Of a DNA stretch of 57,997 nucleotides, positions 1 to 57,997 are shown one piece after another. Position numbers and translations under genes: made by a program. The DNA lies in assembly GCA_024640085.1 (NCBI GenBank), contig JAHEFR010000018.1, forward strand, positions 1 to 57,997, given 5' to 3'. Origin of the DNA: Gammaproteobacteria bacterium. Lineage in GTDB: Bacteria > Pseudomonadota > Gammaproteobacteria > Steroidobacterales > XN24. The notes beneath the pieces are model-generated. The model was not told the DNA's origin. It saw nothing but the letters and a program-made list of their open reading frames with translations, and did not search any database. Numbering within the stretch: the stretch's first letter is position 1; every line of letters starts with the position of its first letter.

Positions 1-2162
1 GCCAGCGCCTGCTCGTGGATCTTCGGATCCTCAGTCTTGCCGTAGAAATCAAAGTCCCGCCGCTGGGTCTGCAGGTGACGGTACAGCGCCTCCGGCGCAT
101 CGAAGGCGTCCGCCGCAAACAACTGCTCCGCCAGGACGGCCATGGCTTGCCGCTGTTCGGCGACAGGCACGGGGCGGTATGGGTCCCTGGCCCCGGGCTG
201 CCCCTGGACGCTCCGATCCACCCGGACGCCCCCCACATATCGGGTCACGGTCACGACCATGTTGGTCCACTGCGCCCTGATCCCCTTGTAGGCCGCCACC
301 AATTCCTGCCAGCTCTGACCCTGCCTGGCGTAGGTCTGGACCAGGTCCCCGGTGAGGTTCCGGATCAGCTGCATGCGGTCCGCCGAATAACGGATCGCGT
401 CGCTGGCCAGGTCCTCGATCATGATCCGCGGATCGATGCCCGCGCCCGGCGAGCGCATGTCGTCGCCATCATTGCCGAAGCGCAGACCGCGTTCACTGGA
501 GCGAGTGAGGATCTCATCCAGTCGCGCCTCCTCCGCTTCCGGATCCGGCGATGCCCGGGAGTACCCGTATTCGATAGCCCATCGGTCGTACACCCCCGGT
601 CGTGTCTGGTAGTAGAGGCCATTGCCGCCGCCGTCAGGCTTGAGATTGATGGAGGCGTACTCCATCACCGAGGCCGTGACGTCGCCACCCGTATCGGCTG
701 CTCCCCCATACAGGGCTACCGAGTCATACAGTTGCGACGCGATGAAGTTGTGGCTCAAGCCCAGCACGTGACCGACTTCGTGCTGGACCAGTTCCATCAG
801 GGTCTGGCGGAACAACTCGGGGTCGTCTCCGGGTCCGGCTCCCGGCCCCTTGAGCGCGGCATTGGCGAAAAGATTGTCCAGCTGCCGCCGCGCGCCCAGG
901 GAACAGAATGCGAGCCCCGCCTTGGTCGGAGTACGGTCCGCGGTGATCTCGTAGGCCGGCCCCAGCCGCATCCGGCGGGTCATGTAGGAGTACTCCAGCA
1001 TGATGTCCGCGCCCAGGATTTCGCCGGTCCGGGGATCCCACTGCCAGTTCGCCATGCCGGCGAAGGCCGGCGTGGGCGAAGAAGTCCATCGCAGCACGTT
1101 GTAGCGGATGTCGCCGGCGTCCCAGCCGGCGGCGTCGGGCTGCACCTTCACCTCGATGGCATTCTCGAACCCAGCCTGCTCGAACGCCTGGTTCCAGCCG
1201 AGGGCGGCCGCGGCCACGGTGTCCCGGAATTCCTCCGGTGTGGTGTTCTCGATCCAGAACACGATGGGCTCCACCGGCTCCGAAAGCTCGGCCGCCGGGT
1301 CCTTTTTCTGCAGGCGCCATCGCTGGATGACGTCCCGCCACGGGGCCGCGGCGGTGCTGGTCAGGTCCGTCACGCGGTTGACGAAGTAACCGACCCTGGG
1401 ATCATAGCGACGGGAAGAATAGCCCTCGTCTGGCGCCTCGATAAAGGAGTGCTGGAGGCGGACGGTCACGTACCGGAGATCGGTGATCTCATCTCCTCCC
1501 GGCACGACGGGCGCAGGGTTCTCGAAGACGTATTCCACCACGAACTCGGAGTTCTTCGGGTATGACGCCACCGAGGCAAATCGTGTCTTCGTCTCGCTCA
1601 GGGCACCCAGATCGAAGGCCGGCTCGTCCTCCGCCTCCGGGTCAGGGGACGGCTTGATCTGGGTGAAAGATTCGTTGAGCAGCACCGGGCCCAGATCGAC
1701 CAGGACACCGTCCGAATCGTCCTCGGCCAGTATCTCAGCCGACGCCAGCACGGCAGGACTGATGTTGGCGTCCGCCGCCCGGCTGAGGGCGTTGTCCGGA
1801 TCGAAGTAGAAAGCCGTGTTGGGCTGGACGAAGTCGACGCGACCGAAGTGCCGGCGCAGGACGAGGATCGCGTTCTTGCTGCCCCACCCGCGGCCGAGGC
1901 CCGCCGCCACCGGCGCGTCCTGGAACGTGGATACGTAGATCAGCTCCCTGTCGAACTGATCGGGCCGTATCAGGGCGCGGACCGTCCCGTCGTCCCGATC
2001 GACGAAAACTGTCAACAGGCCGTCGAATCGGTCGCTGTCTTCGGTGAGAGACCGGACCGTCGCCTCGGGCTCCTCGACTCCCGCCGCCTGCTCTTTCCTT
2101 TCGCCACAGCCCGCCAGCAGCAACCCGCCGAGGACGCAGACCGCCATGAAGCCGACTCTCAT
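1..2162 (-). CDS. Secreted zinc metalloprotease lipoprotein (DUF5117/DUF4953-like), 3' end cut by window
   Basis: The reading frame is open from an ATG at 2162 to the left edge, about 720 codons, so the C-terminus lies outside the window. The N-terminus is a lipoprotein signal peptide with lipobox LLLAGC, followed by a Glu/Ala-rich stretch. A zinc-site motif HEVGHVLGLSH (residues 461-471) matches the metzincin pattern HExxHxxGxxH. Length, lipoprotein start and motif fit the large DUF5117/DUF4953 zinc-dependent metalloproteases that act on the outside of the cell. The start is supported by GGGGAG just upstream; a second in-frame ATG at 2147 would also leave a working signal peptide. It lies 116 bases downstream of another secreted zinc protease on the same strand. 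The substrate is unknown. The family call rests on motif and layout, not on a search. Confidence 0.85.
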   Translation of the reverse strand, partial: MRVGFMAVCVLGGLLLAGCGERKEQAAGVEEPEATVRSLTEDSDRFDGLLTVFVDRDDGTVRALIRPDQFDRELIYVSTFQDAPVAAGLGRGWGSKNAILVLRRHFGRVDFVQPNTAFYFDPDNALSRAADANISPAVLASAEILAEDDSDGVLVDLGPVLLNESFTQIKPSPDPEAEDEPAFDLGALSETKTRFASVASYPKNSEFVVEYVFENPAPVVPGGDEITDLRYVTVRLQHSFIEAPDEGYSSRRYDPRVGYFVNRVTDLTSTAAAPWRDVIQRWRLQKKDPAAELSEPVEPIVFWIENTTPEEFRDTVAAAALGWNQAFEQAGFENAIEVKVQPDAAGWDAGDIRYNVLRWTSSPTPAFAGMANWQWDPRTGEILGADIMLEYSYMTRRMRLGPAYEITADRTPTKAGLAFCSLGARRQLDNLFANAALKGPGAGPGDDPELFRQTLMELVQHEVGHVLGLSHNFIASQLYDSVALYGGAADTGGDVTASVMEYASINLKPDGGGNGLYYQTRPGVYDRWAIEYGYSRASPDPEAEEARLDEILTRSSERGLRFGNDGDDMRSPGAGIDPRIMIEDLASDAIRYSADRMQLIRNLTGDLVQTYARQGQSWQELVAAYKGIRAQWTNMVVTVTRYVGGVRVDRSVQGQPGARDPYRPVPVAEQRQAMAVLAEQLFAADAFDAPEALYRHLQTQRRDFDFYGKTEDPKIHEQAL

Positions 2163-2278
2163 ACCGCTCCCCGCAACTAAGGCGTTCTCATCCCGCCCGC
2201 CCGGCATCGATGCCGTCCGCCGACATGCCGGACAGGCCAACAATTCAGAAACCCGGCCATCAGGGTAGCCGTCGTCGA

Positions 2279-4357
2279 TCACCAGATCCTGACCCGGTCC
2301 TCCGGCGCCCGCCAGAGCGCGTCGCCCTCCTTGACTTCGAAGGCCTCGTAGAACTCCGGCATGTTGGAGACGACGCCGATCACCCGGTACTGGGCCGGGG
2401 AATGGGGGTCGCTCAGGACCTGCTGGCGGACAAAGTCCTCCCTGGATTTGATACGCCATACGTTGGCAAACCCGAGGAAGAATCGCTGCTGCCCGGTGAA
2501 ACCATCGATGACCGGAGCCGGCTTGCCGTCGAGGGAGAGCTCGTACGCCCGATAGGCCATGGTCAGACCGGCGAGATCGCCGATGTTCTCGCCCTGGGTC
2601 AGCTCGCCGTTGATATGCAGCCCCTCCACAGGTTCGTAGCCGTTGTACTGGTCGATGATCTTCCGGGCCCTGCGCTCGTATTCCTCGGCATCTTCGGGTG
2701 CCCACCAGTCTCTCAGCTCGCCTTTCTCGTCGATCTTGCGGCCCTGGTCGTCGAAGGCGTGCAGCATCTCGTGTCCGATGGCGGCACCGATGGCGCCGTA
2801 ATTGGCGGCCTTGTCCGCCTCCCGGTCGAAGAACGGCGGCTGCAGCACACCCGCCAGGAACACAAGTTCTCCCGCCGTGGGCAGGTAGTAGGCGTTGACT
2901 TCCTGGGTCCCGCGCGCGAACTCGCCCTTTCGTGGCGGCCTGCCGAGGTCGTCGATGTCATTTGCGTAAGTCTGCCGGGTCCCGCGCAGCATGTTGCCCA
3001 TGAGGTCACCGGCCACGATCTCCACGTCCTTGTAATCGCGCCAGTAGGCCGGGTAGCCGACGTAGACCTGGAGGGCCGCCAGTTTCTTCTGGGCTTCGGC
3101 CTTGGTCTCGGGCTGCATCCAGTCGAGTTCGTCGATGGACCGACTGTAGGCTGCGCGCAGATTTGCCACCATCTCGTCCATGCGCTCCCCGGCCTCTTTC
3201 GGGAAGAAGCGCTCCAGATAGATCCGGCCGATGGCGTCGCGGAGCACGACGTTGGCGTTCTGGAGGGCGTATTCCCACCGTTCCCGGGGTGCTTCCTGGC
3301 CACTCAGCACCCGACCTCGGAACTCGAAGCGAGCGTCGAAGAAAGGCTGGCTGAGCTGGTAGGCGAAGCCGTCGATCAGGTGCACTGTCAGGTAGGACTT
3401 CCACTGATCGAGCGGCACCTCGGGCATCAATGTGGCGAAATCCGTAAAGAAGCTCGGGGTGCTCAGGTTGAGATCCGCGGCGTCACCCAGCCCGGCCGCG
3501 TCCAGGTAGACCGCCCAGTCGAAACCCGGAGCCACCGTCGCCAGGTCTGCGGTCGGCATAGGATTGTAGGTCGCGATCCTGTCCCGGGTCCTGGTTCTCT
3601 CCCACTGGATTTCCGCGATACGCTTCTCGAGGGCCAGAATACCCTCAGCCTCCGCGCGGCTGTCCTCGCGGCCCGCCAGCGACAGGAGACGATCGGCATA
3701 GTCCACGTAGCCGGCCCGGTAGGTCGCGAATTTCTCTTCATCCTTCAGGTAGTAATCCCGGTCCGGCATGCCAAGGCCGCCCTGCCAGAGATAGAAAAGG
3801 TAACGGCTGGTGTCCTTGCGATCCCGGTCCACGTAATAGTCGAATGGCACGCCCAGCTGCAGCCACATGTTGCGCCCGAACAGTCGGGCCAGGTCACTGT
3901 AGGACTCGGCGGCGTCGATGAGCGCAAGCTCTTCATTCAGCGATGCGAGGCCGAGTTCGTTGACCCGGGCCTCATCCATATAGCTGGTGTAAAAATCACC
4001 GATCTTCTGCTCGTTCGAACCGGGTTCGGCATCGGCGAGAGCCGCTTCCTCCAGGACTACCTTGAGGCGGGCCTCGTTGCGTTCCCTGACCTCCACCCAG
4101 GAACCGTACCGGACCTCATCGGGTGGTATCTCGGTGTTTTCGAGCCACGCGCCGTTGGCAAAGCGGAAGAAATCGTCCTGGGGACGGACTTCGCGGTCGA
4201 TATTCTCGATCGGGACGCCGGACTTCATGGTCGGCTGCGGCGCCGCTTCCGGCGCAGTCTCGACGGAAGCATTGGCCGTCTGCATGGCCCCGGATTCGTC
4301 TGCATCGCTGCAGGCCGTCAGTGCCGCGGCAACCGCGACCAACCAGAATCTGGACAT
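2279..4357 (-). CDS. M13-family (neprilysin/PepO-like) zinc endopeptidase lipoprotein
   Basis: A 692-residue protein typical of bacterial M13 peptidases, which cleave peptides outside the cytoplasm. It starts at the ATG at 4357, preceded by GAGGGGA, with a lipoprotein signal peptide (lipobox LTAC). The N-terminal half is the helical M13 domain. The catalytic half carries NAYY (substrate binding), HEMLHAFDD (zinc and catalysis, residues 529-533) and ENIGDLAG with the third zinc ligand near Glu590. It ends in VRIW, the position of the family's conserved C-terminal Trp. The frame stays open upstream of 4357, but that stretch lies over the divergent bactofilin gene and has no signal peptide. The downstream neighbour on the same strand is also a secreted zinc protease, so the two may be co-transcribed. 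Confidence 0.95.
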   Translation of the reverse strand: MSRFWLVAVAAALTACSDADESGAMQTANASVETAPEAAPQPTMKSGVPIENIDREVRPQDDFFRFANGAWLENTEIPPDEVRYGSWVEVRERNEARLKVVLEEAALADAEPGSNEQKIGDFYTSYMDEARVNELGLASLNEELALIDAAESYSDLARLFGRNMWLQLGVPFDYYVDRDRKDTSRYLFYLWQGGLGMPDRDYYLKDEEKFATYRAGYVDYADRLLSLAGREDSRAEAEGILALEKRIAEIQWERTRTRDRIATYNPMPTADLATVAPGFDWAVYLDAAGLGDAADLNLSTPSFFTDFATLMPEVPLDQWKSYLTVHLIDGFAYQLSQPFFDARFEFRGRVLSGQEAPRERWEYALQNANVVLRDAIGRIYLERFFPKEAGERMDEMVANLRAAYSRSIDELDWMQPETKAEAQKKLAALQVYVGYPAYWRDYKDVEIVAGDLMGNMLRGTRQTYANDIDDLGRPPRKGEFARGTQEVNAYYLPTAGELVFLAGVLQPPFFDREADKAANYGAIGAAIGHEMLHAFDDQGRKIDEKGELRDWWAPEDAEEYERRARKIIDQYNGYEPVEGLHINGELTQGENIGDLAGLTMAYRAYELSLDGKPAPVIDGFTGQQRFFLGFANVWRIKSREDFVRQQVLSDPHSPAQYRVIGVVSNMPEFYEAFEVKEGDALWRAPEDRVRIW

Positions 4358-4559
4358 GATTCCCCTCGATACGACTGGCGAAAAGTTGTGCATTTTATCA
4401 GACGCGAATGCCGTGACGCCCTGACTTTTCTCGTTTCGCCTTGCCCGGGCCTCCGGTCGGCGAGGCCTCAGGCCGCCGCCCCCGCTTTGCCTTCCGTGAG
4501 ACCGCCCGACGGCGTACGGGTTCCCGCGCACGTACCCCCCCAGGCGGCGTCGTCTTACA

Positions 4560-5009
4560 ATGACCCGACCACAGGAAACAGGGAAGCGGGTCGTGGCAGA
4601 CAAAAGGAAACGGCGTCTATTCGACGCCATGGGGGAACCGACCACGATCATCGACCGGTCGACGGAGATCCACGGCGAAATCCACAGCAACGGCCATGTA
4701 CTCGTCATGGGCGCAGTTTTTGGAGATTCCGATATGGAAGGCTCGATCACCCTGGCGGAAGGCGCGTCCTGGACCGGCAGGATGCGCGGCGCGGATCTGA
4801 TCATCGCCGGATCCGTCGACGGCGACGTTACCGCCCGCGACCGCGTGGAAATCAGGCCGGGTGCCCGGATTCAGGGAAGCGTGTCTGCATCCCGCATCGC
4901 CATCGGCGAGGGCGCGGTCGTCGACGGTGATCTCCGAACCTCCGGGAGCGGGGAACCCACCCGGTTCGTCGAGAAGCGGAACCCGGGAGGGCGCGCCTCC
5001 CGAGAGTAA
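4560..5009 (+). CDS. Bactofilin family protein
   Basis: A small protein with the repeating Gly/Val/Ile pattern of the bactofilin beta-helix (for example GSVDGDVTARDRVEIRPGAR), flanked by a basic N-terminal tail and a charged C-terminal tail. Bactofilins polymerise into filaments at the membrane and help place cell-wall or envelope machinery. The ATG at 4560 gives 149 residues; a GTG at 4593 and an ATG at 4629 are in frame, and no start has a strong ribosome site, so the N-terminus is uncertain. The gene is divergent from the M13 protease across about 200 bases and abuts the convergent MAPEG gene with no gap. No neighbouring M23 peptidase gene, a frequent bactofilin partner, is seen. Confidence 0.88.
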   Translation: MTRPQETGKRVVADKRKRRLFDAMGEPTTIIDRSTEIHGEIHSNGHVLVMGAVFGDSDMEGSITLAEGASWTGRMRGADLIIAGSVDGDVTARDRVEIRPGARIQGSVSASRIAIGEGAVVDGDLRTSGSGEPTRFVEKRNPGGRASRE

Positions 5010-5417
5010 TCACGCCGTCAGCAGCCTGAACGCCATCGCGGCCATGATGAACCACTGGACCAGATACAGCGCGAATCTCGCGTTGACCGCCATGTTGCTG
5101 GTGGAGGCGAGATGGACGATCGACTGGCCAATTCTTGCGCCAAGGAACCACATCGCGAGACCGTCCGTCGCCTGGGATTGATCTGTCGCGAGGGCGACGG
5201 CGATGAGTCCCCCGAAGATCGGCAGGTTCTCGTAACAGTTGGCGTGGGCGCGACAGAGCCTGCGGGAAAATTCGCCCACGTCCGCGCCACCGGGATCGAA
5301 CTGGTTAGGGGCCCGTTTTCCCGATATTACAAGCGATGCCCGGTACAGTCCGATCAACAGGACCAGGAAAAGGGTCCAGGCGGCGAATCCTGCTAGCGCT
5401 GTGGCTGAAGGGCTCAT
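5010..5417 (-). CDS. MAPEG family integral membrane protein
   Basis: A 135-residue protein with four hydrophobic segments and the MAPEG-like motif ANCYENLPIFGG, including the conserved Glu-Asn, followed by an Arg-x2-x-Ser-x-x-His pattern. MAPEG proteins include glutathione-dependent membrane transferases; bacterial members are mostly uncharacterised. The ATG at 5417 is fixed by the strong ribosome site GGAGGAGATCTG directly upstream. The stop touches the end of the bactofilin gene on the other strand, so the two are convergent. No substrate can be read from context. Confidence 0.87.
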   Translation of the reverse strand: MSPSATALAGFAAWTLFLVLLIGLYRASLVISGKRAPNQFDPGGADVGEFSRRLCRAHANCYENLPIFGGLIAVALATDQSQATDGLAMWFLGARIGQSIVHLASTSNMAVNARFALYLVQWFIMAAMAFRLLTA

Positions 5418-5642
5418 CAGATCTCCTCCAATGTTTGGAATGCTGCATGGCAACGAGAATTGCCGGTTCAAGTATGCGGTAAATGGACTGGTGGCGAGGC
5501 TCGTATTGTGCTTTTCTTGTAGCCGCCCGGTCGCGGAATTGCGGCTGGCGGGGGAGGCGGTCCATGGCGACGCCATGGGGCTCGCGGGCCGCCCCCGGGT
5601 TGCCGATAGAACAATAACTAGAACAACAGACCTTGGTGTCCT

Positions 5643-7976
5643 ATGTCTCGAACCGGTCCCGGTATCCGACTGACCAGGGTGGCGCTGGTCGCCACTATTG
5701 CCCTGGCGACACCGGCCGTATACCTGCTGATCCACTCGGGCCCCTCCATGGGACGCATCGCGGGAGAAATCTCCGCCCATATCCGTGGAGAGTCCCAGAA
5801 ATTGGCGGCGGATCGTTCCGCCCGCCAGGCCTCCATGATCGCCGATGCCCTGTCCGGCCGCGAGCCCGGGTCGCCCCTGACGGAGGGCGAACTGGAGAAC
5901 CTGCGCGCAGGCGCGGGAGCTATGTCAGTACGGCTGCTGGACACGGCAGGAACGGAGTTGCTCCGCGCGGGGCAGGATCCCGTCGATGCGGTCCGCGCCA
6001 AGGCGCGGGTGGAGGCAGGATCACTGGCTGGTAGCGAGATCTCGGTCGCCGCTCCCATCCCCGGTGCGGCGAGCTCTCTCCAGGCCATCGATCGTACCCT
6101 GCGTAGCGAGTGGGCACGTCTCGCCTGGCGGACGGCCGTCATCGCCGCGGTGGGGCTGGCCCTCGGCCTGCTGGCGCTGCTGGGCTGGCAGACATGGGAT
6201 GCCGCTCACACCCGATCCGGCAAGGTGACAGAGACTAAGGGTGAGCCGGCCCCGTTACCGGACAACCTGGGCGAAATGGCCGTCTCGGGACCATTCCTGG
6301 AACAACTGCTCGACAGCACCCATGACGGAGTGTTCTTCCTTTCGCCTGACCTCCGCGTCATCAGGACGAATCCTCAAGCGCTGGGCATGCTGGCCTACGA
6401 TGAAGCGCAACTCCTGGGGCAACCGCTCAGCGCCTTCGTTCCCGAGGATGGCGAAGGCTTCCTGGACGCCGAAGGCGTACTGAACGCAGACGGAGAGACC
6501 GACCTCTCGTCCAAGGGCGGGCACCGCATCCGCGTGACGTATCGAAGCAATGTGCTGGAGGACAGCGAATCGAAGGTGGCGGGGCATATCTTGGTCTTCC
6601 GCAACATCACCGACGAGACCCGCACCCGGAAGCGCGTGCAGTATCTCACCCGGTTCGATTCCCTGACCAGGGTCGCGAATCGGATCCAGTTCCAGCACAA
6701 GCTGCAGCAGGGTATCGCCAGGGCATCGAGAAACGGACTGCGTGTGGCCCTGCTGTACGTCGACCTGGACAGGTTCAAGGACATCAACGATACCTTCGGC
6801 CACCCCGTCGGCGATCGCAGCCTCGAGATTACCGCCCGCCGTCTGGTCGATGCACTCGAGCCTGGCACCCTGGTAGGCCGCCTCGCCGGGGACGAGTTCG
6901 CGATCCTGCTTGACTCCCTGCCGGCGGGGCAGGATCTCAACGCCAGCCTGGCGGCGACCGCCCGGATGCTGCTGGATGCCATCGCCAAGGAATTCTACGT
7001 GGAGGGCAGGGAGCTTTTTGTGACGGCGAGCCTGGGGATCGCCCTGTGCCCGGATGATGCCGACAACGTCGTGGACCTCATCAGGAACGCCGACGCGGCC
7101 ATGTATCACGCCAAGGAAAACGGCGGCAACACCTACGGCTTCTACAGCCCGAGGATGAACGCCAACGCCGTGGATCGGCTGGTCCTCAAGAATGAACTCC
7201 GGCATGCGCTCATCAGGAAAGAATTCCAGGTGCTATACCAGCCGAAAATCGACCTCGAGGATGGCAGGGTGGCCGGCGCGGAGGCGTTGTTGCGTTGGCG
7301 GCACCCCAAGCGCGGAGAAGTGCCGCCGGCAGTGTTCATCCCGTTGGCTGAGGACAGTGGGTTGATCTTCGAGATCGGCGCATGGGTCCTGTCCCAGGTC
7401 TGCCGCGATTACGCCATGTGGCAGACCCGTCTGGCCTGGCCGGGACGAGTGGCGGTAAACCTATCGCTGACGCAACTCAGGCAGAAGGACTTTGTAGCCC
7501 GAGTGGAGCGGATATTCGAGGAAAATCGTCTCACGCCTTCCTGTCTGGAGCTGGAGATCACCGAGTCGACCCTGATGCGGGACGGCGAACGCACCCTGAA
7601 GCTGCTCGACCGCCTTTATCAGCTTGGTCTGCACTTGTGCATCGACGATTTCGGGACCGGCTACTCCTCGCTGAGCGCGCTCCAGCACTTCCCGATCGGC
7701 ACCCTGAAGATCGACCAGTCATTCGTCAAGAACGCGCTGCACTCCCCGGACAGCGGGGCTCTCGTCGCCACCATTATCAACATGGGTCAGAACCTCGGCA
7801 TGGACGTGGTGGCCGAGGGTGTCGAGACGGAAGAGCAACTCGCCTTCCTGCGCAGCCACCGGTGCGCCTATGGCCAGGGACACCTGTTCGGTGGCCCGGT
7901 CACCGGAGACGATTACCTGCAGCTGCTGGTCGAGCAGCAGACGGGAGAAGCCCCCCTGGCCACTCTGTTCCACTGA
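5643..7976 (+). CDS. Membrane PAS-GGDEF-EAL protein (cyclic di-GMP turnover)
   Basis: A 777-residue signalling protein. Domains in order: a membrane helix (about residues 12-32), a periplasmic segment of about 125 residues, a second helix (about 162-184), a PAS domain (about 215-330), a GGDEF domain and an EAL domain. The diguanylate cyclase signature is AGDEF (415-419), with Ala in place of the first Gly. Such variants are active in some proteins and inactive in others. The EAL domain looks intact: EALLR at 547-551, DDFGTGYSS, and EGVETEEQL near the end. The likely net activity is therefore hydrolysis of cyclic di-GMP, tuned by the PAS and periplasmic parts. The gene is monocistronic in appearance. 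Confidence 0.95.
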   Translation: MSRTGPGIRLTRVALVATIALATPAVYLLIHSGPSMGRIAGEISAHIRGESQKLAADRSARQASMIADALSGREPGSPLTEGELENLRAGAGAMSVRLLDTAGTELLRAGQDPVDAVRAKARVEAGSLAGSEISVAAPIPGAASSLQAIDRTLRSEWARLAWRTAVIAAVGLALGLLALLGWQTWDAAHTRSGKVTETKGEPAPLPDNLGEMAVSGPFLEQLLDSTHDGVFFLSPDLRVIRTNPQALGMLAYDEAQLLGQPLSAFVPEDGEGFLDAEGVLNADGETDLSSKGGHRIRVTYRSNVLEDSESKVAGHILVFRNITDETRTRKRVQYLTRFDSLTRVANRIQFQHKLQQGIARASRNGLRVALLYVDLDRFKDINDTFGHPVGDRSLEITARRLVDALEPGTLVGRLAGDEFAILLDSLPAGQDLNASLAATARMLLDAIAKEFYVEGRELFVTASLGIALCPDDADNVVDLIRNADAAMYHAKENGGNTYGFYSPRMNANAVDRLVLKNELRHALIRKEFQVLYQPKIDLEDGRVAGAEALLRWRHPKRGEVPPAVFIPLAEDSGLIFEIGAWVLSQVCRDYAMWQTRLAWPGRVAVNLSLTQLRQKDFVARVERIFEENRLTPSCLELEITESTLMRDGERTLKLLDRLYQLGLHLCIDDFGTGYSSLSALQHFPIGTLKIDQSFVKNALHSPDSGALVATIINMGQNLGMDVVAEGVETEEQLAFLRSHRCAYGQGHLFGGPVTGDDYLQLLVEQQTGEAPLATLFH

Positions 7977-8040
7977 CCGGGCAGGGGCTCCGCTCCCGAT
8001 TTCCCGCGCTAGACTCTCTTGTGGGAGGACGTTGCGATCC

Positions 8041-9024
8041 ATGAGAGCGATGGTGTTAGCCCGGGTTGGTGCCCCGCTCGTACTCGAGGAGCGTCCCGAC
8101 CCGGAACCAGGTCCCGGACAGGTTCTGATTCGGGTGCGGGCCTGCGCCGTCTGTCGGACGGATCTGCATGTGTTCGACGGCGATCTGCCAGATATCAGGA
8201 CGCCGCTGATTCCTGGGCACGAGATCGTGGGCGAAGTCGTGACAGTCGCCAGCGGCTCGCCTCTCGAGCCCGGGCAGAGAGTGGGCGTGCCCTGGCTCGG
8301 ACACACCTGCGGACGTTGCGACTACTGCGCATCAGGCCACGAGAACCTGTGCGAGAACGCGCGCTTCACGGGCTATCAGATCGACGGCGGCTTCGCGGAG
8401 ATGACCGTTGCGGACGATCGCTTCTGCTTCCCAATCGGGGACGCCTATTCCGACGTGGAAGCGGCCCCGCTGCTGTGTGCTGGCCTCATCGGCCACCGTT
8501 GTCTCTCGATGACTGAGGACGCCCGGCGATTGGGCATCTACGGATTCGGAGCAGCCGCACATATCGTCGCCCAGGTGGCGAAATGGCAGGGACGGGATAT
8601 CTATGCCTTCACCCGTCCCGACGACGCGTCCGCCCGGGACTTCGCCAGACAGCTCGGCGCGACCTGGGCGGGCGGCTCCGACGAGACGCCGCCGGCCGAA
8701 CTGGACGCCGCAATCATTTTCGCTCCCGTGGGAACACTGGTGCCCGCGGCCCTCAGAGCGGTACGGCCGGGCGGCGTAGTGGTCTGCGGAGGGATCCACA
8801 TGAGTGATATCCCCTCATTCCCCTACCGCATTCTTTGGGGAGAGCGCGTGCTCCGCTCCGTCGCCAACCTGACCCGGCGTGACGCTGAGGATTTCCTGTC
8901 GCTCGCTCCGCGGGTGCCAGTGAAGACCCATACAACGCGCTATCCGCTGGCGGAGGCCAACGACGCCCTCGAGGACCTGCGCCACGGGCGGCTGAGCGGC
9001 GCCGCCGTGCTGGTCATGGATTGA
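8041..9024 (+). CDS. Zinc-dependent alcohol dehydrogenase family protein
   Basis: A 327-residue medium-chain dehydrogenase with both zinc sites: catalytic Cys38 and His60-Glu61, and a structural site of Cys90, Cys93, Cys96 and Cys104. A nucleotide-binding GFGAAA loop begins the Rossmann half. Proteins of this kind oxidise alcohols or reduce aldehydes with NAD(P). The ATG at 8041 follows GGGAGGA at long spacing; another ATG three codons later is possible. The 3' end overlaps the convergent AttH-like gene by 11 bases. The physiological substrate is not apparent. Confidence 0.93.
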   Translation: MRAMVLARVGAPLVLEERPDPEPGPGQVLIRVRACAVCRTDLHVFDGDLPDIRTPLIPGHEIVGEVVTVASGSPLEPGQRVGVPWLGHTCGRCDYCASGHENLCENARFTGYQIDGGFAEMTVADDRFCFPIGDAYSDVEAAPLLCAGLIGHRCLSMTEDARRLGIYGFGAAAHIVAQVAKWQGRDIYAFTRPDDASARDFARQLGATWAGGSDETPPAELDAAIIFAPVGTLVPAALRAVRPGGVVVCGGIHMSDIPSFPYRILWGERVLRSVANLTRRDAEDFLSLAPRVPVKTHTTRYPLAEANDALEDLRHGRLSGAAVLVMD

Positions 9025-10174
9025 GCGGCGTGGCATCGTAACCTGTCATCTCCAGGTACCCCCTGCCGGTTACCGGGACACCGCGCCGGAATCCGGCCAC
9101 CCGGACCGCACCCTCCCAGTAGGTCACGGACAGGTCCATTTCCTGAGCGTCTAGGACGGCTTCTACCTCGAGGCGCAGATTTTCGGAGGGGATAGCGAGA
9201 TCCCATGAAACCGGGTACCTGATCCCGGTCTCCGGGCTCGTCCAGTATCGGCGTGGGGTGAGCGCAACGCCCGCGGCCTCCAGCCGCCGATGTGGCCGCG
9301 TCAGCGTCCCGGCGCTCAGGGGGTCCGCGCTGCCGTCCATGCGCCTTAGCTGGTAGTACATCAGCTCACCACCGTCGTCGAGCTGAAGGGCGAACCAGTC
9401 CCAACCCCGGACCAGGGGCCCGAGGGCGCTGGTCCCCCACTCCCGATCAAGCCAGGCCTGGCCCGTTACCGGCAGGACCTCCCCGGCTAATGTCACCTCA
9501 CCGGAGGCAGGCAGTCTCGGGTAGCTGTAGTAATGAGACGCGTTGCCCGGGCCCGGTCCTTTCCGGCTGAACCCGTTCTCGCCCTGCAACACCGGCCCGG
9601 GGCCGGGCATCAGGGTCAAGGCAAGACCGAATCCCTCCGATCGCGCCGTCAGATCGATAGGCAGGAACGGCGCGTCCGTCGACGCCATGCGCCAGTCCTT
9701 GATCCAGGCAGTGAACGGCTCTGCGGTGGCACCAGCCAGCCCCATTTCCCCTCCCCGCGCAATGCGCTCGGTGCTGAAGAAGCGCTTCCGGTCCACGTCC
9801 GTGAACGCCAGGTGCCCCATCCAGACCTGTCGGGTAGCCCAGCGAGACGCTCGATCTTCAGTGGCTGTTCCCAGGGCGAACCGGAAGATCGTGAACTGGA
9901 AGCCGAACCGCCGGCCGCCGGGGCCGTCGAGATTGCCCGTGAGGTACCACCACTCCGATCGAAAATCCGGGTGCGGTCCATGGTCGAAAGGGAACGTGGG
10001 CCGGTAGGACGGGTCAGCGAGCAGGAGTCCGGAGGCATCGGCATCGCCGAGCAGGCTGGCAACCTGCAGCCCCCGGGCCGTGGGCGTTTCCTCGGGCATC
10101 CGCAGCAGATAAAGCAGCGCCGCGCTGGCGGCGATCGCCAGACCGAGGCTCAAGGCGATCCGACGTCGAGTCAC
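9014..10174 (-). CDS. AttH/CrtC-type lipocalin-like secreted or anchored protein
   Basis: A 386-residue protein with an N-terminal membrane segment (RRRIALSLGLAIAASAALLY) followed by the lipocalin-like fold shared by AttH and carotenoid 1,2-hydratase (CrtC), seen in FDHGPHPDFRSEWWYLTGNL and WLDREWGTS. In AttEFGH systems this protein accompanies an ABC ATPase and FtsX-type permease, as here. A carotenoid role is unlikely because no carotenoid genes are nearby. It starts with a GTG at 10174, two bases past the stop of the permease gene, so translation is probably coupled. The ligand is unknown. Confidence 0.88.
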   Translation of the reverse strand: MTRRRIALSLGLAIAASAALLYLLRMPEETPTARGLQVASLLGDADASGLLLADPSYRPTFPFDHGPHPDFRSEWWYLTGNLDGPGGRRFGFQFTIFRFALGTATEDRASRWATRQVWMGHLAFTDVDRKRFFSTERIARGGEMGLAGATAEPFTAWIKDWRMASTDAPFLPIDLTARSEGFGLALTLMPGPGPVLQGENGFSRKGPGPGNASHYYSYPRLPASGEVTLAGEVLPVTGQAWLDREWGTSALGPLVRGWDWFALQLDDGGELMYYQLRRMDGSADPLSAGTLTRPHRRLEAAGVALTPRRYWTSPETGIRYPVSWDLAIPSENLRLEVEAVLDAQEMDLSVTYWEGAVRVAGFRRGVPVTGRGYLEMTGYDATPLNP

Positions 10175-10175
10175 G

Positions 10176-12692
10176 TCATTCGTCTCTCAGGTCGTTGGCC
10201 GGGCGGCGTCGGGCCGATCGCCACGCCGGATAGACCCCGCCCACGACCGCCGCGGCCGCGGCCAGCCCCATTCCCTGGGCCAGCACCCAGGGGTCGATGT
10301 CGAACTCCATGGTCCAGGCGAACGCACGCACGTTGATGACGCGGATCAGGATGGCGGCCAGAGCGACGCCCAGGGGCATGGCCAGGAGGCCCGCGGTCAC
10401 CCCCAGCGTGGCCGTCTGACCCAGGACCAGTCGGCGCACCTGGCCAGGCGTCCAGCCGAGAGCCCTGAGAACCGCCATTTCCCTCACCCGCTCCATCTGT
10501 TGGGACTGAAGGGCACTCATGACCCCGAAAAAGGCCACGACACCGACCAGCAGCTGCAGCACGCGGGTGATGGTGAAAGTCCGGTCGAAAACGGCGAGTG
10601 AAGCCGACCTTATCTCACGGTTTGACGCCACACGGATTCCCCGGCCGCCACCCAGCACCCCGTCGATCGCGCGCCGAAGACCGCGGCTGTCCGTACCCGC
10701 CGACGCGACCACGCCGAGTCCGTCGATGCGTCGCACCTGCCAGTCGTCGCGGAATCGGTCCATGTGCAAGGCGACCACGCCCCGGTCCGAGGTATAGTCC
10801 CTGAATACCCCGGCGATCTGGAAGACACTGGTGCCGCGGGCAGACGGTAGCTCCACATCGTCGCCGGCGGACAGTCCCGCCCGCCTTGCGAAGGACTCGG
10901 ATAACAGGACTGACCGGCCAGCGTCGAATTCCTGGCGGGCCCGGACCGGGTCACCCGAAATCAGCGCCAGTCCCCAGTCGCCGTCCCCCGGATCCAGCGC
11001 CCACAGGCGCATCTCACCGTCCGGGGTAGTAACGCGAGTCCTGGTGGATCGGGTCACCCTGGCGACCTCCGGCAAATCTCTCAGGGTCACCGTGAGCCGG
11101 TCACCGTCGCCTCCGTCGGCGTACCAGGCCTCGCCGAGGCTGACGTACATGTCGGCTCTGAGAGAGTCCGCCAGCCAGCGGTCCACGCTGGAACGAAAGC
11201 TCCCGACCATCAGGCCGACGCCGACAACTGTGGCGACGGAGACCATCAGGGCGGCGACGGCCACGCCGGTCCGGCTCAGGGACGCTTCGATGCCGCGCAG
11301 CGCCATGCGCAGCGGCATGTCCAGGTAGCGACCGACGCCGCGTGACAACAGTCCCATCACCGCGGCGATCACGGGCGGTGTCATCAGGGCTGCAGCGACG
11401 ATGACGGCAAACATGCCGGCGAACGCTGTCAACAGGGAATCGTCGGCCAGCCGCAACAGCAACACCGCCGCGACGCCGATGGTGACTGCCATCACCACAA
11501 GCACCGGCAGCCTTCGCCGGACTTTCCACTCCAGCGAGGCACGGCTGAGCGCCGAGCGTGGACTGACCGCCGCCGCCTCCCTGGCGGGCGCAAGGCTCGC
11601 GGCTACGGTGACGCCGAGCCCGAGCAACGCGCCCTTGAACATCAGGCCCCATGCGAGCGGGACAGCCGCCACTTCCAGCCGGAAATACAGGTCATCGATG
11701 GTTCGCACCACCAGAGAGGTGAGCACGCTGCCGAGAAGCCACCCCAGCACGAGGCCGGCTGCGGTCCCGGGCACGCCCACGAGGAATGACTCCTGGATCA
11801 CCGCGGCGAACAACTGGCGTCGGGAGACCCCGATGGTGCGAAGCATGCCAATCACCCTGCGCCGCTGGACCACCAGGAAGGACATGGTGCTGTAGATGAG
11901 AAAAGCGCCGACCAGGAGCGCCAGTAGACTGAGAGCCCGCAAGTTGATCCGGAACGCCTCGGTCATCTCCATCAGGTTCCGGGACTGGGCACCGGTGGCA
12001 ACAAGCTCGGTCCCGGGGGGGAGATCCTTGCGGAGGCCATCGGCCGTTCGTTCGTCCAGTATCAGATCTATCCTGCTTAGCCGACCGATCCGGCCCAGCA
12101 CTTCCTGGGCAGTGGCGATATCCGCGAACAGGTAGTCCCGGAGCAGGGCGGATTCCGCCACTCCCGGATAGAGCAATCCAACCAGGCGAAGGAGCACGCG
12201 CTTGCCGGCCACGTCGATCACGAGCGTCCCGCCCGGCGCAATGTCCAGATCAGCTGCGAGTTCCGGTGTCGCTACGACCGTGCCTGGCTCCGTGAGCAGG
12301 TTCCCGACCCGGGCTCCTTCGGCCAGGGAGGCGCCATAGGACCGGAATGGCGCTTCCGAGAACGGGTCCAGCCCGGTGAGAGTAAGAACGCGGCCGTCGT
12401 CCAGGACGACCCGGCCCTCGAGGGAGGGTGCGATCCGCTCCAGGCCCCGGTCCACCGCGAGAGTTCTGAACAAGGACTCGTCGAATGCCCCCGAAGGGGA
12501 CACGATCTGATGGGTAGCCGCCCCGGCCACCACCTGTCGCGAAACATCAAAGGCCCGTTGTGCCGCGGTGCCGGCCAGGTCGACTCCCGTGACCACGGCC
12601 ACACCCAGGGCCACGCCGGCAATCGCGAGGGCCAGTTGCCAGGGATGGCGGGCAAGGAATCTGCGGCCCGCACGGACGACCAGACGGCTCAC
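10176..12692 (-). CDS. FtsX-like ABC transporter permease (fused AttF-AttG type)
   Basis: An 838-residue permease with two FtsX/MacB-like halves. The first has an N-terminal helix, a large extracytoplasmic domain and three helices ending near residue 375; the second repeats the pattern to the C-terminus (RSARRRPANDLRDE). One polypeptide therefore seems to supply both permease halves. Such transporters usually move lipids, lipoproteins or peptides out of the inner membrane rather than importing solutes. It starts at GTG 12692 and overlaps the ATPase stop in GTGA. Encoded between the ATPase and the AttH-like protein, it forms the membrane part of a three-gene ABC system. Confidence 0.93.
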   Translation of the reverse strand: MSRLVVRAGRRFLARHPWQLALAIAGVALGVAVVTGVDLAGTAAQRAFDVSRQVVAGAATHQIVSPSGAFDESLFRTLAVDRGLERIAPSLEGRVVLDDGRVLTLTGLDPFSEAPFRSYGASLAEGARVGNLLTEPGTVVATPELAADLDIAPGGTLVIDVAGKRVLLRLVGLLYPGVAESALLRDYLFADIATAQEVLGRIGRLSRIDLILDERTADGLRKDLPPGTELVATGAQSRNLMEMTEAFRINLRALSLLALLVGAFLIYSTMSFLVVQRRRVIGMLRTIGVSRRQLFAAVIQESFLVGVPGTAAGLVLGWLLGSVLTSLVVRTIDDLYFRLEVAAVPLAWGLMFKGALLGLGVTVAASLAPAREAAAVSPRSALSRASLEWKVRRRLPVLVVMAVTIGVAAVLLLRLADDSLLTAFAGMFAVIVAAALMTPPVIAAVMGLLSRGVGRYLDMPLRMALRGIEASLSRTGVAVAALMVSVATVVGVGLMVGSFRSSVDRWLADSLRADMYVSLGEAWYADGGDGDRLTVTLRDLPEVARVTRSTRTRVTTPDGEMRLWALDPGDGDWGLALISGDPVRARQEFDAGRSVLLSESFARRAGLSAGDDVELPSARGTSVFQIAGVFRDYTSDRGVVALHMDRFRDDWQVRRIDGLGVVASAGTDSRGLRRAIDGVLGGGRGIRVASNREIRSASLAVFDRTFTITRVLQLLVGVVAFFGVMSALQSQQMERVREMAVLRALGWTPGQVRRLVLGQTATLGVTAGLLAMPLGVALAAILIRVINVRAFAWTMEFDIDPWVLAQGMGLAAAAAVVGGVYPAWRSARRRPANDLRDE

Positions 12693-13384
12693 GAGGCTTC
12701 GTCCGCCACGTGCAGGCCTCCGTCCCTGATCGTCAGCACCCTGTCCGCCAGGCCGATGACCTCCGGGCTGTGAGTCGCCATGATCAGAGTCGTGCCGGAG
12801 CGGCGGCAGAGGCCGTCCAAGAGGCGCAGCACGTCCCTGGCCGTCGCAAGGTCGAGGTTGCCGGTAGGCTCGTCGGCGAGTAACAGGCCTGGCTCGTGGA
12901 TCAGCGCACGGGCCAAGGCGACCCGCTGCTGCTCTCCCCCGGACAGCTCGTCCGGATAATCCGGGCCCCGATCATCCAGCCCGACGGCACTGAGCCAGCG
13001 CGCGGCTCTCTCCCTGGCCGGCCCGCCCTCCACGCCGATCAATTCAAGGGGCAACAGCAGATTTTCCACTGCGGTCAGCGTCGGCACCAGGTTGAAGAAC
13101 TGGAACAGGTATCCGAGCTTGCGTCGGCGCATCCTGGACAACTGGTCCTCGGAAAGCCGCCCGAGGGACTCTCCGTCCAGCAGCACTTCGCCGGCGCTGG
13201 GCCGGTCGAGGCCGCCGATGAGATTGAGCAGGGTCGACTTGCCAGACCCGCTGCGGCCCACCAGAACGATGAACTCGCCGTGGCGTATCGTGGCGTCGAC
13301 GCCTTCGAGCACCGGCCGCGCCTTTCCACGGGACGCGTATGCCCGCGTGAGGCCGCGCATTTCGATATGGATGCTTCCGCCCAA
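12689..13384 (-). CDS. LolD/MacB-type ABC transporter ATP-binding protein (AttE-like)
   Basis: A 231-residue ATPase with Walker [10 protein letters not shown], signature [15 protein letters not shown], Walker [13 protein letters not shown] and a His switch (MATHS). The sequence is closest in style to LolD/MacB ATPases, which drive FtsX-like permeases. The start is a TTG at 13384 chosen for its strong ribosome site GGGAGGAAGACC; there is no nearby ATG before [10 protein letters not shown]. First gene of the ATPase-permease-AttH operon, 18 bases downstream of the nuclease gene and possibly co-transcribed with it. Confidence 0.95.
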
Positions 13385-13402
13385 GGTCTTCCTCCCGGGA
13401 TG

Positions 13403-13957
13403 TCACTCAGGCCTTTCGCCGCTCGTGGCCGTACGGTTTTTCCGGCGCCACAGCCAGGGCGCTTCCCGCTCCTTCTGGGACAGCGACCACAGCCCTCTCC
13501 CTGCGGCCCGCGCCTCGTCCTCCAGCTTGAACAAGGTCTCGTCATCGGTATAGCGCCGGTATACCCAGGCGTGACCGAGCCGGACCATTTCCCGGCCCAC
13601 CTCGAGGCCGTCGCTTGCCCGCCTTATGACCGCGACGCTACGGCCGTAGACATCCACCGTCACCAGGTCGACACGCACCCACCGGTCCCCCGCCAGGGCC
13701 TCGAGGGCCTCCCGGCTCCGTCTGCTCCAGGGTTGCCGGTATTCGGGGGCGTCGATCCCGAACAGTCTCACCTCTAGATCCGTGCCGTCTTGCTTCCTTA
13801 CGATCAGGCTGTCGCCGTCCAGGATGCGGATCACCTTGCCGCCATCCTCGGGCGGCGCCTCGCAGGCAGCCGGGGACAGGAGCAAAAGGCCCAGCATCGC
13901 CAGCCCGAGCGGTCGGAGACTCCGGGTCCTGGACGGCGGGTTCCCTCTGCCAATCAT
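13403..13957 (-). CDS. Secreted thermonuclease (staphylococcal nuclease-like) lipoprotein
   Basis: A 184-residue protein with an N-terminal lipoprotein-like signal (LLLLSPAAC) and a staphylococcal-nuclease domain. Visible family motifs are ILDGDSLIV (calcium-binding Asp), RLFGIDAPE (catalytic Arg and Asp) and DVYGRSVAV. The family hydrolyses DNA and RNA in a calcium-dependent way; export would put it in the periplasm or on the membrane. The ATG at 13957 has only a weak ribosome site. The basic C-terminal tail (WLWRRKNRTA) may help bind nucleic acid. Confidence 0.9.
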   Translation of the reverse strand: MIGRGNPPSRTRSLRPLGLAMLGLLLLSPAACEAPPEDGGKVIRILDGDSLIVRKQDGTDLEVRLFGIDAPEYRQPWSRRSREALEALAGDRWVRVDLVTVDVYGRSVAVIRRASDGLEVGREMVRLGHAWVYRRYTDDETLFKLEDEARAAGRGLWSLSQKEREAPWLWRRKNRTATSGERPE

Positions 13958-14181
13958 CGGTCAGTCAGGCGGGACTCGGCGTCCGGTCCCCCTCGGGCGG
14001 CTCGAAGGGCGTGAATCGGGGCCGAACCACGCCGCCGGCGTTTGCCGGGTAGGCAGGTCCCGTCCGCCAGCGGATCGGGAACCGGATCCGGAGCATCGCA
14101 GGACGGATGGAAAGAGGTGAGGACATGAATACGTGGCCGGACCTCGGTGGCCCCAGGGAAGATATCACGCCCGGAGGCGCG

Positions 14182-14412
14182 TCAATCGGCCAGGTCGCGA
14201 AACTTCTTGCGGAGCTCGTATCCCTCGTCGGTGACGATGTGCTCGAGGACCCGGATGCGCTCCTCGAGATTCTCGAGTCTGGCGGTGGTCTCGGTGCCGG
14301 CGCCCTCAGCCTCCGGCCCTTCCCTGTGGCGGTGGCGTCCGGTACGCCTCCCGAGCACACGGCCGATGGTGACGATAAGCACGATGAGGATGACGAATTC
14401 GAAAACGTTCAT
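14182..14412 (-). CDS. Small membrane protein of the psp operon with coiled-coil tail
   Basis: A 76-residue protein: one N-terminal membrane helix (about residues 3-20), a basic loop with RHRHRE, an acidic linker, then a predicted coiled coil ending in EGYELRKKFRDLAD. The end strongly resembles that of the neighbouring second PspC-like protein (GFGLDKEFRDLQDD), which supports this frame over the open frame on the other strand. Layout is PspB-like (helix plus coiled coil). It is the last gene of the psp operon. The ATG at 14412 puts the helix at the N-terminus; a TTG at 14457 that overlaps the preceding stop is an alternative. Neither has a clear ribosome site. Confidence 0.75.
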   Translation of the reverse strand: MNVFEFVILIVLIVTIGRVLGRRTGRHRHREGPEAEGAGTETTARLENLEERIRVLEHIVTDEGYELRKKFRDLAD

Positions 14413-14453
14413 TGATCGAGAAACTCGGTCATGGTTGTCATTTCCGGACCCCG

Positions 14454-14846
14454 TCAATCATCCTGGAGATCGCGGAACTCCTTGTCCAGCCCGAACCCGG
14501 GAGACGTAACGTAACGCTCCATCTTCTGGAGGCGGGCGTCGGCCTCCCTGAGCTTGTGCCGGACCGAGGAGACGGTGGCGACAGGCGACGTTCGCACTGA
14601 TTTCCAGAACTGCTCTTCCCTCTTGTCCTTGTAGATCTCGCCCGGCTTGGCCGGTACCAGACAGCACATGATCAGGTAGACGAGAAAAGTGGCCGGGAAC
14701 AGAAACTGCATGATGACCGTCAGCACACGAGTCGCGGTCACGTCGAAGCCGAAGAAGTCGGCTACGCCGGCGCATACGCCGCAAAGCATCTTGTGCTCCC
14801 GGTCGCGATACAGGCGCCGGTAGGGAGGGCGGCCGTTCTGAGTCAT
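14454..14846 (-). CDS. Second PspC-domain envelope stress protein
   Basis: A 130-residue protein with the PspC signature (RLYRDREHKMLCGVCAGVAD) and two hydrophobic segments, then a C-terminal extension of about 50 residues with a coiled coil and the ending GFGLDKEFRDLQDD. Standard PspC binds PspB and relays membrane damage to PspA. The extension is absent from the first PspC here and recurs in the next small gene. The ATG at 14846 overlaps the upstream pspC stop in ATGA and follows TAGGTGG. Confidence 0.9.
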   Translation of the reverse strand: MTQNGRPPYRRLYRDREHKMLCGVCAGVADFFGFDVTATRVLTVIMQFLFPATFLVYLIMCCLVPAKPGEIYKDKREEQFWKSVRTSPVATVSSVRHKLREADARLQKMERYVTSPGFGLDKEFRDLQDD

Positions 14847-15139
14847 GCGCACCACCTACCGGGATTCCGCCGGCTCTGCCTCTTCCAGAAACGATCCTCG
14901 CGGCCACCGTAGAACGTCAGGGGCTTGGCGGGCAACAGCAGGCCCGCGGTCACGTACAGGATGGCTGTCGGCAGGAACAGCACGATCAGGGACAGTATGG
15001 CGAACAGCCGGACCGTGGTGACCGGCCATGCAAACCGGTCGGCGATACCGGCGCAGACGCCGTAGAACAATCCGTTCTCCCTGTCGCGGCGCAGACCGCG
15101 CAATCGCGACGGCAGTTCCTCGAGGAACTCCCAGTTCAT
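14843..15139 (-). CDS. pspC: Phage shock protein C
   Basis: A 98-residue PspC-domain protein: signature RDRENGLFYGVCAGIADRF, then two hydrophobic segments and a short basic tail. In enterobacteria PspC sits in the inner membrane with PspB and senses loss of membrane integrity, freeing PspF from PspA. The ATG at 15139 is set by the strong ribosome site GGAGGAAAAGGGT; it overlaps the pspB stop in ATGA and its own stop overlaps the next gene the same way, so the three are translationally coupled. The usual C-terminal regulatory part is short compared with Escherichia coli PspC. Confidence 0.93.
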   Translation of the reverse strand: MNWEFLEELPSRLRGLRRDRENGLFYGVCAGIADRFAWPVTTVRLFAILSLIVLFLPTAILYVTAGLLLPAKPLTFYGGREDRFWKRQSRRNPGRWCA

Positions 15140-15354
15140 ACCCTTTTCCTCCAGTCCGCGGCCTGGTCGTCGAGGATGGTCTCGAGCGCGTTGATCCTGC
15201 TCTCCATCTTCTGGGCGCTCTCCCAGATCTCCTCGAGCATCTTCTCGTCCTCCTTCGAGAGGCCCTTGGATTCCTTCCACTTGGTCATGTAGTGCAGCAC
15301 GATGATCAGCGGCAGCACAAACGAGACCATCACGATGCCGATCACTTCGCCCAT
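15136..15354 (-). CDS. pspB: Phage shock protein B
   Basis: A 72-residue protein of normal PspB length: N-terminal membrane helix (IGIVMVSFVLPLIIVLHYM), then a charged coiled coil with the family ending RINALETILDDQAADWRKRV. PspB is the inner-membrane partner of PspC in sensing envelope stress. The ATG at 15354 follows GGGAG. It lies 12 bases downstream of pspA and overlaps pspC by four bases. Confidence 0.95.
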   Translation of the reverse strand: MGEVIGIVMVSFVLPLIIVLHYMTKWKESKGLSKEDEKMLEEIWESAQKMESRINALETILDDQAADWRKRV

Positions 15355-15366
15355 GGGTGACTCCCG

Positions 15367-16050
15367 TCAGCTCGTCTGGCCGTCAGCGTCCGCCGATCCG
15401 ACCCGTTTCTTCAGGTCCACGAGGGCCGCTTCGATGGACTCTTCGTGCTCCAGGTCGGTGAGTTCCCGGCGAAGGTCTTTCTTCTGGCTGAGATCGAACG
15501 CCTCGACCCTCCCCTCGACGTTTTCCATCTTACGCTCGAACTGCTCGAACCTCACCAGCGCATCGTCGATGCGGTTCTCGTGGATGCGCTTGCGCACCTC
15601 GAGCCTGTTGCTGGCCGTTTTGTGCCTCATCACCAGCGCTTTCTGACGCGACTTGGCGTCGGCCAGCTTCTCTTCCAGGCGGGCGATGTCTTCCTTCAAC
15701 CGGGCGAGGCCTTCGTCCACCTGGGCGTGCTGGGCCTTCAGGCCCTCCACGCGCTCATCCATACGCGCGCGCTCGGCCAGGGCTGCCCTGGCCAGATCGT
15801 CCCGACCCTTGCGAACGGCCAGTTCCGCCCGCTCGTCCCATCCTTCCCGCTCGCGGACGACGGTGCCGAGCTTGCGATCCAGCTCCTTGCGATCCGCGAT
15901 GGCGCGAGCCGCCGAGGAGCGCACCTCCACCAGCGTGTCCTCCATTTCCTGGATCATCAGCCGAACGATCTTCTCGGGATCCTCGGCCTTCTCCAGCATG
16001 GCGTTGATATTGGCGTTCACGATATCCGTGAACCTCGAGAAAATGCCCAT
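15367..16050 (-). CDS. pspA: Phage shock protein A
   Basis: A 227-residue PspA/IM30 protein, almost wholly helical coiled coil. The N-terminal amphipathic helix MGIFSRFTDIVNANINAML fits membrane binding, and MIQEMEDTLVEVR is the family motif. PspA coats and stabilises damaged inner membrane and holds PspF inactive in unstressed cells (known for E. coli). The ATG at 16050 follows AGGAGG. Transcription should start from the sigma-54 promoter at 16091-16106, under control of PspF encoded divergently. Confidence 0.97.
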   Translation of the reverse strand: MGIFSRFTDIVNANINAMLEKAEDPEKIVRLMIQEMEDTLVEVRSSAARAIADRKELDRKLGTVVREREGWDERAELAVRKGRDDLARAALAERARMDERVEGLKAQHAQVDEGLARLKEDIARLEEKLADAKSRQKALVMRHKTASNRLEVRKRIHENRIDDALVRFEQFERKMENVEGRVEAFDLSQKKDLRRELTDLEHEESIEAALVDLKKRVGSADADGQTS

Positions 16051-16090
16051 TCCGCGCCTCCTGTTCCGGGGGTTGCCTGGAAAAGGACAG

Positions 16091-16106
16091 GCAGAATCCG
16101 TGCCAA
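16091..16106 (-). promoter_or_regulatory. Sigma-54 (-24/-12) promoter of pspA
   Basis: On the minus strand the sequence is TTGGCACGGATTCTGC. It carries the invariant GG (-24) and GC (-12) with exactly ten bases between them and matches consensus TGGCACG fully at -24. Transcription would start near 16080, about 30 bases before the pspA start codon. Confidence 0.9.
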
Positions 16107-16162
16107 TCAGGGCATCTTTCACAACCAATTGAATTGACTCTGTTTTTCCTCTCTCTCCCAGT

Positions 16163-16192
16163 TTGACAATTGGCTAAATAGCCAAATATGCT
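16163..16192 (+). promoter_or_regulatory. Sigma-70 promoter of pspF
   Basis: A perfect -35 box TTGACA (16163-16168), an 18-base spacer and a -10 box TATGCT (16187-16192). The spacer is almost filled by the presumed PspF-binding palindrome, so PspF should repress its own gene from here. Confidence 0.7.
16170..16185. promoter_or_regulatory. Probable PspF upstream activating site (perfect palindrome)
   Basis: TTGGCTAAATAGCCAA is a perfect 16-base palindrome centred about 97 bases upstream of the predicted pspA transcription start, the distance expected of an enhancer for a sigma-54 activator. A second, overlapping half-matching copy follows (TAGC...GCTA, about 16179-16193), which would give the paired sites usual for PspF. 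Confidence 0.75.
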
Positions 16193-16231
16193 AATTTGTC
16201 TTGCAATATCAACTAATCTTTGGTGATTTTC

Positions 16232-17260
16232 GTGACAGATTTGGCGCCGGAAAACACATCGATCATCGGCGAGTCCCCCGCTTTCCTGGAAATGATGGAG
16301 CATGTGTCCCGTGCTGCTGGCCTGGACAAGCCGGTGCTGGTCATCGGCGAACGGGGCACCGGCAAGGAACTGGTTGCCTCGCGACTCCATTACCTGTCTC
16401 CCCGATGGGACCAGCCCATGATCAAGCTCAACTGCGCCGCCCTGACCGAGAGCCTGCTCGAATCCGAATTGTTCGGGCACGAAGCCGGAGCGTTTACCGG
16501 CGCCACCCGGCGCCACGTGGGGCGGTTCGAGCGGGCGGAGGGCGGCACCCTGCTCCTCGATGAGCTGGCCACCGTTCCGTTGCGGATGCAGGAGAAGATC
16601 CTCAGGGTTATCGAGTACGGGGAATTCGAGCGGGTGGGGGGTTCCGAAACCTTGCGGACGGACGTAAGAATCGTCGGCGCCACCAATCAGGACCTGCCAG
16701 GTCTCGCCAGGGAGGGGTCGTTCCGGCCCGACCTCCTCGACCGCCTGGCTTTTGACGTCGTCACGGTGCCGCCTCTGCGTGCCCGCCGGGACGATATCCT
16801 GCGGCTGGCCGACTATTTCGCCCTGAACTTCACCAGTGAGCTGAGGCGGTCATTCTTCTCGGGGTTTTCCGAAAACGCACGAGGGCAGATGCTCGAATAC
16901 GGCTGGCCGGGCAACGTGCGCGAACTCAAGAACGCGGTCGAACGATCCGTATACCGGGCCGAGCCACCGGACTCACCCGTGGCCGAAATCCACTTCGATC
17001 CGTTCGCCTCCCCGTTCCGCATCGAGCAGACCGGCGGGACCGACCACGAACGGGCGGTGCCGCCACCGGCCCTCCCCTCAGACCTCCGGAGCCATGTGGC
17101 CGACATCGAGCGTCAGATCGTCAGTCGCGCGCTCCACGAGCACGGGTATCACCAGGGACGGGCGGCGGCGGCCCTGGGACTCACTTATCACCAGTTCCGC
17201 GGATACCTCAGGAAGTACGACATTTCGTCGCGACCTGCCGACGGCGCAGAATCGCATTAA
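16232..17260 (+). CDS. pspF: Phage shock operon transcriptional activator (sigma-54 enhancer-binding protein)
   Basis: A 342-residue AAA+ activator that starts directly with its central domain, as PspF does, with no N-terminal sensor domain. Motifs: Walker A GERGTGKE, GAFTGA (residues 86-91, contacts sigma-54), Walker B GGTLLLDELAT, and a Fis-type helix-turn-helix at the C-terminus (GRAAAALGLTYHQFRGYLRK). The GTG at 16232 is chosen because GGTGA lies five bases upstream; TTG 16220 and GTG 16223 are also in frame. It is divergent from pspA and its stop overlaps the convergent gene's stop in TTAA. Confidence 0.95.
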   Translation: MTDLAPENTSIIGESPAFLEMMEHVSRAAGLDKPVLVIGERGTGKELVASRLHYLSPRWDQPMIKLNCAALTESLLESELFGHEAGAFTGATRRHVGRFERAEGGTLLLDELATVPLRMQEKILRVIEYGEFERVGGSETLRTDVRIVGATNQDLPGLAREGSFRPDLLDRLAFDVVTVPPLRARRDDILRLADYFALNFTSELRRSFFSGFSENARGQMLEYGWPGNVRELKNAVERSVYRAEPPDSPVAEIHFDPFASPFRIEQTGGTDHERAVPPPALPSDLRSHVADIERQIVSRALHEHGYHQGRAAAALGLTYHQFRGYLRKYDISSRPADGAESH

Positions 17261-17874
17261 CGCAGGCTCAGACTGGCCCACCGGTCCCGTGCCGCCACGA
17301 CGGCGACAGCTTCGAGACCGGATGGGTGCTTCGCCTCGATGCGGATGTCTGCGTCGGGCAGATTGATCACCTCGGCCCGGCCCTCCCGGATCTGCACGGT
17401 GGAGCTTACGGAGGGATCCCGGGAAAGGCTGGCGACTACCTCGCCACTATCCAGCGGCCGTCCGAGCGCGTCTGTAACGTCGATGTCCAGAGTCAGGTCG
17501 CCGGTCCAGACGGTCTCCGTGGACGTCAGCACCTGGCCCGAGGCATCCCAGGCCCGCAGGGTCACGGTGTTCGCGCCGGGCGCCGCGACGTAGCTGGCGG
17601 ATACGATCCTCCGCGACACGGACAGGTCGCTCACCGGAAGCTGGCGGTCGTCGATGATGACCGCCACGTCCCTGGGATCGGTCGGGAAATAAGCGCCGCT
17701 CACAGTGAAGAACACCGTGCCGTGCGTGGGATTGAACCGGGCCGGCGAGATACCGGACAAGGCGACCCGCCCGGGCGACGGCTGGGCGGTGGCCGTCTCC
17801 TGAGCATAGGCGACGGCCGCTATCAGCAAACACAGCAGGGATATGCCCGCCGCAAGGGTGGAGGCTGGTCTCAT
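17257..17874 (-). CDS. Secreted protein of unknown function, beta-rich
   Basis: A 205-residue protein with a Sec signal peptide (cleavage probably after AVAYA) and a body that reads as two beta-sandwich units. The first (LSGISPARFNPTHGTVFFTV) resembles an IPT/TIG-like immunoglobulin fold; the second (about residues 120-205) is like a carboxypeptidase regulatory or CNA-B type repeat. I do not recognise a family. ATG 17874 follows GGGAG at long spacing. It is convergent with pspF and the two stop codons overlap. Confidence 0.75.
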   Translation of the reverse strand: MRPASTLAAGISLLCLLIAAVAYAQETATAQPSPGRVALSGISPARFNPTHGTVFFTVSGAYFPTDPRDVAVIIDDRQLPVSDLSVSRRIVSASYVAAPGANTVTLRAWDASGQVLTSTETVWTGDLTLDIDVTDALGRPLDSGEVVASLSRDPSVSSTVQIREGRAEVINLPDADIRIEAKHPSGLEAVAVVAARDRWASLSLR

Positions 17875-18082
17875 TTCGCGTCGGATCTCCCGGTCTGGCC
17901 GCGGTCCACAGCCCGTTCGTTCGGCTGACCCCAGTGTAAGCTGATCGGCACCGGACGCGCAGCCCCGACGCTGAACTCCTGCGGTGTAGGCCGGTACCCG
18001 GTGCAGTCGCGGCTGCGCTGACGCCACGCCAGGGTGAACCGGGACGCTCGGTGTGTCCGGGCGACCGCCCGGCAGACCAGCA

Positions 18083-18430
18083 CTAGCTGGGAGACACCTC
18101 CACCTTCAGCCTGGATATGACCTTGCGCACCCCGTGCACGGCCGAGGCCGTTTCGATGGCCTTCTGGAGGGCCTGGACATCACTGACCTCGCCACGGAGG
18201 GTGACGACTCCGCGGCGGACATCGACCCGAAGGTCCTCGGTCCTCAGGCCGGGATCCGACTCCAGGTCCTCACCGATGCGGCGGGCCAGGGCGACGTCTT
18301 CGTCGGTGGACGAGTAATTCGTAGCCCAGGTTGCCTCGACCTCGTCCTCGTTGTCGTCAACGACGATGACGCAGGCGCTCATCATGGCCAGTGCGGCCAC
18401 CAATCCCAACAGTCTCAAGGCGTGCATCAT
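18083..18430 (-). CDS. BON-domain lipoprotein
   Basis: A 115-residue protein with a lipoprotein signal (lipobox MMSAC) and one BON domain (LARRIGEDLESDPGLRTEDL, then GVVTLRGEVSD). BON domains bind phospholipid; OsmY- and DolP-like proteins guard the envelope. A single domain is less than the two of OsmY. It lies 27 bases downstream of the ABC permease gene and is probably the last gene of that operon. ATG 18430 or 18427 may be used; no strong ribosome site is seen. Confidence 0.85.
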   Translation of the reverse strand: MMHALRLLGLVAALAMMSACVIVVDDNEDEVEATWATNYSSTDEDVALARRIGEDLESDPGLRTEDLRVDVRRGVVTLRGEVSDVQALQKAIETASAVHGVRKVISRLKVEVSPS

Positions 18431-18457
18431 TTTCGGCTCTCTGATTTCAGGTTGGTT

Positions 18458-19393
18458 TCAGGAATCATCCCGGTACCGTCTCATCCAGACGGCCGCGGCA
18501 AAAAACAGGGCGCCCACTGCGATCCCGCCCCACAGACCGGGACTCGCGAGTAGCCTGCCCGGCTCGATGAGCCCGAGCAGGCCTTCCGAGAAGTGCATGT
18601 CCACGTGGGCCACCTGGTCTTCGTACTGCCACGCCAGCTCTTGCTGTCCCGTGTCTTCGTTGAAGGCGAGGGGATAAACGCCGACCAGCCGCTCGCGGAG
18701 CAGGTTGGCGAAATGGCTCGTCCCGAACACGATCCGTTCGACCAGATTGACCGCGACCGGTGGCAGCACCGCCCACAGCAGTACCGCCCGTCGCGACCAT
18801 GCGGACACCAGCAGCAGCCATCCGAAGATCGGCAGGTACCACAGGGTTTGCACGGCGAGTGCGTAGGCATGCGCCAGCGTCACCTCCACCAGGGCCGCCG
18901 GCCCTGCCGCCAGGATGACGGAGCTGCCGGCGAAGCGCGCCGTCAGCCCAGTGATAACGTACATGCTCACGCTGGCCAACATGAACACCGCCAGCGTCAC
19001 GAGGGGTACCGCCACCGCCGCGGTGAGCATCTTCGATCCCACGATCCTGGTGTCCGAAACAGGCAGCGACTTCCAGAAGAGAATGGAGCGATCCTTCCGC
19101 TCCGCGTACAGGCAGTCCAGCAGGTAAAAGCTGGTCACGAACACCATGACGGTGTTGAGTGATATGGCCACCATCGCGAGCCCGAGTTGGATGAGCGCGC
19201 CGGCTTTCCGGCCGTCGAGGCTGCTGATCAGGCCAGTCAGGTCTACGTCGCCGGCGTCGATCTGAATCTTGATCACGCCCAGCGCGGCCAGAAGGTTGAC
19301 CAGGACAAACAGGGCACCGAAGGCGATCGGCGCCAACGTGATGGCACGGTGCTCCCACAGTTCCCGGCGAACCAGAGTCTTCATGGTGTTCAT
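18458..19393 (-). CDS. ABC-2 type transporter permease
   Basis: A 311-residue protein with about six membrane helices and an N-terminal cytoplasmic start (LVRRELWEHRAITLAPIAF) typical of ABC-2/YtrC-like permeases. The motif ERKDRSILFWKSLPVSD is common in the family. Together with the preceding ATPase it would form an exporter under control of the GntR-type regulator two genes upstream. ATG 19393 overlaps the ATPase stop in ATGA. The transported compound is unknown; YtrA-family systems often respond to cell-wall-active compounds. Confidence 0.92.
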   Translation of the reverse strand: MNTMKTLVRRELWEHRAITLAPIAFGALFVLVNLLAALGVIKIQIDAGDVDLTGLISSLDGRKAGALIQLGLAMVAISLNTVMVFVTSFYLLDCLYAERKDRSILFWKSLPVSDTRIVGSKMLTAAVAVPLVTLAVFMLASVSMYVITGLTARFAGSSVILAAGPAALVEVTLAHAYALAVQTLWYLPIFGWLLLVSAWSRRAVLLWAVLPPVAVNLVERIVFGTSHFANLLRERLVGVYPLAFNEDTGQQELAWQYEDQVAHVDMHFSEGLLGLIEPGRLLASPGLWGGIAVGALFFAAAVWMRRYRDDS

Positions 19394-20247
19394 GCCGCGT
19401 GCTCCCTGATCTTGGCGACGAACAGGTCTGCTATGCCCGGCTTCCTCACCTCGCCGAGGGCGCGGATACGCTCGACCGGCACGTTTTCGAACATGAAAAC
19501 CCGCCGGCCGAACATCTCTGTCTCGCTCAGGGGACCGAGCCGCCGGGCGTCATCCGCCAGATCCGGTTTGACGGCCACTTCCACAAACCGGTCCGCCACG
19601 CTGTCCATGCTCTCGTCCAGGACCAGGCGGCCCCTGTCGATGAACATGACGTCGGTCAGGATATGCTCGATCTCCTCGACCTGGTGGGTCGTCACCAGGA
19701 TAGTCCTGTCGTCGTCGAAATAGTCGTTGAGCAGCGTAGTGTAGAAATCCTTGCGGAAGATGATGTCCAGCCCCAGGGTCGGCTCGTCCAGCACCAGTAG
19801 CCGCGCCTCGATCGCCATCACCAGCGCGAGGTGGAGCTGCGTCACCATGCCCTTTGACAACTGGCCGATCCTGCTTTCGGTCCTGATGGTGGTCCGGGAC
19901 AGGAATGCCTCCGCCTTGCTGCGATCGAATTTCGGGTGCAGCCCATCGACGACATCGAGGGCTTGCCTGACCCGCAGCCACTTGGGCAGGACGGCCACGT
20001 CGGCGATGAAGCAGACGTCCTGCATGACCTGGTGTCGTTCACGCCTCGGATCTCGACCCAACACCTCGAGACTGCCATCGAACGGTGTGAGCCCCAGGAG
20101 GGCCTTGAGTGCCGTGGTCTTGCCGGCGCCGTTTGGCCCGATCAGACCGACGATGCGGCCCTGCTGGATGTCGAAACTGACGTTGTCCAGGGCGGCAACG
20201 CCACCGTAATGCTTCGAAAGACCAGTGGCCTTGACGAGTGTACTCAC
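19390..20247 (-). CDS. ABC transporter ATP-binding protein
   Basis: A 285-residue ATPase with Walker A GPNGAGKTT, a Q-loop, a modified signature (GQLSKGMVTQLHLALVMAIE, so LSKGM instead of LSGGQ) and Walker B LLVLDEPTLGLD. The LSKGM signature is usual in YtrB/bacitracin-type ABC-2 ATPases. GTG 20247 overlaps the regulator's stop in GTGA. It pairs with the permease downstream. Confidence 0.94.
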   Translation of the reverse strand: MSTLVKATGLSKHYGGVAALDNVSFDIQQGRIVGLIGPNGAGKTTALKALLGLTPFDGSLEVLGRDPRRERHQVMQDVCFIADVAVLPKWLRVRQALDVVDGLHPKFDRSKAEAFLSRTTIRTESRIGQLSKGMVTQLHLALVMAIEARLLVLDEPTLGLDIIFRKDFYTTLLNDYFDDDRTILVTTHQVEEIEHILTDVMFIDRGRLVLDESMDSVADRFVEVAVKPDLADDARRLGPLSETEMFGRRVFMFENVPVERIRALGEVRKPGIADLFVAKIREHAA

Positions 20248-20639
20248 TGGTCCTCTCCTTCCTGCCCCGTGGATCCGGCGAGCTCTACGCGCGCCTGCTC
20301 CATCAGTTCATCCAGGTCCAGCCCCAGGCGCCGGATGGCCGCCACCACGGACGGCCATTGCTCCGTGACGAACAGCTCGCGCTCGCCCGACAGCAGGGAT
20401 TTCTTGGCGCCATCCATGATGAACATGCCCCGGCCGCGTTTCTTCTCCACCAGGCCTTCGTCGACCAGTTCCTGATAGCCTTTCAGCACCGTGAGGGGGT
20501 TGAGGCGGTACTCCGCCGCCACGCTTCGGACCGAAGGCAGGGCGTCACCGTCGCTCAGGACCCCCTCGAGAATCATCTCGACGACGCGGTCCCGGAGCTG
20601 CCGGTAGATGGGCTGGCTGTCGTTCCAGTTAGGATCCAT
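20244..20639 (-). CDS. GntR family transcriptional regulator (YtrA type)
   Basis: A 131-residue regulator with an N-terminal winged helix (PIYRQLRDRVVEMILEGVL, then LPSVRSVAAEYRLNPLTVLK) and a short C-terminal helical tail, the layout and size of the YtrA subfamily, which represses its own ABC operon. ATG 20639 gives the normal N-terminus; the open frame runs further upstream, but that part lacks similarity and overlaps the preceding small gene. The gene overlaps the ATPase by four bases. Its likely operator is the palindrome at 20926-20949. Confidence 0.93.
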   Translation of the reverse strand: MDPNWNDSQPIYRQLRDRVVEMILEGVLSDGDALPSVRSVAAEYRLNPLTVLKGYQELVDEGLVEKKRGRGMFIMDGAKKSLLSGERELFVTEQWPSVVAAIRRLGLDLDELMEQARVELAGSTGQEGEDQ

Positions 20640-20673
20640 AAGGTCGCCCCCGAGGCGTCTTCGCTTCCAGGCC

Positions 20674-20877
20674 TCAGCCGGCGTCTTCGGCCGCCGGCGC
20701 GACGGCATGATCCACGACACCGACAGCGACGGGCTGCGGGATCGTTTCCATCGCCTCGGCCGACGAAATTGCCGACGACATCGAGGGATCGAACTGCGCG
20801 GCGAAAAACAGTGATGCCGCCAGCGCTAGCCAGGCAGCTGTCATGCCAAGTCGTATCTTCAGGCTCTCGCTCCACAT
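20674..20877 (-). CDS. Small membrane protein leading the GntR-ABC operon
   Basis: A 67-residue protein with one membrane helix (MTAAWLALAASLFFAAQF) and a short hydrophilic C-terminal part. The ATG at 20877 has a near-ideal ribosome site, GGAGGA six bases away, and lies behind the promoter and operator of the operon, which is why I accept it despite its size. No family is recognised. It could be a small regulatory or accessory subunit of the transporter. Confidence 0.65.
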   Translation of the reverse strand: MWSESLKIRLGMTAAWLALAASLFFAAQFDPSMSSAISSAEAMETIPQPVAVGVVDHAVAPAAEDAG

Positions 20878-20925
20878 GGCCAGTCCTCCGTCCAGGCCCG
20901 GGATCTTCCCGGTAAGTGGTGAAGT

Positions 20926-20949
20926 GGTGTTGTAGTTAACTATAACACC
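20926..20949. promoter_or_regulatory. Operator of the GntR/YtrA-type regulator
   Basis: A 24-base inverted repeat with outer arms GGTGTT and AACACC and central TAGTTAACTA; only one base pair breaks the symmetry. It covers the -10 box of the minus-strand operon promoter. GntR-family dimers of the YtrA type bind such GTGT...ACAC sites, so the regulator encoded in this operon is the natural ligand. Confidence 0.75.
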
Positions 20950-20966
20950 AAAAGGTTCAATTGCAA
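20939..20966 (-). promoter_or_regulatory. Sigma-70 promoter of the GntR-ABC operon
   Basis: On the minus strand: -35 TTGCAA (20961-20966), 16-base spacer, -10 TATAGT (20939-20944). The -10 box sits inside the palindromic operator, so binding would block RNA polymerase. Confidence 0.65.
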
Positions 20967-21101
20967 CCCCTGATCGCGAATCGGCCCGCGAGCCCGGTCC
21001 AGCGGGTGCCCCCCGGAGCCCCGGCTGTTAAAATTCCGGGGTTTCCTGGCGCGGGTTTATCGCCTGCGCTGACCATTCCCTCCACAGGAGATAAAGTCCA
21101 A

Positions 21102-22079
21102 ATGAACACGCCCGCCAGAGTCACCATTACGGGTGCCGCCGGTCAGATCGGTTACCAGCTCGCATTCCGCATCGCCTCAGGCCAGATGCTGGGGCCGGAC
21201 CAACCCGTCACCCTCCAGCTACTGGAGATTCCGCCGGCCCTGGGGGCGCTCCGGGGTGTGGAGATGGAATTGCGCGATTGCGCTTTCTCGACCCTCCACG
21301 ACGTGGTCTCCACCGACGATCCGGACGTGGCTTTCGAGGGCACCGATTACGCACTGCTGGTCGGCGCCAAACCCCGCGGCCCGGGCATGGAGCGGAAGGA
21401 TCTCCTGCTGGAGAATGCCAAGATCTTCTCTGTCCAGGGGAAGGCCCTCAATAAGCGTGCTAGCCGGGACGTGCGTGTGCTAGTGGTCGGAAATCCCGCC
21501 AACACGAATGCGTTGATAGCGCTTTCCAACGCCCCCGACCTGCCGGCCGCCAGTTTCACTGCCATGACCCGGCTGGACCACAATCGCGCGCTCGGTCAGC
21601 TTGCCGCCAAAACCGGCACACCGGTCGGCGAGATCCGCCGCATGACCATATGGGGCAACCACTCCTCTACCCAGTACCCGGACGTCAGCCATGCCCTGAT
21701 CGCCGGCAGGGCCGCCAGTAAGATCCTGGACAAGGAATGGCTGCGGAGCGACTTTATCCCCACCGTTCAGCAGCGCGGCGCGGCCATTATCAAGGCCCGC
21801 GGCGCCTCCTCTGCCGCGTCGGCGGCATCGGCTGCCATCGACCACATACACGACTGGGTAAAGGGAACCGACGCGGACGACTGGGTCAGCATGGCGGTGC
21901 CCTCGGACGGCAGCTACGGTATTGCAGAAGGGGTTGTGTACTCCTTCCCGGTACGCTGCTCCAAGGGCCAATACGAGATCGTCGCCGGCCTGGAGATCGA
22001 CGAATTCAGCCGGGCACGGCTGGATGCCACAGACGCAGAACTGCGAGAAGAGCGCGAAGGGGTCGCCCATCTCCTCTGA
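21102..22079 (+). CDS. mdh: Malate dehydrogenase
   Basis: A 325-residue NAD-dependent malate dehydrogenase of the cytosolic-like (type 2) class, which interconverts malate and oxaloacetate in the citric acid cycle. Visible are the nucleotide loop [11 protein letters not shown], substrate-binding [33 protein letters not shown] and catalytic [11 protein letters not shown]. The ATG at 21102 follows AGGAG; the open frame upstream shows no similarity and crosses the divergent operator region. A strong terminator follows. Monocistronic. Confidence 0.97.
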
Positions 22080-22100
22080 GAAAAAGGCCACCGGAATGGC

Positions 22101-22130
22101 AGGGCGCGCCTATGGCGCGCCCTTTTTTTT
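22101..22130 (+). terminator. Rho-independent terminator of mdh
   Basis: A perfect 10-base stem (AGGGCGCGCC and GGCGCGCCCT) with a three-base loop, followed by eight T, 22 bases after the mdh stop. Confidence 0.95.
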
Positions 22131-22261
22131 CAGTAAGTTACGTGCTGCCAGGCAGACCGTGACGGAACTCTTGGCGCACCACAGCATCCGTAATGTATAG
22201 TCGTAATTGCGCACTGCAACGGAACGACGGTCTTGGCCGGGACCGTCAGGAGGAGTGAAAA

Positions 22262-24805
22262 ATGTCATCCATCTTCTGGTTCCTTCTGTTCGTCGTTGGC
22301 GGCCTGACCCTGGCTTACAGACGCATAAGCCTGGCTGCCTCGACCGCCCTCGCTGGCATCGCCCTGATCGCGTATTCCGTTGCCGGAAGCCCGCCCCTGT
22401 TGTGGGCACTGATTCTCTGGGTGGCTTTCGGGCTCATGGTCGCGCTCAATTTCACCGATCTCCGCCGCCAGAAGATCACCCGGCCAATGCTGTCGATGTA
22501 CCGGCGCATGCTGCCGAGCATGTCATCGACCGAGCGTGAGGCCCTCGAGGCCGGCAGCGTCTGGTGGGAGGGCGAATTGTTCTCCGGGGCGCCAAAATGG
22601 CGGAAGCTCCAGGAGGCGTCAGCCGCCCGGCTGTCCAGGGAGGAACAGGCGTTCCTGGATGGCCCGGTGGAGGAACTCTGCGAGATGATCGACGAGTGGG
22701 AGGTCAGCCACGAACTCGCCGACCTCCCCCCGGAAGCCTGGCGGTTCATGAGGACGAAGGGCTTCTTCGCCATGATCATCCCCAAGTGCTACGGCGGCCT
22801 GGAGTTCTCGGCGTATGCCCATTCCCAGGTGCTGGTGAAGGTCGCCAGCCACAGCGCCACCGCTGCCTCGATCATCGCGGTTCCGAATTCCCTGGGGCCG
22901 GCCGAACTGCTTTTGCATTACGGCACCGATGCACAGAAGGACCGATACCTGCCCGGTCTGGCAAGCGGCGATGAGATCCCCTGTTTCGCCTTGACAAGCC
23001 CCCGCGCCGGCTCTGACGCGGCCTCGATTCCCGATACCGGCATTGTCTGCCGGGACACGTACCAAGGCGAAGAGGTGGTGGGCGTCCGGCTGACCTGGGA
23101 CAAGCGCTACATCACCCTGGCGCCGGTAGCCACGGTGCTGGGGCTTGCCTTCCGGCTCTACGATCCCGAGGGCCTCCTCGGAGACCCGGACAAGACTGAC
23201 TACGGCATCACGGTGGGACTGATCCCGACCGATACGCCGGGAGTCGAGTTCGGTCGGCGCCATTTGCCGCTGTCTATCCCGTTCCAGAACGGCCCGACTT
23301 CGGGCAAAGACGTTTTCGTGCCGCTGGACTGCATCATCGGTGGGCCCGAAATGGCCGGCCAGGGCTGGCGGATGCTGGTGGAATGCCTGTCGGTCGGCCG
23401 ATGCCTGTCGCTGCCCGCGAATGCGACCGGCGGCGCCAAGGCGGGCCTGTTCGCCACCGGCGCCTACGCCCGGATCCGCAAACAGTTTGGCATGCCCATC
23501 GGGCGTTTCGAAGGCATCCAGGAGGTCATCGCCAGGATGGCTGGCGGCACCTACATCGCGGACGCCGCCAGGTCCGTCACCGTCGCGGCCGTCGACGCTG
23601 GCGAGAAACCGTCCGTCCCGTCCGCCATTCTCAAATATCACTGCACGGAGATCGCCCGGACGGTGGCCAATGACGCCATGGATATTCATGGCGGCAAGGG
23701 CATCTGCCTGGGGCCGAACAACTATCTCGGGATCGGCTGGGGGTCTGTCCCCATCATGGTCACGGTCGAGGGCGCCAACATCCTGACGCGGACCCTGATC
23801 ATCTTTGGCCAGGGAGCGGTGCGCTGCCACCCATTCGTGCTGCGCGAACTTCACGCAGCCACGAACCCCGACAGGGAGCGGGGGCTGGTAGATTTCGACG
23901 AGGCCCTCTTCGGTCATTTCGGCTACGCGATCAGCAACGCCGCCAGGTCTTTCGTTTCGGCGATATCCCTGGCCAGATACATGGACGCTCCGGAAGACGC
24001 CGGGACCACCAGGCGTTTCTATCAGCATATCGGCCGGTTCAGCGCGTCCTTCGCCCTCGCCGCGGACGTCGCCATGCTGACCATGGGAGGGGCTCTGAAG
24101 CGGAAGGAGATGCTCTCCGCGAGACTGGGAGACATCCTCAGTACCCTTTATCTGGCATCGACGGTGCTCAAGCACTACGAGAACCAGGGTCGGCCGGAGC
24201 TGGACCTGCCGCTCGTCGAGTGGGCGTGCAGAAGCCTACTGTACAAGGCTCAGGAACAACTCCATGGCTTCCTCCGGAATCTTCCCAATCGCTATGTGGC
24301 AGCGGTACTGAGAGCCCTGATTTTCCCGCGCGGCAGGACCTATTCCGCCCCGGCCGACAGCCTGTCCCGGCGAGTGGTCGAACTGATGATCACGCCGAGC
24401 CAGACGCGGGACCGGGTCTGCGACGGCGTATTCCGTAACACCGAGCGCGGCAGTATGTTGGGCAAGCTGCACGACGTCATGGAACTTTCCATAGAGATCA
24501 CACCGCTGGAGAAGAAAGTCCGCCGCGGGGTCAAGGAGGGCGTCGTGACCGCCGCCGATGCCCTTGGTCAGATCGACCAGGCCCAGGCAGCGGGATTGAT
24601 CACCGAATCCGAGGCTGAGCGGCTGCGGGAAGCCGACGTCCGCATCATGGAGATCATCAATGTGGACGACTTCACTTCCGAGGAATTGGCCAGGCAGCCC
24701 GCTAAAATGAAGGTTGGCCCGCGGCCGGCGGCGACAGCGAAGACCCAGAAGCCGGTCTCCGCGAAGAAGGCGCCACGGAGAAAGGACGTCGCCGTAAGCG
24801 GCTAG
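22262..24805 (+). CDS. fadE: Acyl-CoA dehydrogenase, long FadE form
   Basis: An 847-residue enzyme of the FadE class (E. coli FadE is about 814), which introduces the trans-2 double bond in fatty acyl-CoA, the first step of beta-oxidation. It has two N-terminal hydrophobic segments (about residues 2-62), then the acyl-CoA dehydrogenase core from about residue 160 (IIPKCYGGLEFSAYAHSQ, FALTSPRAGSDA, KRYITLAPVA, DIHGGKGICLG) and the extra C-terminal domain of FadE. The last 60 residues include a Lys/Ala/Pro-rich tail. The ATG at 22262 follows AGGAGGAG. No other fad gene is adjacent. Confidence 0.96.
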   Translation: MSSIFWFLLFVVGGLTLAYRRISLAASTALAGIALIAYSVAGSPPLLWALILWVAFGLMVALNFTDLRRQKITRPMLSMYRRMLPSMSSTEREALEAGSVWWEGELFSGAPKWRKLQEASAARLSREEQAFLDGPVEELCEMIDEWEVSHELADLPPEAWRFMRTKGFFAMIIPKCYGGLEFSAYAHSQVLVKVASHSATAASIIAVPNSLGPAELLLHYGTDAQKDRYLPGLASGDEIPCFALTSPRAGSDAASIPDTGIVCRDTYQGEEVVGVRLTWDKRYITLAPVATVLGLAFRLYDPEGLLGDPDKTDYGITVGLIPTDTPGVEFGRRHLPLSIPFQNGPTSGKDVFVPLDCIIGGPEMAGQGWRMLVECLSVGRCLSLPANATGGAKAGLFATGAYARIRKQFGMPIGRFEGIQEVIARMAGGTYIADAARSVTVAAVDAGEKPSVPSAILKYHCTEIARTVANDAMDIHGGKGICLGPNNYLGIGWGSVPIMVTVEGANILTRTLIIFGQGAVRCHPFVLRELHAATNPDRERGLVDFDEALFGHFGYAISNAARSFVSAISLARYMDAPEDAGTTRRFYQHIGRFSASFALAADVAMLTMGGALKRKEMLSARLGDILSTLYLASTVLKHYENQGRPELDLPLVEWACRSLLYKAQEQLHGFLRNLPNRYVAAVLRALIFPRGRTYSAPADSLSRRVVELMITPSQTRDRVCDGVFRNTERGSMLGKLHDVMELSIEITPLEKKVRRGVKEGVVTAADALGQIDQAQAAGLITESEAERLREADVRIMEIINVDDFTSEELARQPAKMKVGPRPAATAKTQKPVSAKKAPRRKDVAVSG

Positions 24806-24836
24806 GAGACGCGAGTTCTCGTAGAATCCTGTCCGC

Positions 24837-26192
24837 ATGAGCCACGGTCAGGTTATATACGAGGTCAATCTCCACCCGGATCCGTCGATCGAAACGGAAT
24901 TCGATGGCTGGCTCGAGCATCACGTCGAGGAGATGCTGGGGCTGCCCGGATTCGTCGGCGCCACCATCCACCACTCGGAAAACCCGGCGGACCAGGCGCC
25001 GCTGCGGACGGTCCGTTATCGCCTGCGGGACAGGGCCGCCCTGGATGCCTACCTGAACGAACATGCTGCCCGCATGCGGGCGGACGGCATCGAACATTTC
25101 GGCGACCGCTTCCGCGCCAGCCGCAGGATCCTTGACGCCGGAAGAGAGGTGAAGGCGCGTGCAGGACCCGAGGCACCCTGCGCCAACTGCGCCTCCCCCC
25201 TTCACGGCCAGTACTGCGCCCACTGCGGCCAGCGCGCCCGGGGACGCATGATTTCGCTGTGGGAACTCGTCAAGGAGGCCAGTGAGATCCTCACCTCCCT
25301 GGACTCCCGGCTGTGGCGGACACTGGCCATGCTCCTCTTCAGGCCGGGGCGGCTGACCCGTGATTACCTGCTCGGGCGGCGCGCCAGGTACATACCGGCC
25401 CTCAGACTGTTCATCGGCCTCAGCCTGCTGTTCTTCTTCCTGTTCTCTCTCGACGCCCATTTCGAGGTGGACTCGAACCCGCCCGACGAAGGCGACCTGG
25501 CGTTCCAGCTGAACCTTGGCGACGAATCCGGTCCTGGCGCTGACGGTGTTGGCACGACCGTCCCTTCAGGTGACGAGACGACCAAACCGGAGGCCCCCGG
25601 AGAGGCCCCCGCGAATCCGGACCAACCGACCCCCGGTAACACCGCCGGGCAGGCCGGAGAGGAAGACGGGCCGCCTTGCTCGGATGTCCGGGTCGACTGG
25701 CCGGCAAACATGCAATGGATGAATCAGTGGCTATCGACCGAGCGCGTGCGGACCGCCTGCGAAAAGATCGCCGCGGATCACGGGGCGAGCTTTGGCGGAG
25801 CGCTGCTAGATAACATCCCCGCCATGATGTTCCTGTTCCTGCCGCTGATGGCGGCGGTGATGAAAAGCCTCTACCCGATGACGAGACGCTACTACGTGGA
25901 GCATCTGCTCTTCCTGGTTCACTACCACTCGTTCTTCTATCTGCTCATGAGCATGAACATCGCGGCCGGCTGGGTTTTCGACGGCGGCTCGCTGCCGGAC
26001 TGGCCCGCGAATATCCTGCACGCGATATCAGCACTCTATCTGCCCGTATACCTGTTCAGGGCCATGCGGGTGGTGTATGGCCAGGGCAGGCTGTTGACCG
26101 GCCTCAAGTACCTGTTGCTCGGCCTGGCATACACCACCAGTCTGGCGCTGTTTCTCTTCGGGACTGTGGCGTTCACCGCCATCTCCCTCTGA
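24837..26192 (+). CDS. DUF4286-DUF3667 fusion membrane protein
   Basis: A 451-residue protein made of two families that are normally separate. Residues 1-100 look like DUF4286, a small dimeric alpha-beta fold (VIYEVNLHPDP, FVGATIHHSE, YLNEHAARMRADGIEHFGDRF). A zinc ribbon follows (Cys115, Cys118, Cys127, Cys130), then the DUF3667 membrane region (LLGRRARYIPALRLFIGLSL) with a Pro/Gly/Glu-rich loop of about 80 residues and about four more helices. No internal start with a ribosome site was found, and the frame is continuous, so the fusion looks real. Function unknown for both parts. It lies 31 bases after fadE on the same strand. Confidence 0.85.
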   Translation: MSHGQVIYEVNLHPDPSIETEFDGWLEHHVEEMLGLPGFVGATIHHSENPADQAPLRTVRYRLRDRAALDAYLNEHAARMRADGIEHFGDRFRASRRILDAGREVKARAGPEAPCANCASPLHGQYCAHCGQRARGRMISLWELVKEASEILTSLDSRLWRTLAMLLFRPGRLTRDYLLGRRARYIPALRLFIGLSLLFFFLFSLDAHFEVDSNPPDEGDLAFQLNLGDESGPGADGVGTTVPSGDETTKPEAPGEAPANPDQPTPGNTAGQAGEEDGPPCSDVRVDWPANMQWMNQWLSTERVRTACEKIAADHGASFGGALLDNIPAMMFLFLPLMAAVMKSLYPMTRRYYVEHLLFLVHYHSFFYLLMSMNIAAGWVFDGGSLPDWPANILHAISALYLPVYLFRAMRVVYGQGRLLTGLKYLLLGLAYTTSLALFLFGTVAFTAISL

Positions 26193-26226
26193 TCGGTCTG
26201 GCTGAGCCGCACGGGCCCGAGGGGAC

Positions 26227-27396
26227 ATGAGCGGAACATCCATCGTCGAACGCTGCATCGCCCACGTGGACATGGACGCCTTTTACGCGTCGGTCGAGCA
26301 GCGTGACCGCCCCGAACTGCGCGGGCTCCCCGTACTGGTCGGGGGCAGCGGGACCCGTGGAGTGGTAGCGGCGGCCAGTTACGAGGCGAGAAAATTTGGC
26401 GTGCATTCCGCCATGTCCTCGGGGGAGGCTCGCAGGCGCTGCCCGGACGCGGTGTTCATCAGGCCTCGCATGTCCCGTTACAAGGAGTTGTCGAAGCGTA
26501 TTTTCGGCGTCTTCGGCGAATTCACGCCCCAGATCGAGGGGCTTTCGCTGGACGAGGCGTACCTCGATCTTTCGGCCAGCTTGCGGATGTTTCCTTCCGT
26601 GCCCGCTCTTGGTGCCAGGATCAAGGAAAGAATCAAGGAGGAGACCGGGCTGACGGCATCCGTCGGCATCGGACCGAACAAGCTGGTCGCAAAGATCGCC
26701 TCGGATATGGAAAAACCGGACGGGCTCTGCATCCTTTTCGGCGAAAGCATCGGCCAGGCCCTGGACCCTCTCCCGGCCCGCAGCATAGGCGGAATCGGCC
26801 CACGTACCGCCCAACGCCTCGCGCGCCACGGCATCATCACGGTGCGGGAGCTCAGACTGGCCGCCGATCGCGTGCTGGTCGACGTCTTCGGACGCTTCGC
26901 CGACCGCATGCGCGATAAGGCGATGGGCGTGGATCCCCGGCCCGTATGTGCAGACGTGGCTGACCAGAGCATCAGCGCCGAGGAGACCTTCGACAAGGAC
27001 CTGGACGATCGGGTGGCCCTGCACCGGCACCTTGGGCGGCTTTCCCAACACGTCGCCGACCGGGTCCGGGCCAGGGGCCTCCAGGGTGCCGTGGTGACCG
27101 TCAAGATCCGCAAATCCGACTTCGAGACCTGTTCCCGGCAGCGCCGCATCAGCCCCCCGACAGCCGACGCGGGAACCATCGCCCGGGTGGCCACGGAGCT
27201 CCTGGACCAGTGGCTGGATCGGAACTCCGGTGCCCGGCTGAGACTGCTCGGCGTGGGCCTTGCGAGGCTAAGTGCGGCCTCACAGTTGAGCCTGTTCGCC
27301 ACCGCGGACAGCCAGGTCGATGGAACTCTCGATTCCATACGGGAGCGGTTTGGCGAGGCTGCGGTCCTCCGGGGCCGAGCCCTCGACCGGGACTGA
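26227..27396 (+). CDS. dinB: DNA polymerase IV
   Basis: A 389-residue Y-family polymerase for translesion synthesis. Catalytic acidic residues sit in HVDMDAFYASVE (Asp15) and SLDEAYLD (Asp109-Glu110); the helix-hairpin-helix region is SIGGIGPRTAQRLARHG. Near the C-terminus QLSLF (353-357) is a good beta-clamp-binding motif. ATG 26227 follows GAGGGG. No LexA box was recognised upstream, where the preceding gene ends only 34 bases away. Confidence 0.96.
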   Translation: MSGTSIVERCIAHVDMDAFYASVEQRDRPELRGLPVLVGGSGTRGVVAAASYEARKFGVHSAMSSGEARRRCPDAVFIRPRMSRYKELSKRIFGVFGEFTPQIEGLSLDEAYLDLSASLRMFPSVPALGARIKERIKEETGLTASVGIGPNKLVAKIASDMEKPDGLCILFGESIGQALDPLPARSIGGIGPRTAQRLARHGIITVRELRLAADRVLVDVFGRFADRMRDKAMGVDPRPVCADVADQSISAEETFDKDLDDRVALHRHLGRLSQHVADRVRARGLQGAVVTVKIRKSDFETCSRQRRISPPTADAGTIARVATELLDQWLDRNSGARLRLLGVGLARLSAASQLSLFATADSQVDGTLDSIRERFGEAAVLRGRALDRD

Positions 27397-27488
27397 GCTA
27401 TACACGAACGGACCGGCTGAGGCATCATTCCAGCTCTATTTCTGGCCTGCGCGGAAGCGGGTCGAAACCCGGAAGCGCTACGATAACG

Positions 27489-29231
27489 ATGTATACAGGC
27501 TTTTTCGGGCTCAACGAGAAGCCGTTTTCTATCACGCCGGATCCCCGCTATCTGTTCCTCAGCGAACGACATGCGGAGGCTCTGGCGCACCTGTTGTATG
27601 GGGTCACGGAGAGCGGCGGGTTCATCCAGCTCACTGGCGAGGTCGGCACCGGCAAGACCACCATCGTCCGCAGCCTGCTGGAGCAGATGCCGCCGGACAC
27701 GGAAGTGGCGCTGGTACTGAATCCCAGGCTCAGCCCCCATGAGTTCCTGCTCGCGATATGCGAGGAGCTCCGTATACCGCTGACACTAGAGGATCGGAAC
27801 AGCGGCAAGAGCATCATCGACTCTCTCAACCGCCACCTTCTCGAAGCCCATGCCGCGGGCCGCAGGGTGGTGCTGATCGTCGACGAGGCCCAGAACCTGA
27901 GCCCCGACGTGCTGGAGCAGATCAGGCTTCTGACGAACCTTGAGACTGCGAAACAGAAACTGCTGCAGATCATCCTCATCGGCCAGCCAGAACTCCGCCA
28001 GCTGCTGGCCAGAACGGACCTGAGACAGCTGGCTCAGCGCATCACCGGGCGGTACCACCTGGAGCCCCTGGATCGCGAGGAGACATGGGCCTATATCCGG
28101 CACCGGCTGCGCGTCGCCGGGGGCGGGGGCGAAACCTTCACCAACGGCGCCATGGACTCGATCCACCATCAGGCCCACGGCGTTCCGCGACTGATCAACG
28201 TCATCTGCGACCGTGCCCTTTTGGGCGCCTATTCCCGCGAGCAGACCCGCGTCACGCGGGGCACCGCCGCGCGAGCGGCCAGGGAGGTCTTCGGCGGCGG
28301 CGATCGGGAGCGCGCCGGCGGCCGCTATTTCGTCGCGGCTGTCGTCGCCGTGGTCCTCATCGCGATCGGCGCCTTCTCATGGATCCGGTATCAGGAATCC
28401 AGGGTCGCGTTACCCGTCGGCACGGCTTCAGCGGTACCGGAAACGCCTGCGTCCTCCGGGCCCGCGATCGGCGAGTTGCAGGAGAGTGTGCCGACTGCGC
28501 CGGCGAGCACCGAACCCGCGCCTCCCTCGCCATCCGCGGCCGTGGAGCCCTCCGAAGAGGCAACCCAGGACACCGCGCCGGTTCCGGCGGCGCAGACGAC
28601 GGGCCCGTCTTTGGTCGAGCTTCTGGGGATGGCGCTGGAGCAGACAGATACGGATTCGGCTTTCGATACCTTGCTGGGCTTGTGGGGCGTAGGCTACCCT
28701 CCGGCCGCCGGTCGCGCCTGCGCCTTCGCGGAGAGCGTCGGCCTTCGCTGCCTCTATGAACGAGGGACCTGGGGGTTCCTGCTCAACCTTGATCGTCCGG
28801 CAATCCTCTCCCTTTCGACGCCGGACGGCGCCCAGCACCAGGTCGTGCTGGCGAGCATCACGGCGGCGGGAGAGGCGCGTCTCCTGATCGGCGAAAAGGA
28901 GGTCGTGACCGGCCTCACTGAGTTGATGCCCGTCTGGCTCGGAGACTTCCTGCTGGTCTGGCGACCTGCCTCCGGATCGGGCCGCGTCCTGACGCCGGGC
29001 GCCGCCGGATCGGATGTGGACTGGCTTCGTGAGGCGCTGTCGCAGGTCCTCGGGATCGATATCCCGGCGGATCCGCAGGGCACCTACGACGAAAACCTCC
29101 GCCGGGCCGTGGAGCGCTTTCAGCAGTCCCATCGTTTGCGCGCGGACGGCGTGGCGGGCGCCCGGACGATGATCGCCATCAACACTGCCCTTGACCTGGC
29201 AGACCGGCCAAAGCTGACTGGCGGAGGCTGA
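27489..29231 (+). CDS. gspA: General secretion pathway ATPase GspA/ExeA
   Basis: A 580-residue protein with the ExeA architecture: an AAA ATPase (Walker A GEVGTGKTT from residue 50, Walker B VVLIVDEAQNL), a membrane helix (about 279-300), a Pro/Ala/Glu-rich linker, a C39-peptidase-like domain without clear catalytic residues (CAFAESVGLRCLYERGTW), and a C-terminal peptidoglycan-binding domain (about 505-570). With GspB it places the type II secretin in the outer membrane by remodelling or binding peptidoglycan (known for Aeromonas). The ATG at 27489 begins the conserved MYTGFFGLNEKPFSITPDP; the frame is open further upstream, over dinB. The gene is four bases ahead of gspB. Confidence 0.94.
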   Translation: MYTGFFGLNEKPFSITPDPRYLFLSERHAEALAHLLYGVTESGGFIQLTGEVGTGKTTIVRSLLEQMPPDTEVALVLNPRLSPHEFLLAICEELRIPLTLEDRNSGKSIIDSLNRHLLEAHAAGRRVVLIVDEAQNLSPDVLEQIRLLTNLETAKQKLLQIILIGQPELRQLLARTDLRQLAQRITGRYHLEPLDREETWAYIRHRLRVAGGGGETFTNGAMDSIHHQAHGVPRLINVICDRALLGAYSREQTRVTRGTAARAAREVFGGGDRERAGGRYFVAAVVAVVLIAIGAFSWIRYQESRVALPVGTASAVPETPASSGPAIGELQESVPTAPASTEPAPPSPSAAVEPSEEATQDTAPVPAAQTTGPSLVELLGMALEQTDTDSAFDTLLGLWGVGYPPAAGRACAFAESVGLRCLYERGTWGFLLNLDRPAILSLSTPDGAQHQVVLASITAAGEARLLIGEKEVVTGLTELMPVWLGDFLLVWRPASGSGRVLTPGAAGSDVDWLREALSQVLGIDIPADPQGTYDENLRRAVERFQQSHRLRADGVAGARTMIAINTALDLADRPKLTGGG

Positions 29232-29235
29232 ACCG

Positions 29236-29997
29236 GTGTCGTTCATTCTCGATGCCCTCAAGAAGTCGGAGAACGAACGCCAGCGTCAGGCGGGACCGGG
29301 ATTCGCCGCCGTACCCGAAAGCGCTGCGGCGCGGCCCAGAAACATATGGCCGGTCGTAGTGATCGCTCTGCTGGCGATCAACCTGGTGGTCATCGGCGCC
29401 ATCATGCTGCGCGACCAGGAAGCCGCTCCGGCTCCGGCGACGGCTCGCCAGCCCGCCGGTGGCGCAGCGACAGCCGATGCCGGATCCACGTCCGCACCCC
29501 GCCAGATCCCCGTGGTCCCCCCGGTGACCACGGTACCCCCGGTCCCGGCGCCGCGGAAACCGCCGGAAACGACACCTCGCCCACAGGTATCTACTCCGAC
29601 ACCGGGTACCGAGGTGGCGGCAGAGACGGGGCGTGATCGAGTCATCCGCCCGCTGGCGGAAGAGGCGGGGGCTGGCGTCACACCCGCGCCCGCGGCTACC
29701 CGGCCGACAGCGGTCAGGCCTGAGCCCGCGCCTGCAGAACCGGGCCCCGGCGCCTCTGCCGCCGGGGACTTGCCCACGGCCAACGACCTCAGGCTCGAGG
29801 GATTCCTCACCGGTATCCCGCTTCACCTGGACCTCCACGTGTATTTCCCGGACAGCCGACGGCGAGTGGTCTTCATCAGCGGTTCAAAGTACCGGGAAGG
29901 CGATTCGGTCAACGGCGGCCCGGTAATCCGGGAGATCGTTCCCGAGGGCGTCATCCTCGAGGAGCGCGGTCGTCGCTACCTGCTGATGCCGGACTGA
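29236..29997 (+). CDS. gspB: General secretion pathway protein GspB/ExeB
   Basis: A 253-residue protein with the GspB start MSFILDALKKSENERQR, one membrane helix (about 37-58), a long Pro/Ala/Thr-rich periplasmic linker, and the C-terminal T2SSB domain (LHVYFPDSRRRVVFISGSKY, GVILEERGRRYLLMP). It partners GspA in secretin assembly. GTG 29236 is preceded by GGAGG at good spacing. The core secretion genes gspC-N are not in the window, so the pair is separate from them. Confidence 0.93.
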   Translation: MSFILDALKKSENERQRQAGPGFAAVPESAAARPRNIWPVVVIALLAINLVVIGAIMLRDQEAAPAPATARQPAGGAATADAGSTSAPRQIPVVPPVTTVPPVPAPRKPPETTPRPQVSTPTPGTEVAAETGRDRVIRPLAEEAGAGVTPAPAATRPTAVRPEPAPAEPGPGASAAGDLPTANDLRLEGFLTGIPLHLDLHVYFPDSRRRVVFISGSKYREGDSVNGGPVIREIVPEGVILEERGRRYLLMPD

Positions 29998-30010
29998 GCC
30001 GGGCATCGCC

Positions 30011-31843
30011 GTGGAGAGTACTGCCACCGGCATCGCATATCTGGATGGCTACAGGTTGCGGCGGGGACTGACTGCCGGGATCCTAAGCGTGATCGCCGAC
30101 CAGGAGAGACTCAACCGGATCAACGTGTTCCCGGTGCCGGACGGGGATACCGGGACCAACCTGGCGATGACCATGCACTCGGTTCTGGCCGCACTGTCCC
30201 GCCACGATGACCGCCACGCGGGAAGAACCCTGGAGATGGTGGCGGACGCCGCCCTGGACGGGGCTCGCGGGAACTCCGGCGCCATCATCGCCCAGTTCTT
30301 CCTCGGTCTGGGCGACGCCTGCGGCGCCTTGAGACTGATCACGCCGGAGACTTTCGTAGACGCGGTCCAGCGAGGGTCGGAGTATGCCCGGGATGCATTG
30401 AGCGAGCCCCGCGAGGGGACCATCCTGTCCGTGCTGTCGACATTCGCCGGGGCCCTGCGCGACATCCGGGACCCGGCCAGCGATTTTGTGCCACTGCTGG
30501 AACAGGGCCTCGGCCGGGCTCGCCAGGCTCTGGCCGATACCACTAACCAGCTGGAGGTCCTGCGTAAGGCAGGCGTGGTCGATGCCGGCGCCCAGGGATT
30601 CGTTGATTTTCTGCAAGGCGTCACCGATTACGTCCAAGCTGGTTCCCTGCGGGAGCAGGCCGATATCCCCGACGAGATCGCAGGCGAGATTTATGGTGGC
30701 GAGGCCATCGCGATGGCAGAGGACCAGCAACGGTTCTGCACCGAGTGCATCGTCTCCGCCGAGGACATAGACCGCCGCAGGCTGCGAGAGGAGCTCTCCG
30801 CGCTCGGCAGCAGTCTCGTGCTGGCGGGCACCGCGAGGAAGACGCGCATCCATCTCCACGTGGACGATCCCGAAGCGCTGTTCCGAATCGCCCGCCGGTA
30901 CGGTGAGGTCAGCGGTCAGAAGGCCGACGACATGCGACTCCAGCAGCGGGCGGCCCGGGGCCAGAGACCGGCGGTGGCGGTAGTGATGGATTCCGCCGGC
31001 GATATCGCCGAGGACGACCTGGAAGGCCTCGGGATCTTCATCGTTCCGATCCCGATCCACTTCGGGAATAAGGGTTACCTGGACAAGGTGACCATGACGC
31101 CCGAACAGTTCTATGGCGAATTGCAGACGAACCCGCATCATCCGAAGACGTCCCAGCCACCGCCCGGCGATTTCCGGCGCCTTTATCAATTTTTGGGCTC
31201 TCATCACCAGGGCGTGGTCTCGGTCCACGTCAGCGGCAAGGTGAGCGGGACCGTACAGGCGGCCCAATCCGCGGCTGCCCGCAGCCGCGACAGCGGTCCG
31301 GTGGTCGTTATCGATTCACGGAATGCGTCGCTGGGCCAGGGCATGATCGCCCTGTACGCCGCCGAGATGGCGGAAGCCGGTTCCGATCTGGACGAGATCG
31401 CCACCCGAGTTGAGGACGTACTCGCCAGGACGCGCACCTACGGCCTGCTCTCCGACCTTCGCTACGCGGTGCGCGGCGGACGGGTCCCCCGTCACAAGAA
31501 GCTGATCGCCGACTTGTTCCGGCTGAATCCCGTCCTGACGAACTTCCCGGACGGGCGCATCGCCGGTTGCGGGTTCATCTTCGGGCGTCGGCATGCGACG
31601 GAGAAGTTCGCACGCTTTATCCTCGACAGAACGGATGCCACCAGACAGTACCGTGTGGGCGTGGGTCACGCGCGCAACCCCGAGGCCGCCGAGAAACTGC
31701 TGGCAATGCTGAAGGAGGGATTGCCGTCGGTGGACAGCCATTACGTCACCGAGGTCGGCACTGCGCTGGGGGCCCACGGCGGTCCGGGTACTCTTGTCGT
31801 GGGGCTGCAGGAGCGTACGCCGGTCGGGGCGCCATCGCCATGA
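30011..31843 (+). CDS. DhaL (DAK2)-DegV fusion, fatty acid kinase-like
   Basis: A 610-residue protein joining a DhaL/DAK2 phosphotransfer domain (residues 1-200; nucleotide-metal motif PVPDGDTGTN and GARGNSGAIIAQF) to a C-terminal DegV domain (from about 320; VVMDSAGDIAEDD, TSQPPPGDFRRLY, VHVSGKVSGTVQAA). In Firmicutes these correspond to FakA (kinase) and FakB (fatty-acid-binding) which phosphorylate free fatty acids; here both are on one chain. Gly is present where FakB has catalytic Ser/Thr-rich loops, so binding looks possible. Starts at GTG 30011 with a weak ribosome site, 13 bases after gspB. Confidence 0.9.
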   Translation: MESTATGIAYLDGYRLRRGLTAGILSVIADQERLNRINVFPVPDGDTGTNLAMTMHSVLAALSRHDDRHAGRTLEMVADAALDGARGNSGAIIAQFFLGLGDACGALRLITPETFVDAVQRGSEYARDALSEPREGTILSVLSTFAGALRDIRDPASDFVPLLEQGLGRARQALADTTNQLEVLRKAGVVDAGAQGFVDFLQGVTDYVQAGSLREQADIPDEIAGEIYGGEAIAMAEDQQRFCTECIVSAEDIDRRRLREELSALGSSLVLAGTARKTRIHLHVDDPEALFRIARRYGEVSGQKADDMRLQQRAARGQRPAVAVVMDSAGDIAEDDLEGLGIFIVPIPIHFGNKGYLDKVTMTPEQFYGELQTNPHHPKTSQPPPGDFRRLYQFLGSHHQGVVSVHVSGKVSGTVQAAQSAAARSRDSGPVVVIDSRNASLGQGMIALYAAEMAEAGSDLDEIATRVEDVLARTRTYGLLSDLRYAVRGGRVPRHKKLIADLFRLNPVLTNFPDGRIAGCGFIFGRRHATEKFARFILDRTDATRQYRVGVGHARNPEAAEKLLAMLKEGLPSVDSHYVTEVGTALGAHGGPGTLVVGLQERTPVGAPSP

Positions 31844-31919
31844 GCAAGGCGCGGGCCAGGCGATTGGACGGACGGGAAGGAACAGGCGGGAAGCGGGACA
31901 ACCCTTGGCGGCGGAGGCA

Positions 31920-33074
31920 ATGTGTGACGTGAAACAAGGGAAGCCGGAATCATCGATCGAGACACTGGCCGTCCATGCCGCGCGACCTACGGAGCGGGGC
32001 GATGGAGACGTCACGCCGGCTATCCATGTCAGCACGACATACGAGCGCGACGCGGACGGAGCCTATAGCCGAGGTTTCAACTACGTCAGAGACGGCAATC
32101 CGAACCGCGGAGCCCTGGAGCGGGGTGTCGCGGCCCTCGAAGGCGCAGCCGCGGGCGTCGCATTCAGTTCCGGCTCCGCCGCGACCCTGGCGCTGTTTCA
32201 GATTGCGGCCAGCCGGGGCCGTATCGTTGCCACCGACTCTTGCTATCACGGCACCCTGCGGCAACTCCGTGACCTGGTTCCGACCCTGGGCGGGGAGGTC
32301 CGTCTTGTTGACACGACCTCCGTCGCGGAGGTCGAAGCCGCCGTAGACGCGGACGTCGCGCTGCTATTCATCGAGACGCCGTCCAACCCGCTGCTCGGGA
32401 TCAGTGATCTGGCAGCGCTTGCAAGGATCGCCGATCGGCAGGGCGCCGTGCTGGCAGTAGACAACACCTTCGCCACGCCGATCCTGCAGCAACCGATCCA
32501 GCACGGAGCACGGCTGGTGGTGCACAGTTCGACCAAATACATCGGCGGACACAGCGACGTGATGGGTGGCCTGCTGGTAGGCATCGACACCGACTGGCTG
32601 GATTCAGCTGCTCGGTTGCGCTCGGCGGCAGGAGCGGCACCCTCCCCCTTCGATTGCTGGCTGCTCCAGCGCAGCCTGCCAACGCTGCCGCTGAGGGTCC
32701 GGCGGCAATCGGACGGCGCACTGGAGATCGCCGAGTTTCTGAACGGCCACGTCAGCGTCGAACGGGTGCACTATCCGGGACTGCGTTCACACCCGGGCCA
32801 CGAGGTTGCCGGCCGGCAGATGGTGGGCTTCGGAGGCATGATCTCGTTCCAGCTAAGGGGAGGGCGCGAGGCGGCAATGCAGGCAGCCGCCAGAGTGGAG
32901 TTGTTCACCCGGGCAACAAGCCTGGGCGGCGTGGAGAGCCTGATCGAGCACCGCGCCTCCATCGAGGGACCGGGGACCCGCACTCCCGAGAATCTACTCA
33001 GGCTGTCGGTGGGACTGGAGAGCCCCGTGGAGTTGATCGCCGATCTGGACCTGGCCCTCCGCCAGGCACGCTAA
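31920..33074 (+). CDS. Trans-sulfuration family PLP-dependent enzyme (cystathionine beta/gamma-lyase or synthase)
   Basis: A 384-residue Cys/Met metabolism PLP enzyme. The PLP lysine is Lys206 in HSSTKYIGGHSD; other family features are GNPNRGALERGVAALEG, FSSGSAATLAL, ETPSNPLLGISDL and SLGGVESLIEHRAS. Family members make or break cystathionine or act on methionine; sequence reading alone does not separate MetB, MetC and CTH-like activities. ATG 31920 is fixed by GGAGG six bases away. Its stop overlaps the convergent SRAP gene's stop in CTAA. Confidence 0.92.
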   Translation: MCDVKQGKPESSIETLAVHAARPTERGDGDVTPAIHVSTTYERDADGAYSRGFNYVRDGNPNRGALERGVAALEGAAAGVAFSSGSAATLALFQIAASRGRIVATDSCYHGTLRQLRDLVPTLGGEVRLVDTTSVAEVEAAVDADVALLFIETPSNPLLGISDLAALARIADRQGAVLAVDNTFATPILQQPIQHGARLVVHSSTKYIGGHSDVMGGLLVGIDTDWLDSAARLRSAAGAAPSPFDCWLLQRSLPTLPLRVRRQSDGALEIAEFLNGHVSVERVHYPGLRSHPGHEVAGRQMVGFGGMISFQLRGGREAAMQAAARVELFTRATSLGGVESLIEHRASIEGPGTRTPENLLRLSVGLESPVELIADLDLALRQAR

Positions 33075-33745
33075 TCCTGATCGGAAGCCGGCCGGATGAG
33101 TTCCGGGCCCTCGTTCGCCGGGCTGTTGACTCGGCGACTCACCGTGATGGCCTCGAACGGGGTGTTGACGGCGTCGGCGACCGCGGCGGTGAGATCGTCT
33201 TTGCCGGAACCAGGGTCCAGCCACGCGGCGGCCCCATCGGAGTCCAGCACCGCAGGCATGCGATGATGGATTGGCGTGAGGCGCTCGTTCGCCGCCGTGG
33301 TGAGAATCGTGCAGGTCTCTAGAGGCTCGCCTTCACCTTGCCGCCACGACTCCCACAGCCCCGCCATGGCGAAGGTTTCCCCGGACGCATGGCTGATATA
33401 CCAGGGGACCTTGCCGCTTCCTGCCTTCTGCCACTCGTAGAAACCGTCCGCCAGCACAATGCATCGGCGCTTGCGGTACGCCTGCCGGAACGCGGGCTTG
33501 GCCGCCACGGTTTCCGCCCTGGCGTTGATGAGTCGGCTGCCGATCCCCGGGTCCTTGGCCCAGAACGGGATCAGCCCCCATCGGAGCAACGCCAGCCCGC
33601 GTGTCCCGTCCGCCTGCCTTCGCACCACCGGCGCCGGCTGGGTCGGGGCGATGTTGTACCTGGGCGGCAAATCCTCGGCCTGGTCCACGGCGAAGAGCCG
33701 CACCACTGCCTCGGCAGGCGTATAGAAGGCGAACCGGCCGCACAT
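33071..33745 (-). CDS. SRAP family protein (YedK/HMCES-like, abasic-site DNA protection)
   Basis: A 224-residue protein with all marks of the SRAP domain: catalytic Cys2 directly after the start (MCGRF), RYNIAPTQPAPVV, NARAET, ADGFYEW and HHRMPAVLD. The family crosslinks abasic sites in single-stranded DNA through Cys2 and so shields them. The ATG at 33745 must be right because Cys2 has to be exposed by Met removal. Followed after seven bases (upstream side) by the yadH gene on the same strand. Confidence 0.95.
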   Translation of the reverse strand: MCGRFAFYTPAEAVVRLFAVDQAEDLPPRYNIAPTQPAPVVRRQADGTRGLALLRWGLIPFWAKDPGIGSRLINARAETVAAKPAFRQAYRKRRCIVLADGFYEWQKAGSGKVPWYISHASGETFAMAGLWESWRQGEGEPLETCTILTTAANERLTPIHHRMPAVLDSDGAAAWLDPGSGKDDLTAAVADAVNTPFEAITVSRRVNSPANEGPELIRPASDQD

Positions 33746-33752
33746 TCGCCAG

Positions 33753-34541
33753 TCACTCCCGTATGCCGGTGCCCCGCCGGAGCAGGATCAACGCGAACAG
33801 ATAGAGACCGATGACAAACACGAAAATGATGCCGTACGCGTGGCCGATGGTGATGTCCGACTTGCCCAGGATGCCGTAACGGAATGCGTTGACCATGTAG
33901 AGGATCGGGTTGGCCAGCGAGACCTTCTGCCAGAAATCCGGCAGCAGCGTGATGGAGTAGAACACGCCGCCCAGGTAAGTCAGCGGCGTCAATACGAAGG
34001 TCGGAACGATGGAAATGTCGTCGAACTTCCTCGCAAACACGGCGTTGATCAGACCGGCCAGGGAGAACACGACAGCGGTCAGAAACACGACTGACACGGT
34101 CACGAACGGATGCACCGGCCGGAGATCGGTGAAGAACAGGGCGATCAGCGTCACCAGGGCGCCGACCAGCAAGCCGCGTATTACTCCGCCTGATACGTGA
34201 CCCAGCAGCACCAGGGACGCCGGCATGGGCGAAACCAGCATCTCCTCTATGTGCCTGGCGAACTTGGCGCCGAAGAACGACGACACCACGTTGCCGTAAG
34301 CGTTGGTGATAACCGACATCATGATCAGGCCCGGCGCGATGTACTGCATGTAGCCGAAGCCGTCCATTTGGCCGATCCGGCGACCGATGAGGCTGCCAAA
34401 GATCACGAAGTAGAGTGTCATCGTGATCGCCGGCGGGACCAGGGTCTGGATCCAGATCCTCACGATCCGCGTATATTCCTTGTCCACCAGCGTGTAGAGG
34501 GCGACCGCGTTCTCTCTTAACCGCGTCGGCCGGCCCATCAC
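33753..34541 (-). CDS. yadH: ABC-2 type transporter permease YadH
   Basis: A 262-residue ABC-2 permease with about six helices, close in reading to E. coli YadH (VRIWIQTLVPPAITMTLYFVI... and PTFVLTPLTYLGGVFYSI). It works with the ATPase yadG just upstream; the exported compound is not known. GTG 34541 and ATG 34538 overlap the yadG stop (GTGATG); either may be used. Confidence 0.95.
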   Translation of the reverse strand: MMGRPTRLRENAVALYTLVDKEYTRIVRIWIQTLVPPAITMTLYFVIFGSLIGRRIGQMDGFGYMQYIAPGLIMMSVITNAYGNVVSSFFGAKFARHIEEMLVSPMPASLVLLGHVSGGVIRGLLVGALVTLIALFFTDLRPVHPFVTVSVVFLTAVVFSLAGLINAVFARKFDDISIVPTFVLTPLTYLGGVFYSITLLPDFWQKVSLANPILYMVNAFRYGILGKSDITIGHAYGIIFVFVIGLYLFALILLRRGTGIRE

Positions 34542-35473
34542 GCGCCCCCCCCGGCCGCGACCATCTTGTTCTCCACCAGTCTCATAAAGAGCTCTTCCAG
34601 GCGGTTGGCCTTGTTACGCATGCTGACCACCCGAATGCCGTGTTGCGTCAGCACGGTGAAAAGGTCGTTGATCCCACGCTGGCTGTCCACGTCCACTTCA
34701 ACCGTGGTGGCATCGACGCTCCGTACCACGTAGCCCGGTACCTCCGGCAGGGAGGCGACCCCATGCTCCAGATTGAGCACGAAGGTTTCTACCGAGAGCT
34801 TGCGCAACACGTTGCTCATCCGATCGTTCTCGATAATCATGCCCCCGTCGATGATGGCCACCTGCCTGCAGAGATTCTCAGCCTCCTCCAGGTAATGGGT
34901 GGTGAGAATGATCGTTGTGCCCTCGGCGTTGATCCGGCGGAGGAATACCCACATGGATCGGCGTATCTCGATGTCGACCCCGGCGGTGGGCTCGTCGAGG
35001 ATCAGCAGGCGGGGCTCGTGGATCAGGGCGCGGGCGATCATCAGCCGGCGTTTCATCCCGCCGGACAGCGCCCGGGCCACCGACTCTCTCCGATCCCAGA
35101 GCTGAAGTTGGGTAAGGTAGCGCTCCGCCCGCTCCAGGGCGATCCGCCGCGGGATACCGTAGTAGCCAGCCTGGGTGACGACAATGTTGAGCACCTTGTC
35201 GAACAGGTTCAGGTTGATTTCCTGGGGCACCAGGCCGAGGCAACTCTTGGCCATGGTGAGGTCCGTGTCGATGTCGTGCCCAAAGACCTCCACGCTTCCG
35301 CCTGTCTTGTTGATCAGCGACGTGAGGATGCCGATAGCCGTGGTTTTGCCGGCGCCGTTTGGCCCCAGCAGGGCGCAGAACTCACCCTCCTCGACATTGA
35401 GGTCGATACCCTTCAGGGCCTGAACGCCGTTCGCGTATGTCTTGCTGAGATTGCGGATCTGAAGCGCGCGCAT
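34538..35473 (-). CDS. yadG: ABC transporter ATP-binding protein YadG
   Basis: A 311-residue ATPase with Walker A GPNGAGKTT, signature LSGGMKRRLMIARAL and Walker B LLILDEPTAGVD, followed by a C-terminal domain of about 80 residues as in E. coli YadG (308 residues). ATG 35473 gives the family start (LQIRNLSKTYANGVQALKG); an ATG at 35506 adds 11 Gly/Pro-rich residues without similarity. Neither has a clear ribosome site. It forms a two-gene operon with yadH. Confidence 0.95.
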   Translation of the reverse strand: MRALQIRNLSKTYANGVQALKGIDLNVEEGEFCALLGPNGAGKTTAIGILTSLINKTGGSVEVFGHDIDTDLTMAKSCLGLVPQEINLNLFDKVLNIVVTQAGYYGIPRRIALERAERYLTQLQLWDRRESVARALSGGMKRRLMIARALIHEPRLLILDEPTAGVDIEIRRSMWVFLRRINAEGTTIILTTHYLEEAENLCRQVAIIDGGMIIENDRMSNVLRKLSVETFVLNLEHGVASLPEVPGYVVRSVDATTVEVDVDSQRGINDLFTVLTQHGIRVVSMRNKANRLEELFMRLVENKMVAAGGGA

Positions 35474-35631
35474 GGGAACACCGGGTCTGCCGCCGCCCGA
35501 TCCCATCCCGGTCCGGGGGCCAAGCAGAACATGTTACCAATTCACAACGCCTGGATTCGCCGCAAACGGATTTACACGCTTTGGCGGCCCCCGACGCCTG
35601 GCTGACGCCCCTTCCAGCAACGGCTCTCCGC

Positions 35632-36270
35632 TCACTGACGCCGATAAAGCCTGCCCTCGGGCAGGCGGGCTTCTCCCAGGCTCAGCGCCCCCAAGAGCGA
35701 CGAATGGACGCCGCGGTGATTGTCCACGCCGCCTTCGCCCTCCTGGCAGGCCGAAACAATCATGCGTTCCCACCATCCGGTCTTCGCCGCGCATCGCGCC
35801 CGTAGCCATGGCGTCACAGCCTTGGCGATCCCCGGGAGCGCCCGGATCTCGATACGGGAGAGGTCCGCCACGAGCAGAGCCGGAACGCCGAACAGCACCG
35901 AGGCCGAGACGGGCTCTCGCGCGGCGACGCCGCGGATGGCCGCAAGGGCCATCACGAGAAACTGCTGGACCCTTCCTCCGTCTGCGGGCCAGGTGAGGGC
36001 GCCGACCTCGTCACGCACACCGCGCTCGAGCACCGCGCTCCAGGCGGCGATGTCGTGGAATCGCACGCTAAACAGCGGGAACTGGCCATGTCCGACGCGT
36101 CTCCTGCAACGATCGTCCAGCATGCGGACACGATAGATCGTGTCGGCAGCCAGCCCGAAACAACCCGTGTCCGGCAGGACCGGGGCACCTGTTGTCATTA
36201 ACTCCAGGAAGGCGCGGTTCACGCCCTCCAGATCGGTTATTGCCTTGCCGCTGACGCCGATTCGCTGCAT
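35632..36270 (-). CDS. FlhD-like regulator (tentative)
   Basis: A 212-residue protein, longer than FlhD (about 116). Residues 100-160 line up without gaps to the FlhD core: SA-x4-G-(V/I)-x3-(L/M)-x3-L-x2-(I/L)-x7-(I/L)-A, in the reading VSASVLFGVPALLVADLSRI. The first 90 residues show nothing I recognise. It is divergent from an evident FlhC-like gene with a shared AT-rich promoter region, which is the main reason to propose that it is the FlhD partner. ATG 36270 follows GGGGAG. The coding region itself is solid; the FlhD relation is inference. Confidence 0.6.
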   Translation of the reverse strand: MQRIGVSGKAITDLEGVNRAFLELMTTGAPVLPDTGCFGLAADTIYRVRMLDDRCRRRVGHGQFPLFSVRFHDIAAWSAVLERGVRDEVGALTWPADGGRVQQFLVMALAAIRGVAAREPVSASVLFGVPALLVADLSRIEIRALPGIAKAVTPWLRARCAAKTGWWERMIVSACQEGEGGVDNHRGVHSSLLGALSLGEARLPEGRLYRRQ

Positions 36271-36362
36271 CGCTACTCCCCGCTATCCGGTCTGCTCCAG
36301 AGATCGAGCCTGCCGGCAGAACTCCTTGGAACATAGTCGTGTTTTTGGGCTCATTTGACTAA

Positions 36363-36384
36363 ATATGGTCTATTGGTACCATAT
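36363..36384. promoter_or_regulatory. Palindromic operator between the FlhD-like and FlhC-like genes
   Basis: ATATGGT and ACCATAT form a perfect inverted repeat separated by eight bases. It lies just upstream of a perfect -10 box TATAAT (36391-36396) that has no good -35 box at 16-18 bases, so the palindrome covers the -35 position of the FlhC-like gene's promoter. The binding protein is unknown. Confidence 0.6.
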
Positions 36385-36390
36385 ACGGAA

Positions 36391-36396
36391 TATAAT
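36391..36396 (+). promoter_or_regulatory. -10 box of the FlhC-like gene
   Basis: A perfect TATAAT 44 bases before the start codon in a locally AT-rich stretch. An upstream TTGACT (36355-36360) is too far away (30 bases) to pair with it but could pair with TACCAT at 36377 as a second promoter. Confidence 0.5.
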
Positions 36397-36439
36397 TACC
36401 ATCAGTCTGGCTGATAGCATGCACATGGAGGGGGAGCCC

Positions 36440-37006
36440 ATGCGATTTACCGACGACCGTTATGCGGCGGAGAGGGAGCAGTTCGATCTTGCCATCAGGC
36501 TCATCGGTCACGAAGCCAGAACCCATATCATCTCCAGCCTGACCGGTTTCTCCCAGGACCGCATCCGCAAGCTTTACACCACCTACTTCCGCCACGCGGG
36601 GCGCAACGGTGTCCGCCGTCAGCGTGGCAAGTCGCCTTCCAGCGTCGGGTTCTTCGTGCGCAACGCAAGGATCCAGGCCGAGGCCTCCACCGTCACGTTT
36701 CTCTTCGGGCTGTTCAGGATCGTCCGCATCGACGAGCGGCTGGATGCCACTCCGGTGCGGCACCCCTCACCGTTGCTGTTCGGGCAGCTTATGTGCAGCG
36801 CCTATGAGGCCTATCTCTCCATCCACCAGCGACCGCAGATCAGCTTCGAACGGGCGTGGAATCTATACAAGGCATTGACCTCCCGCCGTGAGGTCCTGCT
36901 GGCGGATTGCCGCCAATGCGGCTTGCTGTACGTCCAGGATGCGCTGGCGCTCGATGGCGCTGAATGCCCGCCCTGCCGACTTGACCGGCGCTCACCTCAC
37001 CCCTGA
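36440..37006 (+). CDS. FlhC-like transcriptional regulator
   Basis: A 188-residue protein with the length and layout of FlhC (192 in E. coli). The C-terminal half has the helix ERAWNLYKALTSRREVLLAD, like RAWTLVR of FlhC, then a four-cysteine zinc site Cys157-x2-Cys160-x15-Cys176-x2-Cys179 that matches the FlhC site in order and spacing within one residue. FlhC with FlhD activates flagellar and other class II genes in enterobacteria; homologues also act on mobile elements (SetCD). No flagellar gene is in the window. ATG 36440 follows GGAGGGGGAG; ATGs at 36419 and 36425 are in frame. Confidence 0.85.
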   Translation: MRFTDDRYAAEREQFDLAIRLIGHEARTHIISSLTGFSQDRIRKLYTTYFRHAGRNGVRRQRGKSPSSVGFFVRNARIQAEASTVTFLFGLFRIVRIDERLDATPVRHPSPLLFGQLMCSAYEAYLSIHQRPQISFERAWNLYKALTSRREVLLADCRQCGLLYVQDALALDGAECPPCRLDRRSPHP

Positions 37007-37071
37007 GTGAGTTCGCCGTCGGGGTCTGCCGACGTAGAATGGCGGTGCATTGACCGCCACGGAGAACCTGA

Positions 37072-37560
37072 ATGCACTATGCCACCGCCGACATCTGCGA
37101 CGACTATCCGGGAGAAGTGGAGGTCGCCGAACCCATCCTCAGGCACTTCGGCGGCAAGCGCCGTTTCCATGGCGAAACCGTAACGATCAAGGTCTACGAG
37201 GACAATGTCCTGGTACGACAAGCGGTCGAATCCCCGGGTGAAGGTCGCGTACTGGTGGTCGATGGCGGCGGCTCCATGCGGCGCGCCCTGCTGGGCGACC
37301 GACTCGGGGCGATGGCCGCGGAGAACGGATGGTCGGGCGTCATCGTTAACGGATGTATCCGGGACAGTGTGGAACTGGCCGGCACCCCACTGGGTGTGCT
37401 CGCCATCGCTGCCCATCCGATGAAGAGCAACAAGAACGGCGATGGCGACCAGGGCATGTCGGTGAGCTTTGCCGGCGTGGCCATCAGGCCTCGCCAGTAT
37501 ATCTATGCGGACGAGGACGGCTGGCTGGTTGCCCCCAAGGCGCTCCATTCCAGTCAGTGA
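37072..37560 (+). CDS. rraA: Regulator of ribonuclease E activity A
   Basis: A 162-residue RraA. E. coli RraA is 161 residues. Visible motifs: TADICDDYPGEVEVAEPILR, VVDGGGSMRRALLGD, GVIVNGCIRDS and the ending ADEDGWLVAP. It forms a ring that binds RNase E and slows RNA decay. The ATG at 37072 follows GGAG. nudC begins four bases after its stop, so the two are probably one transcript. Confidence 0.96.
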   Translation: MHYATADICDDYPGEVEVAEPILRHFGGKRRFHGETVTIKVYEDNVLVRQAVESPGEGRVLVVDGGGSMRRALLGDRLGAMAAENGWSGVIVNGCIRDSVELAGTPLGVLAIAAHPMKSNKNGDGDQGMSVSFAGVAIRPRQYIYADEDGWLVAPKALHSSQ

Positions 37561-37564
37561 GAGC

Positions 37565-38509
37565 TTGAACCCGATCGCAAACGCCACTCTCCTGTCCGGC
37601 GGCTTGCTGGACCGGCTCGGTCATATGCGTAACCGGGCGAAATGGGTCGACGCGGTGCTTGCGGACAGTCGGACCCGTTTCCTGCCGACCCGGGGCGCCC
37701 ACAATCTGCTCAGCCTGGGAGACCGGCCGCGCCCGGCGTTGCTGGCGGCCCGGGAACTGGACGTGATCGGCGCGGGAGCAGAGACGCCGGTCCTACTCGG
37801 TATATATGAGGAGCGGCACTATTTCGCCCTGCCCGTCGCTGATGAAGCCGTCGCGCCGGAGTCCATGGAGTTCAGCGACTTGCGCCACGTTGCCTCGCTG
37901 ATGGAACCATGGGAGGCTTCCCTCCTTGCCTACGCCCGGGCCATGGTTCTCTGGCATCAGAACCACCGCTACTGCGCCCGGTGCGGATCGACGACCACGA
38001 TCACGAGCGCCGGCCACGCCCGCATCTGCGATTCCGGGGACTGTGGTCGCCAGCACTTCCCCAAGGTGGATCCGGCCATTATCGTTCTCGTATCCAGGAA
38101 TGACCGATGTCTTCTGGGCCGTCAATCCGATTGGCCTGAGCAGCGGTACTCGACCATCGCCGGCTTTGTCGAGCCAGGTGAAAGCCTGGAAGACGCAGTG
38201 AGGCGTGAGGTGCTGGAAGAGACTGGCGTGGAAGTCGGGAGGGTAAGCTACCATTCATCCCAGCCCTGGCCCTTCCCTTCTTCACTGATGCTCGGCTTCA
38301 TGGCCGAGGCCCGGTCTGACGATATCGAGCTCCTAGACGGGGAATTGTCCGAAGCCAGGTGGGTCACCCGGGACGACGTCCGCAGGCGACAGGTATTGCT
38401 GCCGCCGACCGTGTCCATCGCCTACAACCTCGTGCGCCACTGGTTCGACAGTGAGTCGGGAAACTCCCTCGACTCCCTGGAGACTTCCGGGCCACCGGTC
38501 TGGCGCTGA
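37565..38509 (+). CDS. nudC: NADH pyrophosphatase / RNA deNADding hydrolase NudC
   Basis: A 314-residue Nudix hydrolase with an N-terminal NudC domain, a zinc ribbon (CARCG... and CDSGDCG), the Nudix box GFVEPGESLEDAVRREV...EETG and the NudC signature SQPWPFPSSLM. The enzyme cleaves NAD(H) and removes NAD caps from RNA, which fits co-transcription with the RNase E regulator rraA. The TTG at 37565 is inferred from the conserved N-terminal GGLLDRL region; the first ATG (37625) would delete it. Confidence 0.93.
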   Translation: MNPIANATLLSGGLLDRLGHMRNRAKWVDAVLADSRTRFLPTRGAHNLLSLGDRPRPALLAARELDVIGAGAETPVLLGIYEERHYFALPVADEAVAPESMEFSDLRHVASLMEPWEASLLAYARAMVLWHQNHRYCARCGSTTTITSAGHARICDSGDCGRQHFPKVDPAIIVLVSRNDRCLLGRQSDWPEQRYSTIAGFVEPGESLEDAVRREVLEETGVEVGRVSYHSSQPWPFPSSLMLGFMAEARSDDIELLDGELSEARWVTRDDVRRRQVLLPPTVSIAYNLVRHWFDSESGNSLDSLETSGPPVWR

Positions 38510-38521
38510 GTCTCTTACGGC

Positions 38522-39292
38522 ATGTGCGTCCTCGCCTTCGCCTGGCGTCGCCATCCCGCGCTACCGGTCGTGATCGTCGGCAACCGGGACGAGTTTCACG
38601 ACCGCCCTACAGCACCGGCCGACTGGTGGAGCGGACATCCCGAGGTGCTCGCGGGGCGGGACCTGCTCGGCGGTGGAACGTGGATGGGGCTGTCGAAACG
38701 CGGGCGCTTTGCAGTGGTGACGAATATCCGTGAACAGGCGGTTGCCGGCCCGGAAAGGCCGCGAAGCCGTGGAGCGTTGGTGAGGGATTTCCTGATATCG
38801 GGGCTCAGCCCCGCGGAATGGACCACCACCGTGGACCCGGATCTCTACCAGGGATTCAATCTGCTTTACGGGGACCTGGACGATGCCCGATACCTGAGCA
38901 ATCGGGACTCGCGCCGCGAGTCCCTGGATCCGGGTGTCTACGGACTGAGCAATCACCTTCTGGATACGCCGTGGCCGAAGCTTGTGCGAACACGGGACCG
39001 CATCTCTCGGTGCCTGGAGTCGGACGCGGTTCCGGTCCCGGAGATGTTCGACGCACTCGCCGACAGGCAGACCGTCCCCGATGACGAACTGCCCGCCACC
39101 GGCGTGCCGAGGGAGTGGGAGCGCCGGCTGTCCGCCGTGTTCATCGCCGGAGACGAATACGGGACCCGCGCTTCCACGGTAATCACGATCAATGCCGGCG
39201 GGACCGCGACCCTGGAAGAACGGGGATTTGGCGCGGCGGGCCTCCCTCTCGAGGTGCGCCGGTTCGAATTCAGTATCTCGCGCCGGCCCTGA
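38522..39292 (+). CDS. NRDE (TANGO2) family protein
   Basis: A 256-residue protein with the family's N-terminal Cys (MCVLAF), the name-giving VGNRDEFHDRPT and GGTWMGLSKRGRFAVVTN. TANGO2-like proteins are linked to haem or lipid handling, without a settled reaction. Twelve bases after nudC, same strand. ATG 38522 must be used if Cys2 is the N-terminal residue after Met removal. Confidence 0.93.
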   Translation: MCVLAFAWRRHPALPVVIVGNRDEFHDRPTAPADWWSGHPEVLAGRDLLGGGTWMGLSKRGRFAVVTNIREQAVAGPERPRSRGALVRDFLISGLSPAEWTTTVDPDLYQGFNLLYGDLDDARYLSNRDSRRESLDPGVYGLSNHLLDTPWPKLVRTRDRISRCLESDAVPVPEMFDALADRQTVPDDELPATGVPREWERRLSAVFIAGDEYGTRASTVITINAGGTATLEERGFGAAGLPLEVRRFEFSISRRP

Positions 39293-39303
39293 GGTCGGCG
39301 GCG

Positions 39304-39993
39304 TCAGTCCTCGCCGGGCGTCAGACTCTCTGACCGCCCTGAAAGCCACGCGCCGATGTGGCCCACCTCTTCCGGGCAGACCGCGTGGGGCATCGGGTAT
39401 TCATGCCACTCAACTTCGTAGCCAAGGGCGCGCAGGGTCGCTGCCACGTGCTGGCCGGCAATGATTGGCACCACCGGATCGTAGATGCCGTGGGCCGCGA
39501 ACACCGGGGTTTCCCGATTGGCCGCCGAACGCGCCGACTCCAGCTCGCCGGAAAACAGCAGATAGGTGGACAGGCCGATGAGGCCGGCGAGAGGCCGTTC
39601 CAGCCTTAGCCCCGCGTACAGCGCAAGCGCGCCGCCCTGGGAAAAGCCCGCCAGCACGATGCTCTCGCTGGGTATGCCCCGGTCCTGCTCCCGGTCGACC
39701 AGCCGCACTACCGCTGATCGGCTGGACTCGATGCCCTCCCGATCCCCCGGGGGGTGCCTGTCGAACGACACGATGTCATACCACGCCCTCATGGGAATGC
39801 CCCCGTTGACCGTGACCGGACGTACCGGAGCGTGAGGGAAGATGAAGCGGGTCGGAGGAAGAAAGGTCGCCAGCTCGGGCACGATGGGCTCGAAGTCGTG
39901 GCCATCGGCGCCGAGACCGTGGAGCCAGATAACGCTGAACCGGGGACCAGGTGCAGTATCGATTTCCACCGTCTCAAGTTGCAGGCAGGACAT
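39304..39993 (-). CDS. Carboxylesterase/acyl-protein thioesterase-like hydrolase
   Basis: A 229-residue alpha/beta hydrolase of the EstB/acyl-protein thioesterase family: oxyanion motif WLHGLGADGHDF, nucleophile GFSQGGALAL (Ser), acid in HGIYDPVVP and His in EYPMPHAVCPEE. It hydrolyses short-chain esters or lysophospholipids; substrate not known. ATG 39993 follows GGAG. Convergent with the NRDE gene, divergent from argR. Confidence 0.95.
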   Translation of the reverse strand: MSCLQLETVEIDTAPGPRFSVIWLHGLGADGHDFEPIVPELATFLPPTRFIFPHAPVRPVTVNGGIPMRAWYDIVSFDRHPPGDREGIESSRSAVVRLVDREQDRGIPSESIVLAGFSQGGALALYAGLRLERPLAGLIGLSTYLLFSGELESARSAANRETPVFAAHGIYDPVVPIIAGQHVAATLRALGYEVEWHEYPMPHAVCPEEVGHIGAWLSGRSESLTPGED

Positions 39994-40052
39994 GGGAGGC
40001 TCCGTCGTCAGGGAGAGTCGAGTCTAGCGGTTCGCGGGCGTTGCGGGCAGTG

Positions 40053-40090
40053 TTGACTTCCTATGCGCATGTAATATAACTTATGCGCAT
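40053..40090 (+). promoter_or_regulatory. argR promoter with paired operator-like repeats
   Basis: -35 TTGACT (40053-40058), 16-base spacer, -10 TATAAC (40075-40080). TATGCGCAT occurs twice, at 40062-40070 and 40082-40090; each holds the palindrome ATGCGCAT and they lie 20 bases (two helical turns) apart, flanking the -10 box. This is the spacing of paired ArgR boxes, so the product of the first gene probably represses here. The sequence differs from the E. coli ARG box (TGAAT...ATTCA). Confidence 0.7.
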
Positions 40091-40113
40091 CTTTATCGGA
40101 GCCCATTCCGCAA

Positions 40114-40581
40114 ATGCCGACAGACCCGAGTCAACAGGCTGCCAGGCGCGCAGAGATTTTGCGCATACTCAAGGCGCAACCCATCACCCGCCAGGAAGAC
40201 CTTGTGGGTGAGTTGTCCGAACGAGGACTGGACGCCACCCAGTCAAGCATCAGCCGCGATCTCAAGGAACTAGGCGTGGCCAAGGTCGGAGACCGGTACC
40301 TGGCGCCCCAGAACGTGCGCGCACCAGGCGGCGCATCGTTCGAGTTGCTATCCGGCTTCGTCCGTAGCGTCTCGCCTGCCGGGATGAACCTCACCGTGAT
40401 CCGGACATCCGCAGGAGCTGCCCAGAGCGTCGCCGTTGCTCTCGATGCATCCGGCTGGCGGGAGATCGTAGGCACGATATCCGGCGACGACACCATATTC
40501 GTCGCAACCGCCACCGCCCATCAACAGCAGGCACTGCTATCGCGCCTGAATCAGGTCTTTCCCAAGGCAAACAGATCATGA
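40114..40581 (+). CDS. argR: Arginine repressor ArgR
   Basis: A 155-residue regulator with an N-terminal winged helix (ITRQEDLVGELSERGLDATQ, SSISRDLKELGVAKV) and the C-terminal arginine-binding hexamer domain (VRTSAGAAQSVAVALD-like region and GTISGDDTIFVAT). It senses L-arginine and represses arginine synthesis. It is first in the arginine operon and overlaps argG in ATGA. The paired TATGCGCAT repeats upstream are its likely target. Confidence 0.95.
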   Translation: MPTDPSQQAARRAEILRILKAQPITRQEDLVGELSERGLDATQSSISRDLKELGVAKVGDRYLAPQNVRAPGGASFELLSGFVRSVSPAGMNLTVIRTSAGAAQSVAVALDASGWREIVGTISGDDTIFVATATAHQQQALLSRLNQVFPKANRS

Positions 40582-41792
40582 GCTCGAACGAACCTATCCT
40601 CCTGGCCTTCTCCGGAGGCCTGGATACCTCCTTCTGTATTCCGTGGCTTTCCGAAACCTATGGGCGCCCGGTCATCACGGTCACCGTGGACACCGGAGGG
40701 CTGGACGATAACGCCCGTGACGCCCTGGAGCAGAAGGCCCTGGCCCTCGGGGCAGCCAGGCACGTGACCGTGGATGCCCGCCGAAGGTTCTTCGACGAGG
40801 TCCTGCGCTATCTCATTTTCGGCAACATCCGCCGCGGCGGCCTCTACCCTTTGTGCGTCGGGGCGGAACGCGTATTACAAGCCCAGACCATGGCCCGGAT
40901 CTGCGGCGACCTTGGCTCTCGCACCGTGGCTCATGGCTGTACCGCGGCGGGCAACGACCAGGTCCGGTTCGAGGTCGCGCTGCACACCCTGCAGCCAGAC
41001 CTGGAGGTGCTTGCCCCGGTGAGGGACAACGCGTGGCGTCGGGAACAGCAGGTCGCCTTCCTTGAGGACCGCGGTCTGCCTGCGCCGGGCGGACGTGGCG
41101 CCTACTCGATCAACCGGGGGCTATGGGGCGTCACCATCGGCGGCCGCGAGACCCTGGATTCCAGGTCCAGTATCCCCGAGGAGGCCTGGGTGCTGACCCA
41201 TGGCGCCTTCGACGCGCCACGTCAGTCCGAGCGACATGTGCTTGCGTTCGACGCCGGCGTCCCTGTCGCGCTGGACGGCGAATGCATCGAACCGGTCGAA
41301 CTCATTGAGGAGGTCGAATCCCGGGCCGCTCAGTTCGGCATCGGCCGCGGCATCCATCTGGGGGACACCGTCCTGGGCACGAAGGGCCGGGTGGCTTTCG
41401 AAGCGCCCGCCGCGGAGGTCATCCTCACTGCGCACCGGGAGCTTGAGAAGCTGACGCTCAGCGGGGCCCAGACCCGGGTGAAGGATTCGGTATCTACTCT
41501 CTACGGGGACATGCTCCACGAAGGACAGCACCTGGATCCGGTTTGCCGCGACATCGAGGCGCTCCTCTCCCGGTCCCAGGCCCGAGTGACCGGCGAAGTC
41601 ACCATCCTGTTCCGCTGCGGCCACGTCTTTGTCGAGGGCGTTACGTCGCCCCACTCCCTGCTGGCGGCAACACGGGGAAGCTATGGGGAAGCCGCCGGGG
41701 AGTGGACGGCGGCCGACGCCCTCGGCTTCTCCCGGATGAGATCGCTCCCCGGCATGCTCTACACCAGGGCCGGAAGCCAGGAGGTCGGGTGA
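40578..41792 (+). CDS. argG: Argininosuccinate synthase
   Basis: A 404-residue ligase that joins citrulline and aspartate with ATP. N-terminal P-loop AFSGGLDTSF; PLCVGAERVLQAQTMARI, HGCTAAGNDQVRFE and GVTIGGRETLDSRSS follow. Length and style are nearer to the class found in Bacteroidota and Xanthomonadales arginine operons. ATG overlaps the argR stop. In this pathway it acts after deacylation of acyl-citrulline, for which no enzyme is encoded here. Confidence 0.95.
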   Translation: MSSNEPILLAFSGGLDTSFCIPWLSETYGRPVITVTVDTGGLDDNARDALEQKALALGAARHVTVDARRRFFDEVLRYLIFGNIRRGGLYPLCVGAERVLQAQTMARICGDLGSRTVAHGCTAAGNDQVRFEVALHTLQPDLEVLAPVRDNAWRREQQVAFLEDRGLPAPGGRGAYSINRGLWGVTIGGRETLDSRSSIPEEAWVLTHGAFDAPRQSERHVLAFDAGVPVALDGECIEPVELIEEVESRAAQFGIGRGIHLGDTVLGTKGRVAFEAPAAEVILTAHRELEKLTLSGAQTRVKDSVSTLYGDMLHEGQHLDPVCRDIEALLSRSQARVTGEVTILFRCGHVFVEGVTSPHSLLAATRGSYGEAAGEWTAADALGFSRMRSLPGMLYTRAGSQEVG

Positions 41793-41793
41793 G

Positions 41794-42849
41794 TTGAAAC
41801 CGCTGATCGTGGACAAGGTCGCCTCCGTCGCCATGAGCTGCAAGCTCGGGCGCGAGGTGAGAATCTCCGAGGACATACCGTGCGAGGAAGGCGTAGTCGT
41901 TGCTGTGGAGGTCCTGAACAACAAGTCCAGCTACAACCAGCTCGAACTCACCTCGGGCCGCATGGCGCAGGTGAAGGCCGGGGATATTGTCGTAGGCGCC
42001 CTCGGCCATCGGCACGCCCTGTTCGGCTACTCGGGGCATCTTCCGACCGAGCTGGGTCCCGGCGACTCCGTGAACATCCTCAACCTGGGCGGGGTCATCG
42101 GGATCTGCGACTCAGTCAATCCCGACCGGGGACAACCATTCGAGTGTCGGGCACTGGGCACGGTCCTCGACTTCCCCTACCTGGGGGAGCGCATCGGCCG
42201 GCCCGCGCGCGTCGGCGTTCACCGACTGGAACCGTTCGTGCGGCTTGACACGGCTGGCGTGCCGGTGGTCGCCCTGGCCGGCACCTGCATGGACTCGGGC
42301 AAGACCGCGGCGGCCTGCGCCATCATCAGCCGGCTCACCCATGCCGGTCTGCGGGTCGGGGCTTTCAAGGCGACCGGCGTCTCGCTGCGCCGTGACGTGC
42401 TGGCCATGGAGGACGCCGGCGCCGTGGAGACAGGAATCTTCACCGATTTCGGAGTGGTAACGACTACGCCGGCGAACGGGCCCGACCTGACCCGGGCGCT
42501 GTTGAACCGCCTCTGCGCGGGGCGGCCGGACATTGTCGTGTTCGAGCTCGGGGACGGCTTGCTGGGCGCCTATGGCGTCCAGGCCATACTGTCGGCACAG
42601 GACATCCGTCAGTCATTGAACGCGGTGGTCCTGTGCGCCAACGACCCCGTGGCTGCATGGGGGGGCGTCAGGCTCCTCCGCGACCAGTTCGAGATCGAAC
42701 CCGCCGCCGTGACCGGGCGAGCCACCGATAATGCCGTCGGCACCGAGATGATCGTGGATCAGCTGAACGTACCGGCCTTCAACGCCCTGACCCAGGGCGC
42801 CCTGTTGGGCAACGAAGTCATCGCCCGGGTATTCCCGGACTGGTGCTGA
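41794..42849 (+). CDS. P-loop protein of the arginine operon (DUF1611-like), function unknown
   Basis: A 351-residue protein. Residues 1-150 are beta-rich with a striking ALGHRHALFGYSGHLP segment and NILNLGGVIGICDS; residues 155-351 form a P-loop domain with Walker A AGTCMDSGKTAAACAI, then GAFKATGVSLRRD, VVFELGDGLLGAYG and NAVVLCANDP. The second half resembles the dethiobiotin synthetase/MobB/DUF1611 type of P-loop fold. Some DUF1611 proteins (DgcN) are reported to acetylate D-glutamate. It starts at TTG 41794, two bases after argG, with AGGAGG upstream, so it is a fixed part of the operon. See findings for a proposed role as acylglutamate synthase. Confidence 0.85.
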   Translation: MKPLIVDKVASVAMSCKLGREVRISEDIPCEEGVVVAVEVLNNKSSYNQLELTSGRMAQVKAGDIVVGALGHRHALFGYSGHLPTELGPGDSVNILNLGGVIGICDSVNPDRGQPFECRALGTVLDFPYLGERIGRPARVGVHRLEPFVRLDTAGVPVVALAGTCMDSGKTAAACAIISRLTHAGLRVGAFKATGVSLRRDVLAMEDAGAVETGIFTDFGVVTTTPANGPDLTRALLNRLCAGRPDIVVFELGDGLLGAYGVQAILSAQDIRQSLNAVVLCANDPVAAWGGVRLLRDQFEIEPAAVTGRATDNAVGTEMIVDQLNVPAFNALTQGALLGNEVIARVFPDWC

Positions 42850-42862
42850 GGGAGGCGAAAGG

Positions 42863-43918
42863 ATGAGCGCATCCAGAGCGATTGGCGTCATCGGTGGTAC
42901 CGGCTATGTCTCCGGGGAGCTGCTGCGCCTGATAGCCGGACACCCCCACCTGGAGCTGGGATGCATCGCCTCGGCGTCGAGCCCCGGGATGGATCTGACC
43001 GAGGCGTTTCCGAACCTGGCGGGATGCTACTCCGGGGTCCGCCTCGCTTCGATGTCGGAACTGGATGCCCGATGGCGAGACGGGGCGCTGGCGGGGATCT
43101 TCTGCGCGGCGCCCCACGGTACGGCCGCCGGCCTCGTCGACGGGTTGCTTTCCGGTGAGGATGCCCGCCGCGGCAGGATCGTGGACATTTCGGCGGATTT
43201 CCGCTTCCGGGACCCGGTGGTGTTCGAGGGGATTTACGGACAGCCCCACGGCGCTCCGAACATGACAGGGCAGTTCACCTGCGCGGTGCCCGAGCACCTC
43301 GCCGAAATGGCCACTCCCCACGCGGCTCAGCCCGGCTGCTTCGCCACGGCCATGCTGCTCGGGGTCGTGCCCATGATCCGCTCCGGTCTGATCGAAAATG
43401 ATTTCTTCATTTCGGGCGTCACCGGCAGCACCGGATCGGGTCGGAGCCCGTCGCCGACGACTCATCATCCCGAACGTCATTCCAACCTGTTCGCTTACAA
43501 ACCGCTGTCCCATCGTCACGCCCCGGAGGTAGAGACCATCGCCGAAGCCGTCGCCGGACAACGGCCCCGGATCCGCTTCGTACCTCATTCCGGACCCTTC
43601 GCCCGGGGCATCCACGTCACCATCCAGGGGCGACTCCGGCCGGATGCCGAGCCCACCGCTCTCCGGACGGCGCTGCAGCACGCCTATCGCGATCACCGGT
43701 TTGTCGAAGTGGCTGACGCCCCGCCACGCATCAAGGACGTGGTCGGCTCGAACCGGGCGCGTCTCCACCTTGCCTTCGATGAACGCGGCTACGCCCTGCT
43801 GGTCGTCATCGACAACCTCATCAAGGGCGCGGCCGGCGGCGCCATGCAATGGATGAATCGTCTGCTCGGCCTCCCCGAGCACGCCGGCCTCACTGCTCCG
43901 GGACCGGCATGGATATGA
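42863..43918 (+). CDS. argC: N-acetyl-gamma-glutamyl-phosphate reductase
   Basis: A 351-residue reductase for the third step of arginine synthesis, converting N-acylglutamyl phosphate to the semialdehyde with NADPH. Nucleotide loop GVIGGTGYVSGELLRL; catalytic Cys159 in QPGCFATAML; GVTGSTGSGR and HPERHSNLFAY follow. ATG 42863 follows GGGAGGCGAAAGG. It overlaps argD by four bases. Confidence 0.95.
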   Translation: MSASRAIGVIGGTGYVSGELLRLIAGHPHLELGCIASASSPGMDLTEAFPNLAGCYSGVRLASMSELDARWRDGALAGIFCAAPHGTAAGLVDGLLSGEDARRGRIVDISADFRFRDPVVFEGIYGQPHGAPNMTGQFTCAVPEHLAEMATPHAAQPGCFATAMLLGVVPMIRSGLIENDFFISGVTGSTGSGRSPSPTTHHPERHSNLFAYKPLSHRHAPEVETIAEAVAGQRPRIRFVPHSGPFARGIHVTIQGRLRPDAEPTALRTALQHAYRDHRFVEVADAPPRIKDVVGSNRARLHLAFDERGYALLVVIDNLIKGAAGGAMQWMNRLLGLPEHAGLTAPGPAWI

Positions 43919-45078
43919 GCCACGCATCGATGGCGACCAGGGAGGCGGAATGGTCGGTGCCGGTCTACGATCAGTTGCCGCTGGAACCGGTGCGGGGAGA
44001 TGGCGTCCATCTGGAAACCCGGGACGGGAGGCGACTGCTGGACATGTACGGCGGCCATGCCGTCGCCAGCCTCGGCTTCGGCCACCCCGGGCTGCTTGCC
44101 GCCCTGCGCACCCAGGCCGAGACGCTGATTTTCCAGAGCAACGCCGTGCCAATGGAGGTGCGGGCCGAGGCCTGCCGGGCCCTGGCGGCCTTTGCGCCGG
44201 AAGGCCTGGACCGGGTGTTCCTGGTCAACAGCGGAGCGGAAGCCAACGAAAACGCCCTGCGACTGGCATTCCGGATGACGGGAAGGTCCCGGGTGGTGGC
44301 GGTGGAGGGCGGTTTCCACGGTCGCACCGGCGCGGCCGCGGCGGTGACATGGGGGGCGCGCGGCCGCTGGTATGGTTTCCCGCGGATGCCCTTCGACGTG
44401 ACTTTCGTGGCGTGCGACGATGTTGAGGCCCTCGATGCCGCCGTATCGTCTGACGTGGCCGCGGTCATCGTGGAACCCATCCAGGGCGTGGCCGGCGCGG
44501 TCGACCTGAGCCCGGATTTTCTCGCCGCCGCGAGGTCCGCCTGTGACGCGGCTGGCGCGGTGCTGATCTTCGACGAAGTCCAGTGCGGCATGGGGCGCAG
44601 CGGTCATCCCTTCGTCGCCCAGGCGATCGGCGTCACACCGGATCTGTTGACGACGGCCAAGGGCCTGGCCGGCGGATTCCCGGCGGGAGCACTCATCATG
44701 AGTGACCCGGTCGCGGAGTCCCTGGCCGTCGGCGATCTGGGCACCACTTTTGGCGGCGGCCCCCTGGCCTGCGCCGCCATCTCGGCCGTGATCCGCGCCA
44801 TCGAGGCGGAATCGCTGCTGGAGAACGTAAGGGAGATCTCCGCGAGGATCCGTACGACCTGCGTCGTGGGTCCGGTGGAATGTATCCAGGGCCGCGGATT
44901 CCTGCTGGGACTCCGGACGACTCCCTCGTCCCGTGTAGTGAGGGATGCCCTGCTCGAACGGGACATCCTTGCGGGTACCAGCGCGGATCCCCATGTGCTG
45001 CGCCTGCTGCCACCGTTGACCCTGGCGGCCGATCACGTGGACAGGCTCTCGCTGGCGCTCTCGGAGATCGGCTCGTGA
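43915..45078 (+). CDS. argD: Acetylornithine aminotransferase (class III)
   Basis: A 387-residue PLP aminotransferase for N-acylornithine. Features: MYGGHAVASLGFGHP, NSGAEANENALRLAF, GFHGRTGAA, DEVQCGMGRSG and the PLP lysine Lys249 in TTAKGLAGGFP. ATG 43915 overlaps the argC stop in ATGA; ATGs at 43909 and 43930 are alternatives. Its own stop overlaps the argF' start in GTGA. Confidence 0.94.
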   Translation: MSHASMATREAEWSVPVYDQLPLEPVRGDGVHLETRDGRRLLDMYGGHAVASLGFGHPGLLAALRTQAETLIFQSNAVPMEVRAEACRALAAFAPEGLDRVFLVNSGAEANENALRLAFRMTGRSRVVAVEGGFHGRTGAAAAVTWGARGRWYGFPRMPFDVTFVACDDVEALDAAVSSDVAAVIVEPIQGVAGAVDLSPDFLAAARSACDAAGAVLIFDEVQCGMGRSGHPFVAQAIGVTPDLLTTAKGLAGGFPAGALIMSDPVAESLAVGDLGTTFGGGPLACAAISAVIRAIEAESLLENVREISARIRTTCVVGPVECIQGRGFLLGLRTTPSSRVVRDALLERDILAGTSADPHVLRLLPPLTLAADHVDRLSLALSEIGS

Positions 45079-46082
45079 AGGACTTCCTCGACCTGGCGGA
45101 TTTCACCCCCACCGCGATCCGGGAACTGGTGTCGCTGGCCGGTCGTCTCGAGCGGCGGCCCGAACCCTCCGCGCTCCCGGGGAAGGTGCTGGGGCTGGTA
45201 TTCATGAATCCTTCACTGCGGACCCTGGCCTCGTTCCAGGCCGGCATGGCGAGACTCGGCGGCAGTTCCTTCGTGATCTCGCCAGGCTCGAGCTGGAAGC
45301 TGGAGTACCGGGCCGGCGTGCCCATGACCGGCGACGCCGCCGAGCACGTGCGGGAAGCAATCCCGGTACTGGCCTCCTATGCCGACGCCCTCGGCATACG
45401 CGCGTTCGCCGGCGGCCAGGACTTGGAGAACGATCTGGGCGAACCCGTGTTCTCTGCCATCCGCGGCCTGTGTCCGGTGCCGTTGATCAACATGGAATCC
45501 GCCGTCAACCATCCCTGCCAGGCCCTGGCCGACTGGAAAACCATGGACGATCTCCGGACGCCAGCCCAGGGCGGCCGCTTCGTGCTGAGCTGGGCCAATC
45601 ATCCCAGACCCCTGCCGCTGGCCGTACCGGCCTCGGCGGCCCAGATGGCGGCCATGCGGGGTATGGACGTCAGGATCCTGCGGCCGCCGGGATTCGAGTT
45701 TCCCGGGCCGATCATGGACCGGGTCAAGGCTGCGGCAGCGACCGGCGGCGGATCGGTAACCGAGACCGCCCGCAGAGAGGAGGCGATGGACGGCGCACAT
45801 GTTGTCTATGCCAAGTCCTGGGGTTCGACCCGAGCCTACGGCGACGCCGCGGAAGACCAGAGATTACGAGCGGCCCTGGCTGAGTGGACCGTTGAGGAGG
45901 ACTGGTTCGGCCCGGCGGATCCAGGCTGCGTGTTCATGCACTGCCTGCCGGTGCGCCGGGAAGTCGTGGTGACCTCCGAGGTCCTCGAGGGCCCTCGCAG
46001 CCGCGTCATCCTCCAGGCGCGGAATCGGATGTATGCACAGATGGCGGTACTCTACCGCCTGCTCGCCGAGAAAGGAGACTGA
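45075..46082 (+). CDS. argF': N-acylornithine carbamoyltransferase
   Basis: A 335-residue transcarbamylase of the acetyl/succinylornithine type. Evidence: FMNPSLRTLASFQ in place of the STRTRxSFE of ornithine carbamoyltransferase, the loop WKLEYRAGVPMTGDAAEH (residues 74-91), NMESAVNHPCQALADW, WANHPRPLPLAVP, and HCLPVRR (His289). In Xanthomonas and Bacteroidota this enzyme works on N-acetyl- or N-succinyl-ornithine, so the acyl group is kept until citrulline. Which acyl group is used here cannot be decided by reading. GTG start overlaps argD. Confidence 0.94.
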   Translation: MKDFLDLADFTPTAIRELVSLAGRLERRPEPSALPGKVLGLVFMNPSLRTLASFQAGMARLGGSSFVISPGSSWKLEYRAGVPMTGDAAEHVREAIPVLASYADALGIRAFAGGQDLENDLGEPVFSAIRGLCPVPLINMESAVNHPCQALADWKTMDDLRTPAQGGRFVLSWANHPRPLPLAVPASAAQMAAMRGMDVRILRPPGFEFPGPIMDRVKAAAATGGGSVTETARREEAMDGAHVVYAKSWGSTRAYGDAAEDQRLRAALAEWTVEEDWFGPADPGCVFMHCLPVRREVVVTSEVLEGPRSRVILQARNRMYAQMAVLYRLLAEKGD

Positions 46083-46085
46083 CCC

Positions 46086-47027
46086 GTGAGGAAACCGGGA
46101 GAAAGGGACATCGTCGTGACCGCCCTCAAGGGCGCCGTCCCGTACATACGCATGTTCAAACACAAAGTCTTCGTCATCAAGGCGGGGGGCGCGGTATTCG
46201 CCGACCCGGACCTGACCCGGCACATCGTCGAGCAGATTGGCCTGCTTTACGAGGTCGGCATCAAATGCGTCCTGGTCCACGGTGGCGGCCCCCAGTCTAC
46301 GAGCCTGGCAGAGGCGCTGGGCGTCCCGTCCCGCTTCGTGGCCGGAAGAAGAGTCACCGACGCCCGAAGTCTCGAGGTGTCAGCCATGGTGCTGAATGGC
46401 CTTGTCAACACTCGCATCCTTGCGGCCTGCCGTGACCTGGACCTGCCGGCGGTGGGCATGAGCGGCGTGGACGCCAATCTGATCCGCGCTCGCCGACGCC
46501 CGCCCGTGGACGTACCCGGGGAGGACGAGGGCCAGGTCGATTATGGCTTCGTGGGAGATATCGAGGGCGTCACGAGCGAGACGCTCCGCCGGCAACTCGA
46601 GGCGGGCTTCCTCCCGGTGATCAGCCCGTTGTCGGCGGACGAGGCCGGCACCTTGCTCAATATCAACGCGGATACCGTGGCGGCGGCCTTGGCGGCCGCA
46701 CTTGGGGCGGAGAAGCTGATTATCGCCACCGGGGCGCCCGGTATCCTTGAAAATCCCGCTGATCCGGCGTCGCTGGTCTCGTATATCGACCTCGTCGGGC
46801 TGGCCCGCATGAAGGCCGAGGGCCGCCTGGCGGCAGGCATGGGGCCAAAGGCGGACGCAATCCGTACGGCCATCGAGGGCGGCGTGCGCCGGGTCCACGT
46901 AATCTCCCACGATCTGCCCGACAGCCTCCTCCTTGAGATCTTTACCAACGAAGGCACGGGCACCCTGGTCGTGGCGGATACGCAGACCCTCACCGCCGCC
47001 GAACAGGCGGCAGACCGGATCGGGTGA
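46086..47027 (+). CDS. argB: Acetylglutamate kinase
   Basis: A 313-residue amino acid kinase that phosphorylates N-acylglutamate. It begins VTALKGAVPYIRMFKHKVFV and shows KAGGAVF, VHGGGPQ, AGRRVTDARSLEV and NINADTVAAALAAAL. The last part has GVRRVHVISHDLPDSLLLEIFTNEG, typical of arginine-sensitive kinases, which suggests feedback inhibition. GTG 46086 follows GGAG three bases after argF'; no gap for a separate promoter. Confidence 0.95.
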   Translation: MRKPGERDIVVTALKGAVPYIRMFKHKVFVIKAGGAVFADPDLTRHIVEQIGLLYEVGIKCVLVHGGGPQSTSLAEALGVPSRFVAGRRVTDARSLEVSAMVLNGLVNTRILAACRDLDLPAVGMSGVDANLIRARRRPPVDVPGEDEGQVDYGFVGDIEGVTSETLRRQLEAGFLPVISPLSADEAGTLLNINADTVAAALAAALGAEKLIIATGAPGILENPADPASLVSYIDLVGLARMKAEGRLAAGMGPKADAIRTAIEGGVRRVHVISHDLPDSLLLEIFTNEGTGTLVVADTQTLTAAEQAADRIG

Positions 47028-47066
47028 GTCGATGTCTCCCCGAACGACCAGCATGGGTGGAGCGTC

Positions 47067-48257
47067 ATGAGCAGACTATGGGACAAGGGCGATCCGCTCG
47101 ATCAGCGCATCCTGTCATTCACCGCCGGCGAGGATCACATCCTGGACAATCGGCTGGTGCCCTACGATGTAAGAGCATCGATCGCCCATGCGGAAATGCT
47201 CGCGCGGCGGGGACTGATCCCCACCGACATCCGCGACCGGATCGTCGAGGGCCTCCAGTCGCTGGCCGCCGAACACGCGGCGGGCGAATGGGCAGTCTCC
47301 CTGGAAGAGGAAGATGTCCACACGGCGCTGGAGCGGCGGCTCACTGAACGTGCGCCCGAGGCCGGATCCAGCCTGCACCTCGGCCGGTCGCGCAACGATC
47401 AGGTGCTCGCCGCCATACGTCTTTACATCAAGGATGCCTGTCAGTCGCTACATGACGGGGCTGTCCGAGTAGCAGACGAACTCGACGCCCTCGGCGAACG
47501 GGAATCCGCGACGCCTTTGCCGGGGTATACCCACCTCCAGCCCGCCATGCCGAGTTCCGTGCCGCTGTGGGCTGGTGGCTTCGCCGCGGAAATCCGGGAC
47601 GATGCCCTTGGCCTGCTGGATGCCCGGCGGCGGGCCGACAAGAACCCCCTTGGATCTGCCGCGGGCTACGGCGTACCGCTGCTTCCGCTGGACCGTGAGC
47701 AGACGCGTGAGGCGCTCGGCTTCGCCGTCACCCATGACCCGGTAACGGCGGTGCAGTTGTCGCGCGGCAAGGCGGAGGCCCAGATAGTCTTTGAGACGCA
47801 TCTGCTCATCTCAGATCTCGGCCGGCTGGCCTCCGACCTGATCCTGTTTTGCACCCAGGAATTCAGCTTTGTGGCCCTGCCCGCCAGCATGACCACCGGA
47901 TCCTCGATCATGCCCCAGAAGCGCAATCCCGATGTGTTCGAGCTGATCCGCGGCCGGTGCGCGACTTCCCTGGCATGTCTCACAGAGATCCTCGCGGTGA
48001 CCAGCAAGCTGACGTCCGGCTATCACCGAGACCTGCAGCTCATCAAGTCGCCCCTGTTCCGGGCACTGGACCTGGCGTCCGATGTCCTGGCCGTGCTTGC
48101 CGCGGCCGTGCCGCAAGTCCGCTTCGTGCCGGAAAACATACGCATGGGGCAGTCGCTCTACGCGACAGAGGAGGCATACCGCATGGTGCTGGACGAGGGC
48201 GTACCGTTCAGGGAAGCCTACCGGCGAGTGGGGCGCCGATTCCGCCCGGATCGTTGA
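47067..48257 (+). CDS. argH: Argininosuccinate lyase
   Basis: A 396-residue fumarase-superfamily lyase that releases arginine and fumarate. Motifs: HLGRSRNDQV, PGYTHLQPAMP and the signature GSSIMPQKRNPD. At 396 residues it is short (E. coli 457); it stops soon after PFREAYRRVGRRF, so the usual C-terminal segment of 50-60 residues is missing. The active-site regions are upstream of this and intact. ATG 47067 follows GGTGGAG. Last gene of the arginine operon. Confidence 0.94.
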   Translation: MSRLWDKGDPLDQRILSFTAGEDHILDNRLVPYDVRASIAHAEMLARRGLIPTDIRDRIVEGLQSLAAEHAAGEWAVSLEEEDVHTALERRLTERAPEAGSSLHLGRSRNDQVLAAIRLYIKDACQSLHDGAVRVADELDALGERESATPLPGYTHLQPAMPSSVPLWAGGFAAEIRDDALGLLDARRRADKNPLGSAAGYGVPLLPLDREQTREALGFAVTHDPVTAVQLSRGKAEAQIVFETHLLISDLGRLASDLILFCTQEFSFVALPASMTTGSSIMPQKRNPDVFELIRGRCATSLACLTEILAVTSKLTSGYHRDLQLIKSPLFRALDLASDVLAVLAAAVPQVRFVPENIRMGQSLYATEEAYRMVLDEGVPFREAYRRVGRRFRPDR

Positions 48258-48365
48258 GCCAGTCCAGAGTCTGTTGACCCGGCGGGCCAGGCGGCGCTAT
48301 CGAGGGGCGCCTGATCGGAGCCGTCGCCCGGTCTATACTTGGCCCCCCTAACCGGAGAGCCCCGC

Positions 48366-48647
48366 ATGCGCCCTGGCCTCGTATCCTTGCTCATGATCCT
48401 GCTGTCTGCCTGCGGGCAGCGAGGGCCACTCTACCTGCCCGACGAGCCACAGCCGGAAGCGGTGATGAGCACGGGGGATCAGAGCGGGGAGACAGACGAT
48501 CAGACGGACTGGACCGAGAGCGGCGCGGGACCGGAGACAGGGGGCCCGCACGCCGGGACGGAGGCCGGTGACACCACCGGGGGTTCGGACGATGATGAGG
48601 ACGGGAAGGATGTGGAAGCCAGTCCCGCCGCTGAACCCAAAGACTAG
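48366..48647 (+). CDS. lptM: LptM-type lipoprotein (YifL family)
   Basis: A 93-residue lipoprotein with lipobox LLSAC and the family motif CGQRGPLYLPDE directly after it. LptM helps the LptDE lipopolysaccharide translocon mature. The tail of about 60 residues is Asp/Glu/Thr/Gly-rich and longer than usual. ATG 48366 follows GGAGAG. A possible -10 box TATACT lies at 48334-48339. In many genomes this gene precedes lysA; here it precedes polA by 40 bases. Confidence 0.85.
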   Translation: MRPGLVSLLMILLSACGQRGPLYLPDEPQPEAVMSTGDQSGETDDQTDWTESGAGPETGGPHAGTEAGDTTGGSDDDEDGKDVEASPAAEPKD

Positions 48648-48687
48648 GACCTTTTGAGGCTGACCCACGAGCGACGCTGGAAGAGGC

Positions 48688-51384
48688 ATGTCCGACAAGA
48701 AACCGCTGATCCTGGTGGATGGCTCGTCTTACCTCTACAGGGCTTTTCACGCCCTGCCACCTCTGACCAATAGCGCCGGCGAACCCACCGGCGCCGTCCT
48801 CGGTGTCCTCAACATGTTGTCGAAGCTGGTGGCGGAGCACGAACCGGAACGGATGGCCGTCGTGTTCGACGCCAAGGGCAAGACATTCCGGGACGAGATG
48901 TTCGATCAGTACAAGGCCAACCGCCCGCCGATGCCGGATGATCTGCGCGCGCAGATCGAGCCGCTGCTGGAAGCCATCGAGGCCATGGGGCTACCCATGC
49001 TGCGGGTGGCCGGCGTGGAGGCGGACGACGTGATCGGCACCCTGGCCTCCCGCGCCGCCATCGCCGGCTGGCCCGTCCTGGTTTCCACTGGTGACAAGGA
49101 CATGGCGCAGCTGGTGGACGGCCACATCACGCTGGTCAACACCATGACCGGGAGTGAACTTGACCCCGCGGGCGTAAACGAGAAATTCGGCGTCCGCCCC
49201 GACCAGATCGTCGACTATCTGGCCCTGGTCGGCGACACCTCCGACAACATCCCCGGGGTGCCCAGGGTGGGGCCGAAGACCGCCGTCAAGTGGCTGGGTG
49301 AGTACGACAGTATCGACGGCATCAAGGCCCACGCCGACGAGATCACCGGAAAAGTCGGAGACAGTCTGAGGGAGAACCTCGATCGGCTCGACCTGTCGCG
49401 TCAACTCGCGACCATCGTCTGCGACCTCGAACTGGAGCAGGGTCCGGATGATCTGTTCCGCCGGGAACCGGACCTGTCCCGGCTGCGGCGGCTATATACC
49501 CGCCTGGAGCTGAGTTCCCTCCTCCGCCAACTGTCGCAGGACGACGGAGGAGACAGCGACCGCTCTCGATCGGACTCCACCGATTACGAGATCGTGTTGG
49601 ACGGGGAGGGGCTGGCGCGCTGGATCGCCCGATTCGGATCGGCTCCGCTGGTGGCGTTCGATACGGAGACAGACAGCCTCGACTACATGAAGGCGCGTAT
49701 CGTCGGCGTCTCCCTGTCCGTGGAGCCGGGCCAGGCCGCGTACGTGCCGCTGACTCACGATTATCCGGGCGCTCCTGACCAGCTCGACCGGGATACGGTG
49801 CTGGAGGAGCTGCGGCCGCTCCTGGAAGACCCCGGGGTCAGGAAGGTCGGACATCATCTGAAATACGACGCCCATGTTCTGGAGAACCACGGCATACGCC
49901 TGGCGGGTATCGAACACGACACCATGCTGGAATCCTATGTGCTGAACAGCACCGCCACCCGGCACGACATGGATTCAGTAGCCTCCCGGTACCTGGGCGT
50001 GGAGACCATCCGTTACGAGGACGTGGCAGGCAAGGGGGCGAAACAGCTCAGCTTCAACGAGGTCCCCCTCGAGCAGGCGGGTCCCTACGCGGCCGAGGAT
50101 GCCGACATAACTCTACGGATCCACCAGGAGCTCTGGCCTCGCCTCGAGAATACCGGGCAGCTGGCCGGAGTGTACCGGGACATCGAGATCCCGCTGATCC
50201 CGATCCTGCAGACCATGGAACGGGCCGGCGTACTGCTCGATGTGGACATGCTCCACAGGCAGGGCAAGGAATTGTCGACGGAGATGCGGCGACTGGAAGA
50301 AGAGGCCCATGACGCGGCCGGCCGCCCTTTCAATCTAGGCTCGCCGAAGCAACTCCAGGAGATCCTGTTCGAGAGACTGGGTCTTCCCGTGGTCCGCAAG
50401 ACGCCAAAGGGACAGCCCTCCACCGCGGAAGACGTGCTGGGCGAACTCGCTGATCACCACGACCTGCCGAGACTGATACTTCAGCACCGCGAGATGGCGA
50501 AACTGAAGTCAACGTACACGGACAAGCTACCCTCCCAGGTCGACCCCCGCACCGGCCGTGTCCACACTTCCTATCACCAGGCCGTAGCCGCCACCGGGCG
50601 GCTTTCCTCATCGGATCCCAATCTTCAGAACATACCGATCCGCACCCCCGAGGGCCGCAAAATCCGGCAGGCCTTCGTGCCCGAGCCGGGCTATGTCCTG
50701 GTGGCCGCCGACTACTCCCAGATCGAGCTCAGGATCATGGCGCACCTGTCAGGCGACGAAGGGCTTATCGCGGCCTTCAGGCAGGACGCCGACATCCACA
50801 CAGCCACTGCGGCGGAGGTGTTCGAAGTCGACCCCGCGGCCGTCAGCCCCGAACAGCGCCGGTCGGCCAAGGCCATCAATTTCGGACTGATCTACGGAAT
50901 GTCGGCCTTCGGGCTGGCTCGCCAACTGAATGTGGACCGGAGCGCGGCCCAGGAATACGTGGATCTCTATTTTGCCCGCTACCCCGGAGTCAAGGCATAC
51001 ATGGACAGTACCCGCAAGCTCGCCCGCGAGGACGGCTACGTGGAGACCGTCTACGGACGGCGTCTCTATCTCCCCGACATCGCGAGCAGGAATCCGCAGC
51101 GGCGCCAGTACGCAGAACGCAGCGCGATCAACGCACCGATGCAGGGCACTGCCGCCGACATCATCAAGCGGGCGATGATCGCCGTAGCGGGCTGGCTGAC
51201 CGCCAACGGCAATGGATCCCGCCTGATCATGCAGGTCCACGACGAACTGGTCCTGGAGGTACCGGAAAGCCAGGTGGAATCGACGATCGGCGAGGTCCTT
51301 TCCCTGATGTCAAGCGCCGCCGAACTCTCTGTCCCCCTGAAGGTGGACGTCGGCAAGGGCGCGAACTGGGACCAGGCCCACTGA
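48688..51384 (+). CDS. polA: DNA polymerase I
   Basis: An 898-residue three-domain polymerase for repair and primer removal. The 5'-3' exonuclease occupies about 1-290; the 3'-5' exonuclease about 305-500 has its Asp325/Glu327 pair (FDTETDSLDYM), so proofreading looks intact; the polymerase has motif A (ADYSQIELRIMAHLSGD, Asp675), motif B (RRSAKAINFGLIYGMS) and motif C (QVHDELVLEVP, His851-Asp852). ATG 48688 follows AAGAGG. The stretch after its stop holds a candidate sRNA. Confidence 0.97.
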   Translation: MSDKKPLILVDGSSYLYRAFHALPPLTNSAGEPTGAVLGVLNMLSKLVAEHEPERMAVVFDAKGKTFRDEMFDQYKANRPPMPDDLRAQIEPLLEAIEAMGLPMLRVAGVEADDVIGTLASRAAIAGWPVLVSTGDKDMAQLVDGHITLVNTMTGSELDPAGVNEKFGVRPDQIVDYLALVGDTSDNIPGVPRVGPKTAVKWLGEYDSIDGIKAHADEITGKVGDSLRENLDRLDLSRQLATIVCDLELEQGPDDLFRREPDLSRLRRLYTRLELSSLLRQLSQDDGGDSDRSRSDSTDYEIVLDGEGLARWIARFGSAPLVAFDTETDSLDYMKARIVGVSLSVEPGQAAYVPLTHDYPGAPDQLDRDTVLEELRPLLEDPGVRKVGHHLKYDAHVLENHGIRLAGIEHDTMLESYVLNSTATRHDMDSVASRYLGVETIRYEDVAGKGAKQLSFNEVPLEQAGPYAAEDADITLRIHQELWPRLENTGQLAGVYRDIEIPLIPILQTMERAGVLLDVDMLHRQGKELSTEMRRLEEEAHDAAGRPFNLGSPKQLQEILFERLGLPVVRKTPKGQPSTAEDVLGELADHHDLPRLILQHREMAKLKSTYTDKLPSQVDPRTGRVHTSYHQAVAATGRLSSSDPNLQNIPIRTPEGRKIRQAFVPEPGYVLVAADYSQIELRIMAHLSGDEGLIAAFRQDADIHTATAAEVFEVDPAAVSPEQRRSAKAINFGLIYGMSAFGLARQLNVDRSAAQEYVDLYFARYPGVKAYMDSTRKLAREDGYVETVYGRRLYLPDIASRNPQRRQYAERSAINAPMQGTAADIIKRAMIAVAGWLTANGNGSRLIMQVHDELVLEVPESQVESTIGEVLSLMSSAAELSVPLKVDVGKGANWDQAH

Positions 51385-51400
51385 ACTCCGGGTTCAGACC

Positions 51401-51428
51401 GGAACTTTTTTCCGGGTGGCCCGGTCTA
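51401..51428 (+). promoter_or_regulatory. Sigma-E/AlgU-type promoter of the candidate sRNA
   Basis: GGAACTT (51401-51407), 16 bases, then GTCTA (51424-51428), which is the sigma-E consensus GGAACTT-N15/16-GTCTAA with one base off at the end. It predicts a start near 51435, just after the polA stop. Confidence 0.65.
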
Positions 51429-51434
51429 CTTCCC

Positions 51435-51558
51435 TGAGCGCAACTGAGTCGCTCGCCCGCTTACCTCCCTGAGCGGGCCAGCAGTCCGGCAACCCCTAGC
51501 CGGACGACCGGATTGCCCCGGAGACCGCCCAGGAAGCCGTCTCCGGGGCTCTTTTTTT
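51435..51558 (+). ncRNA. Candidate sRNA between polA and engB (ErsA/Spot 42 position)
   Basis: About 124 nt with four successive hairpins: GAGCG/CGCTC (51436-51454); GCCCGCT/AGCGGGC (51455-51478) with loop TACCTCCCTG, which is complementary to Shine-Dalgarno sequences; GTCCGGC/GCCGGAC (51484-51505); and the terminator hairpin (51515-51549) with T-run. The locus between polA and engB/yihA carries Spot 42 in enterobacteria and AlgU-dependent ErsA in Pseudomonas, so position, promoter type and size all agree. No coding potential is seen. It is predicted only from sequence; homology by alignment was not tested. Confidence 0.7.
51515..51558 (+). terminator. Rho-independent terminator downstream of polA (3' end of the candidate sRNA)
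   Basis: A perfect 11-base stem (GCCCCGGAGAC and GTCTCCGGGGC) around a 13-base loop, followed by TCTTTTTTT. It would end both polA and sRNA transcripts. Confidence 0.92.
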
Positions 51559-51662
51559 CCATTGGGGGCAGAGAGCAATTTTCCCGATGCCGCGACCTGA
51601 CCTGGCGGGATCAGATACCCGACCCTGAATTCGGGGGGACCAGCGTCTCTGACCCCAATCGT

Positions 51663-52253
51663 TCAGTGTTCGGATCCGAAAAGACGATCCAGTGCTGCCC
51701 TTGCCTCTTCCACGCCGCCTCCCTTGAGCGCCGAGAATAACTGAACGGACGCCTCGGTCCCGAGGTCTTTTCTGGTCCCCTGCAAGACCGCTGCGGCCTT
51801 GCCTCGGGACAACTTGTCCGCTTTGGTCAGAAGGACGTGGGCCGGGCACCCGGCCTGGTGCGCCCAGTACAGCATCTGCCGGTCTCCCTCCATTAATGGA
51901 CGCCGGCAATCCATGACCACGACGACCCCGGTCAGAGAATCTCGGCTGGCGAAATAGGCCTCCATGAGTCGCCGCCAGCCAAGCCGCATGGCCTCGGGCA
52001 CTTTTGCGAATCCGTAGCCCGGCAGGTCAACCAGCCGGTACGCCGGCTCCATTGAAAAGAAATTGATCAGTTGGGTCCGACCCGGGGTTTTGCTGGTACG
52101 GGCGAGCCCCTTGCGGCCGGTGATGGCATTGATGGCGCTGGACTTACCCGCGTTCGAGCGTCCCGCGAAGGCCACTTCCAGTCCATCGTCCGGGACGAAC
52201 TGACCGGGACGGCTGGCGCTGGTGAGATAGTTCGCTTCTCGGTAGGAAGGCAT
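51663..52253 (-). CDS. engB: Ribosome biogenesis GTP-binding protein EngB (YsxC/YihA)
   Basis: A 196-residue GTPase with G1 GRSNAGKSS, G3 DLPGYG, G4 TKADK and G5 in FSALKGGG, plus the EngB motif SKTPGRTQLINFF. It acts in assembly of the large ribosomal subunit. ATG 52253. Convergent with polA, divergent from the cytochrome gene. Confidence 0.96.
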   Translation of the reverse strand: MPSYREANYLTSASRPGQFVPDDGLEVAFAGRSNAGKSSAINAITGRKGLARTSKTPGRTQLINFFSMEPAYRLVDLPGYGFAKVPEAMRLGWRRLMEAYFASRDSLTGVVVVMDCRRPLMEGDRQMLYWAHQAGCPAHVLLTKADKLSRGKAAAVLQGTRKDLGTEASVQLFSALKGGGVEEARAALDRLFGSEH

Positions 52254-52378
52254 GGCCCGGGGTGCCTCTGCGGCTGTCCGGTAGTGTAGAATTTCCGGCT
52301 CAGTGTGCGGGCGCGCAGTCTAACATGGGGAAACGACCCGGCAGGACGCCCTGGAGCGTTGAGTTGCGGAGTAATCTG

Positions 52379-52990
52379 ATGAGGAAAGCACTTTTTGCCA
52401 CCCTGGCTCTGGCGCTGGCGTCTGCCCCCCTGGGGACCGCATCTGCGGAGGGATCCGCGGAAGCCGGTCAGGCCAAGTCCGCCGTGTGCGTGGCCTGTCA
52501 CGGCGTCGATGGCAACAGCGTCAACCCCGAATGGCCCTCTCTGGCCGGCCAGCACGCCATCTATATCGCTGCCCAGCTCCAGCACTTCAAGGATGGAGAT
52601 CGGCAAAATGTCCTGATGTCACCGCAGGCGGCCGCGCTGACCGCCGAGGACATGGCCGACCTCGCCGCCTACTACTCTGCCCAGACCTTGACCCCCAAGG
52701 AGGCCGACCCGGACCTGGTGACGCGCGGCCAGAAGATCTATCGGGGCGGCGACGAGGCTCGGGGCATCACCGCCTGTATCGCATGCCACGGGCCCAACGG
52801 CCAGGGGAACGTCGTGGCTAATTACCCTGTAGTGGCGGGCCAGCACGCGACCTATCTGGCCAACCAGCTGCGACTGTACGCGAACGGCGACCGGAGCTCG
52901 GACCCGAACCAGATGATGCGCAGTATCGCCCGGCGGATGACCGAGAACGACATCCGGGCGGTGACTTCATACATGCAAGGCCTCCGCTAG
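52379..52990 (+). CDS. Cytochrome c4 (di-haem)
   Basis: A 203-residue periplasmic protein with a signal peptide (cleavage after TASA) and two cytochrome c domains with CVACH and CIACH haem sites; each domain has a Met-containing loop (NVLMSPQA, NQMMRSIA). Cytochrome c4 carries electrons to terminal oxidases. ATG 52379 follows GGAG; the open frame extends upstream without similarity. It is followed after 15 bases by a DsbA-like gene. Confidence 0.95.
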   Translation: MRKALFATLALALASAPLGTASAEGSAEAGQAKSAVCVACHGVDGNSVNPEWPSLAGQHAIYIAAQLQHFKDGDRQNVLMSPQAAALTAEDMADLAAYYSAQTLTPKEADPDLVTRGQKIYRGGDEARGITACIACHGPNGQGNVVANYPVVAGQHATYLANQLRLYANGDRSSDPNQMMRSIARRMTENDIRAVTSYMQGLR

Positions 52991-53005
52991 GCCTGCGTCG
53001 CCCCC

Positions 53006-53863
53006 ATGAGCCGGATGATCCCCATGAGGAAATTCATTGCGATCGCGTTGGTCCTGATACTGGCCGCCTGCGGCCGGGAGGAGGCGCCGCCGCCGGTCGA
53101 GGCCCCCGTCGCCGCACCCCTGGAGCAGCAGGCGCCTTCGGAACAACAGACCGAAGCGCCGGTGGACAGCCCTGCGGCTACCGAGATTGTCGAAGCGCTG
53201 GAGGAAGAGGAAACGGCCGGCCTGGAAGACGTGGGCACTTCGGATACCGCTGTTGAACTGGCTGACGCCGCCCCGGAAGTCCCGGCCGGACCGGAGCGCT
53301 TCAAGCAGGGAGTCCATTATCAGCTGCTGACCGCGGCCCAGCCCACGGGAACCGAACCCGGAACCGTGGAGGTGCTGGAGGTGTTCTGGTACGGCTGCCC
53401 CCATTGCTACTCGCTGGAGCCCTACATCCAGGCATGGAGGGATGACGGGATACCGCCCCAGGCTGAGTTTCGTCGCATGCCGGCCGCCCTGAACCCGAGC
53501 TGGCAGATCCTCGCCCGCGCCTACTACACGGCGGAGGCACTGGGGGTACTGGACCAGGCCCACGGTGACATGTTCCGCGAGTTCCATGTCAACCGGAACC
53601 CCCTGAACACACCGGAGCTTCTGGCGACATTCTTCAGCCGTTACGGGGTGTCCGAGGAAGACTTCACGGCCGCATTCAATTCCTTCGCGGTGCAGACCAA
53701 GCTGCGACGGGCCGATGCCCTGACCAGACGCTACCGGATCAGCGGGGTCCCGGCCATTGTCGTCAACGGCAAGTACGTCACCGGCGCGTCCGAGGCAGGT
53801 GGAGTCAATGAACTCTTCGAGGTTGTCGACTTCCTGGTAGAAAAAGAAGTCAACCGCGAATAG
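53006..53863 (+). CDS. DsbA-like thiol:disulfide oxidoreductase lipoprotein
   Basis: A 285-residue protein with a lipoprotein signal (lipobox ILAAC), an acidic Pro/Ala/Glu-rich linker of about 80 residues, then a DsbA thioredoxin fold with active site CPHC (Cys131 and Cys134) and the cis-Pro loop SGVPAIVVNG. DsbA oxidises cysteines in exported proteins; the anchor and long linker would let the domain reach into the periplasm. ATG 53006 is listed; ATG 53024 (MRKFIAIAL) gives an equally good or better signal peptide. Adjacent to cytochrome c4. Confidence 0.92.
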   Translation: MSRMIPMRKFIAIALVLILAACGREEAPPPVEAPVAAPLEQQAPSEQQTEAPVDSPAATEIVEALEEEETAGLEDVGTSDTAVELADAAPEVPAGPERFKQGVHYQLLTAAQPTGTEPGTVEVLEVFWYGCPHCYSLEPYIQAWRDDGIPPQAEFRRMPAALNPSWQILARAYYTAEALGVLDQAHGDMFREFHVNRNPLNTPELLATFFSRYGVSEEDFTAAFNSFAVQTKLRRADALTRRYRISGVPAIVVNGKYVTGASEAGGVNELFEVVDFLVEKEVNRE

Positions 53864-53959
53864 GCGGGCACGGCAAAACGGGCTATCGGTGCCGCAGAGA
53901 TTTGCGCCCTGTATCTGCGGGATGAACAGCCGAACGGACACGCTATCACGGGAGGCACT

Positions 53960-54634
53960 GTGGGTAATTATCTTGCCGGAATATTCGGCTCCTCGCCGAT
54001 CGAACCCCTCCAGATGCACATGGATACCTGCCATGCCGCCGTTCGTGAGCTTGTCGTATTGTTCCAGGCGGCCGCCAATGACGACTGGGATGCCGCCGCA
54101 GAGGCTCTGAAGGCGATATCGATCAAGGAGTGGGAAGCAGACGGCCTGAAGCACTCCATCCGCCGGCAACTGTCCAGGAACCTGATGATGCCGGTGCCCC
54201 GTGAGGATCTGATCGACCTCGTGCAGACTCAGGACAGGGTCGCCAACCTCTCGAAGAAGACGGCGCGGATGGTGCTTTGGCGAAAAATGCGGCTGCCCGA
54301 GGAAATCAAGGAGCCGTTCCTGGCTCTCCTCGAACGAACGGCGGCCGCCTCGAAGAAGGCCCGCAAATCTATCCGCGAACTTGACGAACTCTACGAGACC
54401 GGCTTTAGAGGGGCAGAGGCCGAGCGGGTCGAGAATATCATCAGTCAGATCGAGGAGATCGAGAGCGAGACTGATCGAATGCAGGGCGCGCTGCGCGGGC
54501 GTCTGCTCGAGATCGAGGACCGGCTGCCCCCGGTGCACGCCATGTTCCTCTACCGCACCGTGGACCTGGTCGGAGAAATAGCGGATTCCGCCGAACACGT
54601 TGGACGCCGGCTGGACGGCCTGCTGCGCCTGTAG
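53960..54634 (+). CDS. DUF47/TIGR00153 family PhoU-like protein
   Basis: A 224-residue helical protein with the family start GNYLAGIFGSSPIEPLQMHM and repeated PhoU-like helices ending in FLYRTVDLVGEIADSAEHVG. Such proteins are encoded with Pit phosphate transporters and are thought to modulate them, as the next gene here is one. GTG 53960 follows GGGAGG. Confidence 0.93.
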   Translation: MGNYLAGIFGSSPIEPLQMHMDTCHAAVRELVVLFQAAANDDWDAAAEALKAISIKEWEADGLKHSIRRQLSRNLMMPVPREDLIDLVQTQDRVANLSKKTARMVLWRKMRLPEEIKEPFLALLERTAAASKKARKSIRELDELYETGFRGAEAERVENIISQIEEIESETDRMQGALRGRLLEIEDRLPPVHAMFLYRTVDLVGEIADSAEHVGRRLDGLLRL

Positions 54635-54682
54635 CATCCGGACACGAAGATCCAGAGCTCTGCCAAAGAAAAGCCGTAGAAA

Positions 54683-55933
54683 TTGAACGAAGCGGTCATA
54701 TTTATCTCTCTCGCTGCGCTTTTCGGCGTATTCATGGCGTGGGGCATCGGCGCCAACGATGTTGCGAACGCCATGGCGACATCTGTAGGGTCAAAAGCGC
54801 TCACGATCCGGCAGGCGATCCTGGTCGCCGCTGTATTCGAGTTCATCGGCGCCGTGCTCGCGGGAGGAGAGGTCACCTCCACCATCCGCAAGGGCATCAT
54901 CGACGCGTCGCTGCTGTCCGACTCACCAGAGTTGCTTGTCTACGGCATGCTTGCTGCGCTGCTGGCGGCCGGTTGCTGGCTTTTCATCGCTTCCCATAAG
55001 GGCTGGCCGGTATCCACGACCCACTCCATCGTAGGGGCGATCGTCGGGTTTGCGGCAGTCGGTATCGGCATGGAGGCCGTCAAATGGGGGAAGGTGGGGA
55101 GCATCGTCCTGAGCTGGGTGATTTCACCGCTCACCGCCGGCATTATCGCCTTCCTGATCTTCAGGAGCGTCCAGTGGCTGATCATCGAGCGTGAGGACCC
55201 TCTTCCCAGAGCCCGGCGATACGTGCCGTTCTACATGTTCCTGGCCGGTTTCACCATTACGCTGGTGACACTTTTCAAAGGTCTTAAGCATGTCGGGCTC
55301 CACCTTTCCACTACCGAGGCCTACGCGATCGCGGCAGGGGTCGGCATCGTCATCGCATTGGTGGGACGATTCTTCATCCAGCGGATCAAGGTCGATCGCA
55401 AGGCCGACAAGCAGTTCCATTTTCACACTGTCGAGCGCGTGTTCGGCATCCTGATGGTCGTTACCGCGTGCGGAATGGCCTTTGCCCACGGCTCCAACGA
55501 CGTCGCCAACGCCATTGGACCCGTGGCGGCGGTAGTTAGCATCGCCGACAGCGGCGTCGTGGGGCAGAAATCCCCGATACCCATCTGGGTGCTGCTGCTC
55601 GGAGGCATCGGGATCGTATTCGGGCTGGCTACCTACGGCGTCAGAGTGATTGCCACTGTGGGCCAGAGGATCACGCATTTGACACCGAGCCGGGGGTTTG
55701 CCGCGGAACTGGCAGCGGCATCGACCATCGTCGTCGCTTCCGGTACCGGGATGCCCATATCGACCACCCACACCCTGGTCGGGGCAGTGCTCGGCGTAGG
55801 GATGGCACGCGGCATCGCAGCTATCGATCTCGGCGTGGTCGGGCGAATCCTGCTGTCCTGGGTCGTCACGATCCCGGCCGGTGCGATCATGGCGATCGTT
55901 TTCTACTACATCCTGAAAGCGATCCTCGGCTGA
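54683..55933 (+). CDS. Inorganic phosphate transporter, PiT family
   Basis: A 416-residue membrane protein with about ten helices and the two PiT signatures GANDVANAMATSVGSKALT (N-terminal) and GSNDVANAIGPVAAVV (C-terminal), plus the repeated PVSTTHSIVGA/PISTTHTLVGA motifs. It imports phosphate as a metal-phosphate complex with protons. The TTG at 54683 starts the normal N-terminus; the first ATG (54735) would remove the first helix. It lies 48 bases after the DUF47 gene, probably in one operon. Confidence 0.95.
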   Translation: MNEAVIFISLAALFGVFMAWGIGANDVANAMATSVGSKALTIRQAILVAAVFEFIGAVLAGGEVTSTIRKGIIDASLLSDSPELLVYGMLAALLAAGCWLFIASHKGWPVSTTHSIVGAIVGFAAVGIGMEAVKWGKVGSIVLSWVISPLTAGIIAFLIFRSVQWLIIEREDPLPRARRYVPFYMFLAGFTITLVTLFKGLKHVGLHLSTTEAYAIAAGVGIVIALVGRFFIQRIKVDRKADKQFHFHTVERVFGILMVVTACGMAFAHGSNDVANAIGPVAAVVSIADSGVVGQKSPIPIWVLLLGGIGIVFGLATYGVRVIATVGQRITHLTPSRGFAAELAAASTIVVASGTGMPISTTHTLVGAVLGVGMARGIAAIDLGVVGRILLSWVVTIPAGAIMAIVFYYILKAILG

Positions 55934-55964
55934 ACCCTAAGTAGCTTTGACAGGACTGCCCGGA

Positions 55965-57353
55965 ATGGAGACCGAAAACAAACCCACGGTAATCGTATTG
56001 GGCGCAGGCCTGAGCGGGCTTGCCACTGCCTGGCGGCTGGCTCGGACCGGCTCCGAGGTCACTGTCCTGGAACGGAGTGGGAGAACGGGGGGTGTCATCC
56101 GCTCCGAACGGGTGGACGGGTTCCTCTGCGAAGCCGCACCGAACTCCATGCTGCTCAAGAGCGCGTCGGCGGAGGGCTTCCTCGCCGATGTCGGGCTCCG
56201 GGATGCCATCGTCGACGCCAATCCGCTGGCGAGCAAGCGATTCCTGGTAAGGGACGGGCGGGTTCTGCCGCTGCCCATGTCGCTCTGGGGCGGAGTCACC
56301 ACGCCGCTGTACTCGCTTCGGGCCAAGTTCCGGCTGCTGGCCGAACCGTTCATCCGCGCCTCCGGCGACGATGACGAAAGCGTCGCATCATTCGTCACCC
56401 GGCGGATGGGATGGGAATTCCTGGACTACGGGATCGCCTCTCTGGTGTCCGGAATATTTGCGGGAGATCCGCAGCGACTCTCGATCCGGTATGCGTTCCC
56501 CAAGGTGTGGAACCTCGAGGCAAACTACGGCTCCCTCATCGGCGGTGCAATCAAGCTCGGACGCGAGCGGAAACGGAGCGGAGAAACGCCCTACAAGAGC
56601 CGCATGATTGCTTTTCGGGACGGCATCGAGACCCTGCCCCGACGTCTCGCAGACGCCTCCGCCGCCAGAATCCTTACCGATTCCCGGGTCACATCCATCG
56701 ATCGTGCCCATGATTGCTGGCACGTCCGCTGGACCGACCCCGCTGGTGAACATGAGATCAGTTCGGACGCCCTGGTGGTGTCAGTTCAGGAGACGGAGAT
56801 CCGGAAACTGCCGTGGTCCGACCGGCTGGTGGCCGCGGTCGAGCAGATTCCGGCGCTCCGGCAACCTCCGGTGACGACTCTGGTCATGGGATTCAGACGG
56901 GACCAGGTAGAGCACCCGCTGGACGGCTTCGGAATGCTGATCCCTTTCAGGGAGGAGCGACGGGTGCTCGGCGCCATATTTTCCTCGACGATCTTCCCGG
57001 ACCGGGCCCCGGAGGGCCATGTGTCGCTCATGATCTTCATGGGCGGCGCCACCATGCCCGAGTGCGCGAAACAGGATACGGGAGACGCGGTCGCCCTGGC
57101 CTGCGATGAGTTAAGGGGCCTGCTGGGGCTGTCTGGAGAACCGGTGTTCGCCAGGTCAACTCACTGGCCCGCGGCGATCCCGCAGTACGACGTCGGCCAC
57201 GGCAAGTTCCTTGCCGCCCTGGAATCCGTCGAACGGGCCTGGCCAGGCCTGCATTTTTGCGCCAATTACCGAGGCGGTCCGGGGCTGTCCGATTGCCTGG
57301 ACAGCGCCATACGCACCTCCGACCTCGTCCTGGCAGGTGGTCCCGTCAGCTAG
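55965..57353 (+). CDS. hemG: Protoporphyrinogen oxidase (HemY-type)
   Basis: A 462-residue FAD protein that oxidises protoporphyrinogen IX to protoporphyrin IX in haem synthesis. FAD loop VLGAGLSGLATAWRLA at the N-terminus; SLVSGIFAGDPQRLSIRYAFP and the C-terminal YRGGPGLSDCLDSA region complete the family pattern. ATG 55965 follows AGGA; a TTG at 55947 is in frame. It may belong to the transcript of the phosphate transporter 31 bases upstream. The symbol hemY/hemG is used differently between groups. Confidence 0.94.
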   Translation: METENKPTVIVLGAGLSGLATAWRLARTGSEVTVLERSGRTGGVIRSERVDGFLCEAAPNSMLLKSASAEGFLADVGLRDAIVDANPLASKRFLVRDGRVLPLPMSLWGGVTTPLYSLRAKFRLLAEPFIRASGDDDESVASFVTRRMGWEFLDYGIASLVSGIFAGDPQRLSIRYAFPKVWNLEANYGSLIGGAIKLGRERKRSGETPYKSRMIAFRDGIETLPRRLADASAARILTDSRVTSIDRAHDCWHVRWTDPAGEHEISSDALVVSVQETEIRKLPWSDRLVAAVEQIPALRQPPVTTLVMGFRRDQVEHPLDGFGMLIPFREERRVLGAIFSSTIFPDRAPEGHVSLMIFMGGATMPECAKQDTGDAVALACDELRGLLGLSGEPVFARSTHWPAAIPQYDVGHGKFLAALESVERAWPGLHFCANYRGGPGLSDCLDSAIRTSDLVLAGGPVS

Positions 57354-57374
57354 CGCTCGGCCGCAGGGCACTTT

Positions 57375-57716
57375 TCAGAGTGCGCTACCTCTTCGCGCCG
57401 CGAGCATGAAGTCACGAGCCGTCTCCTGCTGGGCTGCTCGTTCTTCTTCCGTGAAGCACCTGACCACCTTCTGGTGTGACCCGGTGATTTCGTCTTCCAT
57501 GCAAGTCAGGCGTTGGCTCGGATGGACATGGGCATTGTAGATCGCCAGCTTCTCGTCCATCGTCATGTTGTCTTTCTCTTCATTCGTGAATTTGGGCGCA
57601 TATTCCTTGTAGCGTTCCCAGTGCTTGGCCTCGGCGCTGGGTCCCACATAGGCGCAGGCTGACGTCCCGAGCGCCACAAGCGCCACCACGATCATTCCCC
57701 CGATAGCTCTCATCAT
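57375..57716 (-). CDS. Small putative lipoprotein
   Basis: A 113-residue protein with a signal peptide ending in LGTSAC (a fair lipobox) and a short charged body with two Cys (RLTCMEDE, VRCFTEEE). No family recognised. ATG 57716 (or 57713) follows GGGGGA. Convergent with hemG, 21 bases apart. Confidence 0.7.
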   Translation of the reverse strand: MMRAIGGMIVVALVALGTSACAYVGPSAEAKHWERYKEYAPKFTNEEKDNMTMDEKLAIYNAHVHPSQRLTCMEDEITGSHQKVVRCFTEEERAAQQETARDFMLAARRGSAL

Positions 57717-57997
57717 CGTCCGATCCCCCAAAATGGTCCGTTGCCACTACCTTTCGGGTCCGGGCATCTCTCGGGGCGCAGGCCTGACCAGGTCACGGTC
57801 GGGCGTCGCCGCACTATGAGTGCCCTCAGGTAAAGGGTAATACAAAATACGAAGACTTTCATAGTCCCGGCGGGAAAGGACGCCGGATTTCGCGGTGGGA
57901 CGACCGTTTCCGTCGGTCAGGCGAGGGCCCGGAGGGATGAACCGCCCGAGCTTGCCCTGGGCCCCTGGGGCGGCTTCCGCCAAATTTACGACCCCGT
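57717..57997. other. Intergenic tail without a supported gene
   Basis: An open frame of 78 codons runs on the minus strand (57747-57983), but it has no ribosome site, no hydrophobic or motif content and a Pro/Arg-rich bias typical of non-coding GC-rich DNA. A short AT-rich patch at 57837-57862 may be the promoter of the small lipoprotein gene. Nothing else seen. Confidence 0.4.

Follow-up and report, generated by a model that had tools for sequence, protein, structure and literature searches.

The window, meaning the whole stretch of DNA analyzed (57,997 nucleotides), belongs to a gammaproteobacterial genome of 3.19 Mb that is 95.8% complete. It contains an arginine operon with the gene order argR-argG-[P-loop gene]-argC-argD-argF'-argB-argH, in which all the genes lie on the forward strand and are separated by short gaps or overlap (Table 1). 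The neighbors of the P-loop gene are identified by Pfam and NCBIfam matches, in agreement with the first-pass annotation, which had described the arginine operon around this gene; argR is an addition to that description. The presumed GTG start of argF' overlaps the argD stop codon. No ArgA, ArgJ, GNAT or M20 gene is found in the interval from argR to argH.

Table 1. Genes and regulatory features of the arginine operon in the window (positions are those of the window)
Feature	Position	Strand	Basis
Probable ArgR operators, two ATGCGCAT palindromes (40063-40070 and 40083-40090)	40063..40090	+	sequence; directly upstream of argR
argR, arginine repressor	40114..40581	+	Pfam Arg_repressor_C E 2e-19, Arg_repressor E 2.8e-14
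argG, argininosuccinate synthase	40578..41792	+	TIGR00032 292.7 bits, cut-off 268.2
P-loop gene, proposed N-acyl-L-glutamate (probably N-succinylglutamate) synthase	41794..42849	+	family search, models, context
argC, N-acyl-gamma-glutamyl-phosphate reductase	42863..43918	+	TIGR01850 280.6 bits, cut-off 233.6
argD, acylornithine aminotransferase	~43909..45078 (start codon inferred)	+	Aminotran_3 E 3.5e-88; TIGR00707 315.5 bits, under cut-off 410
argF', carbamoyltransferase with succinylornithine-type residues	45075..46082	+	PRK04523 334.5 bits, cut-off 288
argB, acylglutamate kinase without GNAT domain	46086..47027	+	TIGR00761 213.6 bits, cut-off 151.3
argH, argininosuccinate lyase	47067..48257	+	TIGR00838 296.5 bits, cut-off 279.5

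The ORF of the P-loop gene is real and encodes a protein of 351 amino acids. It opens with a TTG codon located 1 base past the argG stop and preceded, 9 bases upstream, by AGGAGG; these signals, together with the alignment of the N-termini of the homologs, rule out a doubtful start. At the head of the operon, the two ATGCGCAT palindromes are 20 bases apart and overlap the promoter-like elements TTGACT (40053-40058) and TATAAC (40075-40080), an arrangement that is probably an ArgR operator with its promoter. The putative operator presumably differs from the enterobacterial ARG box. A pair of ATG-NN-CAT motifs with the same 20-base spacing recurs upstream of argR in 14 of the 41 rows compared (including L045, L227, L053 and L213), and given this recurrence and the position of the palindromes in front of argR, the P-loop gene is probably part of an ArgR-controlled operon.

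Homologs of the P-loop protein were detected at 24 loci of GTDB genomes, with 63–80% identity in the best segment. Sixteen of these loci are labeled Gammaproteobacteria or Chromatiales, and the remaining ones carry the labels Proteobacteria/Pseudomonadota, Rhodospirillaceae/Rhodospirillales or Sphingomonadales, with one Acidobacteria metagenome-assembled genome (MAG). The neighborhood survey that had been suggested along with the first-pass annotation finds argC directly after the P-loop gene at all 21 loci where the contig continues, and argG before it at 22 of the 24; the two exceptions are L051, with argR directly upstream, and L062, with no argG match within 10 kb upstream. The full order argR-argG-[P-loop gene]-argC-argD-argF'-argB-argH is retained in 18 of 18 further operons from the same order of bacteria, which were chosen for carrying the P-loop gene (one of them, L216, repeats L060). 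The identity to the window is 63–79% for the P-loop protein, 63–81% for argG and 47–66% for argC; by this measure, the P-loop gene appears to be conserved about as well as argG and better than argC. The recurrence at 24 loci, at such identity and in the same setting, shows that the association of the P-loop gene with this operon is not due to chance. The most compact version comes from a Sphingomonadales MAG (L051; L033 on contig C23 of G268), where the P-loop gene stays together only with argR, argC and argB, which encode the repressor and the enzymes for the second and third steps; ArgJ was not found in this MAG. In an even sample of the phylum, the arginine-type P-loop gene is present in only 2 of the 398 genomes, the genome of the window and G268, so that its occurrence is concentrated in certain lineages.

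A genome-wide search for argA, argJ and GNAT-type synthases was among the checks suggested in the first-pass annotation for its hypothesis, namely that the P-loop protein makes N-acetyl- or N-succinyl-L-glutamate for ArgB. In the genome of the window, this search returned no ArgJ match, no ArgA above the cut-off and no NAT domain of the bifunctional synthase-kinase NAGS/K. The sole strong match to the ArgA model involves its kinase part and is produced by the ArgB of the operon, with the match ending at position 294 of 429. These searches reject an annotation gap that would hide ArgJ, an over-cut-off ArgA or NAGS/K in this genome. The result extends to the 25 genomes with the P-loop gene (the genome of the window and those of the 24 loci, mostly MAGs), with ArgJ in 0 of the 25 and ArgA over the cut-off in 0 of the 25; the search for the NAT domain covered the order-level survey described below and the genome of the window. 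A classical ArgE (L070; PRK05111, 489.5 bits, cut-off 460) is encoded elsewhere in the genome of the window, on contig C20, and DapE (L069) is present as well, so the earlier statement that an ArgE-type deacylase is missing applies to the operon and fails for the genome.

A survey of 147 genomes from the order to which the genome of the window belongs found a match to the P-loop protein (E≤1e-10) in 115. Six of these genomes (G424, G428, G451, G474, G484 and G545) possess only a paralog with about 30% identity and were dropped, so that the arginine type is counted in 109 genomes. A NAGS/K-type NAT domain occurs in 21 genomes, none of the 147 has both, and 17 have neither; these counts were made by hand, with some of the genomes without a match inferred as the remainder of the 147. 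ArgJ and over-cut-off ArgA are each found in 0 of the 147. Fisher's test over all 147 genomes gives 2e-15 when relatedness is ignored, but the genomes are related and partly incomplete, and the counts, accordingly, are not independent events. In two of the 17 genomes with neither gene (G520 and G551; L228 and L229), the contig breaks off within the operon before reaching the position of the P-loop gene, and the other 15 show no match to ArgA/ArgB-type models at E≤1e-15; these 15 are possibly arginine auxotrophs or incomplete assemblies. They comprise five members of the family f97 (G430, G444, G457, G468 and G478), eight of f100 (G434, G448, G460, G472, G482, G497, G513 and G518), G463 and G545. 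The family f94 is an informative case. The arginine-type P-loop gene is present in 21 of the 23 genomes of this family; G557 has, instead, NAGS/K together with an ArgF' that carries Glu92, and G545 has the paralog only, with no ArgB-type match.

NAGS/K of the Xanthomonas type, in which a NAT domain (PF04768) is fused to the kinase, is assigned to the same proposed step in the same order of bacteria (21 of the 147 genomes), with argF', argG, argC and argH likewise nearby. The domain itself is of the GNAT type and unrelated to the P-loop protein, and the gene arrangement differs: argF'-argG-(argE-like)-argB/A-argC-argH in 12 loci, some of which are cut by contig ends. An argE-like ORF is found in 11 of these 12 loci, compared with 0 of the 24 P-loop loci.

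Taken together, the gene order, the lack of any known synthase above the cut-off, the exclusion of NAGS/K and the residues of ArgF' considered below, all of which are read from sequence, suggest that the P-loop protein is the N-acylglutamate synthase of step 1, probably forming the N-succinyl derivative, in place of ArgA, ArgJ and NAGS/K; we give this reading a probability of about 0.7. Comparative genomics thus sides with the earlier hypothesis, through the absence of ArgJ and of over-cut-off ArgA from the 147 genomes, the exclusion of NAGS/K and the reduced module, while the catalytic activity itself is predicted from this context. The protein would take the place of ArgA, ArgJ and NAGS/K across much of one proteobacterial order. 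A literature search, with most subscription papers outside its scope, found no description of the P-loop protein or of any P-loop N-acylglutamate synthase.

The sequence of the P-loop protein by itself is of limited help in choosing a chemistry. Residues 1–150 are beta-rich and poorly modeled, and residues from about 150 to 351 form a P-loop domain with the motif GTCMDSGKT. The protein reaches no family cut-off in Pfam or NCBIfam and shows no GNAT or ArgJ match in these databases at E≤1. The closest families are MobB (PF03205; E 4e-4, 20.7 bits, gathering score 26.6) and DUF1611 (PF07755; E 0.16, 11.8 bits, gathering score 25). Both matches are sub-threshold, so the resemblance to DUF1611 is weak at the sequence level. 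The comparison with the DUF1611, MobB and BioD families that had been proposed earlier thus leaves the protein under every cut-off, and an ordinary MobB or BioD gene is rejected on the same grounds. A sequence-profile search of the PDB found nothing. Alignment of 19 arginine-type proteins with 16 paralogs shows, among others, G163, G169, K170, T171, K192, G195, D201, F216, D218, G220 and E251 to be invariant, a set that would be consistent with a site that binds a nucleotide or the phosphates of CoA.

AlphaFold2 yields a confident P-loop domain (residues from about 150 to 351), with pLDDT under 50 for residues 1–140; when the first 156 residues are modeled alone, the mean pLDDT is 53.6, and Foldseek finds nothing for this model at E≤0.001. 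For the full model, Foldseek places FtsY, dethiobiotin synthetase (DTBS) and HypB first, with DUF1611 absent among the best 50 matches listed. In the VIA fold comparison, two DUF1611 structures head the list, 2g0t (Z 16.8, 177 residues, 2.8 A) and 2obn (Z 16.6), followed by CTP synthase (4zdj, Z 16.3), HypB (15.4), DgcN (7xrj, Z 15.3, 183 residues, 3.0 A) and DTBS (15.2), where differences in Z under 1 count as ties. DTBS, CTP synthase and HypB, which we take to be SIMIBI-type P-loop enzymes, thus have the fold of the P-loop domain in common with our protein at Z 15–16 but lack a sequence match to it above any cut-off. With CTP synthase tied and DTBS and HypB close, the fold does not point to an acyltransferase in particular: it permits a DgcN-like acyltransferase and, equally, an ATP-using ligase.

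Among these relatives, DgcN has the DUF1611 fold, the title of its PDB entry designates it as an N-acetyltransferase, and its acceptor is reportedly D-glutamate itself. There are also differences: the identity is 10% over the aligned part, the P-loop protein has no over-cut-off match to DUF1611 and possesses an N-terminal domain for which no match was found, and its location in an arginine operon leads one to expect L-glutamate rather than D-glutamate as the substrate. According to an excerpt of PMC10845958, the DgcN-DgcA pathway converts D-glutamate into L-glutamate. A literature search with the name of the DgcN structure, and with DUF1611 combined with acetyltransferase and glutamate, found no paper. 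Profile comparison against 20 DUF1611 proteins gives a probability of 4% for the arginine-type proteins, 18% when the paralogs are included and 74% for the paralogs alone. The earlier proposal that the C-terminal half resembles DUF1611 is compatible with the fold comparison, in which CTP synthase is tied, and membership in the Pfam family is not supported by the sequence, given the 11.8 bits against 25 and the low profile-profile values. This failure lowers the case for an identity with DgcN but not that for the role of an N-acylglutamate synthase.

The same fold evidence frames the alternative that survives best, an ATP-dependent amide ligase that would join succinate or acetate to the amine of glutamate, still at step 1 but without CoA. 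The fold relatives that are tied or close, CTP synthase and DTBS, use ATP for making C–N bonds, DTBS is the best of the three weak PDB sequence matches to the P-loop protein (E 0.3), and G-K-T in the Walker A motif is unchanged across all 35 aligned proteins. Against this, DgcN shares the fold under a title of N-acetyltransferase, and the compared DUF1611 proteins retain the P-loop (GTDCSVGK or similar), so that the presence of this motif need not imply ATP chemistry. To our knowledge, the known N-acylglutamate synthases draw the acyl group from acyl-CoA or, in the case of ArgJ, from an acyl-ornithine. A ligase appears unlikely on balance, if still worth keeping in view; the title of DgcN and the P-loop retained by the DUF1611 proteins favor an acyl-CoA donor, which would more probably be succinyl-CoA than the free acid with ATP.

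The nature of the acyl group can be approached through ArgF'. As given in an excerpt of PMC4581275, acetylornithine carbamoyltransferase (AOTCase) has Glu92, Asn185 and Lys302, and succinylornithine carbamoyltransferase (SOTCase) has A/S/P/V/Q, P and V/I/E at these positions; according to the portion of PMC7311316 on GapMind, the preference is switched at the first of these positions, where S, P, A and V favor succinyl. The ArgF' of the window has A, P and V at AOTCase positions 92, 185 and 302, the residues listed for SOTCase. Its closest PDB match is 3l02, an AOTCase entry with Ala where 3m4n has the aligned Glu. Ala92 and Pro185 occur in all 38 ArgF' rows of the P-loop operons (37 distinct sequences, with L060 the same as L216), and Ala and Pro are likewise found in the ArgF' of the two operons cut by a contig end in G520 and G551; rows are missing for five of the 24 loci (L047, L051, L064, L066 and L068) and for L156. 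Position 302 in the P-loop rows is V in 27, A in 10 and E in 1. In the NAGS/K operons, for comparison, Glu92 and Asn185 are present in 11 of 11 rows, with K in 10 and Q in 1 at position 302. Ala302 of the 10 P-loop rows and Gln302 of the single NAGS/K row fall outside the published list. By these residues, the P-loop gene goes with the succinylornithine-type enzyme and NAGS/K with the acetylornithine-type one, which makes succinyl more likely than acetyl and narrows the earlier 'acetyl or succinyl' to succinyl as the likelier of the two.

It is rather improbable, then, that the acyl group is acetyl, with the P-loop protein an N-acetylglutamate synthase and ArgF' accepting acetylornithine despite its residues. 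That possibility is favored by the ArgE of the genome, which is assigned above the cut-off to PRK05111, acetylornithine deacetylase, by the NCBIfam name of ArgF', N-acetylornithine carbamoyltransferase, also above the cut-off, and by Ala302 in 10 of the 38 rows, outside the V/I/E of SOTCase; it has to contend with Ala92/Pro185 in the 37 distinct P-loop ArgF' sequences set against Glu92/Asn185 in all 11 from NAGS/K operons, and with both of the excerpted sources, PMC4581275, which lists A/S/P/V/Q and P for SOTCase, and PMC7311316, which links S/P/A/V at the first position to succinyl.

If the P-loop protein is an N-succinylglutamate synthase, the pathway can be drawn through to arginine. L-Glutamate would be acylated to N-succinylglutamate, the substrate of ArgB; ArgB, ArgC and ArgD would carry it to N-succinylornithine, and ArgF' would turn this into N-succinylcitrulline. 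An unlinked deacylase of the M20 family, ArgE or DapE, would then release citrulline for ArgG and ArgH. The Bacteroidota protein BT3761, which we take to be a GNAT, is attributed to the same step with the same acyl group as proposed here, whereas the P-loop protein has no GNAT match. In the excerpted text of PMC7311316, BT3761 is a probable N-succinylglutamate synthase that shares over 50% identity with Cabys_1732, an N-acetylglutamate synthase, and the succinylated pathway of Bacteroidota includes a succinylornithine-type carbamoyltransferase.

The least probable of the alternatives leaves the acylation to an unlinked GNAT, such as S-NAGS or a short NAGS of the ArgO type, and makes the P-loop protein a regulator, assembly factor or chaperone, as the fold similarity to HypB (Z 15.4) might suggest. 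The genome of the window encodes 27 GNATs, and 15 of the 25 genomes with the P-loop gene contain a weak match (E≤0.01) to the GNAT portion of the ArgA model; against this, there is no such match at that threshold in the other 10, none of the 25 GNATs of the genome of the window that were scanned against NCBIfam (E≤1e-6; all but L013 and L018, which lie inside long frames) exceeds the cut-off for a glutamate N-acetyltransferase, and a helper would be expected neither to keep NAGS/K out of all 109 genomes with the arginine type nor to remain with argC and argB alone.

The GNATs of this genome that do pass NCBIfam cut-offs are RimI, ArsN1b and ArsN2. ArsN1b and ArsN2 are acetyltransferases of arsenic and arsinothricin resistance; the former (L021, contig C11) scores 213.9 bits with a cut-off of 210, and the latter (L026, contig C6) 131.3 bits with a cut-off of 125. 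The ArsN2 protein on contig C6 also scores best against the GNAT half of the ArgA model, which counts further against an unlinked GNAT. As a candidate short NAGS, it is rejected, since it passes the ArsN2 cut-off and reaches only 28.7 bits against the ArgA family PRK05279, with a cut-off of 344.

A wider proposition builds on the preferred reading of the P-loop protein as the step-1 synthase and falls just on the probable side of even: that P-loop N-succinyl-L-glutamate synthases form a separate, fold-unrelated class that founds a succinylated pathway outside Bacteroidota, and that this class displaced NAGS/K, or was displaced by it, together with a switch of the carbamoyltransferase, within one proteobacterial order. 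Were this so, a gap in arginine synthesis would be filled for a large group of uncultured proteobacteria, and a P-loop class would be added to a textbook step that is otherwise credited to GNAT-type enzymes and ArgJ. The succinylated pathway would extend beyond Bacteroidota, and carbamoyltransferases now named as acetylornithine-type would be corrected. Other P-loop proteins, for example the paralogs linked to M20 genes, might then be suspected of acylating amino acids as well.

These paralogs form a clade with about 30% identity to the arginine type and are found elsewhere in many of the genomes; 15 loci with 16 members were examined. In 9 of the 15 loci (L034, L172, L174 and L177-L182), the paralog directly follows an M20 amidohydrolase gene on the same strand, and the same 9 loci carry a third gene of about 200 amino acids, which makes the cluster a conserved one; at a tenth locus, L036, an M20 gene is found a few kilobases off, on the opposite strand. 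One of the M20 proteins is best matched by PRK07338 and the glutamate carboxypeptidase PRK06133, both below the cut-off. The pairing of a P-loop protein with an amide hydrolase would fit a chemistry of N-acyl amino acids. In 5 of the 15 loci (L035, L036, L175, L176 and L183), the gene next to the paralog is, by eye, ABC-transporter-like, and such neighbors say nothing in favor of acylation.

Full-length ArgB proteins of the P-loop operons score about 130–171 bits against the kinase half of the ArgA model, compared with 69–96 bits for the NAGS/K proteins, and the better match of ArgB may reflect an ancestry shared with ArgA.
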